From positions 1 through 24,598 of IMG/VR virus record IMGVR_UViG_3300017963_001791: 24,598 nt of DNA; one strand, 5' to 3'. The notes under the pieces were generated by a model. That model worked only from the letters and a program-made list of their open reading frames with translations, had not been told where the DNA came from and ran no database searches. Below, in pieces: positions 1 to 24,598 of the stretch. The position numbers and the translations under genes were made by a program. Each line of letters starts with the position of its first letter. Position 1 is the stretch's first letter. This DNA comes from a virus.

Positions 1-1
1 C

Positions 2-1630
2 GCACGGATTCCGGCCTTGTGCCCTGGTGCCGCTTTAAAGATAACTAAAACTGTGAACATTGAAGAGGTTCGATTGATTCCGCAAATTCAAATAGGTTCT
101 CCGGATGATGAATACGTCGTAAGGAGAGCCTTTTATATTGGCGGTGAACTGGAAACGAACATCACTTACAAAATCAAAGCTCGCGTTGTTCCTGAACCAA
201 AGACACAGTATGCTACGCTCCTTATGTATGACGCCGAGGCATCCCTTGACTCCTTAGCTTGCTTTGAGCTAACTCCGAGAATGAAGAAAGAACTAGATAT
301 TTTTAAACCAGATGACTGGACTGAAGATGCTATCAATAGAAAGCTCGATCAACTCTATTTGGATCTAGAAGCGAACGTGACAAGAATCTATCAAAGAGGT
401 TCGCTCCATTTGTTCTACGATCTGATTTACCATTCAGTTCTCTATCTTCCATTTCAAGGACGACGAATCAAAGGATGGGCTGAAGGGTTGGTACTCGGTG
501 ATTCTGGGCAAGGGAAATCAGAGTGCGTTTCCAGATTAAAGGATCACTATGGGCTTGGAGAAAAAATTGACGCGAAAGGTGCATCAGTAGCCGGCTTGAT
601 CGGAGGGCTCCAGGAAGTTTCAAAAAGATGGTTCGTGACTTGGGGTGTGATTACGTTGAATGACCAACGACTCGTAATTCTTGAAGAAGTCAAGGGCCTT
701 TCAACAGAGATCATCGGAAAATTGACAGAAACTAGGTCGAGTGGAATCGCGGAAGTTTCAAAAGTTGAGAAGGCCCGAACAAATGCACGAACAAGATTAT
801 TGTGGATTTCAAACCCACGAACCGACAAGAAGTTGCTGGCCTACAATTATGGGGTTGAGGCAGTTAAAGAGTTGATTGGATCTTTGGAGGACATTCGAAG
901 ATTTGACATGGCTATCTTGGTAGCAAGTGGTGAAGTTTCAAAATCCATGATAAATATCAGCGATGCGGATCGACCAAAGTCGGATCATACGCATACTTCA
1001 GAGCTTTGTAAAAATTTGATTTTATGGGGCTGGTCAAGAAAGATAGATCAAATAAAATTCGAAGATGATGCAGTTACAGAGATCCTGGAAACTGCGTCGC
1101 AGATGGGAGCCACCTATGTGTCAAATATCCCCTTAGTAGAGGCCGCGGATCAAAGACTTAAAATAGCGAGGCTCGCAAGTGCGCTTGCAGTGCGAACTTT
1201 CTCGACCGATAAGGATGGAGTAACCCTGATCATAAGAAGATGCCACGTTGAATTTGTTTCGAAGTTCTTAAATGCTATCTATTCAAATGATGTCATGGGC
1301 TATTATGATTACTCAAGAATGATAAAGAGCGAAACAGAACTTAGGGATAGCGATGAAATTATTTCGAAGTTGAAGGAACTTCCTTATGCTAAGGATGTGG
1401 TAAAGTCTATGTTGGAGTCCGCGACTTTCACTCATTTTGATTTAAGCGATTGGACTGACATGTCGCTGGACCAAACTAGAGTGATTATGGGAATCTTCGT
1501 AAGGAAAAATGCGGTCAAAAAAGCACGGCGTGGGTATTCGAAGACACCCGCATTTATAGCCTTGCTCAAAATGTTAGATCGCAGTGATGAATTGACTAAT
1601 GAAGGGATGGAGGAAGATGATGAAATCTAA
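2..1630 (+). CDS. MCM-like AAA+ replicative helicase, 5' end cut by window
   Basis: Probable phage replicative DNA helicase of the MCM-like AAA+ class. Counting from the TTG at 17, the P-loop GDSGQGKS is at residues 161-168, a Walker B-like LVILEE at 219-224, a sensor-1-like WISNP around 263-267, and an arginine-finger-like IRRFD at 293-297, matching the SRFD of MCM proteins. The usual MCM Walker B DE is EE here. The frame stays open upstream to base 2 with a CPG motif near the edge, so the gene probably starts outside the window and the TTG is only the first possible in-window start. The N-terminal part is OB-fold-like by position only. The C-terminal 100 residues could be a winged helix. 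It heads the + strand gene string and its stop overlaps the next start. AAA+ assignment is firm; MCM subclass is likely. Confidence 0.75.
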   Translation, partial: ARIPALCPGAALKITKTVNIEEVRLIPQIQIGSPDDEYVVRRAFYIGGELETNITYKIKARVVPEPKTQYATLLMYDAEASLDSLACFELTPRMKKELDIFKPDDWTEDAINRKLDQLYLDLEANVTRIYQRGSLHLFYDLIYHSVLYLPFQGRRIKGWAEGLVLGDSGQGKSECVSRLKDHYGLGEKIDAKGASVAGLIGGLQEVSKRWFVTWGVITLNDQRLVILEEVKGLSTEIIGKLTETRSSGIAEVSKVEKARTNARTRLLWISNPRTDKKLLAYNYGVEAVKELIGSLEDIRRFDMAILVASGEVSKSMINISDADRPKSDHTHTSELCKNLILWGWSRKIDQIKFEDDAVTEILETASQMGATYVSNIPLVEAADQRLKIARLASALAVRTFSTDKDGVTLIIRRCHVEFVSKFLNAIYSNDVMGYYDYSRMIKSETELRDSDEIISKLKELPYAKDVVKSMLESATFTHFDLSDWTDMSLDQTRVIMGIFVRKNAVKKARRGYSKTPAFIALLKMLDRSDELTNEGMEEDDEI

Positions 1631-2618
1631 ATTGACTCTTGTAAGTTTGGACAATAACTATATCTATAATTATATTCAAACTTGGAAGGGTCTACATAAA
1701 ATAAAAAATCAAGGATTAAAGGCTATAAGTATTTATAGGGAATTTGAAAGACGGGGATTCGAATGCTCCTGTGTAACCCAACAAAATATTGACTCAATAA
1801 AAGATGGTCTGGTTTTGATAAAAGGCGGATTCTATTTTAAACAGCAGCAGGACTCGTTGATCAAACTTGGAAAGCTCGGAAGCACGCATCCTGTGCGGCT
1901 CTTAACGATTGATGAGGATGATTTGAGAATTGATTTCAGGAAATTATTTATGTACCATCCGGAAACAATAAAGAATTTTGGAATTCTTACAAATCAATTT
2001 TATCCGATGTACTATGTGAATAGGGATTACCCGGAAGCTGAATTTAGATATGTGTTGCAAAGTAGCTATGCTAATCTAGAATGGATTAATCTCGTACAAG
2101 ATCCTGGAGCTTCCTTCGATTTCTGCTATGTTGGTGATAGAAAGTCCAGAAGATTTAGAGTTCTAAAAGATCTTGGAATTACGGATATGGAAAACATAGT
2201 ATTTGTAGGGGCAAAATGGAACGAATATCCTGTTTATGCTTATAGGGAATTCACCTACCCAATTGACCTTTTGAATATGTTTAGATTGGGAGCCTTTCAA
2301 ATTCATATAACTGATCATAGATGGCATCATTTTCACTACATGACTCCAAGGGTGGCCCAGTCAATTTATGCAAGCCGCCTTGTAATGATCCATGAAAGTC
2401 AAATCGCTACAACGCCCGATCTACCCGTAGATGATCGATTCGTTTGGAAAACTTTAAAAGAACTAAAAGAAAAAGTAAAGTCAATATCTAGGTATCATAC
2501 CTATCACAAACTTTTAGATTTCCAAAGGGAGCATTACCTTGGTGAATATTTTAAGGAATCAGTTTCAAGTGTAGTCAACAGAATAATTGAGGAGGAATTA
2601 AAATGCGATATATCTTAG
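1620..2618 (+). CDS. GT-B-like glycosyltransferase candidate (CgeB/YkvP-like)
   Basis: About 332 aa. No strict catalytic motif is visible, but the second half has a GT-B-like pattern: a YVGDRKSRRFRVLKDLG strand-helix about residue 168 on, a FVGAKW strand, then PIDLLNMFRLGAFQIHIT and a TPRVAQSIYASRLVMIHE stretch that resembles the donor-site helix (R..E..A.G..V) of CgeB/YkvP-type glycosyltransferases. ATG codons at 1599, 1617 and 1620 are in frame; GGAGG at 1609-1613 has the best spacing to 1620, so that start is chosen. It overlaps the stop of the helicase gene by 11 bases and is followed immediately by the flavoprotein-dUTPase gene. In a phage nucleotide-modification context it could glycosylate a modified base, but that is inference; it may be another GT-B-fold enzyme. 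Confidence 0.5.
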   Translation: MKSKLTLVSLDNNYIYNYIQTWKGLHKIKNQGLKAISIYREFERRGFECSCVTQQNIDSIKDGLVLIKGGFYFKQQQDSLIKLGKLGSTHPVRLLTIDEDDLRIDFRKLFMYHPETIKNFGILTNQFYPMYYVNRDYPEAEFRYVLQSSYANLEWINLVQDPGASFDFCYVGDRKSRRFRVLKDLGITDMENIVFVGAKWNEYPVYAYREFTYPIDLLNMFRLGAFQIHITDHRWHHFHYMTPRVAQSIYASRLVMIHESQIATTPDLPVDDRFVWKTLKELKEKVKSISRYHTYHKLLDFQREHYLGEYFKESVSSVVNRIIEEELKCDIS

Positions 2619-3817
2619 GAGGCGGTCTTAATGGACTAATCATGGCTTATTATAATCCTGATTTTAAAGTCATTGATATCAAACCACCAAAAGCAAAAGA
2701 CCATTGGACTCCAGAAACGCGGGACGTTATGGTTCAACTCCATGATACTAAGGAGAACAGAATCCTGTTGGATGATCTCAAGATCGCTTATAGTCCGAAG
2801 GTCCGCGACATCAAATATTTCTTCAATGGTAAAATATATGATTCGTGTCCGGAGCCATTGGTAACAGAATATGTTCTAAAGAAACTCGGAAACAATAAAC
2901 ACATGCTGACCGAAGATAGAACTTTGACCCAAGCTTCTTCAAGATTTAAAGTTCTGAATTGCAATCTTGAAACCGTGTACCGGGTATTGCGGAAAAGTGT
3001 AGAAGATAGAATTATTGAGTGTGACAATATTAATGGAATAAAGTCCAGTCACATTGTAGTCGATAGGGGAACTGCATATTCCTATGAGCTTTTAGTTAGT
3101 ACACTTCCGGCTCCGGTGTTTTGGGAAAAGTGGGCAGGGGTAAAACCTGACAAACTTGAATTAGAATTTTTGTCCTCAACTTTTCTTGTAGAAAAAGAAC
3201 CTCCGGGAGGAGTATCAAAAGATGATGATTTTGGACTCATGTATTTTGTAGATGATAGGCCTTATCATCGCGTTTCACATATGTCACCAGATAAATATAT
3301 TTACGAGTTTACTGGAATACACGAAACTTTTCCAAATTCCTCCATTCAGCGTTTAGCGCAATTCAAAACCTGCCCTCATAATGTACCGCCACCGAATGTT
3401 CTGTTTGCCGGGCGGGTTGCGACTTGGAGGCATTGGTGGAAAATTGAGCACACGGTTAAGATGGCAAGATCCCGATTTGCACTTGAGCAGATGTGGAATA
3501 GGCAGGCCTTCTTTGAAACTCACTTCTTAGATTTCGATCGGCCAACATCGGAACTGATCGGCGATACCATATACTTCATAACCTGTGTTCAAGAAGAACT
3601 ACACGAGATGCTTCGTGAGTTGAACTGGAAAAAGTGGAAGGATCAAAAGATAAAAGTTGATAGGGAAAGAGTTCTTGAAGAGTACATCGATGCCTTTAAA
3701 TTTCTATTGTCAATAGGATCCTTATGGGGATTCTCAATAGAAGAAATAAGTGATATGTTTCATAAAAAATCAAAGAAAGTAGAGGAGGAATTTTTCGATG
3801 GCGAGTTATTGGGATAG
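2603..3817 (+). CDS. FAD/NAD(P)-binding oxidoreductase fused to all-alpha dUTPase-like domain
   Basis: A 404-aa two-domain protein. Residues 1-300 look like a flavin amine-oxidase/UDP-galactopyranose-mutase-like Rossmann protein: GGGLNGL dinucleotide-binding loop at 6-12, VSTLP at 165-169, and LFAGRVATWRHWWKIEHTVK at 267-286, which matches the C-terminal FAD-binding GR..EWRY...D motif of that group. Residues about 310-398 look like a dimeric all-alpha dUTPase/MazG-type pyrophosphatase: metal-binding EELHE at 331-335 and EEYID at 359-363, with WKKWKDQ between. Such domains hydrolyse dUTP to dUMP. ATG at 2603 has GGAGGAA just upstream and overlaps the previous gene. Its neighbours (methyltransferase, ThyX-like, TS-like, kinase-like) point to thymidylate or modified-pyrimidine metabolism. 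The substrate of the flavoprotein half is unknown. The single reading frame is continuous, so this is a true fusion unless the assembly is wrong. Confidence 0.65.
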   Translation: MRYILGGGLNGLIMAYYNPDFKVIDIKPPKAKDHWTPETRDVMVQLHDTKENRILLDDLKIAYSPKVRDIKYFFNGKIYDSCPEPLVTEYVLKKLGNNKHMLTEDRTLTQASSRFKVLNCNLETVYRVLRKSVEDRIIECDNINGIKSSHIVVDRGTAYSYELLVSTLPAPVFWEKWAGVKPDKLELEFLSSTFLVEKEPPGGVSKDDDFGLMYFVDDRPYHRVSHMSPDKYIYEFTGIHETFPNSSIQRLAQFKTCPHNVPPPNVLFAGRVATWRHWWKIEHTVKMARSRFALEQMWNRQAFFETHFLDFDRPTSELIGDTIYFITCVQEELHEMLRELNWKKWKDQKIKVDRERVLEEYIDAFKFLLSIGSLWGFSIEEISDMFHKKSKKVEEEFFDGELLG

Positions 3818-4298
3818 AAGAAAAACTTTGGATTATTACAAAGTGGCTAAGGAGTTCGTTATGGAGTTCTGCGAAGACTTCGGAGATCTTCTGGATGTAG
3901 GTGGCGGACAATGCGAGTATATTTATGAACTACCCTTCGTAAGTAAACTCGTTCTTGATCCAAATCCTAAAGTCAACCATTTCGATCAAGCGGAAACCAT
4001 TCATGAAGAATTTATGGACTGGGATCCTACAACAATCTTCGACTGCGTTATGTGCCTTCAGGTGCTCGAGCATGTGCCCGATCCATCGGCGTTTGCGGCG
4101 AAGTTACTTTCAATTGGAAAGATCATTGTTGTTTCAGTGCCATATGAATGGCCAGATGGATTATGCTCAGAGCATATTCAAGATCCGGTTTCTGAGGAAG
4201 ACATGGAAACCTGGTTCGGTAAAATTCCAATCGCCTCAATAATTGTTCGCGGAAGAAAGCGACACCGGCTTGTCCAGGTGTATGAAGGGAATATGTAA
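3798..4298 (+). CDS. Class I SAM-dependent methyltransferase
   Basis: 166-aa compact Rossmann methyltransferase. Motif I LLDVGGGQCEY is at residues 31-41, motif II-like LVLDPNP at 51-57, and the FDCVMCLQVLEHVPDP block at 81-96 is typical of motif IV/post-IV in the Methyltransf_11/25 group. There is no target-recognition domain and no DPPY or PC motif, so this is not a classic DNA base methyltransferase; a small-molecule or nucleotide substrate is more likely. A good GGAGGAA site precedes ATG 3798, and the gene overlaps the preceding stop by 20 bases; its own stop TAA overlaps the next ATG. Its place inside the deoxypyrimidine gene string suggests it modifies a nucleotide or its intermediate, which is inference. 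Confidence 0.7.
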   Translation: MASYWDRRKTLDYYKVAKEFVMEFCEDFGDLLDVGGGQCEYIYELPFVSKLVLDPNPKVNHFDQAETIHEEFMDWDPTTIFDCVMCLQVLEHVPDPSAFAAKLLSIGKIIVVSVPYEWPDGLCSEHIQDPVSEEDMETWFGKIPIASIIVRGRKRHRLVQVYEGNM

Positions 4299-5242
4299 TG
4301 TTTAGAAACCGCTTTGGAGAAACACCGAGAACAAAAATAATAAATCTCGAAAAAGCTATGAAGGTTAATGTACGATGTCCCGATCGACATGAAATTCTTC
4401 CAAGGCTAAGGAGATTTATTGGGGCCACGTGGGCAGATACAATCGCGGAAGCTGCGACTATGGGCGAAGAAGAAATGCTTTACCGTGGATCCGCGTTGTG
4501 GCAGGGTCTTGAACTTTTTGACTTCTTTATAGAAGTTGAAGGAATCACAAGAATATTGACCCATCAAATAGTCCGCACCAGGATCGGAGCTACGTATAGT
4601 CAGCAGTGTTCCGGCGACGCTGATTGGAGGCATCACGATCTCCTTATGCCGAGAAAAATTTTCCAGATGGGACTTGGTGAAGAATATATTTTAAACTCAT
4701 TGACCAACAAATTCTTATACGCCAAGGCCATCGACACAAAGAAAATTTCTATTCAGGAAGCTAGGCTGATCCTTCCGCAGAACCTGTCTACCTTCATAAT
4801 GATGAAAATGAATCTTGCCGCCCTAGCTCCATGGGTGAGAAAAAGATCCTGCTCCATGACACAGGATATGTCAATGGTTCGCTTGGCAGTTGAAATTAAA
4901 AATCAGGTAATCGCTTCATGGCCGGAACTGGAGCCGCTTTTAGCGGATGAGTGTTCTTCTGGAAAATGTTTCTGGACTCAGTCAATGCTGAGAAAAGACT
5001 ACAATGCCCATACCACGTTATACGCTCCTGATACTCAACACATACATGCTCTTATGGAAAATTCTGAGTACGGAGAAGAAATCATTTCCCATATACGAGA
5101 GCGTGTTCAGGTATATAATGATTTCCATAGCGTAATGGTCAACGGAGTATGTAATATGGAATCCGGAAAATATGAAACCCATGACCGCTTTTTCATCGGC
5201 ATGGTAGAAGTGGGGGAGAAAGAATGGAACGCGAAGTCCTAA
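4298..5242 (+). CDS. thyX: Divergent flavin-dependent thymidylate synthase (ThyX family)
   Basis: 314 aa, longer than usual ThyX (about 220-250 aa). ThyX makes dTMP from dUMP using FAD, NADPH and methylene-tetrahydrofolate. The core FFIEVEGITRILTHQIVRTR (residues 76-95) matches the conserved ThyX helix ending in RHR. Here the signature RHRX7S reads RTRIGATYSQQC (93-104): the central His is Thr and there appears to be one extra residue before the SQQ. The C-terminal 100 residues (CSSGKCFWTQS onward) are an extension not typical of the family. ATG 4298 overlaps the methyltransferase stop (ATGTAATG), implying translational coupling; ATG 4358 is an alternative start. The changed signature could mean altered chemistry, for example another 5-substitution of dUMP. 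Confidence 0.7.
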   Translation: MFRNRFGETPRTKIINLEKAMKVNVRCPDRHEILPRLRRFIGATWADTIAEAATMGEEEMLYRGSALWQGLELFDFFIEVEGITRILTHQIVRTRIGATYSQQCSGDADWRHHDLLMPRKIFQMGLGEEYILNSLTNKFLYAKAIDTKKISIQEARLILPQNLSTFIMMKMNLAALAPWVRKRSCSMTQDMSMVRLAVEIKNQVIASWPELEPLLADECSSGKCFWTQSMLRKDYNAHTTLYAPDTQHIHALMENSEYGEEIISHIRERVQVYNDFHSVMVNGVCNMESGKYETHDRFFIGMVEVGEKEWNAKS

Positions 5243-5748
5243 TAGACCTTAAACTAAAGGCTTTATTCCACTCTTGCCGAAGTCAAGATATCAGGATAAC
5301 CAGAGGGAAAAAATATTCGGAGTTAAAAACTTCAGCAATATTTCCACAAAGTGGAGCATGGGCTGAAAATGAACTTCCTGGAAACCTTGATTTCTTATTT
5401 GATGAGATTATTAAGGAGTGGGGAAAAGAAACTCTTGATCTAATATTGTCCTATAAGGAAAAAATAATAGAGGATCCCTTTCGTAGAGATCTTGTAATAC
5501 TATGTCCTGATGTACGGAATCCAGGCGTACATGCGTCGTGCATATCAATGATCCATTTATTACAAACGCCCTACGGAGTATGGAATGTAAAAGTATATTG
5601 GAGATCGTGCAATTTTGAAACTTATATAAGACGCGATCTAGCCTTGGTAATGAGAATTGTAGAGTTCATACTTTTATTAGTCCAGGATGAGGAAAGAAAG
5701 ATCCACTTACACTGCGAGTGGGCCTCACTACATAAGGAGATCAAGTAA
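5224..5748 (+). CDS. Short, divergent thymidylate synthase/deoxypyrimidine hydroxymethylase (ThyA) superfamily protein
   Basis: 174 aa against about 264 for ThyA. Low overall similarity, but the order of landmarks fits the family: DPFRR at 84-88 (ThyA DPxxRR phosphate-binding arginines), then an ILCPDVRNPGVHASC stretch ending in Cys106 in the place of the catalytic ALAPCH Cys, then VKVYWRSCN at 122-130 matching the ThyA YQRSCD motif, and a long helix. The usual LPFN after RSCD is absent, and the C-terminal dUMP-binding HxY is only weakly echoed by IHLHCEW. Family members transfer a one-carbon unit to C5 of dUMP or dCMP, giving dTMP or 5-hydroxymethyl nucleotides. The start ATG 5224 follows a GGGGGAG site and overlaps the ThyX-like gene by 19 bases; the stop overlaps the next start. 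Whether it is active cannot be told. Confidence 0.55.
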   Translation: MEREVLIDLKLKALFHSCRSQDIRITRGKKYSELKTSAIFPQSGAWAENELPGNLDFLFDEIIKEWGKETLDLILSYKEKIIEDPFRRDLVILCPDVRNPGVHASCISMIHLLQTPYGVWNVKVYWRSCNFETYIRRDLALVMRIVEFILLLVQDEERKIHLHCEWASLHKEIK

Positions 5749-6674
5749 TGATTATTTTAGAAGGTCCTAATGGAGCGGGAAAAACAACCGAAGCTTACAA
5801 ACTTTCAAAAATTCTCAATTGGGGATATCATTATAATAGGGAAAGGGAAACTAGGGAGAGACTATTTGCTAGATCTGAAGACCAAGTTTCTACAAGGAAA
5901 AGAATCGTTGATCGTAATTGGATCTCCGAAGCGGTGTATAGAGTTATTGAGCATAGGAGTGTAAGATTCTCAATAGAGGAACTATACTATCTAAGTCTCC
6001 TTAGTCTACGTGGTACTACTTGGATCATAGTTCCAGATTTTGAAACTATATCCAATAGGGTAGATTACCCTATAAAGGGAATCGGGAAATTAGATCATAA
6101 ACTAGTCCACAAAATATACTCTGAGGGCCTCAAGAGTAAAGTTGAGCTAATAGACGGCCGAACTGTGCGTATTTTAGACTTCGTTCCTTTCAAAATGACT
6201 ACAACCGGAATTCCTAATGAAGAATCTCGTAGGGTAATTTCTATGCTAGCATTGAATCAATCTAAGCTATGGGATATCTATGAATGTATGGGCGGATCCG
6301 GAATCGGCGCAATATCTCCAGAAATTTTGTTTCTTACAGATAACGACAGATTAAATGGGGAAGGTTCACTTTCGAACTTACTTAGGGATATCTATCGCGT
6401 AGGATTAGGTCCGGATCAAGTTCATATTTTAAACTATAGTGGTAGAGGAGTACATGGATTACATGAATGTATAAAACAATTGAATCCTAGATTAGTAGTT
6501 CTTTGTTCTGAATTAAATATTAATAACTATTTGAATTACTATAAATACACAGGGAAGGCCGAGATTTGTGATCATGTAATTCTTGGATCAACAAAAGATC
6601 CGGAGATTAAAGTTAAGGAGATTCAGGATGCTGTTAAACACCGTTGCATACCTACCCCAATTTCCAAAAGATGA
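5748..6674 (+). CDS. Thymidylate-kinase-like P-loop protein with extra C-terminal domain
   Basis: 308 aa. Residues 1-150 look like a dTMP-kinase-type P-loop fold: GPNGAGKTT at 6-14, VDRNWISEAVYR at 54-65 matching the DRxxxS..AYQ motif, and a WIIVPDFETISNR strand-helix. It should phosphorylate a (deoxy)nucleoside monophosphate, or possibly a base in DNA as 5-hydroxymethyluridine DNA kinases do. Residues about 155-300 form a second domain with alternating strands (EILFLTDND, QVHILNYSG, RLVVLCSEL) and a conserved-looking GEGSLSNLLRD helix; this pattern loosely recalls uracil-DNA-glycosylase-type folds but is not diagnostic. AAGGAG lies 7-12 bases before ATG 5748. The gene overlaps the polymerase start by 47 bases. 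Confidence 0.55.
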   Translation: MIILEGPNGAGKTTEAYKLSKILNWGYHYNRERETRERLFARSEDQVSTRKRIVDRNWISEAVYRVIEHRSVRFSIEELYYLSLLSLRGTTWIIVPDFETISNRVDYPIKGIGKLDHKLVHKIYSEGLKSKVELIDGRTVRILDFVPFKMTTTGIPNEESRRVISMLALNQSKLWDIYECMGGSGIGAISPEILFLTDNDRLNGEGSLSNLLRDIYRVGLGPDQVHILNYSGRGVHGLHECIKQLNPRLVVLCSELNINNYLNYYKYTGKAEICDHVILGSTKDPEIKVKEIQDAVKHRCIPTPISKR

Positions 6675-8580
6675 ACCGCTGGTTGTAGATGTTGAAACTA
6701 CATCTTTCGATAAAGAAGAGAAAGCGTTCAAGCCCTTTAACGGGCACAGAATCGCAGGTGTAGCGATTGGAACTGTTGATGGAAAACAACAATGGTACCT
6801 TCCACTGCGTCATCATTCTGGAGTCGAGAAAAATGAAAATATAAATCTCGAAGTTGGATTACGCTGGTTTAAGGATGTGATGGAATCCGGACGAGATATT
6901 ATAAATCATAACATAAAGTTCGACGGAAGATTTTGGCACCAAGATGGGATCACTGTAAAAGGTGAACTTAAAGATACGATGGTGTTAGCCCGGTTAGTAC
7001 ATAATAGACTGCCAGCTTATAATCTTGACTACTTGTCAAAAGCTTTCTGCGGAATAGATTCCGGCAAAGATAACACGGTTAAAGCCTACTGCAAATCTAT
7101 AAAGTCAAAAGACTACGGTGACGCACCGGCTTCAATGATGGGCAAGTATGCAGAACGAGATGTTAAAATAACTGCAGATTTGTATAACGCTCTCAGCCGG
7201 AAACTACCCGATATCTCTAAGGAGATATGGGAGATCGAGTATAAGTTGACCAAACACCTCCTCGAAAGTGAAATCATCGGAGTCCCCTTAGATATTCAAA
7301 GGCTTAAAACTTCTTACAGAGATGCACTTAGGGATCTTCTTATGGTCCATGAACAAATAAACGAGATAGCTGGAGAAGAAACTGATCCCATGAGTAATAC
7401 GTATTTGTCAAAATTGCTTACTGGAAAATTCGGGATCAAGCCTAAGGCGTTCACCAAAACTGGAAAGGCTCAATGGAACAAGATGGCCTTTGAAACGCTG
7501 GACCATCCGATTGGTAAACCACTTGCACGATATAAAGATATTGATCATTTCATTTCTGCATACTGTAAAGGTTGGATTACGAGGGTTGGAGAGGATGGTA
7601 GATTGCACGCAGATTTTTGGCAGTCAGGAACAAAGACAAGTAGGCTTTCCTGTCATGATCCTAATTTGCAGAACGTCCCTCTGGAAGCCGAAATCCACGT
7701 ACGAGTTGATGAGGAAACTTATGGACTTGTAATGGCAGATTATTCCCAAATGGAATACAGGATTTTTGGACACTATACAAAAGACGAAGCTATACTTGGC
7801 GAGTACAATAAAAATCCTTATATGGATTTCCACGGTCATCTAGCTGGTATGCTGGGAGTTGATAGGCAGTTTGCAAAACAATTAAATTTCTCGTTCATTT
7901 ATGGAATGGGAAAGAAAAAGTTGATTGCTAACTTGGCCGGACTAATAGCGTTGAAGGCCGGCGATGATAAAGAGATGGCAGAAAGAATGCGGACTTATTT
8001 AACTGGTGCTGGAACTGCAACTGCTCAGAGGGCCAAGCAGCTGGATTTGTCCGAAACTACACAGCTTGCGGAAAAAGTTTATGCAGATTATCACAGGAAA
8101 TTTCCATCGATTAGACAATTTCAAACTAAAGTCAACGACGCGGTAAAGCGGAGAGGTTGGGTTAAAAACTGGTTTGGCCGACGTTATGTATTTGAACCGG
8201 GGTCTCCAGTTCACCAAGCTGTGAATTATTTAATTCAGGGTTCCGCTGCGGATTGTTTTAAAACCCGACTCGTTTCATTATTCAGGGAAGTAATTCCAAA
8301 TTACCCTGGTGTATCGTTGTTAACTCAAGTCCATGACTCAGTTATTTTTATGGTCCCTAAGGAGATGATGGTAGACTTCGCAATCGACATGCAGAAGTGT
8401 TTAGAGGATACTCCGATGTTTCGAGTTCCCATGTTGGCGGATATAAAAGTTGCTAACGAGTACTGGTCGCAGGGATTTGAAATTGAAGCAAGGCCTGAGT
8501 TAGTTGGAGAAAAACAATTCAGGACTGCAATACAAGAAGGCATAGAGAAATCAAAATCTCAAACGGTTCGCGGATGGTAA
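6628..8580 (+). CDS. polA: Family A DNA polymerase with 3'-5' exonuclease domain
   Basis: 650-aa phage replicative polymerase of the Pol I (family A) type. Counting from ATG 6628: exonuclease Exo I VDVETT with D21/E23, Exo II NHNIKFDG with D99, and Exo III YAERDVKIT at 174-182; polymerase motif A DYSQMEYRI 371-379 (metal-binding D371), motif B from R413 to G426 with K417, F421 and Y425 as in Pol I R...K...F...YG, and motif C QVHDS 567-571 (metal-binding D570). The 5'-nuclease domain is absent. An upstream in-frame ATG exists at 6583, but AAGGAG at 6615-6620 fits ATG 6628. The stop TAA lies inside the first copy of a 39-bp direct repeat. As the last gene of the nucleotide cassette it would be the enzyme that incorporates any modified dNTP. 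Confidence 0.93.
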   Translation: MLLNTVAYLPQFPKDEPLVVDVETTSFDKEEKAFKPFNGHRIAGVAIGTVDGKQQWYLPLRHHSGVEKNENINLEVGLRWFKDVMESGRDIINHNIKFDGRFWHQDGITVKGELKDTMVLARLVHNRLPAYNLDYLSKAFCGIDSGKDNTVKAYCKSIKSKDYGDAPASMMGKYAERDVKITADLYNALSRKLPDISKEIWEIEYKLTKHLLESEIIGVPLDIQRLKTSYRDALRDLLMVHEQINEIAGEETDPMSNTYLSKLLTGKFGIKPKAFTKTGKAQWNKMAFETLDHPIGKPLARYKDIDHFISAYCKGWITRVGEDGRLHADFWQSGTKTSRLSCHDPNLQNVPLEAEIHVRVDEETYGLVMADYSQMEYRIFGHYTKDEAILGEYNKNPYMDFHGHLAGMLGVDRQFAKQLNFSFIYGMGKKKLIANLAGLIALKAGDDKEMAERMRTYLTGAGTATAQRAKQLDLSETTQLAEKVYADYHRKFPSIRQFQTKVNDAVKRRGWVKNWFGRRYVFEPGSPVHQAVNYLIQGSAADCFKTRLVSLFREVIPNYPGVSLLTQVHDSVIFMVPKEMMVDFAIDMQKCLEDTPMFRVPMLADIKVANEYWSQGFEIEARPELVGEKQFRTAIQEGIEKSKSQTVRGW

Positions 8581-8615
8581 TCGGCACCGGGTAAAATTGT
8601 AATGTAGATTACATT
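8577..8615. repeat. 39-bp direct repeat, copy 1
   Basis: Exact direct repeat with the element at 8624-8662, period 47 bases. Each copy holds GTAATCGGCACCGGG followed by the dyad TGTAATGTAGATTACA. This copy begins one base before the stop codon TAA of the DNA polymerase gene. Confidence 0.95.
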
Positions 8616-8713
8616 ACAGCGCAGTAATCGGCACCGGGTAAAATTGTAATGTAGATTACATTTTCCTAAATTGCAACTTGGATTACATTTTACTTTTTGC
8701 AACATAGATTACA
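8598..8713. promoter_or_regulatory. Cluster of four TGTAAT-type dyad sites (operator- or iteron-like)
   Basis: Four 16-bp sites: TGTAATGTAGATTACA at 8598-8613 and 8645-8660, TGCAACTTGGATTACA at 8672-8687 and TGCAACATAGATTACA at 8698-8713. The half-sites TGTAAT and ATTACA are perfect inverted repeats with 4 bases between them in the first two; the last two keep the right half and a diverged left half. Start-to-start spacing is 47, 27 and 26 bases. Near-identical sites recur at 10211-10309. This is the pattern of a dimeric DNA-binding protein; whether it is a repressor, activator or origin-binding protein cannot be told. The binding protein is not identifiable in the window. Confidence 0.7.
8624..8662. 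repeat. 39-bp direct repeat, copy 2
   Basis: Second exact copy of the 8577-8615 element, separated from it by CACAGCGCA-type spacer sequence of 8 bases. The spacer junction also forms ATTAC (8613-8617) facing GTAAT (8624-8628). Confidence 0.95.
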
Positions 8714-8906
8714 ATGTGCGGAAATACGCAATATAAGCAAACATGAGCGAAAGTTAGCAATTTGATGAAATCCTTGAAAATCCAGAAAAAACGGCTTAAC
8801 AGGACGGCGGCTCCAACGTTTTCTCAATGCAAGCTATAAGCTAATATAGCTATATCTACATACGGCTAGAACGTCCGGAAACGGCGTCTAAGAGCTTTTA
8901 AAATCA

Positions 8907-8937
8907 TGCGCTATAAGTAGCTAATAACATTACGAAA
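8907..8937. repeat. Imperfect 31-bp direct repeat, copy 1
   Basis: Starts TGCGCTATAAGTAGCTAA and ends CATTACGAAA; differs from the copy at 9008-9038 by about three bases. A shorter related stretch, AAGCTATAAGCTAATATAG, lies at 8831-8849. Confidence 0.85.
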
Positions 8938-9007
8938 TTTCGATTATCGTCCTTTTTGCCAAACGTACTATTGCAGTTCTGCATAGCAAGCTTTTTTATG
9001 GGAAATG

Positions 9008-9038
9008 TGCGCTCTAAGTAGCTAATTTCATTACGAAA
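9008..9038. repeat. Imperfect 31-bp direct repeat, copy 2
   Basis: Starts TGCGCTCTAAGTAGCTAA and ends CATTACGAAA, 101 bases downstream of copy 1. Lies just upstream of the 9069-9096 promoter. Confidence 0.85.
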
Positions 9039-9068
9039 AATTTATTTTGAAATTAATTCATTTTTTTG

Positions 9069-9096
9069 TTGCAACTACTAGCGGCCATGCTATAAT
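9069..9096 (+). promoter_or_regulatory. Sigma70-type promoter for the small-protein module
   Basis: -35-like TTGCAA at 9069-9074 and a perfect -10 TATAAT at 9091-9096, spacing 16 bases. Transcription would start near 9103 and read the 54-aa gene at 9155, then the hammerhead and the downstream genes. The sequence right after the -10 (TACAATTACA) carries ATTACA half-sites like those in the dyad clusters, so the same regulator might act here. Confidence 0.7.
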
Positions 9097-9154
9097 TACA
9101 ATTACAGCAAGCGCATAAGCGCGATAAAAAAAGAAAAAGAAAAAGGAGAACAAA

Positions 9155-9319
9155 ATGAAAAACACGATGAAAAAAGCAACCGCGAAACTCGATTGGGATA
9201 ACCAAAAAGCAAAACGCAACTTATACAAGGCTGGCTGCGGCCGCTGGACCCAGACACTTCACCAGCGGTTTGGGGTTGCAGAAACCAAGGTCCGGATCGA
9301 CGAAACAATTACATGGTAG
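9155..9319 (+). CDS. Small basic protein, 54 aa, function unknown
   Basis: ATG 9155 is preceded at good distance by AAAAGGAGAA (9141-9150), and the frame runs to TAG at 9317-9319. The protein begins MKNTMKKATAKLDWDNQKAK and ends VRIDETITW. It is Lys/Arg-rich with Trp and one Cys (AGCGRW) and has no recognisable domain or membrane segment. It is the first gene after the 9069-9096 promoter, and its stop codon lies 3 bases before a hammerhead ribozyme, so its mRNA would get a new 3' end by self-cleavage shortly after the stop. A role in DNA or RNA binding is possible from charge alone; nothing more can be said. Confidence 0.65.
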   Translation: MKNTMKKATAKLDWDNQKAKRNLYKAGCGRWTQTLHQRFGVAETKVRIDETITW

Positions 9320-9322
9320 TAT

Positions 9323-9380
9323 AGCTTAGCGAAACGCCCTCCGGGGCGTCCGGGAAAAATCCCGCTGATGAGCATAAGCT
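9323..9380 (+). ncRNA. Type II hammerhead self-cleaving ribozyme
   Basis: All core parts of the hammerhead are present in type II (stem II open) order. Stem II 5' strand AGCTTAGC 9323-9330; GAAA 9331-9334; stem III ACGCCC (9334-9339) / GGGCGT (9344-9349) closed by tetraloop TCCG; the cleavage triplet GTC ends at C9350; stem I CGGGA (9351-9355) / TCCCG (9360-9364) closed by AAAA; core CTGATGA 9365-9371; stem II 3' strand GCATAAGCT 9372-9380, which pairs with the 5' strand over 8 bp with one bulged A. Predicted cleavage is between 9350 and 9351. It sits 3 bases after the stop of the 54-aa gene and 33 bases before the next start, so it would split the polycistronic message between the two genes. 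Confidence 0.88.
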
Positions 9381-9413
9381 TAACAGAATATACTTATAGA
9401 AGGAGATTTTAAA

Positions 9414-9854
9414 ATGGCGAAAAAAGAAAAAGCGGCAAAAGTGGAAAACACGGAAAACACGGAAAACTTGGACGAGAAAATCAAGGCGGAAAAAGCAGCG
9501 GAAAAAGCTGAAATTTCAGCGAGAAGAAAAATCACGAAAACTCAGCAAGAAAACCTGGATGCAGCACTAAATAAAATGCAGGAGGCCTCGGACATCCTGG
9601 AGGCGGCAAGCTTGATGATTAATCTCGATGAAGTTGCGAATGATCATCCTTCCTACAGAATCTGGAAAAAACTTGGAAAAACTGCGAACTCCCTGGACAG
9701 CGTTTTCAACAAATTCCATAGCAGCAAAAAAGGAAAACTTTCCGCGGCGGCAAAAACTCGCAAACTGGAGAAACTGCGGGCCCAGGAAAAAGCATTGCTT
9801 GAGGAACTCGAAGCTGAGGGAATTTCCCTTGACGATCTAAACACCGAAATTTAG
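9414..9854 (+). CDS. Lys/Glu/Ala-rich coiled-coil protein, function unknown
   Basis: 146 aa, preceded by AGAAGGAGAT (9399-9408). Very rich in K, E and A. The N-terminal 50 residues are low-complexity (including a repeated ENT triplet), then a helical middle (NLDAALNKMQEASDILEAAS), and a C-terminal coiled coil KLEKLRAQEKALLEELEAEG (residues about 118-137) followed by ISLDDL. The C-terminal helix resembles those of the 9923 and 10821 gene products. It lies directly downstream of the hammerhead, so its message would begin with the 5'-OH product of cleavage. No enzyme motif is visible. It may be a phage accessory protein that binds nucleic acid or oligomerises; this is inference. Confidence 0.75.
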   Translation: MAKKEKAAKVENTENTENLDEKIKAEKAAEKAEISARRKITKTQQENLDAALNKMQEASDILEAASLMINLDEVANDHPSYRIWKKLGKTANSLDSVFNKFHSSKKGKLSAAAKTRKLEKLRAQEKALLEELEAEGISLDDLNTEI

Positions 9855-9909
9855 AATTCTTAATCCGGGAGCCTCCTTAGCAGGGGGCTTCCACTTAAGA
9901 ATTTTAAAT
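9849..9909 (+). other. Long imperfect intergenic stem-loop
   Basis: A 15-bp outer stem (9849-9863 with 9895-9909, one G-T wobble), a small internal loop (TCC against AC), and a 10-bp inner stem (9867-9876 with 9883-9892, with two G-T pairs) closed by a 6-base loop. The structure spans the stop codon of the 146-aa gene and ends before the AGGAG of the next gene. There is no U-run after it, so it is not a typical rho-independent terminator. An mRNA processing or stabilising element is more likely. Confidence 0.65.
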
Positions 9910-9922
9910 ACAGGAGAGCATG

Positions 9923-10210
9923 ATGTCAATAGAAATAGAAAAAGAAAAATTGCGGAAAGCCCGTGCTGTAGCACACTTCGAGTTCATGGAAGCATACGCA
10001 CGAGTTGAAGAACTCGAGAGAGATCTAGAAAATCTCAAAATAGCAATCCCGAAAGCGCAGGCGGCTATGCTGCGGTTTAAGCGCAAGCGGAACGAACTAG
10101 ACGCCGAATGGGAAGCTAAGGATTACGATAATTTGGAGAAGCTTGCCAAAATTGAAAAGGTGAAAAGGATTAAAGCCCAGTTAGCGAAGCTTGAAGCTGA
10201 ATTGGAATAG
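9923..10210 (+). CDS. Small coiled-coil protein, function unknown
   Basis: 95 aa, almost entirely predicted helix with heptad-like spacing: ARVEELERDLENLKIAIPKA in the first half and KRIKAQLAKLEAELE at the C-terminus. Two ATG codons are adjacent (9920, 9923); the AGGAG at 9912-9916 has better spacing to the second. The protein is highly charged, without Cys and without membrane segments. Its C-terminal KL..L.ELE helix resembles those of the 9414 and 10821 products. The stop TAG lies inside the first copy of the 66-bp tandem repeat. It is part of the small-gene module behind the 9069-9096 promoter. Function cannot be assigned. Confidence 0.7.
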   Translation: MSIEIEKEKLRKARAVAHFEFMEAYARVEELERDLENLKIAIPKAQAAMLRFKRKRNELDAEWEAKDYDNLEKLAKIEKVKRIKAQLAKLEAELE

Positions 10211-10341
10211 TGTAATCTAAATTACAATGTAATCTACATTACAATTTTGTCAGGTGCAGATTACTGCACTAAATAGTGTAATCTAAATTACAATGTAATC
10301 TACATTACAATTTTGTCAGGTGCAGATTACTGCACTAAATA
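10206..10341. repeat. Two-copy tandem repeat, 66-bp unit
   Basis: Two exact tandem copies (10206-10271 and 10272-10337, identity running on to 10341). Each holds TGTAATCTAAATTACA, TGTAATCTACATTACA, TTTTGTCAGG and the dyad GTGCAGATTACTGCAC. The first copy starts at the stop codon of the 9923 gene, as the 8577 repeat starts at the polymerase stop. Confidence 0.95.
10211..10309. promoter_or_regulatory. Second cluster of TGTAAT-type dyad sites
   Basis: Four sites: 10211-10226, 10228-10243, 10277-10292 and 10294-10309. All keep perfect TGTAAT/ATTACA halves with 4 bases between. Within each pair starts are 17 bases apart. Each repeat unit also has a promoter-like TTGTCA and, 17 bases on, TAAATA, with the dyad GTGCAGATTACTGCAC (10254-10269, 10320-10335) exactly filling the spacer. 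That arrangement resembles an operator inside a promoter; the -10 match is weak. Confidence 0.65.
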
Positions 10342-10360
10342 TTTATAGAAAGGAAATGAA

Positions 10361-10576
10361 ATGGGAAAAGAAATGAAAAAATCGGAGTTGGAGAAATTTA
10401 AAGCCATGATCTCGGAGCCGGAAATGCGCACTATATGCGAAGCTATAGCAAGCTTGGAAAAAACACACGCTGTAGTAGCGATCCTGAAAGCGACTGAGTG
10501 CCGTCTCGGCGAGGCGGCGGCGATCATGCGTAGCATTAAAAGAGATATGGCGCTTGCTCGCCGAGGTGAAAAATGA
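10361..10576 (+). CDS. Small helical protein, function unknown
   Basis: 71 aa, with AAAGGAAA before ATG 10361 and immediately downstream of the second dyad cluster, so probably controlled by it. The sequence is mainly helical (KKSELEKFKAMISEPEMRTI, then ASLEKTHAVVAILKATECRL) with a basic C-terminus MALARRGEK. One alternating stretch, AVVAILK, could be amphipathic but is too short for a membrane span. Its stop TGA overlaps the ATG of the next gene in an ATGA, which implies translational coupling. It is rich in GC-ending codons compared with the metabolic genes at the left of the window. No family is recognised. Confidence 0.65.
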   Translation: MGKEMKKSELEKFKAMISEPEMRTICEAIASLEKTHAVVAILKATECRLGEAAAIMRSIKRDMALARRGEK

Positions 10577-10770
10577 AATTTAAAATTTACAGGAATGAAA
10601 GTTATCTAGAATTCATCAATTTGAGAATAAAAAGATTCTGGATTGAATTGAGATTTAGATCGGCGGAAGATGGCATTACACGGCATCTTAATATAACTGC
10701 TATTTTACAGCAGACTTGCTCAACCTTAAGGAAAACGTTGTTTTCAATTACTCTGTATGGACAGGAATAA
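10573..10770 (+). CDS. Small hypothetical protein
   Basis: 65 aa, starting in the ATGA overlap with the preceding gene. It begins MKFKIYRNESYLEFINLRIK and is mixed alpha/beta in look, basic, with an aromatic-rich IKRFWIELRFR stretch and one Cys. Codon use is more AT-rich than its neighbours. No recognised domain. Support rests on the coupled start and on the fact that it fills the gap before the next ribosome binding site; it could be spurious. Confidence 0.5.
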   Translation: MKFKIYRNESYLEFINLRIKRFWIELRFRSAEDGITRHLNITAILQQTCSTLRKTLFSITLYGQE

Positions 10771-10820
10771 GCGACTTACTGGCGTAACCAGTTTATTATA
10801 TTTCACGAAGGAGACAAACT

Positions 10821-11228
10821 ATGGGAATGGATGACAAGACAAAGAAGGCAATGGCAGCAGCGGAAAAAGCGAAGGCTCGCGAGGCGGCTAAGGAAGCGGC
10901 TAAGGCCGTACGTGAGAAAAACAAAGCCGATAAAAAGAAGGAAGCTGAAACCCGCGAACCGGTTACTGAGGTTCCGGAGTTCAGGGATGCAGCTGGAAAC
11001 CTGTTCAAGTACACCCGCCGGGATTTCCCGAAGTCCAAAGAGGGCTCCTTGGGCTGGTGCGATTACCAGATCCAGAACTGGACTGAGCGGAAAAAGCAGG
11101 TTGAACTCAGAGGCGATCCCAAGAAAAGGAAACTCGACAAACTGCAGAAACTCAGGGAACAGCTGGCCGAGCTCGAGAAGGAACTCGGCGGCGAAGATAT
11201 TCCCGAAGCCGAAGGAGACGGCGAATAG
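10821..11228 (+). CDS. Lys/Ala-rich N-terminus, coiled-coil C-terminus protein, function unknown
   Basis: 135 aa, with AAGGAGAC before ATG 10821. Residues 1-50 are a highly charged Ala/Lys/Glu helix (AAAEKAKAREAAKEAAKAV). A folded-looking central part follows (RDAAGNLFKYTRRDFPKS then SLGWCDYQIQNWTERKK), then a C-terminal coiled coil KLDKLQKLREQLAELEKELG. The C-terminal helix resembles those of the 9414 and 9923 products, so these may share an interaction surface. A longer open frame at 10831-11397 is rejected as a shadow. The GC content is higher than in the metabolic genes. A stem-loop follows the gene. No function can be assigned. Confidence 0.7.
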   Translation: MGMDDKTKKAMAAAEKAKAREAAKEAAKAVREKNKADKKKEAETREPVTEVPEFRDAAGNLFKYTRRDFPKSKEGSLGWCDYQIQNWTERKKQVELRGDPKKRKLDKLQKLREQLAELEKELGGEDIPEAEGDGE

Positions 11229-11260
11229 CGCAAGCTATTATTTAGCAAGCTTATTTAATT

Positions 11261-11297
11261 GCAAGGGCTCTCTCAGCCGCACTGGGAGGGCCCTTGC
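11261..11297 (+). terminator. Strong intergenic hairpin, possible terminator or attenuator
   Basis: 14-bp stem GCAAGGGCTCTCTC / GGGAGGGCCCTTGC with two G-T pairs and a 9-base loop. It lies between the 10821 gene and the ligase ribosome binding site. It is followed by GGCTTTG rather than a long T-run, so termination would be partial at best. Confidence 0.5.
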
Positions 11298-11318
11298 GGC
11301 TTTGAAAGGAGAAGGATT

Positions 11319-12125
11319 ATGTGGCCAACTCACACCCCGCTTAAACCGAAGAACTTCAACCCAGTTAAAGCAACCCCTCCATTTTATATGGAACTAAAAG
11401 ATGATGGCTACCGGTTTACAATATCCGTGTATAAGGGTGTACTACAAGTAATGATGTCTGGAACAAGAATAAATCATGTCAACAAAGTCAAAAGACATCT
11501 ACCAGCTTGGGTTTATCAACTGCCCGAACAGTCCGTAGTTGAATGCGAATTCTTTCTACCTGAGAAACCAGCCTCCTTAGTACCGAGTGCCATCAAGGGG
11601 ACCATTCCGGATATACTTTCTATCAATGCTTTTGCTATTCCATTTTATCACGGAACTGATGTACGAGATTTAGATTACCATTTGATGAATTCGCTGATAG
11701 CCACGGTAACCGGGAAAGCTCCGGAATTTCAAGTGGTGCCTACAATGCCCGATCTGAGCGCACTTGAGGCGATGGCCAAGCTAAGGAGAGTTGAGGGTTT
11801 TGTTCTCAAGGAGAGGGGATACGCGAATTGGTGGAAGGTAAAAATTGAGCACACAGCAGATCTTAAAGTTTCCGGACTTCAAGGTGGACGTGGAAAGTAC
11901 TTTGGTAAAGTAGGAGCCGTGATTCTACAGGATGGAACAGGAAGGGAAGTTGGAACTGCTGGCGGATTTGATGATGCTACTAGATTCGCGATCACAGAAA
12001 AGGATATAGGAAGAATATGTGAAATAAAATACCAGTACATAACTGAGCATGGGAAACTGAGGCATGGTAGATTCAAGCGCTGGCGGGAGGACAAGGACGT
12101 TGCGGAGGTAATTGCATATGGCTAA
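11319..12125 (+). CDS. ATP-dependent DNA ligase
   Basis: 268 aa, short single-unit phage ligase that seals nicks during replication or repair. Motif I ELKDDGYR has the adenylated Lys at K27 and the KxDGxR pattern to R32. Motif III-like VECEFF is at 74-79, motif IV VEGFVLK at 158-164 and motif V WWKVK at 171-175. The C-terminal part (from about 180) matches an OB-fold with LRHGRFKRWREDKD, the usual end of the family. An upstream in-frame ATG at 11259 lies in a hairpin without a ribosome binding site; AAAGGAGAAGG (11306-11315) fixes the start at 11319. The stop overlaps the nuclease gene by 8 bases, so the two are co-translated. Confidence 0.9.
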   Translation: MWPTHTPLKPKNFNPVKATPPFYMELKDDGYRFTISVYKGVLQVMMSGTRINHVNKVKRHLPAWVYQLPEQSVVECEFFLPEKPASLVPSAIKGTIPDILSINAFAIPFYHGTDVRDLDYHLMNSLIATVTGKAPEFQVVPTMPDLSALEAMAKLRRVEGFVLKERGYANWWKVKIEHTADLKVSGLQGGRGKYFGKVGAVILQDGTGREVGTAGGFDDATRFAITEKDIGRICEIKYQYITEHGKLRHGRFKRWREDKDVAEVIAYG

Positions 12126-12531
12126 AGGCGAATTTAAACTTCAAGCTGCCATACGCCGTCTGATAGCGCACATGGGCGGCAAAGATGAGAAGATGCATGG
12201 CAATATGTATCAATCCGGAATTCCGGATCTTCTTGTTGGGTTTAATGAACAATTTCTATTCATCGAATTGAAGTGGAAAGAAATTTACACAATCGGTGAA
12301 GCCTTTATGGAATTGAGACCGACACAAAGAAAGTTCTTCTTATTATGGAAACAATGGCCCGCCTACATATTAGTAGGAAGGCCACCATTCCTTGACGAGG
12401 AGACAGAAGTGTGTCTTATTAAAGCCTCTGAAATAAATAGTTCAGAGTTTGATACCCGAGTTTCTTGGATGACCTTGAAAGAGGCCACCGAAATTTTATT
12501 TTCCAGTACTCGGGATTCCGAGAGCCGCTAA
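12118..12531 (+). CDS. VRR-NUC-type PD-(D/E)xK nuclease
   Basis: 137 aa. The active-site pattern is clear: GIPDLLVG (34-41) gives the catalytic Asp, FIELK (48-52) gives the (D/E)xK part, and the LRPTQRKFF helix follows as in VRR-NUC domains, with the strand AYILVG after it. Such phage nucleases are thought to act on branched or flapped DNA. ATG 12118 lies 9 bases after GGAGG (12104-12108); the TTG at 12112 is too close. It is translationally coupled to the ligase, which fits a shared role in repair or recombination. It is the last + strand gene, and its 3' end overlaps the - strand gene by 36 bases. Confidence 0.85.
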   Translation: MAKGEFKLQAAIRRLIAHMGGKDEKMHGNMYQSGIPDLLVGFNEQFLFIELKWKEIYTIGEAFMELRPTQRKFFLLWKQWPAYILVGRPPFLDEETEVCLIKASEINSSEFDTRVSWMTLKEATEILFSSTRDSESR

Positions 12532-12837
12532 TATAGCGACAGTCCCGGCACTTATTAAGTTCGCAAGAACCTGATCTCTCAAGGGCTTGAGTTCTGCACC
12601 GGTGGCATAGGCCACCAACCAGGTTGCCCTGAAAGTTCCTGCTTCCATTTTCCGTTCATACTTTTTCCGGTTAACATCCCCGTAGGTAATCCCAACTAAG
12701 AAGTACCAGATTGTCCTGGCTCCGGAGTCGAAGATCTCCTGAACCATCCTTAGCTTTTCGAAGAAGGGATTTGTAGGATCCTTTTCTACTTCTTCGAAGA
12801 AAGCCTGATTGTCGCTATTAGTCGCTATTTCCGCCAT
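12496..12837 (-). CDS. 113-aa protein with C-terminal hydrophobic segment, possible lysis accessory
   Basis: Last gene of the - strand arm. The start at 12837 is chosen because GGAGG lies 9 bases upstream; a further upstream in-frame ATG at 12873 has no such support. The N-terminal 40 residues are acidic and soluble-looking; a helical basic middle (RKKYERKMEAG) follows; the C-terminus LANLISAGTVAILAALGIP is hydrophobic enough for one membrane span. It overlaps the amidase gene by 20 bases, and this position suggests a lysis-related or membrane role such as a second holin, but no family is recognised. The convergent overlap with the nuclease gene is 36 bases. Confidence 0.6.
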   Translation of the reverse strand: MAEIATNSDNQAFFEEVEKDPTNPFFEKLRMVQEIFDSGARTIWYFLVGITYGDVNRKKYERKMEAGTFRATWLVAYATGAELKPLRDQVLANLISAGTVAILAALGIPSTGK

Positions 12838-13447
12838 CGCTTGTTTCCTCCTTTTCTTTTTCCTGCTCCTCATTAACAGGTTCCTCGGCCACCGGGTTTA
12901 CGTAGGAATTTATTCCACGAGCTATACCCAAGGCCATGCTGTCCTGATTCTCTTCATTCAACAGCCATTTGAGACCGGCCGAGTTTGACATGAACTCGCA
13001 CTCGACTATAACAGCCGGTGATACAGTGTCATGTAGAATCATCAATCTATTTGACCTAGGTTCTGGAGGGTTATATTTAATCCCTCGGGATTTTAACTCT
13101 TCATTTCCTCCGCCAATGTACATGTCAAGAAACTCGGAAAGTTCCTGCCCTTCATCGGAACAGTATAGAACTTCATATCCACGTACCTTTGGATTTTTGA
13201 CTGCGTTACAGTGGATAGAAACTATACACTCAGGTCTAAGAGCCTTCTCGATTTTAACTCTTGTCCTTAAAGGAATATCGACGTCAGACGTCCGAACCAT
13301 GCGTACTTCAGCGTCCATATTGATTAGGAAATCTCTGACTTTGAGAGCTATGGAAAGATTCAAATCTTTCTCAAGTACTCCCTTGCGAACTGCTCCAGGT
13401 TTTCTTCCACCATGTCCCGGATCAATTAAAATTCTTTTTGGTTCCAT
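12818..13447 (-). CDS. N-acetylmuramoyl-L-alanine amidase endolysin (Amidase_3)
   Basis: 209 aa, zinc amidase that cuts the bond between MurNAc and L-Ala in peptidoglycan during lysis. Zinc ligands fit the family: H12 in IDPGHGG (8-14), E26 and H79 in VSIHCNA; the catalytic Glu is E149 in VIVECEFMSN. Amidase_3 fills residues 5-182; the C-terminal 25 residues are acidic low-complexity (EEQEKEKEE) with no wall-binding repeats. No signal peptide, so export would need a holin. CTAAGGAGAT (13461-13452) is the ribosome binding site. It follows the small holin-like gene, as is usual for lysis cassettes. Confidence 0.9.
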   Translation of the reverse strand: MEPKRILIDPGHGGRKPGAVRKGVLEKDLNLSIALKVRDFLINMDAEVRMVRTSDVDIPLRTRVKIEKALRPECIVSIHCNAVKNPKVRGYEVLYCSDEGQELSEFLDMYIGGGNEELKSRGIKYNPPEPRSNRLMILHDTVSPAVIVECEFMSNSAGLKWLLNEENQDSMALGIARGINSYVNPVAEEPVNEEQEKEKEETSDGGNSD

Positions 13448-13466
13448 ACTTATCTCCTTAGTAAAT

Positions 13467-13667
13467 TTATTTTCCTACAGATGCTTTCCCTTCCATAAAG
13501 GAAATAGCATTCTCGCATCTTTTAGTTCTTTTTAATAGCTCATCAATGCAGTCCGAATGATTTTCAAATCTATCAGTGATCCTCCCCCAAGTCATCCAAG
13601 CAAGAGCTGTCACTAAGGAGAGCATAATCCCGCTTGATATCAACCCGCCTACTATTGCATCCCACAT
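13467..13667 (-). CDS. Small single-span membrane protein, holin candidate
   Basis: 66 aa. Residues 4-27 (AIVGGLISSGIMLSLVTALA then WMTW) form one clear membrane span; the C-terminal 35 residues are charged and helical (DELLKRTKRCENAISFMEG). Ribosome binding site TTAGGAG precedes ATG 13667. Placed between the tail hub gene and the amidase, where siphoviruses often carry the holin. Holins have no diagnostic motif, so this is inferred from size, topology and place. Confidence 0.6.
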   Translation of the reverse strand: MWDAIVGGLISSGIMLSLVTALAWMTWGRITDRFENHSDCIDELLKRTKRCENAISFMEGKASVGK

Positions 13668-13676
13668 TTCTAACTC

Positions 13677-15746
13677 CTAAGTTTTTACTTTCACATTTGA
13701 AGTTATATCGAGGTTGTTTACTAGAGTAACATTTGTTGAGGCCGGATATGCGTATCCAGCTTTACCTTCCGCGTACGTACCATCCGGATTTAGAATCTGC
13801 CCCTTAACTCTTGTAACCATTGAAGTAAGCGGTTGACATGCAGGAGTTTCAAAATACCAAACCACTCTGGTACCTGAAGTCAAAGAAATTTGATTTACAC
13901 CTGAGAAAAGGAAAGATACTATTCCTTCAAAGTTATCCGCTATATTTACTGGATCTGAAGTTGCTAATAGAGTTCCCGGTTTGTCCCCGCTATTTGAATA
14001 TACCTTCATGTAAATATTTGATAAAGAAGGCGTGTAAGTGTTTACTCTAAATTCAACTGATACCTGAATTTCTAATAGTGTTCCAGAAGTTGGCACTTCA
14101 AAAGATTGAGAATAGGAAGCAGCGTTTCCGGAAGTTAAACTTTGAAGGAGAACTTTTTGAGCTCCGTATCCAGGTAAATAAGTATACTCCCAATACCAAG
14201 ATGAAATCGGGGGAGGTGCGATCCAGGGCTTACATCGGAGCGTAAGGTCATGATTCCCATCTGTTGATATTGATCTTTTTAATCCATACACAACATATGA
14301 GGTTGAAAAAATTCCCAAGTAATCATTTGTAACTTGAAGTATACTTCCGATTTTTATGCTTCGCATTAAGGATATAGGTCGGCCCTCAAGGAACAACTCA
14401 ATCCCTTTAGAGGACACTAAGGAGCTGAATAGATCGAGAATGTAGTCGCGGATTATTTCTGCGTATACCAGTGGTCTAAGAATATCCGGATAGGAATGTT
14501 CATAGTCACGTTGATTATATTTTTGAATACTTTGTGGATTTGAGTTCCAATCTGTCCATGCTCCAGTTGCTCCCGAACTATATTTTACTCTTACTGAATT
14601 TATTATAGCACTTAAAGAATATTGAACTTTTATCCCATCATAGGAATCGGGATCATTGAAAAGAAAATCTGGTATTTGACTATCCAACCATTGATTAGAT
14701 TTAAAATAATAAACTCCATCTCCACCCATAAAATGACTATGAGCTCCAGCAGCAACTATATCTTCAATCGTGGAAAGCCCGTCTATATCCGACCATGTGA
14801 CGTCTGCCAAAACAGAAATGTCTGTAGTATCTAAATCAAACTCTCCTGGAACTAATCCCATTTCAAGTAAAATGGCTTCTATTAATTGATCAGCAGTATA
14901 CCCGCTCAATGACCCGGGAGACACTTTCATGTCTTTAAAAGCGAAGAATAAATCTGAACAAGAAAGTTCTATGGTTCGATCCTCAAAATCGTCATTTGGT
15001 CTAATATCTGTAATGAAACCGATGAATAATTTTTCCCTTAAGGCTCCTTCAACAGCGTTGACTTTTATTTTAGAATACAAATCAAAATCATCCCCGAATA
15101 GGGAGTTTGGATTGTTTATGTTGAACTCACCAAGTTTATTTCTTAATCTGAGATCGCAAGTTCCCTCTACCCACTTTCCATCGACATCACTTTTTCCAGT
15201 ATCTAAATCAATTTCTCTAACGTACTCTGTGATATCAAAATCTTCAGCGAAGTTCATTACGAAATAGAAATCATCAGTTGGGTGATTTACCCAAGTAGCC
15301 GCTCCAGTTTGCTCGATTACCATTCCACCTGAGTAAGGGTTGGCGCTAGAGTACGCCCAGTTCGGATACTTGCTCGATGGGCTATAAGTACTCCTTAGGA
15401 AATATAGATAATACAAAGTTGAATGATCAAGTTCATACCCATTTGATCCCCAGGAAAACTCCATAAGTCCATAGTCATCCGAAGAATCATAAATTTCATT
15501 TGATACTGAGTATATGGATCCTAGGGAGGCCGCAATTCCCATTCTATAGGATCCGGAAACATTATTTCCAGTTGGCGGATCGACTAAAATGTATAGATTT
15601 TTTAACAGGAGATTTTTCGTTCCAGGAATTATGAAGGATTGAATCCATGGATAGTTCTGAATCCCGTGAGCTCCGTCAGTCAAATCCTGAACAATTTCTT
15701 CTTGATTCGGGATCTCGATAAGAACTTCTGCATCACCAAAAGCCAT
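13677..15746 (-). CDS. Tail hub / tail-tip structural protein with beta-sandwich appendages
   Basis: 689 aa virion protein just downstream of the tape measure. Residues about 165-500 fit a siphovirus tail hub (gp27-like/ReqiPepy6 Gp37-like): DITEYVREIDLDTGKSDV, a WVEGTCDLRLRNKLGEFN ring segment, LFIGFITDIRP and IELSCSDLFFAF, then TADQLIEAILLEMG. Flanking regions look like carbohydrate- or anchor-type beta sandwiches: the N-terminal part has LKNLYILVDPPTG, and the C-terminal part (about 515-630) has SFEVPTSGTLLEIQVSVEF and DKPGTLLATSDP. These may contact the host surface. ATG 15746 overlaps the tape-measure stop. Hub identity rests on pattern and position, not on a strict motif. Confidence 0.7.
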   Translation of the reverse strand: MAFGDAEVLIEIPNQEEIVQDLTDGAHGIQNYPWIQSFIIPGTKNLLLKNLYILVDPPTGNNVSGSYRMGIAASLGSIYSVSNEIYDSSDDYGLMEFSWGSNGYELDHSTLYYLYFLRSTYSPSSKYPNWAYSSANPYSGGMVIEQTGAATWVNHPTDDFYFVMNFAEDFDITEYVREIDLDTGKSDVDGKWVEGTCDLRLRNKLGEFNINNPNSLFGDDFDLYSKIKVNAVEGALREKLFIGFITDIRPNDDFEDRTIELSCSDLFFAFKDMKVSPGSLSGYTADQLIEAILLEMGLVPGEFDLDTTDISVLADVTWSDIDGLSTIEDIVAAGAHSHFMGGDGVYYFKSNQWLDSQIPDFLFNDPDSYDGIKVQYSLSAIINSVRVKYSSGATGAWTDWNSNPQSIQKYNQRDYEHSYPDILRPLVYAEIIRDYILDLFSSLVSSKGIELFLEGRPISLMRSIKIGSILQVTNDYLGIFSTSYVVYGLKRSISTDGNHDLTLRCKPWIAPPPISSWYWEYTYLPGYGAQKVLLQSLTSGNAASYSQSFEVPTSGTLLEIQVSVEFRVNTYTPSLSNIYMKVYSNSGDKPGTLLATSDPVNIADNFEGIVSFLFSGVNQISLTSGTRVVWYFETPACQPLTSMVTRVKGQILNPDGTYAEGKAGYAYPASTNVTLVNNLDITSNVKVKT

Positions 15747-17977
15747 TATTTCAAATCCCCTCTTCGTTTCATTTCCAGCACGACCTGCTTTTCTATTGAT
15801 CTAGCGAACTTTCTTGCCTCTAATTGGGACCCGAGAAATTGACCTTGTTGAACTATCATTATGTTATTTCCAAATCCACTTGGTCCCATTCTCGAAAGCG
15901 GGATTACGGCTTCTGGTCCGGCTTCGCCAACGAGAGCCGCAGTAGGTCCTGTAACAATACCACCTTCAGCTAGTGCTGTAAGGCCACCTAAAATTCCGGA
16001 CACGAGTCCTATCGAGGCAGTTGCTTGAGCGATTCCAGCCGGGGCCGTTAATGGGTTACCAAGGAGTACCGCAGCGGACGCCCAGATATTTGCGATAGCA
16101 GTATTGAGTGCAGCAAGGACATTCTTGACCATCATTTCAATAACATTCTGGATGACCATTTGCTTGACAGTTTCCCAGGTAGCCTCCATTATACCTAACA
16201 CAGAACCACTAGCGGCTTCCTGACCGCTCACAATCGCTGTTAGTCCGGCTGTCCACGATTGTTCAACGCTCTTCGAGACTCGATCCCAAATGGACTCAGT
16301 CTCCTTAGCAGTTTTCTCAGTGGAACTTTTTGATTCAGCTGCCAACCTTTTTTGTTCATCTGCTATACGCTTATCCCAAGATGCCCGAATGATCGCTATT
16401 TGCTCGGCTGTAAGATCTTCAAGTTCTAATTCTTTCTTTTTCATTTCCTTGAGTTGATCTAATCTTGATAGCAGGGACATTCTATGTGACTCCACCATCG
16501 CTAATAGCCCGGCTTTCCGAGCTTCTTCTATTTCTTTCAATCTATTTAATTCTTCGTCAGCAGCAGTTTTCTCTTCACCGGATCCATCACCTATTGGGGT
16601 TACTGGATCAAATTTAAAATCGACATCACCAAGAACATCATCAATCACATCAGCGAGTTTTCCGAGTTCCGTTTTCGCGATACCAGGCAATTTTGCAGTT
16701 TCTTCTTCGAACGTTTTACCCCAGAAAGAGGCCGCAACTTTTAATTTATCAATAACCCAGTTAAAGGATTCAACCAACGGTTCCCATACATTTGATTTTA
16801 TCCAATCGCCCCAATCGCCGAGCCATCCCGACAATCCGGTAAACCGAGATTCTAGATTACTTACAAAAGTTCTTGAAGCATCCTGAATTCCCCCAAGATT
16901 AGACTTCCAAACTAGATATAAAACTCCGATTGCAGCAACAACTCCAGCGATTGCTATAGCCACAGGTCCTACTGTGATTGCCGCGAACGCACTAAATGCG
17001 GCTGTCATAGACCCAACTGCTGCAACTACAGGAGGGCCCGCAATCGCAACGGCCGTGATAGCCGCAGCTAGGCCGATTAGTATTGGAGCAAGTTGGGAAG
17101 CTATTTGAATTTGACCTGAGTACTTAAAAAATAATTCATCCAACCGCTGTTGTAATATTTGAATTATAGTGTAGGATTCAGCATGGGCATCTGCCAACTC
17201 ATTTATCACATCTTTGGATTCAATAACTTTTCCTCTGTAGGCATCCAGTTCTCTAGAAGTGATCCCCAAAGACTGCATAAAAACTTTCACATTTCCATTT
17301 GACTCATTAACGGCCTGCACAAACTCGGCTTTGGCAGTTTTAGCTGTCAAGCCAAACTTATCTTCAAGCAATCCCATTATGGCCGCTGAATCAGTCACAT
17401 CGAAATTTAATTCCCGAAGTTCTGGTCCAGCTCGTCCTATGAAATTTAAAAAGTCACCAACTTTTCCAGCAGTTTGAGTATGAACAAATCCAAGAGCGGC
17501 CATTGATTCTGCTTCCTCGCCAGCAGCTATCCCGACGGCTCGTAGTGCGGCTCCCGCATTAGCAAGCTGAACTGAGTTCTCCTTAGTAGCATCCCCGACG
17601 GTGTCCCAAAAGGCCGCATATTCTTTTAGTCCTTTTGAAGATTCAATTCCTTGTTTATTAGCTTGTTGAAATAAGGCAGTCACATCGCTAAGGGGGCGGG
17701 TAACGTTCGTAGTTTCGAGGGCCAATTCCCTCATGGCTTCTACTTGAATCCCAGTGGTTATAGACAAAGCTTTTATTCGTTCATTATTTACTGCGGCCTT
17801 TTGGCCCATAACTTCCAACGCTGTACCAGCGGCGGTCATAGTTCCGGCAGCAGCTTTCCAGTTATCCTTAATAAATTTTCCAGCATCAGATCCGGTTTTC
17901 CCAACTTTTTTGAAAACCTTGGACGCTAAGTCCTGAGCCTTTATTAGGATTGCAAAGTCTGTAGTTGCATTTGCCAT
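15746..17977 (-). CDS. Tail tape measure protein
   Basis: 743 aa. Sets tail length and is ejected during DNA entry. N-terminal residues 1-270 are helical with TP901-type features (ALSITTGIQVEAM, ADVTALFQQANKQG-like segments). A hydrophobic block at about 285-355 (LAPILIGLAAAITAVAIAG and following Ala/Gly/Val-rich spans) could cross the host membrane. The middle 470-560 is coiled coil (KEMKKKELELEDL), and the C-terminus has the usual EGGIVTGPTAALVGEAGPEA segment. At about 0.15 nm per residue the tail would be near 110 nm, which is a family rule of thumb. It overlaps the end of the chaperone frame by 34 bases, as in the standard G-GT-tape measure order. Confidence 0.92.
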   Translation of the reverse strand: MANATTDFAILIKAQDLASKVFKKVGKTGSDAGKFIKDNWKAAAGTMTAAGTALEVMGQKAAVNNERIKALSITTGIQVEAMRELALETTNVTRPLSDVTALFQQANKQGIESSKGLKEYAAFWDTVGDATKENSVQLANAGAALRAVGIAAGEEAESMAALGFVHTQTAGKVGDFLNFIGRAGPELRELNFDVTDSAAIMGLLEDKFGLTAKTAKAEFVQAVNESNGNVKVFMQSLGITSRELDAYRGKVIESKDVINELADAHAESYTIIQILQQRLDELFFKYSGQIQIASQLAPILIGLAAAITAVAIAGPPVVAAVGSMTAAFSAFAAITVGPVAIAIAGVVAAIGVLYLVWKSNLGGIQDASRTFVSNLESRFTGLSGWLGDWGDWIKSNVWEPLVESFNWVIDKLKVAASFWGKTFEEETAKLPGIAKTELGKLADVIDDVLGDVDFKFDPVTPIGDGSGEEKTAADEELNRLKEIEEARKAGLLAMVESHRMSLLSRLDQLKEMKKKELELEDLTAEQIAIIRASWDKRIADEQKRLAAESKSSTEKTAKETESIWDRVSKSVEQSWTAGLTAIVSGQEAASGSVLGIMEATWETVKQMVIQNVIEMMVKNVLAALNTAIANIWASAAVLLGNPLTAPAGIAQATASIGLVSGILGGLTALAEGGIVTGPTAALVGEAGPEAVIPLSRMGPSGFGNNIMIVQQGQFLGSQLEARKFARSIEKQVVLEMKRRGDLK

Positions 17978-18156
17978 TTATTGTCCATCTCCTTATAGAC
18001 CAAAGTAATGAATGAAAATTGCAGTGGCGTCAAGTTGGCTAACTGTCCGTCATTCAGCTTCCACCCCATCATCACCATTTGAGACAATTCCACCCCTATT
18101 TCTGATTCCACGAAATTGTTCGAGTGCGCTATCCTCCTCAACAGCGCTGAGCTCAT
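17944..18156 (-). CDS. Tail assembly chaperone frameshift extension (T-like part of G-T)
   Basis: Open frame in the +1 register relative to the gpG-like gene. In the T frame a TAA stop lies just before its first ATG at 18156, which has no ribosome binding site, so independent translation is unlikely. The likely product is a G-T fusion made by a +1 shift at GGG_G (complement of 18064-18067), 5 codons before the G stop: GDDG joined to WKLNDGQLANLTPLQF, giving about 189 aa (150 from G, 39 from T). The T part ends inside the tape-measure gene. The exact slip site is inferred; lambda-type chaperones use -1, so the direction here is less common. Confidence 0.65.
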   Translation of the reverse strand: MSSALLRRIAHSNNFVESEIGVELSQMVMMGWKLNDGQLANLTPLQFSFITLVYKEMDNKWQMQLQTLQS

Positions 18157-18514
18157 TTATTTTCATTTTAAGAAGCTCGAGAACTTTGGAGTTTATTGGA
18201 AGAGCCTTAATTTCTTGAGGCTTCACGTGAAGTGGAGGAACAGAAAGTCCGCAAGCCACTATATATATAGTTGCTTCAACTTCATTCAAGACCATCTGCT
18301 CCATATCCATATTCATACTCATATCCGGAGTTTCACCGGTCTTCCCGTCCGCATCTGCCTTGAGCCCCTTGACCTGCATAGCCTGGACTTTACTCTTTTC
18401 AGCGATCGTTAAAGGTCGGATTCTGTAGTCGTTTCCGTGTACAACGATGTCTTCAACTTGGCTAACTCCACTTAAGAGTTTGTCCTTTAATTCCAAGAAT
18501 TTTTCCCTACTCAT
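18050..18514 (-). CDS. Tail assembly chaperone (gpG-like)
   Basis: 154 aa, between tail tube and tape measure, the fixed place of the tail assembly chaperone. The N-terminus (REKFLELKDKLLSG) and the DYRIRPLTIAEKSKVQAMQ segment fit chaperones that load onto the tape measure. The C-terminal tail is glycine/acid-rich (RGGIVSNGDDGVEAE). A good AGGAGGG-type site precedes ATG 18514. The last 107 bases overlap a second open frame that lacks its own ribosome binding site, so a frameshifted longer form is expected. Confidence 0.75.
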   Translation of the reverse strand: MSREKFLELKDKLLSGVSQVEDIVVHGNDYRIRPLTIAEKSKVQAMQVKGLKADADGKTGETPDMSMNMDMEQMVLNEVEATIYIVACGLSVPPLHVKPQEIKALPINSKVLELLKMKINELSAVEEDSALEQFRGIRNRGGIVSNGDDGVEAE

Positions 18515-18537
18515 TTTACCCTCCTAGGATTTAGCGA

Positions 18538-19767
18538 TTAGCTAAAGTTTGTAGGAACGTTAAAAGTTCCTGTAATTATTGAATCCGAGATTTGATCGTA
18601 CAACGCCCGGAATGACACGGTCTGGATTAAGCGATCCCTTCCGGAGGGCTGTAGGTTCACAGCAGTAAGATTCATTTTTGGCATAGCCAGTTCTGCATCT
18701 CCATAAGGAGAGTCAAGAACTATTGTTGCTTCCTTGTTCACGCTCGGATTGTCGGATGCCCCGGCCGAATCTCCCCAGAAATCTTCCAACACATCGGTGC
18801 TGGCGAATTTGAGCTGTAGCTGTCCGGTTATTTCCAGATTTCCCTGATACCCTTCGCACGGGAACCTTGACCCGATTCCAAGTCCACCCTCGTAATCCGA
18901 GTTGTTGGCTATGTCAAGAGCAAGCCCTTTAACCTGGCAGTTTATAAAGTTCTGCGTAGCCGCATAGTCAGCCCACTTGAACGATACCTGATGAAAGGCC
19001 ATCGGTCTTTCCGGGATAAACTTTAACTGGGCTTTTGTTTTCAAGGTATCCTTAAAATCTTTCTGGGCCATGACATCTAAGGAGACATTTAGAAACTCTC
19101 GCTCGACCGCGAGTCCTAGCGAGTTGAATCCGCAACTTGTGAACCCGTGCTCGAAAACATCTTTTCCGCATCGCAGTGTTGCGAAAAGATTTTCAACATC
19201 ATCGGTCGGGGTTATGATATGCTCAAAAGTCCCGTAGTCATAATCCGTAATTACCGCAGTAACCGGAGTAAGTCCGGACATCGAAATTGTTTTCGCTCCG
19301 TAATCCACTCTTCCGGAAACTCCAGATGAAGCATCCTCAACGATGCGTCCAAAGCCATCATCGTGAGCCACCTGAGTTCCGGACGGCTGTTCAATTATTA
19401 TGGATCCTGGAACCACGGGTCCGGTTTCAGCAAATGAAGCGTTTAGATCTCCGTTCGCATCCGGATTTCCCAAAGTTTCAGTTCCCGTTGAAGATGTATT
19501 GTCCGTTGTAACCTTGTTCCCGAGAAGAATCCACATCAAGTAGTACAATGTGGAAAGATCACCAGCGCACTCAACACCGCCCGCCGGGATATACGGACCA
19601 GGAACGACAATGGATTGCATCCTTCCAATTCCGCCCTCATAATTGAGGTTGGGATCATCAGGGCTGTCAAGGGAAATAGCGGTCACATCCAAATGGAATT
19701 GTTCCGCTACAGGAGTTCCAAAAACAGCCTCCTTTCCAACGCCTACGTATCTTCTTATTTCCGCCAT
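18538..19767 (-). CDS. Major tail tube protein with inserted beta-rich module
   Basis: 409 aa, placed before the chaperone pair. The outer parts fit the phage tail tube group: N-terminal RYVGVGKEAVFGTPV and the closing LIQTVSFRALYDQISDSIITGT pattern. Residues about 117-178 are an insert: PGSIIIEQPSG, TQVAHDDGFGRIVEDASSG and VDYGAKTISMSGLTPVT, ending before the tube fold resumes at FEHIITP. Nearly the same insert is in the major capsid protein, and the DNA is also similar. The ribosome binding site is GGAGGT. Multimerises into the tube through which DNA passes; the insert probably decorates the outside. Confidence 0.82.
   Translation of the reverse strand: MAEIRRYVGVGKEAVFGTPVAEQFHLDVTAISLDSPDDPNLNYEGGIGRMQSIVVPGPYIPAGGVECAGDLSTLYYLMWILLGNKVTTDNTSSTGTETLGNPDANGDLNASFAETGPVVPGSIIIEQPSGTQVAHDDGFGRIVEDASSGVSGRVDYGAKTISMSGLTPVTAVITDYDYGTFEHIITPTDDVENLFATLRCGKDVFEHGFTSCGFNSLGLAVEREFLNVSLDVMAQKDFKDTLKTKAQLKFIPERPMAFHQVSFKWADYAATQNFINCQVKGLALDIANNSDYEGGLGIGSRFPCEGYQGNLEITGQLQLKFASTDVLEDFWGDSAGASDNPSVNKEATIVLDSPYGDAELAMPKMNLTAVNLQPSGRDRLIQTVSFRALYDQISDSIITGTFNVPTNFS
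19234..19419 (-). other. Inserted beta-rich domain shared with capsid protein (tail tube copy)
   Basis: Codes for tail-tube residues about 117-178. Shares TQVAHDDG, IV.DA.SG and DY...K...GL with capsid residues about 206-262. DNA identity is visible too, for example CATCGTGAGC and ACCTGAGT in the same spacing in both genes, which suggests recombination between the two genes. Confidence 0.8.
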
Positions 19768-19782
19768 TTCAAAATACCTCCA

Positions 19783-20220
19783 TTAATCTTCGGTATAGAA
19801 TCTAATTTCAAGTTCAACGCCCGCTGCGTGAACTACTCTTTTATCCGCAACTCTAGTTCCAGAAGGAACAAAAGCGGTTCGAATAACATCTGAAACAAGT
19901 CCATTCATCGTTGTATCGAGTAAAAATTTCCGGGTCGCTTTTAAGGAAAGCTGTTCCGCGATATCTTGTCCACGCTCAACATCCCGGTCTTCAACCATTG
20001 CTACAACAGAACAGGTCAATCGTACAAGTTCGCATGTAGAGCTGAGGGCATCGGGGTCAATAATTGAACGTCCAAATATGAACCACAAGGTTGGGGTCTG
20101 CGGATTCCGGGCTTTCTCCCCAATGATCAGTTCTTCATATTCAAGTTCCTCCTTAAAGGTCTCCATGTAATCCTCGATATAGGATTTTATGTCCTTTAAG
20201 GTTTGATGAAAAGTACTCAT
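19783..20220 (-). CDS. Tail terminator / tail completion protein
   Basis: 145 aa. Position between the gp10-like gene and the tail tube gene is that of the tail terminator, which caps the tube and joins head and tail. Sequence features: helical N-terminus (FHQTLKDIKSYIEDYMETFK), strands TLWFIFGRS and RLTCSVVAMVED, and an ending beta strand GVELEIRFYTED. These fit the family fold without a decisive motif. Its ATG overlaps the preceding stop in an ATGA, which implies coupling with the gp10-like gene. Confidence 0.65.
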   Translation of the reverse strand: MSTFHQTLKDIKSYIEDYMETFKEELEYEELIIGEKARNPQTPTLWFIFGRSIIDPDALSSTCELVRLTCSVVAMVEDRDVERGQDIAEQLSLKATRKFLLDTTMNGLVSDVIRTAFVPSGTRVADKRVVHAAGVELEIRFYTED

Positions 20221-20654
20221 CCTACTAATTCCTCCAAGGTCCTCTCAACAAACTCCTTAGTACGTTGTCCAGTTTTATCAAGTGCCCGATCTATAAAGGG
20301 ATTAGGCGCTGTACCGGGATGCCTAACCCGTTTGAAAACTACTTGCTCCCCATTAAACACAAAACTCAAAGCGTCGCCATTCACAGGTTCTATAATATGG
20401 GGTTTAGTTCCAAATTGAACATCGATCCAATACTTTGCCCCTATCCTAATTCCAAACACAAGTTGTTTTACACGAATAGGGAATTCAATTGATCCAGATA
20501 AAAATCCATGATCAACAGGGGCCTCCTTGACCATATTAGCATGAAGATCCATACTCATTAAATCCAAAACGCGCTCAACCGCACTATTAGCGAACTCGCT
20601 CGAATATTCTTTTAGATCTGAGTCATCGAATTCTATGGAAATTGGATCGGGGAT
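20217..20654 (-). CDS. HK97 gp10-like head-tail joining protein, non-canonical start
   Basis: Family features: KEAPVDHGFLSGSIEF, FGTKPHIIEP, and VRHPGTAPNPFIDRALDK, matching the HK97 gp10 pattern. The first possible ATG/TTG (20558, 20567) leave too little before APVDHG and have no ribosome binding site. The frame is open upstream to the stop of the preceding gene and codes for SIEFDDSDLKEYSSEFANSA, a typical start of this family. GGAGG (20664-20660) is 5 bases before an in-frame ATC at 20654, so initiation at AUC, or at ATT 20642 or ATA 20636, is inferred; length from ATC is 145 aa. A sequencing error hiding an ATG is the alternative. Confidence 0.7.
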   Translation of the reverse strand: MPDPISIEFDDSDLKEYSSEFANSAVERVLDLMSMDLHANMVKEAPVDHGFLSGSIEFPIRVKQLVFGIRIGAKYWIDVQFGTKPHIIEPVNGDALSFVFNGEQVVFKRVRHPGTAPNPFIDRALDKTGQRTKEFVERTLEELVG

Positions 20655-22109
20655 TTAAACCTCCTCACCAGGAACAAATACTCCCATAGTAATTGTTTTC
20701 CTGGAGCTATCACTTAACACATCCTTGTCAGCATAAAGATCCATGGTCTTATTCATATCATCTGTGAAAATAATATCCTGCAAAGTCTTGATTGTGAAAT
20801 CAGAAACAAGAACAATTCCGGTTTTCCTTCTTTGAATTGCGAGTTCAATCATATTAGAAGTTGCTCGTCTACAAATTCCTACTATTCCATCTGGAGCAGT
20901 TTCCGGAGTCCACACCTTATTGGTATAAGTATTGATTATGCTAGTCGCTTCGAGAATCCACTTCTCAATTAAAGCCTCAAAGCCAGCGTTGTCATTCGCC
21001 TCAAAGTCAAGATCTTTTGGAAGAGCCCCGGTAGTTTGCAATACGTCCATAACGCCGCATAGCCCGATCCCGTAATCATTATTTTGAAAAGCCCCTATAT
21101 CAATCCGACCTAGTCCTCTAATGACTCCATCGCCGTCATGTTCGCTTACAGTGCGGCCATTAGCGATCGCTGGGCTGTCAAAGCTTACGCTTAAATTAAT
21201 TGTTGGGTCAATAAAAAGCGGATCAAGGTCTAAGGAGTTCTCATCCTGATTGTACTCGCCTTGCCAATCCGCGAGTGTGTCCAGATCAACATCCCCTTCC
21301 ACGAATTTCCCGACTTTGAAAAGGTTAACATCAGAATCTAAAATTCTTAAATCGCTGAAAGCCACACTGGTCTCCATGTCAAGGAGAAGATCGCACTCGA
21401 TTATATTATTCCTTAGAATTCCAAGTTCGAGTTTAGCTCCGGCTTCGATGTTGGCCAGCGACGCTTTCCCTGTGCCGGAATCTGTGCGATAAATAGAGTT
21501 GTTAACAAAGTGAAGTATTCCAGAGTTAACAACCGTGGCATCAACTTCAATGACTGGAGAATCTACTCCTGATCCTGTGTAAAATATTTCACAACCCTTT
21601 ACAAGTATCTCTCCGGAAGTGTCGTCGATCAGCGTATTATAGCGAAACACTTTCTGAGTTTTTATTGTGCAATTTTCTACGGTCATAACGTTGGCATCAT
21701 TTACCCACATTGCATATTCTCGACCATCCTCAAATATACAATTCTTTAAAATCCATCCGGTCCTAATTGCAATACCAGATATGATCAAGTAGGACAATGC
21801 TCCAGTAGAATTCCAGTTATTGAACTTAATCCCATCAACGGTAACAAAACTTTCTGCATCAACAGCCCCGTTACCGGATATCAATTGTGAGAATTCGACG
21901 ACATCAGTCTCATTGAACTTATCAAAAATAAGTCTATTCTTATGGGTAGGGACTAGGTCCGGGGTGTTCTGTTGTCCATATTGGCCGGCGGACCCTCGCA
22001 CATAGTGCGGCTCAGCGAAAGGAGTAGACCCAACCGCAGCGAACAAGGCGTCGATAGCCGATTGCGGATCAGCATAAACTTTCCCCGGACCATATTCCCA
22101 TACTGCCAT
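20655..22109 (-). CDS. Right-handed beta-helix fused to head-tail connector domain
   Basis: 484 aa. Residues 1-343 look like a pectate-lyase-type parallel beta-helix: repeated turns such as LKNCIFEDGR, VENCTIKTQK, VKGCEIFYTG, VNNSIYRTD and LRNNIIECD, closing with SPAIANGRT and RGLGRIDIGAFQ. Residues 350-484 look like a gp6-type head-tail connector: VLQTTGALPKDLD, LIEKWILEATSIINTYTNK and GICRRATSNMIELAIQRRK. The connector position after the capsid gene and before the gp10-like gene fits. No lyase catalytic residues can be assigned. The beta-helix would be displayed around the neck. TTAGGAG precedes ATG 22109. Confidence 0.7.
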   Translation of the reverse strand: MAVWEYGPGKVYADPQSAIDALFAAVGSTPFAEPHYVRGSAGQYGQQNTPDLVPTHKNRLIFDKFNETDVVEFSQLISGNGAVDAESFVTVDGIKFNNWNSTGALSYLIISGIAIRTGWILKNCIFEDGREYAMWVNDANVMTVENCTIKTQKVFRYNTLIDDTSGEILVKGCEIFYTGSGVDSPVIEVDATVVNSGILHFVNNSIYRTDSGTGKASLANIEAGAKLELGILRNNIIECDLLLDMETSVAFSDLRILDSDVNLFKVGKFVEGDVDLDTLADWQGEYNQDENSLDLDPLFIDPTINLSVSFDSPAIANGRTVSEHDGDGVIRGLGRIDIGAFQNNDYGIGLCGVMDVLQTTGALPKDLDFEANDNAGFEALIEKWILEATSIINTYTNKVWTPETAPDGIVGICRRATSNMIELAIQRRKTGIVLVSDFTIKTLQDIIFTDDMNKTMDLYADKDVLSDSSRKTITMGVFVPGEEV

Positions 22110-22119
22110 AATTTTTCTC

Positions 22120-22356
22120 CTAAGTTAAAAGATTGAGAAGATCCATCACTCTATCCATTTTCCTGTTTGGAAAGGATCTTGGGTAGTTTGATTTAACGAA
22201 AGTGGATATGATCTCCTCAGCGGTTTTCTTACTTGCCGACTCCGGAATTGTTAACCCAGCGTTCTCTAGTTCAACTATTAACTGGGATACACTAACTGCC
22301 GGAGCAGCAACCGGGTACCCGGAAGTATCCGGGATCAAGCCAACTGGAAAAGCCAT
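22120..22356 (-). CDS. Small hypothetical protein of the head-neck region
   Basis: 78 aa, AAGGAG precedes ATG 22356. It has a Pro/Val-rich start (MAFPVGLIPDTSGYPVAAPA), then two helices, SQLIVELENAGL and KTAEEIISTFVKS, and a basic-then-hydrophobic end (KMDRVMDLLNLLT). No domain recognised. Its place between the capsid and connector genes suggests a structural or assembly role. The start of the protein (MAFPVG) resembles that of the 22368 product (MATYPVG), which may reflect a shared assembly signal or chance. Confidence 0.6.
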   Translation of the reverse strand: MAFPVGLIPDTSGYPVAAPAVSVSQLIVELENAGLTIPESASKKTAEEIISTFVKSNYPRSFPNRKMDRVMDLLNLLT

Positions 22357-22367
22357 TTTCTAACTCC

Positions 22368-22880
22368 TTACGCTGGCCACACCGGCCAGTCCGGCTGTGC
22401 GACCTCAACCCCAATCGTTTCCCAAGAGCTCTCGATCATCCACAGATAAAGATAGATTACACCGGTATCATTTGTGGTGTCATTATTCAAGAACCGAAGG
22501 AAAAGGGACTCCTTAGTTTGAGGAAGGGCTCCCTGGAAAAAATTGAAACATGGAGCACCAACCAAAGGGCTTCCGATATCGAACTTAGGTGGAAGAGCTT
22601 GAACAATCCCAACCTCAGTTATTATTGCCCCTACCGCTTGGGGATCTGGAGCCCAGTTCATGTAAGGAGATACACCCAGCATTAAATCCCAATCTTCGGA
22701 CTCGCATAAAGCGGACAAGCCGACTATATTGCCATCAATGTTTAGTTTTACCGGAATAACCCCTGAATCTTCATCTCCTACCAGAGAGTTATTATATTGA
22801 ATGGCAATTAGATTTAATTCTTGACCGTTCGGCAAGGATTGCTTGAACGCTCTCGATACCCCAACTGGATAAGTTGCCAT
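22368..22880 (-). CDS. Hypothetical virion-region protein
   Basis: 170 aa, strong AAGGAG before ATG 22880. Beta-rich, with GQELNLIAIQYNNSLVG at the start, IPVKLNIDGNIVGLSAL in the middle and VIYLYLWMIESSW near the end, and many Trp and Pro at the C-terminus. Low in Lys and Arg. No known family. Directly downstream of the capsid gene, the usual place of head decoration or fibre proteins, so a capsid decoration role is possible but only by position. Confidence 0.55.
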   Translation of the reverse strand: MATYPVGVSRAFKQSLPNGQELNLIAIQYNNSLVGDEDSGVIPVKLNIDGNIVGLSALCESEDWDLMLGVSPYMNWAPDPQAVGAIITEVGIVQALPPKFDIGSPLVGAPCFNFFQGALPQTKESLFLRFLNNDTTNDTGVIYLYLWMIESSWETIGVEVAQPDWPVWPA

Positions 22881-22902
22881 TTAAAAAATCTCCTTATAAA
22901 TT

Positions 22903-22940
22903 GGGAGGGCGTGTATGAGTAATGGAGGACACGCCCTCCC
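22903..22940 (-). terminator. Perfect 12-bp stem-loop after the capsid gene
   Basis: GGGAGGGCGTGT (22903-22914) faces ACACGCCCTCCC (22929-22940), loop of 14 bases, located between the major capsid stop and the next ribosome binding site. In transcription direction it is followed by AATTTATAA, not a U-run. It could be a weak terminator or an mRNA stabiliser giving more capsid than downstream protein. Confidence 0.6.
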
Positions 22941-22957
22941 AGTGCGACTTACCGCGA

Positions 22958-24163
22958 TTAGCGGATTGTAGCTGTTACCGCAATTTCGGGATTCTCATAA
23001 TTGAAATCCCATTCGCCGTTAAGAATGAAGTCTGTACTCTTGGCCTTGGCTTCACGCTCACGCTCAAGGAACATTTCCATGAACACGCCCCATACAGTAT
23101 TGTTGGGATGTGTCATCCACGCTTTGTTCTTCGGCATTGAAGGAACCATTTCAATCGGTACACCCTTGTATACCAATTTTCCAGCCGAGGTCTGGGCCGA
23201 GTCACCGAGTGCGGTTCCGCGGGCCCTAAGGAGATCACGGTAGGCATCCTCTACCCAGAAGGGGACGTAGATTCTCCACTCGTTCCGGCGAACGAAGTAA
23301 GGAGTATCAGCGATGATCCCGATCTGAAGATCGAACATGTCCTCAGGGAAGTTGTCCCCGTTTTCGTCGAAGGTCTCAGCGGTGTAGGCCACGTCGTAAG
23401 AGGTTGAAGCGGTTAATCCGGTCAAGACAACTTTGCCTTGCTCGTAGTCAATTGTTCCCGCTATTCCGGAAGCCGCATCCTGAACGATATTCCCGGCGCC
23501 GTCATCGTGAGCAACCTGAGTAGAGCTAACCTCAATTATGTAGGTCGAAGGAGTAATCGGGACTCCGTCTTGGCCATGATCCACGGACTGGGTAGTTTCG
23601 CCAACCCCGGTTACGAATTTAGCGGTTAAAGAAACTGAGGCTGCGGCATCTTCCAGCACATACCTTTCCGCAAGTTTCAGCCAGCCGTCGTTGAGAGCGA
23701 ACAAGGGATCCGAAGATCCAACATCGCCGTTGATTCCCCACTCCTCAATATCGAGGCCGCCACGCTCTCCGATCATATCCACGAGAGTGGACTCGAAGTT
23801 CTGCTTCTCGATATTTCTCCTAAGGAGTTTGTCTGTCAGTCGCACGATGGACTGGGCCTCAGTTGATTCCAGATTTATGATTCGCTCAGTGGGAGTCTTG
23901 CCGTCCGTGGCCGGATCCAGAGCCGTTCCCTCCGTTTTGGGAGGTCCTAGAATTCTTCCAACAAACCCGATTCTGTTGATTTCCTCTTTGAAAGCTTCCA
24001 TCAACTGGAACCGAGCAGCGGGTAGAACCACGGTGTTGTTCTGGGCCATGCGAACAAACCGATCCCGCTGTTTGGTGTTCATCAACCCGCCGGGAAGTGT
24101 CCCGGTTGAGGTTATGCTTTTTATGGCCGCGTCGATTTTCGCCAGTATGTCATTATCAGGCAA
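22958..24163 (-). CDS. Major capsid protein (HK97-type fold) with inserted beta-rich module
   Basis: 401 aa. The N-terminal region (NTKQRDRFVRMAQNNTVVLP) is followed by long helices and loops typical of large phage major capsid proteins. Residues about 174-264 are an insert with SVDHGQDGVPITPSTY, TQVAHDDGAGNIVQDAASG and DYEQGKVVLTGLTAST, matched in the tail tube protein. After it the capsid fold resumes with FDLQIGIIADTPYFVRRNEW, YKGVPIEMVPSMP and NNTVWGVFMEMFLERER, typical for the C-terminal half of HK97-fold subunits. It lies directly after the scaffold-like gene and shows a high share of GC-ending codons, as expected of a highly expressed gene. Confidence 0.85.
   Translation of the reverse strand: MPDNDILAKIDAAIKSITSTGTLPGGLMNTKQRDRFVRMAQNNTVVLPAARFQLMEAFKEEINRIGFVGRILGPPKTEGTALDPATDGKTPTERIINLESTEAQSIVRLTDKLLRRNIEKQNFESTLVDMIGERGGLDIEEWGINGDVGSSDPLFALNDGWLKLAERYVLEDAAASVSLTAKFVTGVGETTQSVDHGQDGVPITPSTYIIEVSSTQVAHDDGAGNIVQDAASGIAGTIDYEQGKVVLTGLTASTSYDVAYTAETFDENGDNFPEDMFDLQIGIIADTPYFVRRNEWRIYVPFWVEDAYRDLLRARGTALGDSAQTSAGKLVYKGVPIEMVPSMPKNKAWMTHPNNTVWGVFMEMFLEREREAKAKSTDFILNGEWDFNYENPEIAVTATIR
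23378..23557 (-). other. Inserted beta-rich domain shared with tail tube protein (capsid copy)
   Basis: Codes for capsid residues about 203-262. STQVAHDDGAGNIVQDA and ASGIAGTIDY align with the tail-tube insert. Known phage structural proteins often carry small DDG.GN-type beta modules; a role as a surface decoration is inferred. Confidence 0.8.
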
Positions 24164-24165
24164 AA

Positions 24166-24588
24166 TTAGTTCCCTCCTCTATTGATTGCGCACCCGAAAA
24201 GATCGCGGTCGGGAGCGTTTGAAGTTCTCGATTTGAAGGCCGGCTCCTCATTGTCATTTGAGTCCTGCCCCGGAAGGGACCGTGACTTGGTGGCCGCATC
24301 GAGTTTACTGGAAAGTTTCTCGAGCTGTTCTTTGACTGCCGCAAGTTCGGATTCTGAGCCGTCTTCCGATTTTTTCGCAGAGGGATCCTCTTCCTTTTTT
24401 GGATCCTCTTCCTTTTTCTTGGGCGGGTCCTCTTCCTTTTTCTCAGGAGGATCAGCCGCCTTCATTGACGCCTGCATCGCATCCACTTTTTCCGTGACAC
24501 TCTTGATTGATTCACCTAATCCGGCGACCGGCTCAAGAGCAGTTTTGATCGCTTCATTCACGATCGCTTTGACATCTTCTTCTTTCAT
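24166..24588 (-). CDS. Scaffold-like, charged helical head protein
   Basis: 140 aa, GGAGGA at the window edge before ATG 24588. It opens with a helical stretch (VKAIVNEAIKTALEPVAGLG), has a low-complexity middle with repeated KKEEDPP-type units (residues about 50-75), then a coiled coil (AVKEQLEKLSSKLDAATKS) and a basic C-terminus. Position just before the major capsid gene and the helical charged composition fit a capsid scaffold or capsid-directing protein. No protease triad is present. The repeats make its length likely to vary between relatives. Confidence 0.65.
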   Translation of the reverse strand: MKEEDVKAIVNEAIKTALEPVAGLGESIKSVTEKVDAMQASMKAADPPEKKEEDPPKKKEEDPKKEEDPSAKKSEDGSESELAAVKEQLEKLSSKLDAATKSRSLPGQDSNDNEEPAFKSRTSNAPDRDLFGCAINRGGN

Positions 24589-24598
24589 TTCATCCTCC

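Follow-up and report, generated by a model that had tools for sequence, protein, structure and literature searches.

A viral DNA stretch of 24,598 nucleotides (IMG/VR record IMGVR_UViG_3300017963_001791; hereafter the window) carries an overlapping string of genes whose best reading is a modified-pyrimidine cassette, although deoxyuridine as its base is not secured. The cassette probably feeds a modified pyrimidine into DNA. As its candidate role, we slightly favour the making of a C5-modified pyrimidine deoxynucleotide that is passed to the phage polymerase. The first-pass annotation, made from the letters alone, had described an overlapping string at 1620-8580; the open reading frames (ORFs) are indeed present and overlapping at 1599-8580, where the listed ORFs follow on without a gap from the last part of a primase/MCM-type helicase and lead up to a family A DNA polymerase (PolA):

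2..1630, + strand: primase/MCM-type helicase, C-terminal part (Pfam MCM, 1.3e-6; phrog_18685, 7.5e-84)
1599..2618, + strand: possible GT-B-like glycosyltransferase, accessory (sub-threshold match of the homologue in contig L004)
2603..3817, + strand: fusion of an FAD protein and an all-alpha dUTPase/dCTPase-type NTP pyrophosphatase (dUTPase_2, structural model, Foldseek)
3798..4298, + strand: SAM methyltransferase, accessory (Methyltransf_23, 9.4e-9; homologue in L004)
4298..5242, + strand: altered ThyX (Thy1, 9.5e-15, 55.3 bits)
5224..5748, + strand: short TS-family protein (profile of its relatives, fold, catalytic residues)
5748..6674, + strand: P-loop kinase, dTMP-kinase-like, with a possibly UDG-like C-terminal domain (phrog_761, 2.2e-6; weak scores)
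6583..8580, + strand: family A DNA polymerase with 3'-5' exonuclease (DNA_pol_A, 3.3e-58; DNA_pol_A_exo1, 1.1e-10)

The earlier family assignments stood for the flavoprotein-pyrophosphatase, the methyltransferase, the ThyX, the ThyA-family protein and PolA, while those of the GT-B protein and the kinase proved weak. The L004 homologue of the GT-like protein (31% against the window protein in alignment A7) matched Glyco_trans_1_2 at E 0.0096 and 16.3 bits, under the cut-off of 25. Matches to PDB entries were dismissed as chance support for a GT-B fold, as nothing credible was found among them. The window kinase missed the cut-offs of both Thymidylate_kin (15.1 bits, cut-off 27) and TIGR00041 (18.8, cut-off 83), and it matched YorR (PDB 2axp) at E 1.3e-3; its counterpart in L006 scored 29.2 bits against the cut-off of 27 of the dTMP/dNMP kinase family profile. 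The C-terminal half of the window kinase is possibly UDG-like, a weak lead.

The helicase, 40% identical to that of Manatee Spring phage MW202657, is present as a full 940-aa ORF in contig L013, which overlaps both window ends at 99.98-100% identity. The overlap at both ends implies a genome of about 37.3 kb; two relatives (G002 and G003) measure 36.9 and 37.8 kb. In the window and L013 together, the ThyX at 4298-5242 was the sole one found, and no dCMP deaminase was found. Judged against L004, PolA more likely starts at an ATG near 6628 than at 6583. Downstream of it lie a DNA ligase-like and a VRR-nuclease-like gene, with the structural genes on the opposite strand.

Conservation of the gene order

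The independent contig L004 repeats the complete gene order, GT-like and methyltransferase genes included, and L002 has the shared order without these two; a search for the same order in other genomes had been suggested as a check. The better-conserved cassette proteins of these separate contigs are 47-56% identical (56% for PolA against L002), and the string is not a chance arrangement. Since L004 is complete and L002 lacks the GT-like and methyltransferase genes, the core consists of the flavoprotein-pyrophosphatase, ThyX, the TS-like protein, the kinase and the polymerase, to which, on this comparison of gene content, the GT-like protein and the methyltransferase are accessories.

The replication genes up- and downstream of the cassette are related to those of MW202657. 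In that phage, the interval between these two genes encodes an NTP pyrophosphatase, a TS-family protein of full length, an ORF resembling a kinase, and a dCMP deaminase. A tblastn search against phages with the TS-like and GT-like proteins returned zero matches, and single-sequence searches of IMG/VR with the ThyX, TS-like and kinase proteins returned nothing; alignment queries were needed to find the IMG/VR relatives of these three.

A short TS-family protein with a cytosine-type residue

No direct family match, PF00303 included, was obtained for the TS-like window protein in Pfam, PDB and phage searches. It belongs to the TS family, as the first-pass annotation had proposed in calling it a divergent ThyA-family protein, on the evidence of its relatives and its fold. 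Two relatives passed the PF00303 cut-off of 24.3 (L028 with 28.6 bits and L024 with 24.8 bits). A two-sequence profile (A2) gave no PDB match, and an eight-sequence profile (A10) matched solved TS structures with values of up to 2.7e-7; its best PDB match was 1njc (33.9 bits), an L. casei TS sequence reading Asp at the position equivalent to N177, and 1lca scored 29.6 bits. Residues R88, C106, R127-S128 and H170 are invariant in the eight sequences and align with the phosphate Arg, Cys146, Arg166-Ser167 and His207 of the E. coli enzyme. In the TS-like protein of Geobacillus phage GR1, the phosphate arginine is shifted by one alignment column.

At the position of E. coli N177, all nine TS-like proteins have Asp (Asp138 in the window), and at position 147 all nine have a residue other than His; the Manatee phage TS agrees with them at both positions. 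In published mutagenesis work and a metagenomic association study, cytosine goes with Asp177 and uracil with Asn177 (PMC8670742, PMC6400193, PMC5175136), and SPO1 dUH carries Asn at this position (PMC5175136), as do uracil enzymes. We infer dCMP as the substrate of the TS-like enzyme and consider this fairly probable. Position 177 holds Asp and not the Asn of the dUMP hydroxymethylases of 5-hydroxymethyluracil phages.

A structural model of modest confidence (pLDDT 64.5) had T4 dCMP hydroxymethylase as its first fold match (1.4e-5), followed by two recent dCMP hydroxylases (9iqc and 9iqu), the former crystallised with FAD. The window protein, at about 174 aa, stops a few residues past the His207 position, and the dCMP hydroxylase chains, aligned with the Manatee TS, stop about 10 residues past the His207 region. 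Given this roughly similar end, a flavin instead of a folate route is possible. Being very short, the protein may lack the folate-binding parts.

The altered ThyX and the flavoprotein fusion

The ThyX that had been noticed as changed has the Thy1 fold with a replaced motif. It passed the Thy1 fold profile (55.3 bits, cut-off 24.8) and missed the NCBIfam thyX equivalog cut-off (37.4 bits against 87.9). With canonical ThyX it shares, besides the fold, the RxR and counterparts of two further conserved arginines, R147 and R174, but it fails the RHRxxSxNxxSxR motif test, as neither the His of RHR nor the SxR motif is kept (RTRIGATYSQQCSGD); the conserved N-terminal motif has likewise lost its His residues to replacement. 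In the branch to which the window belongs, the replacement reads QQC[ST]GD. Two relatives have a second, much higher-scoring ThyX besides the altered one (170 bits in G005 and 128 bits in G008), and that of G008 keeps both RHR and SxR.

In the protein at 2603..3817, the FAD part spans approximately residues 1-290 and the NTP pyrophosphatase approximately residues 300-400. The predicted flavoprotein-dUTPase fusion was borne out by a Pfam dUTPase_2 match at residues 325-391 (6.9e-9; 36.6 bits, cut-off 22.9) and by a good model of the flavoprotein (pLDDT 87.6, pTM 0.82), which in Foldseek matched UDP-galactopyranose mutase (UGM) and amine oxidases (4dsg, 2e-11); a profile of the fusion matched UGM at 1e-3 and dUTPases at 2e-4. 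At the level of the model, a UGM/amine-oxidase fold is confirmed for the flavoprotein half. This FAD fold is common to the window protein and those enzymes, but the protein differs from UGM in its marginal sequence similarity and its fused pyrophosphatase. Pfam GLF had no match in the window, the L028 homologue scored 17.0 bits against the cut-off of 26.3, and none of the flavoprotein family members tested reached that cut-off. A UGM-like gene at L029:3806-4864 was rejected as a member of the family by HMM.

In all loci with enough flank (16/16), a ThyX lies within 3 kb of the flavoprotein relative. From this conserved proximity, the flavoprotein and ThyX quite probably form one functional pair. 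Among these loci are those of the cultured Pbunavirus, Pantoea phage Kyle and Serratia phage MTx; the FAD homologue of Pbunavirus was detected by HMM (E 4e-4) and by fold (E 5e-10, Pseudomonas phage PA5). Geobacillus phage GR1 encodes a related ThyX, a TS-like protein and a dUTPase. In the Shapirobacteria MAG G007 as assembled, no ThyX was found besides that of the module, and no ThyA was found at all. No description of the pair was found in the limited set of literature searched, and this core has apparently gone unrecognised so far in common Pseudomonas laboratory and therapy phages.

Several modules are accompanied by glycosylases. UDG-superfamily proteins are free-standing in L006, L009, L010 and L032 and form a C-terminal domain of DNA polymerase III alpha in L023, L027 and L030 (3e-20 to 1e-23), and L024 encodes an MBD4-like HhH glycosylase (7.5e-10 to MBD4) fused to a TS-like domain. 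Some members of both the UDG and the MBD4-like HhH folds excise uracil-type bases, as would suit a system that has to free its DNA of uracil or of bases that have been deaminated. The glycosylases are compatible with cytosine and uracil chemistry alike and do not discriminate between them.

Proposed pathway, alternatives and Pbunavirus DNA

In the pathway that we propose, the NTP pyrophosphatase would clear dCTP and/or dUTP from the pool, yielding the monophosphate; Cys106 of the TS-family protein would attack C6 of dCMP, and a hydroxyl or hydroxymethyl group would be added at C5. The altered ThyX and the flavoprotein would pair up for a second C5 step that depends on flavin and takes dUMP or the first product as its substrate, the kinase would lift the modified product towards the triphosphate, and PolA would incorporate it. 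In some members, finishing of the base may fall to the GT-like protein and the methyltransferase, and the uracil and MBD4-like glycosylases of relatives would strip uracil-type bases from new DNA. The gene set fits the nucleotide-level modified-pyrimidine part of the cassette first proposed, while its hypermodified-deoxyuridine or 5-hydroxymethyluracil part is not secured, given the Asp at N177. The uracil glycosylases, the dUTPase-type domain and ThyX also point to uracil chemistry, and uracil is a possible substrate for the altered ThyX and the flavoprotein. More tentatively, these two may constitute an undescribed two-flavoenzyme module, spanning Pbunavirus therapy phages and a candidate-phylum bacterium, to which a minimal dCMP-type TS was added in the window's lineage, with a new pyrimidine modification, by chemistry not known from any phage, as the outcome.

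Published restriction data bear on these readings. In PMC11945000, the DNA of two Pbunaviruses resisted ten and seven of 16 enzymes, and MspI, HpaII and HindIII cut. In two sequenced Pbunavirus genomes, which may not be the exact phages digested there, two and four enzymes of the digest list have no site, so that missing sites fail to explain all of the resistance reported. SacII cuts another PB1-like phage (PMC3008698), and EcoRI, HindIII and XbaI served for phage mapping in a Pbunavirus study. No known modified base in Pbunavirus was found in the literature searched.

One alternative, a thymine replacement along the lines of the first-pass annotation, is that the altered ThyX and the flavoprotein modify dUMP, that the resulting dUTP analogue partly replaces dTTP and that the glycosylases remove unmodified uracil. 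Such thymine replacement would suit the core devoid of a TS-like protein, namely the flavoprotein and ThyX, which an NTP pyrophosphatase and a uracil glycosylase often accompany, as well as the cutting of Pbunavirus DNA by MspI and SacII, whose sites hold C and G only, alongside its resistance to other enzymes. It is nevertheless unlikely, because the TS-like protein has a cytosine-type Asp and because HindIII, whose site contains T, cuts in the same data, with EcoRI, HindIII and XbaI used for mapping. The 5-hydroxymethyluracil hypermodification of SPO1, M6 and ViI, for its part, shares with the window the logic of a pre-modified nucleotide and finishing enzymes, but the window TS-like protein has the cytosine-type residue, and the DNA-level radical-SAM, PLP and pyrophosphorylase enzymes of the M6/ViI-type route were not recognised in the cassette with Pfam and PHROG profiles, a further point against thymine replacement.

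The same gene set could serve thymidylate supply, ordinary or non-canonical, and uracil avoidance, with no unusual base: the pyrophosphatase would yield dUMP, ThyX, the TS-like protein and the flavoprotein would yield dTMP, the kinase would yield dTDP, and UDG would remove uracil. Every part has relatives in thymidylate metabolism, the ThyX of the G007 module is the only one found in that MAG as assembled, where no ThyA was found either, and a ThyX match is present in 33/43 other genomes of its order. The altered motif and missed equivalog cut-off of ThyX, the second ThyX of G005 and G008, the cytosine-type Asp and the Pbunavirus resistance all speak against this explanation, and we regard it as improbable. 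It is very improbable that the flavoprotein is a true UGM supplying GT-like glycosylation of DNA or capsule, with TS and ThyX as unrelated neighbours: the UGM fold and the possible GT-B neighbour agree with such a role, but the flavoprotein carries a fused dNTP pyrophosphatase domain and lies near ThyX in every one of the loci counted above, no GT-like homologue was found beside the L002 flavoprotein, and the tested family members missed the Pfam GLF cut-off.

Should the module modify DNA, then a widespread phage group that includes Pseudomonas aeruginosa therapy candidates bears an unrecognised modification; this would explain the published Pbunavirus resistance and would have consequences for sequencing, engineering and defence by restriction. 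Nucleotide chemistry would also gain a ThyX paralogue and a UGM-fold flavoprotein. The cultured phages that bear the module make the question of modification directly answerable.

Among known systems, the modified-pyrimidine cassette resembles T4-type cytosine modification in its logic and is unlike it in its parts. T4 dCMP hydroxymethylation (gp56 dCTPase/dUTPase, gp42, gp1 kinase and glucosyltransferases) likewise has an all-alpha NTP pyrophosphatase, a TS-family enzyme with the specificity Asp, a kinase and a polymerase, with the possible GT as a candidate further parallel. In contrast to T4, the TS-like protein of the window is far smaller and a distant relative at best, an altered ThyX and a UGM-fold flavoprotein are added, and the pyrophosphatase is fused to the flavoprotein. 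The 5-hydroxy-dCMP synthase of RB69-like phages and the TS-fold dCMP hydroxylases 9iqc and 9iqu share the TS fold, dCMP, the flavin context and the absence of a long C-terminal tail, whereas the window enzyme is about 174 aa long and is accompanied by a flavoprotein and a ThyX as separate proteins.

The flavoprotein/ThyX module in a bacterial genome

A Candidatus Shapirobacteria MAG (L032, JALHFY010000002.1) carries the same flavoprotein/ThyX module. The module's own ThyX is the only one found in this MAG, in which a search for ThyA detected none. The module is similarly arranged in L006, a contig that has no obvious structural genes despite being classed as viral; it may be bacterial rather than viral.

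Glycosylase fusions in relatives

Two types of fusion with a uracil- or MBD4-like glycosylase are encoded by loci carrying relatives, with UDG matches ranging from 3e-20 to 1e-23 for the first three:

L023:2-3454, alpha subunit of a phage DNA polymerase III whose C-terminus carries a UDG-superfamily domain
L027:14205-18752, same phage fusion
L030:6252-10046, same phage fusion
L024:11108-11965, TS-family domain with the cytosine-type Asp, fused to an MBD4-like HhH DNA glycosylase

The L023 and L027 polymerase subunits also contain an intein signature.

Genome extent and small ORFs

A second contig, L013, overlaps the window at both ends (1-4365 and 21715-24598), which points to a genome size of about 37.3 kb. 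Several small, charged, coiled-coil-like ORFs lie between the polymerase and ligase (9414-11228), and similar ORFs occur in L002 and L004, which share the cassette order. Between their helicase and flavoprotein regions, these two relatives also encode a small cysteine-rich protein that probably binds metal; none was seen in the helicase-flavoprotein interval of the window:

L002:5898-6224, small cysteine-rich protein
L004:1992-2267, small cysteine-rich protein

Restriction sites in Pbunavirus genomes

LN610579 and MT118303 contain far fewer SmaI, XhoI, BamHI, and KpnI sites than expected (0-2 observed versus about 20-30 expected) and are enriched in EcoRI and EcoRV sites, a possible signature of restriction avoidance.

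Follow-up and report, generated by a model that had tools for sequence, protein, structure and literature searches.

The window analysed here, a stretch of DNA of 24,598 nucleotides (nt) from an uncultured phage, carries between two same-strand open reading frames (ORFs) a candidate type II hammerhead ribozyme whose parts are given in Table 1. The TAG stop codon of the upstream, 54-amino-acid (aa) ORF (9317–9319) lies 3 bases before the ribozyme motif, and the ATG of the downstream, 146-aa ORF (9414) lies 33 bases after it. This is the spacing given in a preliminary description of the DNA, and the neighbours that it had named, a 54-aa gene and coiled-coil genes, are borne out. Among ORFs of at least 40 aa on either strand, none spans the motif and one touches its edge. 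Given the replication genes on the same strand and a sigma-70-like promoter sequence at 9069–9096, it is plausible that the ribozyme belongs to an early operon. The promoter-like site scores 10 of 12 matches, and such sites are just mildly more numerous than in shuffled sequence, which makes it weak evidence.

Table 1. Coordinates of the ribozyme, its parts and the neighbouring features in the window.
Feature	Position	Strand	Basis or remark
54-aa ORF upstream of the ribozyme, no known family	9155–9319	+	AAGGAG precedes its ATG
Promoter-like TTGCAA-16-TATAAT, TG ahead of −10	9069–9096	+	In the 575-base gap upstream of the operon
Candidate type II hammerhead ribozyme, 58 bases	9323–9380	+	Complete by sequence
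Stem II, 5′ strand, AGCUUAGC	9323–9330	+	Partner is 9372–9380; sequence and fold
Core G12 A13 A14 (9331–9333), plus A15.1	9331–9334	+	Sequence
Stem III hairpin, 9334–9339 with 9344–9349, 6 pairs including A15.1–U16.1, loop UCCG	9334–9349	+	
C17, predicted cut on its 3′ side (9350/9351)	9350	+	Predicted from the hammerhead consensus position
Stem I hairpin, 9351–9355 with 9360–9364, 5 pairs, loop AAAA	9351–9364	+	Fold
Core CUGAUGA (C3–A9)	9365–9371	+	Sequence
Stem II, 3′ strand, GCAUAAGCU	9372–9380	+	8 pairs, A9374 bulged; sequence and fold
Competing hairpin CUGAUGAGCAUAAGCUUAACAG, possible in the downstream product	9365–9387	+	Folding
AAGGAG, ribosome-binding site of the 146-aa ORF	9400–9405	+	Sequence
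146-aa coiled-coil-like ORF downstream of the ribozyme	9414–9854	+	Weak match to L002 13089–13442, same gene order
Long intercistronic hairpin after the 146-aa gene	9855–9903	+	Fold, z −4.6; L002 counterpart 13440–13489, z −5.7

All nucleotides of the invariant hammerhead core (C3 U4 G5 A6 N7 G8 A9, G12 A13 A14, A15.1–U16.1 and H17) are present in the motif, and the pairs adjacent to the core are intact (10.1–11.1, G9372–C9330; 1.1–2.1, C9351–G9364; 15.1–16.1, A9334–U9349). Three stems surround this core, with stems I and III closed by loops and stem II open, which is the type II order, and the cleavage triplet is GUC; the motif conforms to all of the published acceptance criteria for a hammerhead core (PMC3088659). 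The MFE fold of 9318–9384 is exactly the predicted three-stem structure (−25.2 kcal/mol, z −2.98). Both the base-by-base reading and this fold bear out the initial assignment of a type II hammerhead with stems of 8 bp with one bulge, 6 bp and 5 bp, and the cut then predicted at 9350/9351 agrees with the putative C17 at 9350. When six extra 3′ bases are included in the fold, a rival hairpin at 9365–9387 is favoured by 1.7 kcal/mol in an energy model that ignores core contacts. The stem II duplex has a calculated energy of −8.6 kcal/mol, compared with a median of −4.9 for the copies among the matches listed in the survey described below. A pseudoknot between loop I and the 3′ tail is absent from the window ribozyme, in which the loop AAAA and the tail CAUAAGCUUAACAG offer no 3-base match, so the speed of the ribozyme at cellular magnesium is uncertain.

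At the gathering threshold, Rfam gave no match in the window. The sole Rfam family reported was RF02276 (Hammerhead_II), at 27.7 bits, below its gathering score of 37 bits, which is a curation cut-off and no biological property; the E-values at this score are 8.9e-4 (301 bases, all 4,227 families) and 1.7e-5 (the record). Because RF02276 also gave weak matches in 10 of 14 control genomes, at E-values up to 10 and none above the cut-off, a weak match by itself tells little. A covariance model built from 14 other phage ribozymes with the window excluded (R1) detects the window ribozyme at 38.1 bits with an E-value of 2.3e-8, the E-values of this model being rough. The covariance-model check named in the preliminary description thus yields a significant match to RF02276, albeit under the gathering score, and a match to R1. 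The low Rfam score is attributable to the sub-form found in the window, since the Rfam consensus carries a 2-pair stem II and an AGCC tail. Run on 15 loci, mostly picked as pseudoknot-less or long-stem-II copies, RF02276 gave one match that reached the cut-off. Most type II hammerheads without the loop I–tail pseudoknot seem to fall below the 37-bit cut-off.

A descriptor consisting of GAAA, a stem III of at least 5 pairs, UH, a stem I of at least 4 pairs and CUGAUGA was scored against dinucleotide shuffles of the whole window on both strands. It matched three times in 1,500 shuffled windows and not at all once a stem II of at least 2 pairs was added, and in its one match in the real window, stems III and I have 6 and 5 pairs and stem II has 2 ahead of the bulge. 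Pattern and descriptor scans found no second hammerhead in the window.

Searches of IMG/VR with the 146-aa protein, the DNA polymerase and a 135-aa protein all returned a single relative, IMGVR_UViG_3300018080_000067 (L002), whose polymerase is 56–57% identical to that of the window; against named phages, the window polymerase reaches at most 29% identity. In both phages the polymerase is followed by a coiled-coil-like gene (MAKK...), a 94–96-aa gene, a gene with a WCDYQI motif, a ligase and an endonuclease, after which comes an endolysin on the opposite strand (the L002 genes were named by likeness of sequence and order). The WCDYQI-motif genes are 45% identical and the MAKK proteins share a weak sequence match (28 aa, E 4e-4); homology of the downstream genes is weak by sequence and is suggested mostly by gene order. 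At the junction ahead of the MAKK gene, L002 reads TAA-AGT-GAAA-CCCGG-UUCG-CCGGG-U-A^CGGG...CCCG-CUGAUGA-UCUAGCCC, which is again a type II hammerhead. It resembles the window copy in its neighbours (by gene order), its permutation, its 6-pair stem III and its UNCG loop, and is unlike it in having a GUA triplet, a U·U mismatch at 10.1–11.1, a possible GGGCU:AGCCC pseudoknot and a short stem II. From the window to L002, stem III changes from CGCCC/GGGCG to CCCGG/CCGGG, GUC becomes GUA and most letters differ. That the junction position is kept and the stem letters have changed in step supports selection for structure. R1 detects the L002 junction hammerhead at an E-value of 2.1e-5, and its U·U mismatch means that this copy would fail the strictest published filter (PMC3088659). 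RF02276 found nothing over the L002 record, and both of its hammerheads came from reading the junction and from the descriptor scan. The second, at 12344–12398, has stems of 8, 9 and 5 pairs and lies ahead of a 73-aa ORF starting at 12423; the other 15 kb of the record contain no further hammerhead.

We surveyed IMG/VR with a pattern that carries the window's stem III and core, which matched at least 119 stretches, and with a looser one that specifies GCGAAAC, GTC and CTGATGAGC only; pooling the two sets gave 298 distinct hits among the matches listed. At least 5 pairs form in stem III in 259 of these 298 hits and in stem I also in 259; when partners were re-dealt, the same was reached by chance in 71 (stem III) and 25 (stem I) of the 298. 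In this test the first pattern had preset the letters of stem III for some hits, and stem I was free. A count of covariation is biased, because the aligned copies of equal architecture were picked for having stems, and the re-dealing test is less so. Stem II has at most 5 pairs in 249 of 255 counted copies among the matches listed, and no other record matched a pattern carrying the window's exact stem I.

The copies are placed in a characteristic way relative to genes. Among the matches listed, 201 of the 245 structured copies with enough flank are closely preceded by a stop codon and closely followed by a ribosome-binding site and start codon on the same strand; the figure is 9.4% for random places and 8 of 244 for the same places read on the opposite strand. 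The most common position for the end of the upstream stop is the first base of GCGAAAC itself (63 of 233 among the matches listed), and the median downstream start, likewise among the matches listed, lies 23 bases past CTGATGAG. The window fits this rule, with the stop 9 bases before GCGAAAC and the start 41 bases past CTGATGAG. The proteins encoded downstream of the listed copies vary widely: the 211 proteins fall into 116 clusters, and GemA of Mu-like phages and DUF2786 are among the larger clusters. On the minus strand of IMGVR_UViG_3300017605_000570 (L184), eleven type II hammerheads lie within about 4 kb (approximately 2817–6753), the eleventh of them found by R1. Ten copies separate small genes across 2.8 kb; in almost every one the stop of the upstream gene falls on the first core base, and for most a start codon follows within some 20 bases. 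This stretch is a striking candidate for the production of single-gene messengers. In another record (L105, minus strand, 5162–5219), stem II of a hammerhead has 10 pairs, and the 3′ strand of this stem extends into AAGGGAGG, the ribosome-binding site of the next gene; cleavage there could release this site for translation.

We propose that 9323–9380 is probably a functional type II hammerhead ribozyme that serves as a cistron separator; from its sequence, structure, statistics, conserved position and strand we infer cleavage, the chemistry of the ends and an effect on stability. Once RNA polymerase has passed about position 9381, the three stems would close round the core and the RNA would cut itself co-transcriptionally after C9350. 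The messenger would thereby be split at 9350/9351 into an upstream RNA that carries the 54-aa ORF and a downstream RNA that carries the 146-aa gene and those that follow. The new 3′ end would be a 2′,3′-cyclic phosphate immediately after the stem III hairpin, and the new 5′-hydroxyl end would open with the stem I hairpin, the ribosome-binding site at 9400–9405 remaining free. Folding of both predicted products places the stem III hairpin at the end of the upstream RNA and the stem I hairpin at the start of the downstream one. Because type II is the only one of the three orders with a closed hairpin at both new ends, we propose that the element uncouples the cistrons and protects their ends, against 3′ exonucleases and against enzymes that require a 5′ mono- or triphosphate. 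RNase E and RNA pyrophosphohydrolase prefer a 5′ phosphate, which is missing from 5′-hydroxyl ends. The self-cut would stand in place of a cut made by a nuclease, such as the RNase III cuts of T7 early RNA. The early genes of T7 have RNase III processing sites between cistrons, and the window element would similarly act on a polycistronic phage messenger, cutting it between cistrons so that the ends are structured, but the RNA would cut itself, with a different end chemistry and no host enzyme. The long stem II would keep the products joined, and refolding of the downstream strand into the hairpin at 9365–9387 would aid their release.

It is unlikely, in our view, that the cleaving ribozyme is a regulatory switch, gated by ribosomes ending the upstream ORF or by the hairpin at 9365–9387, and no constitutive separator. 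With the stop 3 bases ahead, a ribosome that terminates there would sit over the 5′ strand of stem II and possibly over GAAA as well, the stop in relatives most often directly abuts GCGAAAC (among the matches listed), and the rival hairpin is close in energy. However, the compactness of phage genomes alone would place an element immediately past a stop, there is no conserved ligand-binding domain, and L002 shows no sign of a conserved switch. The short loop I, the missing pseudoknot and the score below the Rfam cut-off could also be read as marks of a slow or decayed hammerhead that has no present role and is carried by gene shuffling between phages. This is quite improbable for a motif with a perfect core, unbroken stems and a position conserved in L002 with compensated stems, and other pseudoknot-less type II motifs fall below the cut-off as well (one match above it across the 15 loci). 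It is scarcely credible that two strong G+C-rich hairpins in succession merely form a terminator, an RNase site or a DNA signal with a chance likeness to a hammerhead, given the invariant core letters between the stems, the descriptor's chance rate of 3 per 1,500 windows and the relatives' strong bias to one strand. A terminator was rejected, as no U run follows either hairpin.

The window element joins a known class. Type II hammerheads in phage transcripts, including clusters, were described in 2011 by Perreault et al., as was the idea that hammerheads cut long phage RNAs down to the length of an operon or a gene (PMC3088659). Members of the class cut 3′ of H17 to give a 2′,3′-cyclic phosphate and a 5′-hydroxyl; tandem phage and prophage hammerheads cleave in vitro, and those of A. 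tumefaciens also do so in E. coli (PMC3088659). The same paper mentions a hammerhead of phage PaP3 (PMC3088659), of which the first 3 kb, when examined, added nothing. A 2017 review named the role of hammerheads in prokaryotes as an open question (PMC6155905). With the type II hammerheads of RF02276, the window copy shares all core nucleotides, the open stem II, the GUC triplet, the stem III ACGCCC/GGGCGU (more than 100 phage copies) and a position between same-strand genes. Unlike most of them, it has no pseudoknot between loop I and the 3′ tail, a feature of the majority that is not required, and it differs further in its AAAA loop I and in its stem II of 8 pairs with one bulge. The kind has been known since 2011, and 9323–9380 adds one new example. 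As far as the tools show, what is new in this copy is the long, bulged stem II without a pseudoknot; new as well are the junction conserved in two distant phages, the 11-copy stretch and the quantified stop–core–start rule, for which priority is not claimed. Taken together, a junction conserved despite most letters having changed, a positional rule measured over hundreds of phage copies and a pseudoknot-less sub-form that Rfam tends to miss make the idea of a cistron separator directly testable. More tentatively, phages may use type II hammerheads generally, in a position-coded manner, to divide one long transcript into messengers of a single gene, each bearing a hairpin at either end, and ribosomes that finish the upstream gene may gate the process; the window and the L184 stretch of eleven ribozymes would then be instances of this use.

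The junction that follows the 146-aa gene carries a long hairpin in both phages, and this gene may therefore sit between two processing elements. The hairpins of the window (9855–9903) and L002 (13440–13489) have a near-identical outer stem (AAUUCUUA...UAAGAAUU), differ in their inner stems and show no U run. They are perhaps an RNase III-type processing site.

A 31-base direct repeat, TGCGCTATAAGTAGCTAATAACATTACGAAA, occurs at 8907–8937 and 9008–9038, upstream of the operon's promoter-like site. Repeated near-palindromes, TTGTAATGTAGATTACA, are found at 8577–8713 and 10210–10347, arranged as a 39-base direct repeat after the polymerase gene and, ahead of a 71-aa ORF, as two units of about 66 bases in tandem; they probably serve a phage DNA-binding protein as operator or iteron sites. 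Elsewhere in the window, a 404-aa ORF (2603–3817) matches dUTPase_2 (PF08761) in its C-terminal part, and roughly the first 300 residues show no family match and begin like a dinucleotide-binding protein; it is a possible fusion.
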